A DNA stretch of 10,352 bases. It comes from Candidatus Bathyarchaeota archaeon. GTDB taxonomy: Archaea > Thermoproteota > Bathyarchaeia > Bathyarchaeales > SOJC01. Position 1 is the stretch's first letter; each line of letters begins with the position of its first letter. Positions 1-10,352 of the stretch are shown here, one piece after another. The translations under genes and the position numbers were made by a program. The stretch lies in assembly GCA_030641425.1 (NCBI GenBank), contig DAOWHM010000145.1, positions 1-10,352 of the forward strand, read 5' to 3'. The notes under the pieces are model-generated. The model was not told where the DNA came from. It made no database searches and was given only the letters and a program-made list of their open reading frames with translations.

Positions 1-133
1 ACAAGAAAATAGATACACCCAGAACATCCCGCTCAGCAATTGAATTCACAGATCTAAGAAACATTTCAAGCATCGTATCCAAATCCAGCTTATACTCACC
101 TACTACTAGAAAGAAACCTGAAAGATTAAACAT
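1..133 (-). CDS. N-terminal part of an unidentified protein, runs off left edge
   Basis: An ATG at 131-133 on the minus strand opens a frame that stays open to the window edge (44 codons). It begins MFNLSGFFLVVGEYKLDLDT and continues as an amphipathic helix-like stretch. An in-frame TAG lies a few codons upstream of the ATG, so this would be a gene start rather than an internal piece. I see no ribosome binding site before the ATG, so it would have to be leaderless or start elsewhere. The opposite strand is also open here, but its translation is Ser/Arg/Lys-rich and looks like an antisense shadow. I do not recognise the family. Confidence is low because only the first third or less of a possible gene is visible. 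Confidence 0.3.
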   Translation of the reverse strand, partial: MFNLSGFFLVVGEYKLDLDTMLEMFLRSVNSIAERDVLGVSIFL

Positions 134-183
134 TTGTGAAGCAGAACTAATTACCTAAACTTACATTCCCCAGCGTCATAAAC

Positions 184-192
184 AAAAAAAAA
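184..192 (-). terminator. poly-U type terminator candidate
   Basis: A run of nine A on the plus strand reads as T9 on the minus strand, 7 bases past the stop of the small minus-strand ORF at 199-357. Archaeal RNA polymerase terminates readily at such U-tracts without a hairpin. Confidence 0.4.
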
Positions 193-198
193 GGAAAT

Positions 199-357
199 TT
201 ATTGGGCTCCTACAATGTTTATTGTCTTCTTCTTCCAGCGAACCGCCAAAACCACAATTGCAATCGTTGACACAGCACCAGTGACTAACAGAAGAAATCC
301 GGGAGTAACCAACGCTGGCACAATCTCCAACCCCAAAGACAGGTCATGCAAGCCCAT
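199..357 (-). CDS. small single-pass membrane protein, or C-terminal anchor remnant of a surface protein
   Basis: This 52-codon minus-strand ORF starts MGLHDLSLGLEIVPALVTPG. It continues with one hydrophobic helix (about residues 20-40) followed by a basic stop-transfer cluster (RWKKK) and a short tail. The shape (Pro-rich hinge, one helix, Arg/Lys cluster) matches the C-terminal anchors of large archaeal secreted proteins. A TAA stands directly before the ATG. A second short open frame, in a different phase, lies just upstream at 362-469 and ends in a protein-like stretch, EVGIKLYSLSENISLEKVHV. The two may therefore be the decayed 3' end of one surface-protein gene broken by a frameshift and stops, whose body was lost where the glycosyltransferase now starts. 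A genuine 52-residue membrane peptide is the alternative. A T9 tract follows the stop. Confidence 0.35.
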   Translation of the reverse strand: MGLHDLSLGLEIVPALVTPGFLLLVTGAVSTIAIVVLAVRWKKKTINIVGAQ

Positions 358-460
358 TTATTTATGGCTTCACATGAACCTTCTCCAGTGAAATATTCTC
401 ACTCAAGGAATACAACTTTATTCCCACCTCAACCCCACCTTCAACATAGAAGGGAGAAAG

Positions 461-1873
461 GTGATCCCCTCAAAGCCCACGACCAACCCTAAAACTCACT
501 GGCTACTCTACACACTACTAGCACTCCCCTTCATCCTAGCCACTGCATTATGGTGGTTTTTTCCTCCCTTCGCCCAAATACTGTCAACAAACATCTTCCA
601 ATACAAACCCACAACCCAACATGCAAATTGGCTATGGACAGCCCTCATCACCTTCTACTACACATGGTTCACATTCCTAGGAGTCGGAGTCGGCGGCTTA
701 CTGGTGATAAGCGCTTGGCTAGCTCGACGCAGAACTGAAAAGCGTTCAGCAGACTTCTATCCGATGGTGTCCTTTGTTATACCAGCCTTCAATGAAGAGA
801 AGCAACTTCCCAAATGCATTGAAAGCCTATTCAAATGCGGAGCAGACTACCCAGGCCCCATCGAAATCATCGTAATAGACGACGGAAGCAACGACAACAG
901 CTACGAAGTCGCCATCGCAAGCATACAATTGAACAAGAAGAAATACACACCTGTTCGAGGAAAAGTAATCCGCCATATGGCAAACCTAGGCAAAATCGAA
1001 GCTGTAAAGACAGGGGTCAACAAGGCTTTTGGACAACTCATAGCCATCGTTGACGCAGATTCCTGGTGGCAACCCTCAGTTTTGAAAAGTATGGTGGAAT
1101 ATATGCATGCGAATGGGAAAGCAGCAGCCACTGGCTACGTGCATCCTAGTGATGGTGAAGCAGAAGACAACCCGTTCGTTGTCCTGCAACAACTAGAATA
1201 TAGTCAAGGCTTAGGGGTTTTCAGATGCGCCCAAACCTTAGGAAACGCTGTCCTAGTCGTTCCTGGCGCCTTAGGGATATTCAACACTTGTGTACTTCGC
1301 AGCATTTTAAATGATGGAAGTTTGATATCTGTTGCAGAAGATTCTGAAATCACTTTGGAATTGCAGAAGAGAGGTTATGGTGTAGGCTATTTAAGTAGTG
1401 CAAGAGGTGGAACTCTGGCACCCTTAAGTTTCACTGACCTGTGGCATCAACGAATCAGATGGTTCATTGGTTGGCTGCATAATACATTGTTTATCCATCG
1501 TGACATTCTATCTGAGAGAAGTTGGCTGAGTCTACTGCTATGGTATTGCCTAGTTGCAGAGTATTTTGGAGCATTTGTAGAGTTCTCTGCCCTTCTAAGC
1601 TTTCCCTTTCTGTTTTGGTTTGCTCCTGATCGAATCATGTTTGTGTTTAACTTGTTCTGGTTTGGCTCTTACGCACTGTTTGTAGGGATAGTTTTTCAAG
1701 CTATGGCTTTGCGTTTTGCATATGGAGAGTGCAACCATAAGTGGTTGTTGTACTATACGCCCTTCTATTTTATTCTCTGGCTTGTTAACTTGGGAGCGAG
1801 GTTGTTTAGTGTGATTGGATATAGTTTGGGCTATAGAGGAAGATGGCGCTCTGCTAAAGAGAAGTTTTGGTAG
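461..1873 (+). CDS. membrane-bound processive family 2 glycosyltransferase
   Basis: This integral membrane GT2 enzyme is of the cellulose/hyaluronan/poly-GlcNAc synthase type (470 residues). It is expected to transfer sugars from nucleotide-sugars on the cytoplasmic face and may extrude the product. Two N-terminal helices (about 14-41 and 58-88) precede the catalytic domain (about 100-340). Catalytic motifs are visible in order: PAFNEE at 108-113, DDGS at 140-143, DAD at 198-200, ED at 293-294 and QRIRW at 330-334, the QxxRW signature of processive enzymes. Three or more C-terminal helices follow (about 353-388, 392-418, 427-455). The start is GTG, preceded by GGAG at 453-456. No synthase partner or polysaccharide cluster is adjacent, so the product (exopolysaccharide, glycolipid or surface glycan) is unknown. 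The 5' half is rich in A/C and the 3' half in G/T on the coding strand, a sharp shift within one gene. Confidence 0.93.
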   Translation: MIPSKPTTNPKTHWLLYTLLALPFILATALWWFFPPFAQILSTNIFQYKPTTQHANWLWTALITFYYTWFTFLGVGVGGLLVISAWLARRRTEKRSADFYPMVSFVIPAFNEEKQLPKCIESLFKCGADYPGPIEIIVIDDGSNDNSYEVAIASIQLNKKKYTPVRGKVIRHMANLGKIEAVKTGVNKAFGQLIAIVDADSWWQPSVLKSMVEYMHANGKAAATGYVHPSDGEAEDNPFVVLQQLEYSQGLGVFRCAQTLGNAVLVVPGALGIFNTCVLRSILNDGSLISVAEDSEITLELQKRGYGVGYLSSARGGTLAPLSFTDLWHQRIRWFIGWLHNTLFIHRDILSERSWLSLLLWYCLVAEYFGAFVEFSALLSFPFLFWFAPDRIMFVFNLFWFGSYALFVGIVFQAMALRFAYGECNHKWLLYYTPFYFILWLVNLGARLFSVIGYSLGYRGRWRSAKEKFW

Positions 1874-1876
1874 GGA

Positions 1877-2056
1877 TCATTGGGCGTTTGCTGTAACTTT
1901 GAGAAGAGCCAGCTCCATGGTTAGGGTGTTGAAGTCTCGCTTCTGAGTTAGCTTTGTTTCGGTTTCATCGTTTGTTGGAGGGGGCGCACATATGGACAAA
2001 ACACTTTTTTAGGGAGAAAGGAGAAGGCTTTGAGAAGAAATTATTTCTTCAACCAT
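1877..2056 (-). pseudogene. small gene interrupted by an in-frame TAA (candidate)
   Basis: On the minus strand an ATG (2054-2056) is preceded by GAGG six bases upstream and by a TATA-like box at 2110-2119, a normal archaeal layout. The frame reads MVEEIISSQSLLLSP, then TAA (2009-2011), and continues in the same phase for 43 more codons to a TGA at 1877-1879. The second part contains KLTQKRDFNTLTMELALLKV, which reads like an ordinary soluble protein rather than noise. A single T-to-C change would turn the TAA into CAA and give a 59-residue protein. Alternatives are a separate ORF starting at TTG (1997-1999, 40 residues), a 15-residue peptide, or chance. I do not recognise the family. The gene is convergent with the glycosyltransferase, with its stop 3 bases past that gene's stop. 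Confidence 0.3.
2034..2050. repeat. short inverted repeat
   Basis: Arms GAAGAAAT (2034-2041) and ATTTCTTC (2043-2050) are perfectly complementary around one base. They are enclosed by a second inverted pair, CACATATGG (1987-1995) and CCATATGTG (2053-2061). The nested arms lie at the start of the broken small gene and could fold in RNA. No function is assigned. Confidence 0.3.
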
Positions 2057-2109
2057 ATGTGTCCTCTTCCTTCAACCTCCACCGTCGTAAGACTTACTAT
2101 ACGATAGTA

Positions 2110-2119
2110 GTATAAAAAG
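2110..2119 (-). promoter_or_regulatory. TATA-like box for the broken small gene
   Basis: The minus strand reads CTTTTTATAC. A start of transcription about 26 bases downstream (near 2089) would leave a leader of about 33 bases containing GAGG before the ATG at 2056. Confidence 0.35.
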
Positions 2120-2185
2120 TTTACTAAACCCAAAACAACAAACATCAACAATCTCTCCCAATTCCCTCTCACACCACCAACAAAT

Positions 2186-3142
2186 TCACTTAACTATACG
2201 CTGCCGCAACCCAACAAAAAAATCAGTAACATCAACATTCCCCCCACTAATTATTACCCCCACCCTTTCAGAACCCAAATCAATACAACCCGACAGAACA
2301 CCCGCAAGAGAAACAGCTCCAGAAGGCTCAACAACCAACTTCATCCTCTCCCAGAGAAACTGCATCGCATCCACAATCTCCTCCTCTGAAACAGTCACAA
2401 TCTGATCCACACCCCCCCGAATAATCCTAAAAGTATTACACCCCAAAGAAGTCCTCAAACCATCAGCAATCGTATCAGGATCCTCCATCGGCAATATCCG
2501 CCCAACCTCCAAAGACCTGTACGCATCATCCGCGTTCTTTGGCTCAACACCAATCACCTTCACCAAAGGCAACAAACCCTTCGCAGCCACCACCGTTCCA
2601 CTTAACAACCCTCCACCCCCAACTGGACAGAAAACATAATCTAACTCTCCAATCTCCTTGACCAATTCAAATGCTGCGGTCCCTGCCCCAATAATAATCT
2701 CAATATCGTTAGATGGATGAATAAGGGTGTAACCATATTCTTCCACAAGACGATGAGCAACCTCCACCCGATCCCTCGGACGGGAGCTACAAAAAACAAC
2801 TTCAGCTCCATAACCCTCTGTAGCTGCAACTTTCACATGAGGAGCGTTCTCAGGCATAACAATCACAGCCTTAACACCTAGAAGTTTAGCTGCCAAAGCA
2901 AGAGCTTGCGCGTGATTCCCCGAAGAGTGAGTAATTACTCCTTTTTCCTTTTGCCTCGACGACAACTGAGATACAGCGTTGAAGGCTCCTCGAAACTTGA
3001 AGGCTCCTGCCTTCTGAAAATTCTCACATTTAAGAAAACATTTCGCGCCAGTCATCGTATCTAATGTCGAAGAAGTCATTACAGGAGTTCGATTAACAAC
3101 TTCTCCTATGCACTCATAAGCCTTCATTACTTTTTTGAACAT
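2186..3142 (-). CDS. serine/threonine dehydratase-like PLP enzyme (fold type II)
   Basis: This 318-residue cytosolic PLP enzyme belongs to the threonine/serine dehydratase and serine racemase family. Members remove ammonia from hydroxy amino acids to give 2-oxoacids (pyruvate from serine, 2-oxobutanoate from threonine), or racemise or dehydrate serine or 3-hydroxyaspartate. Lys49 in GAFKFRGA is the expected Schiff-base lysine, SSGNHAQ (73-79) the substrate loop, GGGGL (175-179) the PLP phosphate cradle, and SGGNVD (299-304) the C-terminal cofactor loop. There is no ACT domain, so it resembles the short catabolic or racemase type rather than biosynthetic IlvA. Which substrate it uses cannot be read from sequence. 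The ATG has no clear ribosome site, but a TATA-like box 35 bases upstream predicts a near-leaderless mRNA. It follows the aldolase-Fae fusion on the same strand after about 69 bases. Confidence 0.9.
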   Translation of the reverse strand: MFKKVMKAYECIGEVVNRTPVMTSSTLDTMTGAKCFLKCENFQKAGAFKFRGAFNAVSQLSSRQKEKGVITHSSGNHAQALALAAKLLGVKAVIVMPENAPHVKVAATEGYGAEVVFCSSRPRDRVEVAHRLVEEYGYTLIHPSNDIEIIIGAGTAAFELVKEIGELDYVFCPVGGGGLLSGTVVAAKGLLPLVKVIGVEPKNADDAYRSLEVGRILPMEDPDTIADGLRTSLGCNTFRIIRGGVDQIVTVSEEEIVDAMQFLWERMKLVVEPSGAVSLAGVLSGCIDLGSERVGVIISGGNVDVTDFFVGLRQRIVK

Positions 3143-3172
3143 TCAAATCGAGAGAGAAGGGGATGAGCCCAA

Positions 3173-3180
3173 CTTAAAAA
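3173..3180 (-). promoter_or_regulatory. TATA-like box of the PLP dehydratase gene
   Basis: The minus strand reads TTTTTAAG, centred about 35 bases before the ATG at 3142. Initiation about 26 bases downstream would give a leader of some 8-9 bases, consistent with the absence of a ribosome binding site. It suggests that this gene can be transcribed apart from the upstream fusion gene. Confidence 0.45.
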
Positions 3181-3211
3181 GGGATACTCCACCTTTCCAG
3201 CGCGCACAGGG

Positions 3212-4693
3212 CTAAGGAGTATATTTGAATGGGTGTCTTGACCTGTCTTTGTTCTCCAACACTTCACTCACAGAAGGTCGGCCTTCAATTGCTCTTCTAA
3301 TAGCGTGTCGCATAGCCTTGTAGTTGTTGATGTACACTCTGTGCCGATTGATTGCAGAAGGATGCACAAACACATTGACTATGATTATCAAGTCTTCTGC
3401 ATTTTCTTTTGGTATGACACCGTCTTCAAGGTTATCTGCCACTGCTTTAGCTATGGCGGCTTGAGCGGGTCCATAAACCATGCTTGCTTGTCGCATGTTT
3501 TTTATTGTGACTGTGGGAACCATCAGAGTAATGGGTTTAACCACCACGTTAGGCTCCAAAATCGCCACCAAGGGCTCATGTCCAGGAGTTGGATTCGCTT
3601 TTGCTCTTGCGTATGCTTCGCCAACTGGGCCTTCCTTCTCTCCAATCATCAAATCAATATGAGCCACCTCAGAGTCTTTCCCTGCCAAAGCTTCACCTAT
3701 TCTCAACTTAAATTCACGAATAACATTGGGTGTGATATGAACAGCTGCAAATCTCTCTTCCAAGACCTTTTCGCCAACTTCGAACTTCACTGGCTTGGCC
3801 TTGATCTTCCCGATCTTCTCCAAATCCAAGCGCAACTCTTCCCTCGCTTCATAAGTAAGCTCTCCTCCTACACTGAGAGGCTGTCTAACAGATCCTACTT
3901 TTACTCCCATCATATTCAAAGCTTCTTTCGCTCCCACAGCACCACTCTGAACCGTAATCCTAGCAATCTTCTGGACCTTACGTTGAAGTTCACGAGCCCC
4001 CTGTAAGTCACCTTCTCTAACCTTATTGAACACTTCAACCCAAATATCTGGAATGAAGTTGGCACTTGCTAAGATAGCCCCACTAGCTCCTGCCGCCAAC
4101 GCAGCCATAACCACTTCATCATGACCACACATCACATTGATCTTATCCCCTACCTTCTCCAAAACTGTCAAAATGAAGTTCAGTTGCCCACTACTGTCCT
4201 TTACGCCAACCACATTAGGTATCTGAGCTAAGTCCTCTACAATCTGCCAAGGCAAAGGCAAGCCAGTACACTGAGGTATATTGTAAAGGATTATCGGCAG
4301 ATCTACTTCAGATGCAATTGTGAAAAAATGCTCGTAAAGGCCTCTAGTAGATGGTTTCGCGTAGAAAGGTGTCACAATCAAAGAAGCATCTGCACCAGCG
4401 TCCTTGGCGTACTTTGTCATCTCCAACGCTTGCCTAGTTCCACTAGCTCCCGTACCAGCAACAACCGGAACTCTACCATTAACCTCATCAATAACAAGAT
4501 CAAGAACCCGTTTCCTCTCTTCAATGGTCATGTTGATGAATTCCCCTGTAGTCCCACATGGTACGACCCCATGGACACCCCTTTCAATACATCTGTTAAC
4601 CAAAACCCGCATCGAAACCTCATCTATTTCATCTCCACCTTTCGTGAAGGGTGTTACCAAAGCAGGCATTATTCCCTCTAGCCTGAAGACCAA
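3212..4693 (-). CDS. fusion: dihydrodipicolinate-synthase-like aldolase + formaldehyde-activating enzyme (Fae)
   Basis: This is a 493-residue two-domain protein. Residues 1 to about 300 are a DapA/N-acetylneuraminate-lyase class I aldolase, with CGTTGE at 46-51, catalytic Tyr137 in LYNIP and Schiff-base Lys165 in GVKDSSG. In DHDPS the tyrosine is followed by PSRTG, whose Arg binds the substrate carboxylate; here it is PQCTG, with Cys142 in that place, so true DHDPS activity is doubtful. Residues from about 325 to 493 match Fae, which condenses formaldehyde with tetrahydromethanopterin: IGEAL, EVAHIDL with the catalytic-type His345, KPITLM (386-391), YGPAQ (407-411), VFVH (441-444) and the closing HPF (487-489). 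The start is TTG, chosen because GAGGAG (4700-4705) sits six bases upstream. Known Fae fusions join Hps; a DapA-like partner is one I do not recall being characterised. It may couple formaldehyde release or use by the aldolase to capture by Fae. Confidence 0.92.
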   Translation of the reverse strand: MVFRLEGIMPALVTPFTKGGDEIDEVSMRVLVNRCIERGVHGVVPCGTTGEFINMTIEERKRVLDLVIDEVNGRVPVVAGTGASGTRQALEMTKYAKDAGADASLIVTPFYAKPSTRGLYEHFFTIASEVDLPIILYNIPQCTGLPLPWQIVEDLAQIPNVVGVKDSSGQLNFILTVLEKVGDKINVMCGHDEVVMAALAAGASGAILASANFIPDIWVEVFNKVREGDLQGARELQRKVQKIARITVQSGAVGAKEALNMMGVKVGSVRQPLSVGGELTYEAREELRLDLEKIGKIKAKPVKFEVGEKVLEERFAAVHITPNVIREFKLRIGEALAGKDSEVAHIDLMIGEKEGPVGEAYARAKANPTPGHEPLVAILEPNVVVKPITLMVPTVTIKNMRQASMVYGPAQAAIAKAVADNLEDGVIPKENAEDLIIIVNVFVHPSAINRHRVYINNYKAMRHAIRRAIEGRPSVSEVLENKDRSRHPFKYTP

Positions 4694-4728
4694 TGTTAAC
4701 TCCTCGACAACTTATCGTGCCATTCATG

Positions 4729-4736
4729 CATTTAAG
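4729..4736 (-). promoter_or_regulatory. TATA-like box of the aldolase-Fae gene
   Basis: The minus strand reads CTTAAATG, centred about 40 bases before the TTG start. The predicted transcript start near 4707 leaves a short leader that just includes the GAGGAG ribosome site at 4700-4705. Confidence 0.5.
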
Positions 4737-4869
4737 TACTTCACCCAAATGCCAAAGAGGAACCTCTGAATAGCTGCCAAGAGTGAACCCAACAAATCAC
4801 GGCATAAAAACTGAGCTGCCATCGTATAATGAAGACATTTGTCCTTGACTAGGGCTCATATAGCTATTC

Positions 4870-4877
4870 TTATAAAC
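4870..4877 (+). promoter_or_regulatory. TATA-like box of the 428-residue gene
   Basis: TTATAAAC is centred about 60 bases before the TTG start. Transcription starting near 4898 would give a leader of about 35 bases holding the double ribosome site. Confidence 0.5.
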
Positions 4878-4913
4878 TCAACTTGGCTAACAATTCGCTT
4901 AAACTGAACTAAA

Positions 4914-4930
4914 GGTGATCTGGAGGAGGT
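4914..4930 (+). promoter_or_regulatory. double Shine-Dalgarno site deciding a TTG start
   Basis: GGTGATC (4914-4920) and GGAGGAGGT (4922-4930) lie side by side. Each can pair with the 16S rRNA 3' end. The second sits at normal distance from the TTG at 4934 and is the reason for choosing that start over the ATG at codon 9. Confidence 0.6.
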
Positions 4931-4933
4931 TTA

Positions 4934-6220
4934 TTGAACGAATTAAGAGAGAGGTTAATGATTAAAGAGGAGAATCTGAGGAGAGTAAATGAGTTCCTCC
5001 TGAAGGATGACAACCCCCTCATAAATGGTTTAATCGAAGTAGTCGATAAATATGGTTCTGTGGATGAAATCAACAGGAAAGCGAAAGAAGCTCGCAAGCT
5101 TGAAAACCTTATGAACCGTCTAAGAGAGAAGCACTCACCATATATTGATGATCTCGAATGGTTGATGAAACAGAGAAATAGAGACGCTTTTATTAACATC
5201 CCTGAATACCGAAGAAAGATTCTAGGTAGTAAAGCTGACACTACAAAATTCGACGAATCATTCGCAGTTACCCTAGAGATTAGTGCATGCAACTTCTTCC
5301 CATGGGTTATAGAAGAAGCAAAGAAGGCAATTGCCCAACAAGATCTCATGCCTGGACGTTTCATTCGGGTACGCTCCATGAAAGAGCAAGTTGAAGATGG
5401 TGAGATCTTGGCTTTTGCAGCTGCTGCTCAAATCGTTGGAGCTTCCTATGTGGAGACCTTAGATACTAAAGGAACGTTGCCAGGAGCTGACGGGCTACCC
5501 ATTAATGTTCATCTAGGCGGTCCTGAAACCATCACTGGATACTTTGGCGGTGTTGGGTTGCCAAATGAGTATGCCTTGAAATGGGTTGATGAATACTTAC
5601 ATTACTATACTGAATACGGCATCCAACAAGTGTTAAATGTTAACATAGGAAGTGTGCTGTTAGCATATTGGCTCTTCAAGTTTGGAATCGACATTGAGTT
5701 TAAGATATCAGTCTTCCTCGGAAATGACAATCCTTACTCTTGTTTCTGGACGTTAATGACTGCCAAACTCTTCAGCCGTGATGATGGCACAAGCCCCCTC
5801 ATAGGGTTTAACTTGTCAAATTCAGTCAATAACGAGACTATCGAAATGTCAGCGTATATCCGAAAGGCTTTCGACTTTGAAGACATCGTTCGCTTGGAAC
5901 ATCATATTGTGGAAACCTACAAGAGCATAGTCAGACAACCATACGACCGGCTGAATGAGCTTCTTGACATCGCTGATCACATAAAAAACATAAGCGCTAA
6001 ACATGAGGGAGGGCTGCTTGAAGTAGAGAAAACCCGGGAACATCCTTCAGACATATTGGACTACTTTATTCCCAAGAAAGACATTGATGCACAGGATTTG
6101 ATGCAAAAGCTTTTGATTAACTACCTTGACAAGCATGATTCTATGAATAAGACTGCTAAAGCTTTGACCGAACGAGGTTTAGCAGTCGTTCCGGCTCAGC
6201 GCCTGCATATAATGAAGTAA
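4934..6220 (+). CDS. uncharacterised 428-residue protein, probably a cytosolic enzyme
   Basis: I do not recognise this family. The protein is soluble, with no signal peptide and no membrane helix. A charged, helical N-terminus (about 1-100, with Lys/Arg/Glu-rich segments and coiled-coil character) is followed by an alternating strand/helix body (about 110-330). Glycine-rich loops that look like active-site turns are LDTKGTLPGADGLP (176-189) and HLGGPETITGYFGG (193-206); FLGNDNPYSCFW (261-272) and GFNLSNSVNNETIE (291-304) are further candidate loops. A helical C-terminus (about 310-428) ends the protein. The pattern suggests a TIM-barrel-like enzyme, but this is only an impression. It starts at TTG after an unusually strong double ribosome site and is divergent from the aldolase-Fae gene, which hints at a shared pathway. 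The next gene is convergent, with stops 14 bases apart. Confidence 0.85.
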   Translation: MNELRERLMIKEENLRRVNEFLLKDDNPLINGLIEVVDKYGSVDEINRKAKEARKLENLMNRLREKHSPYIDDLEWLMKQRNRDAFINIPEYRRKILGSKADTTKFDESFAVTLEISACNFFPWVIEEAKKAIAQQDLMPGRFIRVRSMKEQVEDGEILAFAAAAQIVGASYVETLDTKGTLPGADGLPINVHLGGPETITGYFGGVGLPNEYALKWVDEYLHYYTEYGIQQVLNVNIGSVLLAYWLFKFGIDIEFKISVFLGNDNPYSCFWTLMTAKLFSRDDGTSPLIGFNLSNSVNNETIEMSAYIRKAFDFEDIVRLEHHIVETYKSIVRQPYDRLNELLDIADHIKNISAKHEGGLLEVEKTREHPSDILDYFIPKKDIDAQDLMQKLLINYLDKHDSMNKTAKALTERGLAVVPAQRLHIMK

Positions 6221-6234
6221 ATGGGGCCACGAGG

Positions 6235-6939
6235 TTACCAAGACGATGATTTGGGTCGTCGAATTATCAGCAGAATGGTTGTTACAACGAAAATTCCAGT
6301 TGTTATAAGGAAGAGATACACCAAGTTTGTGGCGCTATTTTCCTCAGTAATCTTACTTTCCAGCATGTGATATCGCTCTTGCAAATCTGTATAGTTGGAT
6401 TCAAGCGTAATATAGGAACTTTCTAGATTGTCAAAATCCTCTTTGAGTTCTATGTAGGCTTCATTTTCAATGAATGTTGTAGAGAAGGCCGTAGGGAAAA
6501 TCTGGTGAGGAGATGGGATGTTGCCTTTGATGTACCAGTCATACCATATTATGCCATAGATCAGTCCGGGGAGAGCATCATCTGGGATCTCTAGCTCATA
6601 ACGTGTTTCATTAAGGGACTCTGAGGTGAGGTCAATGTTTTTTAGAGTTGTTGTTGTGCTTAACAACGGAACTTTTTCGAGGCCTTCTCTCTGACAGGAG
6701 AAGTTCACATTGATGAAGTCAACATGGATCTCTGCTGAAGCTTTCACACTCACAGTGATGTTTATAGTGTCGCCAGGCCAAGCTGAAGTAGGCGCTTCCA
6801 CCTCGATAAGGAGGCCCCCATAATCTAATGTGTAACATTTCTGAACTTCAGCAGCGTCTGACATTACAATTCCAGCTAGACTAATTGTGATCAGAAAGAA
6901 GCCAATCAGCATCAGGATTGAGGCTCTTTTGGTTTTCAT
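6235..6939 (-). CDS. secreted surface protein with coiled-coil stalk and C-terminal anchor
   Basis: The start is taken at the ATG at 6937-6939 because AGGTGA lies just upstream and a TATA-like box at 6978-6987 places transcription start near 6957. An ATG at 6972 in the same frame would fall before that point. The 234-residue product opens with MKTKR and a hydrophobic signal segment (about 7-28). An extracellular, strand-rich domain follows (about 35-158) with sequons NIT (70), NFS (79) and NET (110). Residues about 160-200 form a heptad-like coiled coil (LKEDFDNLESS onward) with sequon NYT (182). A final helix (204-226) and RRPK anchor it. This resembles archaeal cell-surface proteins held by a stalk and tail helix; ligand and role are unknown. 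It is convergent with the 428-residue gene. Confidence 0.8.
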   Translation of the reverse strand: MKTKRASILMLIGFFLITISLAGIVMSDAAEVQKCYTLDYGGLLIEVEAPTSAWPGDTINITVSVKASAEIHVDFINVNFSCQREGLEKVPLLSTTTTLKNIDLTSESLNETRYELEIPDDALPGLIYGIIWYDWYIKGNIPSPHQIFPTAFSTTFIENEAYIELKEDFDNLESSYITLESNYTDLQERYHMLESKITEENSATNLVYLFLITTGIFVVTTILLIIRRPKSSSW

Positions 6940-6977
6940 GTTTTCACCTACTATTGCATAGTTGCGTTCCATCGAAT

Positions 6978-6987
6978 CATATTTAAC
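6978..6987 (-). promoter_or_regulatory. TATA-like box of the surface protein gene
   Basis: The minus strand reads GTTAAATATG. Its distance from the ATG at 6939 gives a leader of about 18 bases with GGTGA, which supports the shorter start over the ATG at 6972. Confidence 0.5.
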
Positions 6988-7029
6988 GATTTTCTAACGT
7001 TATTATGAAAAATTAGAAGTGTGAAGAGC

Positions 7030-7055
7030 TTTTTTTTAATTTTTACAGGTAAAAA
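7030..7055. terminator. T-tract and short hairpin, possible terminator
   Basis: A T8 run (7030-7037) is followed by the perfect 7-base inverted repeat TTTTTAC / GTAAAAA (7040-7046 and 7049-7055) just past the stop of the small membrane protein gene. On the minus strand the stop is followed by T5, which could end that transcript. Confidence 0.4.
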
Positions 7056-7059
7056 TCTC

Positions 7060-7293
7060 TTACTTTAGAGAGCGGATGAAGTGTTGGTATACGTAAAGGA
7101 AGTAAATAAGGGCGAAAAAAGTTAATGCCACTTCAAAAGTTAAAATTAACTGGTTTTGTTCCACAGCGAAGAAATAGCCTTGGGTCACAATGTCTGTGAA
7201 GACCAATAACTGTAGGAATATGGCTCCTCCAATACAACTGAAGCCTAGGCAATGAAGAAACTGTCGCAATCGGCGGTCGACTTGGGTGTCCAA
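7060..7293 (-). CDS. small membrane protein, two transmembrane helices
   Basis: This 77-residue product has a charged N-terminus (DTQVDRRLRQ) and two hydrophobic helices (about 12-36 and 48-70). It ends in a short basic tail (HFIRSLK). I do not recognise the family. The only start in frame is TTG at 7293; no ribosome site precedes it, but a TATA-like box at 7319-7330 would give an almost leaderless transcript. It lies downstream of a PadR regulator on the same strand after a 233-base spacer that carries a 14-base palindrome, so it may be a target of local regulation. Small membrane proteins next to PadR genes are a common arrangement in bacteria and archaea. An overlapping frame in the same direction (7133-7384) lacks hydrophobic character and was not chosen. 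Confidence 0.55.
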   Translation of the reverse strand: MDTQVDRRLRQFLHCLGFSCIGGAIFLQLLVFTDIVTQGYFFAVEQNQLILTFEVALTFFALIYFLYVYQHFIRSLK

Positions 7294-7318
7294 ACTTATC
7301 GAGATAGAATGGTGAACC

Positions 7319-7330
7319 GTTTATCTTAAG
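7319..7330 (-). promoter_or_regulatory. TATA-like box of the small membrane protein gene
   Basis: The minus strand reads CTTAAGATAAAC, centred about 31 bases before the TTG at 7293. It predicts a leader of only a few bases. Confidence 0.35.
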
Positions 7331-7412
7331 GTTTACGAAACGAAACATAAAATGGAACCTAACTATTTCTCCTTTGGATTTCAAATCGCTATTTGTAGGG
7401 TATCTAGACTAG

Positions 7413-7474
7413 AAGTATGCATGACTATTTTATCACCAGTCCTAAGAGAGTAAGCACCGTATGCATGCATACTT
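7413..7474. repeat. palindrome with inverted copy upstream of the membrane protein gene
   Basis: GTATGCATGCATAC at 7459-7472 is a perfect 14-base palindrome. AAGTATGCATG at 7413-7423 is repeated inverted as CATGCATACTT at 7464-7474. The pair lies in a 233-base spacer (7294-7526) that holds no convincing gene. It may be an operator for a dimeric regulator controlling the downstream small membrane protein gene; which regulator is unknown. Confidence 0.4.
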
Positions 7475-7526
7475 GCTAACTAGATGGAGGGGCTCGATTG
7501 AGGGGAGGAGGGTTTAGAATTGAACG

Positions 7527-7934
7527 CTATTTGTTTGTTGGGTTTTTCATTGTTGAGCAGACTGGCTTGTTAAGGATGCTGTGGACGCCATTTACTAAGT
7601 TTTCGCGGATTCCAATGTTGCTTATTTTCCGGCATATGTGGTTTAGAGAGTTTTCAGTGAAATTTAGTAGGTTTTGTCCTTCGTTGGTGAGTTTGTATAC
7701 TTTTCTCGGTCTTTCGTTGCTGAGGTCCCACTGGCTTTTGATGTAGCCTTTTTCTTCGAGGCTGTTGAGAAGTGGGTATATTGTGCTGGGTCCGAAGTAT
7801 ACGCCGAAGTTTTTTCGTATGCTTGATATTATTTGATATCCGTGCGATGGTCGGGCGTTTAGGAATTGGAGGATTACAAGGTCTAGGAGTCCCTTCATGA
7901 GTTTATTTTGCACTTCTCTATTTTTTTGTCCCAT
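7527..7934 (-). CDS. PadR-family transcriptional regulator
   Basis: This 135-residue winged-helix repressor-type protein has the PadR core complete: the first helices with LLDLVILQFL (16-25), HGYQI (31-35), the recognition segment STIYPLLNSLEEKGYI (50-65) and the wing RPRKVYKLTNEG (75-86). A C-terminal helical part of about 45 residues follows, which in the family supports dimerisation. The ATG at 7934 is preceded by GAGGT at normal spacing. Coding-strand bases are strongly A/C-biased. The gene is divergent from a second PadR gene and shares with it a 226-base region containing an inverted repeat at 7991-8008 near a likely TATA box, so autoregulation is plausible. The small membrane protein at 7060-7293 lies downstream. 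Ligand and targets are unknown. Confidence 0.9.
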   Translation of the reverse strand: MGQKNREVQNKLMKGLLDLVILQFLNARPSHGYQIISSIRKNFGVYFGPSTIYPLLNSLEEKGYIKSQWDLSNERPRKVYKLTNEGQNLLNFTENSLNHICRKISNIGIRENLVNGVHSILNKPVCSTMKNPTNK

Positions 7935-7990
7935 TCTGTTTACCTCATGTAGATGTGTTGAACAGTTTGTGTGTTCACCACGTATACGAC

Positions 7991-8008
7991 ATGTCTTCGT
8001 TCAGACAT
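7991..8008. promoter_or_regulatory. inverted-repeat operator candidate between the PadR genes
   Basis: ATGTCT (7991-7996) and AGACAT (8003-8008) form a perfect dyad with a 6-base centre. The ends have the ATGT...ACAT form known for PadR sites, although the spacing here is 10 instead of the classical 8. Two 8-base palindromes, CGTATACG (7981-7988) and GACATGTC (7988-7995), adjoin it. It sits where transcription of the minus-strand PadR gene should begin. Confidence 0.45.
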
Positions 8009-8017
8009 ATCTTACGA

Positions 8018-8029
8018 CTTATTATATCC
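8018..8029 (-). promoter_or_regulatory. TATA-like box of the minus-strand PadR gene
   Basis: The minus strand reads GGATATAATAAG. Initiation about 26 bases downstream would fall inside the inverted repeat at 7991-8008 and leave a leader of about 63 bases. A nearer, weaker alternative (AAGATATG) overlaps the repeat itself. Confidence 0.4.
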
Positions 8030-8160
8030 TAAACAGTCATATAAGGGTTGATGCGACCAAGAGGCATAAAAGAGCATACTGATCCACAGAACTGATTCCG
8101 AATTAAGTAAAATCTATATGTAAAGACCATAGAATACCTGAAACGTAAAATGTCCAATCT

Positions 8161-8478
8161 GTGACATATATGACCCAGAGCTTCAAGAAGGAAATTGTAC
8201 AACACATATTCAGAAATCTCTTAGACATTATGGTTTTGAGGTTATTGAGAAGGGATCCAATGTGGGGATACAAGATGATAAAAATCGTTGAAGAAAAATA
8301 CGGAATAAAGCTACGCCATGGCGCTCTATACCCCTTACTCAACAACCTAGAAAGGAAAGGTTTCCTCCGAAGTAAGAAGGAAACAAAGAGAGGACGAGTC
8401 AGAAAGATCTACGAAATAACCTCCAAAGGCATACAACTCGTAGACGCATACAATGAATTCATGAGAGAACAAATCTGA
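8161..8478 (+). CDS. PadR-family transcriptional regulator, minimal form
   Basis: This 105-residue protein is a bare PadR winged-helix domain with almost no C-terminal dimerisation helix. Core pieces are LLDIMVLRLLRRDPMWGYKM (20-39), HGALYPLLNNLERKGFLRS (53-71) and the wing RGRVRKIYEITSKG (77-90). The start may be GTG at 8161 or ATG at 8170; neither has a ribosome site, so a short-leader mRNA is likely, with CTATATGTAAAG (8114-8125) as a possible TATA element. TATATGT (8115-8121) and ACATATA (8164-8170) form an inverted pair around the start, a possible autoregulatory site. It is divergent from the other PadR gene and 83 bases upstream of the prenyl-synthase-like gene on the same strand, which could be its target. 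The two PadR proteins are clearly different in sequence, so this is not a recent duplication. Confidence 0.88.
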   Translation: MTYMTQSFKKEIVQHIFRNLLDIMVLRLLRRDPMWGYKMIKIVEEKYGIKLRHGALYPLLNNLERKGFLRSKKETKRGRVRKIYEITSKGIQLVDAYNEFMREQI

Positions 8479-8519
8479 GACGACGAGGAAATATCAAGTC
8501 CGTGGAGCAAAACTGTGAG

Positions 8520-8528
8520 TTTTATATG
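8520..8528 (+). promoter_or_regulatory. TATA-like box of the prenyl-synthase-like gene
   Basis: TTTTATATG is centred about 38 bases before the ATG at 8562. Initiation near 8550 leaves a leader of about 12 bases, so the gene has its own promoter despite following the PadR gene. Confidence 0.5.
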
Positions 8529-8561
8529 GGAAGGCTGATAGACTACCTTGGGGTCTAGTTG

Positions 8562-9602
8562 ATGGTGGGAAGTGAACAAGCGTTAGGGGCGAGTGAGAAG
8601 CTTCTTGAGGAAATCAAAGATTTATTGAAGAAAGAAGGCAAAGAAGGAGTGGAACTAGCCCAGGAAGCGCTGATGGAAGAAACCGACGTCCAAAGACTTA
8701 GGAAAGCTTTGAATTTCACTAGGTCATGCATGCAAGAACCTACCGATTACTTTAGAACAGCGTTGCTCTCCTTGTGCAGCAAAGCAGTAGGAGGGAGTTC
8801 AAGAGTCACCCTTTCTGCAGGAGCTTCTCTCGTTCTTTTCGCACGAGCAATTGGAATTCACGACGATTTAATAGACCAATCAAGAGCGAAGGAAGGAAAA
8901 TTGACTGCCCCCGGAAAGTTAGGGAAAGATGTTGCACTCATTTTGAGTGACATTCTTCTTTTCAAAGGGTTCACGCTTTTTCGGAAGACACTGGAATCCG
9001 AAGTTCCTTTGGATAGAGTAATTGCCGTTCTTGATGTGATCGAGAAAGTCTGGTTCGAGCAAAGTGAAGGGGAAGTGTTGGAGATTCAATCTCGGGGAGA
9101 AACAGATATCATACCTCAAGATTGTTTGAAGAAGATTCGAATGCGAGCTTCAGAGATGGAAGCTTGTACACGAATAGGCGGGATTCTGGGAGGAGGCTTA
9201 GAAAGTGAAATTGAGAATTTAGGCAGATATGGACGAATGTTGGGGATGGCTTCGATACTGCGTAATGAATTGATCGACATGCTGGAGTTTAAGACGTTGT
9301 ATCATCGGATTCGTAAGGAATCGTTGCCTTTACCTATGGTTTATGCTCTTCAGAATCTAGGTGTCAGGTCAGAACTCATCTCTCTCTTATCTGGGAGAAA
9401 CCTTGCGAAGAACTTGAGAGAAATCTCTAGGTTAGTGGACAAAGCAGGTGGAATGGAATACGTAGCTGAGTTGATTGGGAAAATGGTTAATGAAGCCCTC
9501 TTGTCAATTGACAAAATAAAAAATAGAGGGGTGTATCAACAACTAAAGCTTCTTACAGCGACGCTACCAATACACCCTGAAGAATGGAAACTAATCTTAT
9601 GA
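8562..9602 (+). CDS. trans-isoprenyl diphosphate synthase-like protein with degenerate second Asp motif
   Basis: This 346-residue, all-helical polyprenyl-synthetase-family protein is related to geranylgeranyl/farnesyl diphosphate synthases, which build the isoprenoid chains of archaeal lipids. Visible motifs, numbered from the ATG, are a GGSSR loop (78-82) where the family usually has GGKR, the first Asp-rich motif in HDDLIDQS (100-107), SD (129-130) in place of the usual GD, ACTRIGGILGG (201-211), and KESLPLP (252-258), similar to the family's K-TLP segment. The second Asp-rich motif, normally DDxxD, is NELID (235-239). Loss of two acidic ligands and of the GGKR lysine suggests altered substrate use, a terpene-cyclase-like role, or a regulatory subunit. 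TTG at 8559 is an alternative start. A TATA-like box at 8520-8528 indicates an own promoter. Confidence 0.85.
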   Translation: MVGSEQALGASEKLLEEIKDLLKKEGKEGVELAQEALMEETDVQRLRKALNFTRSCMQEPTDYFRTALLSLCSKAVGGSSRVTLSAGASLVLFARAIGIHDDLIDQSRAKEGKLTAPGKLGKDVALILSDILLFKGFTLFRKTLESEVPLDRVIAVLDVIEKVWFEQSEGEVLEIQSRGETDIIPQDCLKKIRMRASEMEACTRIGGILGGGLESEIENLGRYGRMLGMASILRNELIDMLEFKTLYHRIRKESLPLPMVYALQNLGVRSELISLLSGRNLAKNLREISRLVDKAGGMEYVAELIGKMVNEALLSIDKIKNRGVYQQLKLLTATLPIHPEEWKLIL

Positions 9603-9751
9603 AGACTAGGTCCACCAGGAAGTTACGGGTCTTGAAGGAACTCGCACAGTTTTCTTTCTTCTTGGCAAATTTACCCCTCAAACTGTATCTCTGTAGAACA
9701 GATTTATTTAAGCGTTTTGTTCTACGTGTAAACACTTCCATCAAATTATGA
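9599..9751 (+). CDS. possible small basic protein overlapping the preceding gene by ATGA
   Basis: A 50-codon frame starts at an ATG that overlaps the TGA stop of the prenyl-synthase-like gene (ATGA), the classic arrangement for translational coupling. The product is basic, beginning MKTRSTRKLRVLKELAQFSF, followed by a short hydrophobic stretch and more Lys/Arg. I do not recognise it. Against it: no ribosome site beyond the overlap, a short length, and an A/T-rich 3' part with a TATA-like TTTATTTAAG near 9702-9711 that might instead serve a downstream promoter. Confidence 0.25.
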   Translation: MKTRSTRKLRVLKELAQFSFFLANLPLKLYLCRTDLFKRFVLRVNTSIKL

Positions 9752-9878
9752 TTAAGAATCATTATTTTCAATTCCGAAACCTAATTTGGTGAATTTAGTC
9801 TAGTGGAAACTAATCTGGTCACGTACTGGTGGCAATGTCTTGCGGCTTCGAAGTGGCTCCTTTTTCAGAGGAGAGAAT
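9752..9878 (+). promoter_or_regulatory. leader/upstream region of the transporter gene with a direct repeat
   Basis: CTAATTTGGT (9781-9790) and CTAATCTGGT (9810-9819) are near-identical direct repeats 29 bases apart. GAGGAG (9868-9873) is the ribosome site for the ATG at 9879. I see no other gene here and no clear TATA box. Confidence 0.3.
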
Positions 9879-10352
9879 ATGATATCGTCAGCTCTATTAT
9901 TCAACACGTTTTCTTGGTTCTTCATTGGGCAGATGATGATAAGCAAGATCGGAGCCACTGCTGACCCTATAGTTTTAAGTTTGGCATACTATGTCGCAAT
10001 AATATTCTCTGCAGCTGTTGGGGCTCAGTTTTTGACGAAGATACGTAGGCAGCAGAATCTGTTCCTTTTCTGGTTGATTTTTGGGAGCCTTGTCTCACTC
10101 TTACCTGTGGTTACTGCAAATAGTCCGATCTTTGCAGTGGCTACTGCAATTTTGATGGGTATCTCCTTAGGTATAGGGCTTCCTTCGTGTTTAGCGTATT
10201 TCACGTACTCAAGGCCAATCGAAAAGAGGGGGAAAGCAGGTGGTACCCTCTTGATGTTTACGTTCATGTGCACTCCATTTGTGGTGATGCTTATGTCCGA
10301 GTTGAATTTCGGGATTAGTTCCATAGTGTTCTCCCTTTGGAGAGGATGGAGT
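9879..10352 (+). CDS. multi-pass membrane transporter, probably MFS; C-terminus beyond window
   Basis: An ATG with GAGGAG five bases upstream opens a frame that continues past the right edge (158 codons visible). The product is very hydrophobic, with about five helices: residues 1-23 (MISSALLFNTFSWFFIGQMM onward), 30-53, 62-82, 86-112 and 123-142. Between helices four and five a cytoplasmic loop reads RPIEKRGKAGG, like the basic RGxxxG loop of major facilitator proteins, and another basic loop (TKIRRQQ, about 55-61) follows helix two. This topology suggests an MFS-type transporter. The substrate cannot be told. The frame is open for 25 codons upstream of the ATG without another good start, so the ATG is preferred. 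Confidence 0.7.
   Translation, partial: MISSALLFNTFSWFFIGQMMISKIGATADPIVLSLAYYVAIIFSAAVGAQFLTKIRRQQNLFLFWLIFGSLVSLLPVVTANSPIFAVATAILMGISLGIGLPSCLAYFTYSRPIEKRGKAGGTLLMFTFMCTPFVVMLMSELNFGISSIVFSLWRGWS

Follow-up and report, generated by a model that had tools for sequence, protein, structure and literature searches.

The aldolase-Fae fusion gene and its surroundings

The window (the whole stretch of DNA that was analysed, 10,352 nucleotides) lies on contig 17 of a host genome of 1.0 Mb that is 79.5% complete. On its minus strand, a single frame encodes both a DHDPS-family class I aldolase and a formaldehyde-activating (Fae) domain. The genes and features relevant to this fusion are as follows.

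3212..4693, minus strand: aldolase-Fae fusion gene, 493 codons, TTG start at 4693 and stop at 3212
3815..4681, minus strand: DHDPS-family class I aldolase half, residues 5-293 (from PF00701, alignment to solved DapA chains and column counts)
3224..3700, minus strand: Fae half, residues 332-490 (from PF08714, a genome search match at 3227-3700 and column counts)
4934..6220, plus strand: protein A, 428 aa, divergent gene, a conserved partner found in 38/80 fusion loci
2186..3142, minus strand: PLP-dependent ammonia-lyase-like gene, 70 bp downstream of the fusion (from Pfam/NCBIfam)
7527-7934, minus strand: PadR-type regulator, back to back with the next
8161-8478, plus strand: PadR-type regulator, back to back with the previous
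L001:1180-2682, contig C66 of the same genome: Fae-Hps

The TTG start of the fusion gene is preceded by GGAG, and translation of 3212-4693 on the forward strand meets several stops. Pfam assigns residues 5-292 to DHDPS (PF00701, E 1.6e-79) and residues 332-489 to Fae (PF08714, E 2.7e-63; 213.2 bits against a cut-off of 27). Similarly, the fusion scores above the cut-offs of the NCBIfam models one_C_fae (TIGR03126; 221 bits against 118) and dapA (TIGR00674; 246.6 bits against 206), the latter being the only one passed among the aldolase models that the fusion matches. The nanA model (N-acetylneuraminate lyase; 164.5 bits against 382) and the Fae-Hps model (NF009833; 193.8 bits against 274) are matched below their cut-offs. 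A preliminary description of this DNA had read the 493-codon frame, without naming its strand, as a DapA/NAL-type class I aldolase joined to a complete Fae domain, and the frame and its Pfam and NCBIfam matches bear this out.

The aldolase half of the window protein has Thr48-Thr49, Tyr137 and Lys165, with Cys142 at the position of the substrate-binding Arg of DapA, and the Fae half has His345, Asn382, Arg401, YGPAQ (407-411), His444 and His487-Pro488. All of the residues and motifs that had been named in advance (Lys165, Tyr137, His345, YGPAQ and the HPF end) are present, and the catalytic residues are conserved in both halves.

Distribution of the fusion

The full-length fusion, free of internal stops, is present at 72-100% identity in 22 of the 61 genomes of the host order, the host's own included. 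These 22 genomes are referred to below as carriers; G051, which has only contig-end fragments of the fusion, was placed among the 39 non-carriers. The set of 61 includes several members of one genus, the association counts take no account of relatedness, and absence from a genome means that no match was found in an incomplete assembly. In a protein search, the best 120 of 7336 matches all bear both Pfam domains, and where a source is named among these, the usual label is '4-hydroxy-tetrahydrodipicolinate synthase' of Bathyarchaeota. The window protein and 65 of 120 listed proteins make up each of the alignments A1 and A2, and alignment A4 comprises 53 of 120 listed. Additionally, when named species genomes were scanned with a profile, 268 relatives emerged, of which the best 80 were read; the match covers both halves in all 80. 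These 80 are 49-88% identical, fall in four higher groups and include single-contig chromosomes, and their titles name Bathyarchaeota, Lokiarchaeota, Hermodarchaeota, Njordarchaeum, Thermoplasmata, Methanomassiliicoccales and Chloroflexota. Given the full-length copies within the order and the two-half matches beyond it, single-contig chromosomes among them, the join is due neither to chance nor to an assembly error. The preliminary description had raised the latter, by which close relatives might have separate genes; they have the full-length fusion instead, and the two-domain architecture extends across Bathyarchaeota, Asgard, Thermoplasmata and Chloroflexota.

Trees built separately from the aldolase and Fae halves yield mostly the same groups, although copy 2 of the Chloroflexota tandem pairs (see below) is not resolved into one group in the Fae tree. 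In the aldolase tree, the aldolase halves of the fusions cluster together as a single group apart from eight outgroup sequences (support 0.76); the corresponding result in the Fae tree is trivial, since it has a single Fae outgroup. As the two halves agree on most groups, the join looks old and co-inherited.

Some other genes recur at fusion loci. The ammonia-lyase-like neighbour is linked to the fusion in the host's own genus only (2/22 carrier loci) and probably lies outside the fusion module. The PadR pair adjoins a polyprenyl synthase-like gene, and members of the regulators' cluster recur in 7/22 carrier loci, the window included. Genes resembling aldehyde ferredoxin oxidoreductase lie near the fusion in L042, L043, L047, L049, L141 and L149; one member was run against NCBIfam and scored below the cut-off, and the recurrence may reflect the plain abundance of such genes.

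The Fae half and its association with Mch

Column counts over proteins with a single copy of the fusion (the window protein included) show His345 in 62/62 and Gly408, Pro409 and Gln411 in 61/62, the remaining protein being masked with X at these positions. The conserved His and YGPAQ are catalytic features of Fae. Asn382 (58/62), Arg401 (60/62) and Asp347 (57/62) are also widely retained.

In contrast to these proteins, a tandem type (L137-L158) has two fusions, mostly side by side, with a single copy in some loci. It is found under Chloroflexota, Thermoplasmata and Methanomassiliicoccales titles and in the Bathyarchaeota loci L137 and L140. Copies 1 and 2 were assigned by hand from the half-trees and residues (17 and 15 sequences, respectively). 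Copy 1 has lost His345 in 14/17 and keeps Gln411 in 17/17; it has also lost the terminal Pro in 17/17 and the terminal His in 16/17, one protein (L158) ending at a contig edge. Conversely, copy 2 keeps His345 in 15/15 and has lost Gln411 in 15/15 and Gly408-Pro409 in 14/15. Such complementary losses in neighbouring copies suggest that the pair may form a split or heteromeric Fae site. In Chloroflexota and Thermoplasmata, the aldolase is retained where Fae has lost catalytic residues, as is the partner protein B described below.

The methanopterin-type enzyme Mch was matched in all 11 of the Asgard genomes tested that carry the fusion with an intact Fae half, and in 2/14 tandem-type genomes, a count that leaves out L137 and L140 (Fisher p 2e-5, uncorrected for relatedness, over 25 genomes whose completeness is not given). 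Both tandem-type genomes with Mch (L149 and L151) have degenerate Fae halves too. Within the host order, Mch was matched in 54/61 genomes, including 18/22 carriers (the G008 match is a short piece at a contig end), and it cannot separate carriers there because most non-carriers have it as well. No Mch match was found in the host's own genome, which is 79.5% complete, whereas the same-genus sister G001 has one; carriers G004, G005 and G060 were also without a match, G005 and G060 being single-contig genomes that are 85% and 77% complete, respectively. The marker is imperfect, as it also matches the control Haloferax volcanii, a folate user. Nevertheless, the pairing outside the order of intact Fae with Mch, and of degenerate Fae mostly with its absence, is the strongest evidence here for a working Fae half.

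The Fae part of the fusion is 47-53% identical to that of the long frames in the order that contain Fae. In the host's own genome, this long frame is Fae-Hps. It has about 105 extra residues N-terminal to Fae, with a helix-turn-helix-like stretch recognised by eye, and open frames of like length around the second Fae match occur commonly across the order.

The aldolase half

The aldolase half was compared across 94 aligned copies, comprising the window protein and 93 copies from the loci of the best 80 of the 268 relatives. Thr48, Thr49, Tyr137 and Lys165 are identical in all 94. The closest solved relatives are DapA enzymes, and yet the column of DapA Arg138, the residue that binds aspartate semialdehyde, is occupied by C, V, A, T or L in 94/94 copies. 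With no arginine there to clamp aspartate semialdehyde, a small aldehyde without charge would fit as substrate. Strong matches to DapB (E below 1e-15) were found in 0/22 carriers, compared with 26/39 non-carriers of the order; in 15 carriers there are weaker DapB matches, limited to the N-terminal part.

Conserved partner proteins

Two protein families accompany the fusion. Protein A, which has no match of useful score in Pfam or NCBIfam and for which the structural model is poor, is the immediate neighbour of the fusion in 31 of its 38 loci (among the ORFs compared). Protein B, a TIM-barrel protein of 312 aa for which no specific relative was found, occurs in 19/80 fusion loci and is the immediate neighbour in 16. 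The two were never found together at a fusion locus (0/80), and one or the other is present in 57/80. With the inclusion of fragments and of a distant A-like pair, A reaches 42/80 and 19/80 loci are left without A or B, several of them on short contigs. In searches for members of the two families, there were at least 8000 matches for A (all of the 8000 candidates scored) and matches in 2327 of 4628 candidates for B.

The association also holds within the host order, where A is present in 19/22 carriers and 1/39 non-carriers (G021, which has A without the fusion), and in the three carriers that lack A, B lies immediately upstream of the fusion. The gene for A is split in two in G010, G011, G042 and G017 (in G017 at contig ends) and has one stop in G060. 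Carrier G002 has A together with a distant relative of B elsewhere in its genome, and another distant copy of B is present in non-carrier G041. Non-carrier G028 has the gene order B-PanB-aminotransferase (the aminotransferase identified by eye), with B immediately upstream of PanB, an enzyme that adds a C1 unit to a 2-oxo acid.

Distant relatives of B were additionally found on four bacterial plasmids. Those of Thermomicrobium and Streptomyces adjoin genes for an enolase-superfamily dehydratase and a sugar transporter (the Streptomyces transporter identified by eye). The Enterobacter relative has a different gene setting, and dehydratase or sugar transporter genes were not seen, by eye, near the Nonomuraea relative. 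Proteins related to B (L159 and L161 on bacterial plasmids, and L055) are labelled 'U32 family peptidase' or are unannotated, and sugar-acid-like operons are seen among their settings; the peptidase name looks doubtful.

Proposed reaction and alternative readings

Taken together, the fusion is probably part of an undescribed formaldehyde-handling pathway. Our leading reading, which is a tentative one, is that it is a bifunctional C1 enzyme, in which an aldolase acting on a hydroxymethyl 2-oxo acid would be joined to a working Fae that passes formaldehyde to or from tetrahydromethanopterin. In the aldolase half, Lys165 would form a Schiff base with pyruvate and, in the absence of the arginine clamp, a small neutral aldehyde is the likely second substrate. 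Because Fae shares the chain, formaldehyde is the obvious candidate, and the aldol would then be 4-hydroxy-2-oxobutanoate or a close relative, although the aldolase half itself bears no marker for formaldehyde as the aldehyde. Most likely, the aldolase would split a hydroxymethyl 2-oxo acid, in the simplest case 4-hydroxy-2-oxobutanoate (2-keto-3-deoxy-tetronate), into pyruvate and formaldehyde, and the Fae half may couple the formaldehyde to tetrahydromethanopterin before it escapes. Direct channelling of formaldehyde between the two halves, as the preliminary description had suggested, would be a putative feature of such an enzyme. The reverse is chemically possible, with Fae freeing formaldehyde for addition to pyruvate. 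We lean towards cleavage, since the aldolase family has a catabolic look, as do the settings of two B relatives, and the carriers resemble scavengers; the position of B next to PanB points instead to synthesis. Such a pathway would require a third protein, a role that A or B could fill.

Alternatively, the aldolase half may act on a longer 2-keto-3-deoxy sugar acid, releasing glyceraldehyde or glycolaldehyde, with Fae trapping formaldehyde that arises elsewhere, for instance from A or B. Aldolases of this kind belong to the DHDPS family and their models match the fusion below cut-off, operons of a sugar-acid-like kind surround two distant relatives of B, and uronate isomerase adjoins the fusion in the Lokiarchaeota loci L120 and L125 (same cluster; identified by Pfam in L120). 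The tandem type, with its degenerate Fae and intact aldolase, is also as this reading would have it. Nevertheless, all aldolase models except dapA fall below their cut-offs, and the presence of two active sites on one chain conserved in Bathyarchaeota and Asgard would be left unexplained. We regard a sugar-acid substrate as a serious candidate that is somewhat unlikely.

Returning to the bifunctional C1 enzyme, a wider version of it can be drawn that we consider speculative and unlikely as a whole. The fusion and A or B would constitute an undescribed C1 pathway across archaea and Chloroflexota, in which a C4 hydroxy-oxo acid is converted to pyruvate and carrier-bound formaldehyde without free formaldehyde, as the C1 member of the keto-deoxy-acid aldolase series. 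Additionally, in hosts mostly without Mch, the tandem pair would divide the Fae site (GPxQ in copy 1, His345 in copy 2) to serve another carrier such as folate.

A further possibility is that the fusion makes 4-hydroxy-2-oxobutanoate for homoserine, standing in for homoserine dehydrogenase in a natural homoserine route. Homoserine dehydrogenase was matched in 0/22 carriers and 31/39 non-carriers, and aspartate-semialdehyde dehydrogenase in 0/22 and 35/39, respectively; the former contrast persists within families f6 and f7, where G051, G052 and G054 are without both (uncorrected for relatedness). The B-PanB-aminotransferase order of G028 is also suggestive, but that genome has homoserine dehydrogenase and no fusion. 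Downstream steps fit less well, as homoserine kinase ThrB scores above cut-off in 0/22 carriers (21/39 non-carriers) and threonine synthase ThrC in just 8/22 (35/39 non-carriers). The ThrB result is not decisive, since of the 31 genomes in which homoserine dehydrogenase was matched, 13 have no ThrB above cut-off either, and the model passes in 11/14 control genomes. The homoserine-to-threonine version is thus weakened, and a homoserine role in general appears quite improbable. A simpler reading of the missing genes is that carriers are aspartate-family auxotrophs feeding on outside organic matter.

It is very improbable that the Fae half is merely structural or regulatory, even in single-copy proteins: the degenerate Fae halves of the tandem pairs would allow it, whereas the near-complete retention of His345 and Gln411 in single-copy proteins and the company of Mch outside the order argue against it. 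Least credible of all is a lysine-pathway DapA that carries Fae as a passenger, which has in its favour the TIGR00674 score and the database names of relatives and is already largely contradicted by the absent substrate Arg, the lack of strong DapB matches and the lack of any aspartate-semialdehyde dehydrogenase match in 22/22 carriers.

Implications

Bathyarchaeia abound in sediments, and arguments about the C1 metabolism of these archaea have been made mostly from gene lists. One study treats the presence of fae in Bathyarchaeia as a sign of metabolism that involves formaldehyde or methanol or is linked to RuBisCO (PMC11631310). A fusion named as a lysine enzyme, or tallied as plain fae, would be misleading in both cases, and the sequences are already public under this ill-fitting name. 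If the bifunctional reading is true, the fusion would be a natural enzyme that links the aldol chemistry of pyruvate with a C1 carrier; synthetic methylotrophy has taken this step from a promiscuous enzyme (PMC8879981). Beyond the preliminary description, the partner genes A and B, the spread into Asgard and Chloroflexota and the degenerate tandem pairs are new, as are the association of intact Fae with Mch and the carriers without aspartate-semialdehyde or homoserine dehydrogenase matches. The two partner families gain a testable context.

Comparison with known systems

No description of the fusion was seen among the open-access papers listed in the search, most subscription journals being outside its scope; the preliminary description had likewise named no characterised example. 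The closest known kind of fusion is Fae-Hps, in which the partner of Fae makes or uses formaldehyde. Both place Fae and an aldolase on one chain, and the host genome has both proteins. However, Fae is C-terminal in the present fusion and N-terminal in Fae-Hps, and its partner is a Schiff-base aldolase of the DHDPS family rather than an enzyme of the OMP-decarboxylase fold. The preliminary description had set the two apart, and the NF009833 score below cut-off, the PF00701 partner and the separate Fae-Hps in the host's own genome confirm that they are distinct.

Compared with stand-alone Fae, the Fae half is likewise a full domain with the conserved His and YGPAQ and a score above the TIGR03126 cut-off, but here it is one part of a two-domain protein. 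The two parent families also differ in assembly, Fae forming pentamers and DHDPS enzymes tetramers. Similarly, the aldolase half shares with DapA its family, the Lys, Tyr and Thr-Thr residues and a score above the TIGR00674 cut-off, and differs in its lack of the substrate arginine, in the lack of strong DapB matches in carriers and in the attached Fae. RhmA is a metal-dependent class II enzyme, whereas the fusion has a Schiff-base Lys. The reaction proposed for the fusion would nevertheless be the same as that of RhmA, between pyruvate and formaldehyde: PMC8879981 describes pyruvate and formaldehyde aldol chemistry in engineered routes, including a homoserine cycle in which RhmA serves, through a promiscuous activity, as a 4-hydroxy-2-oxobutanoate aldolase.
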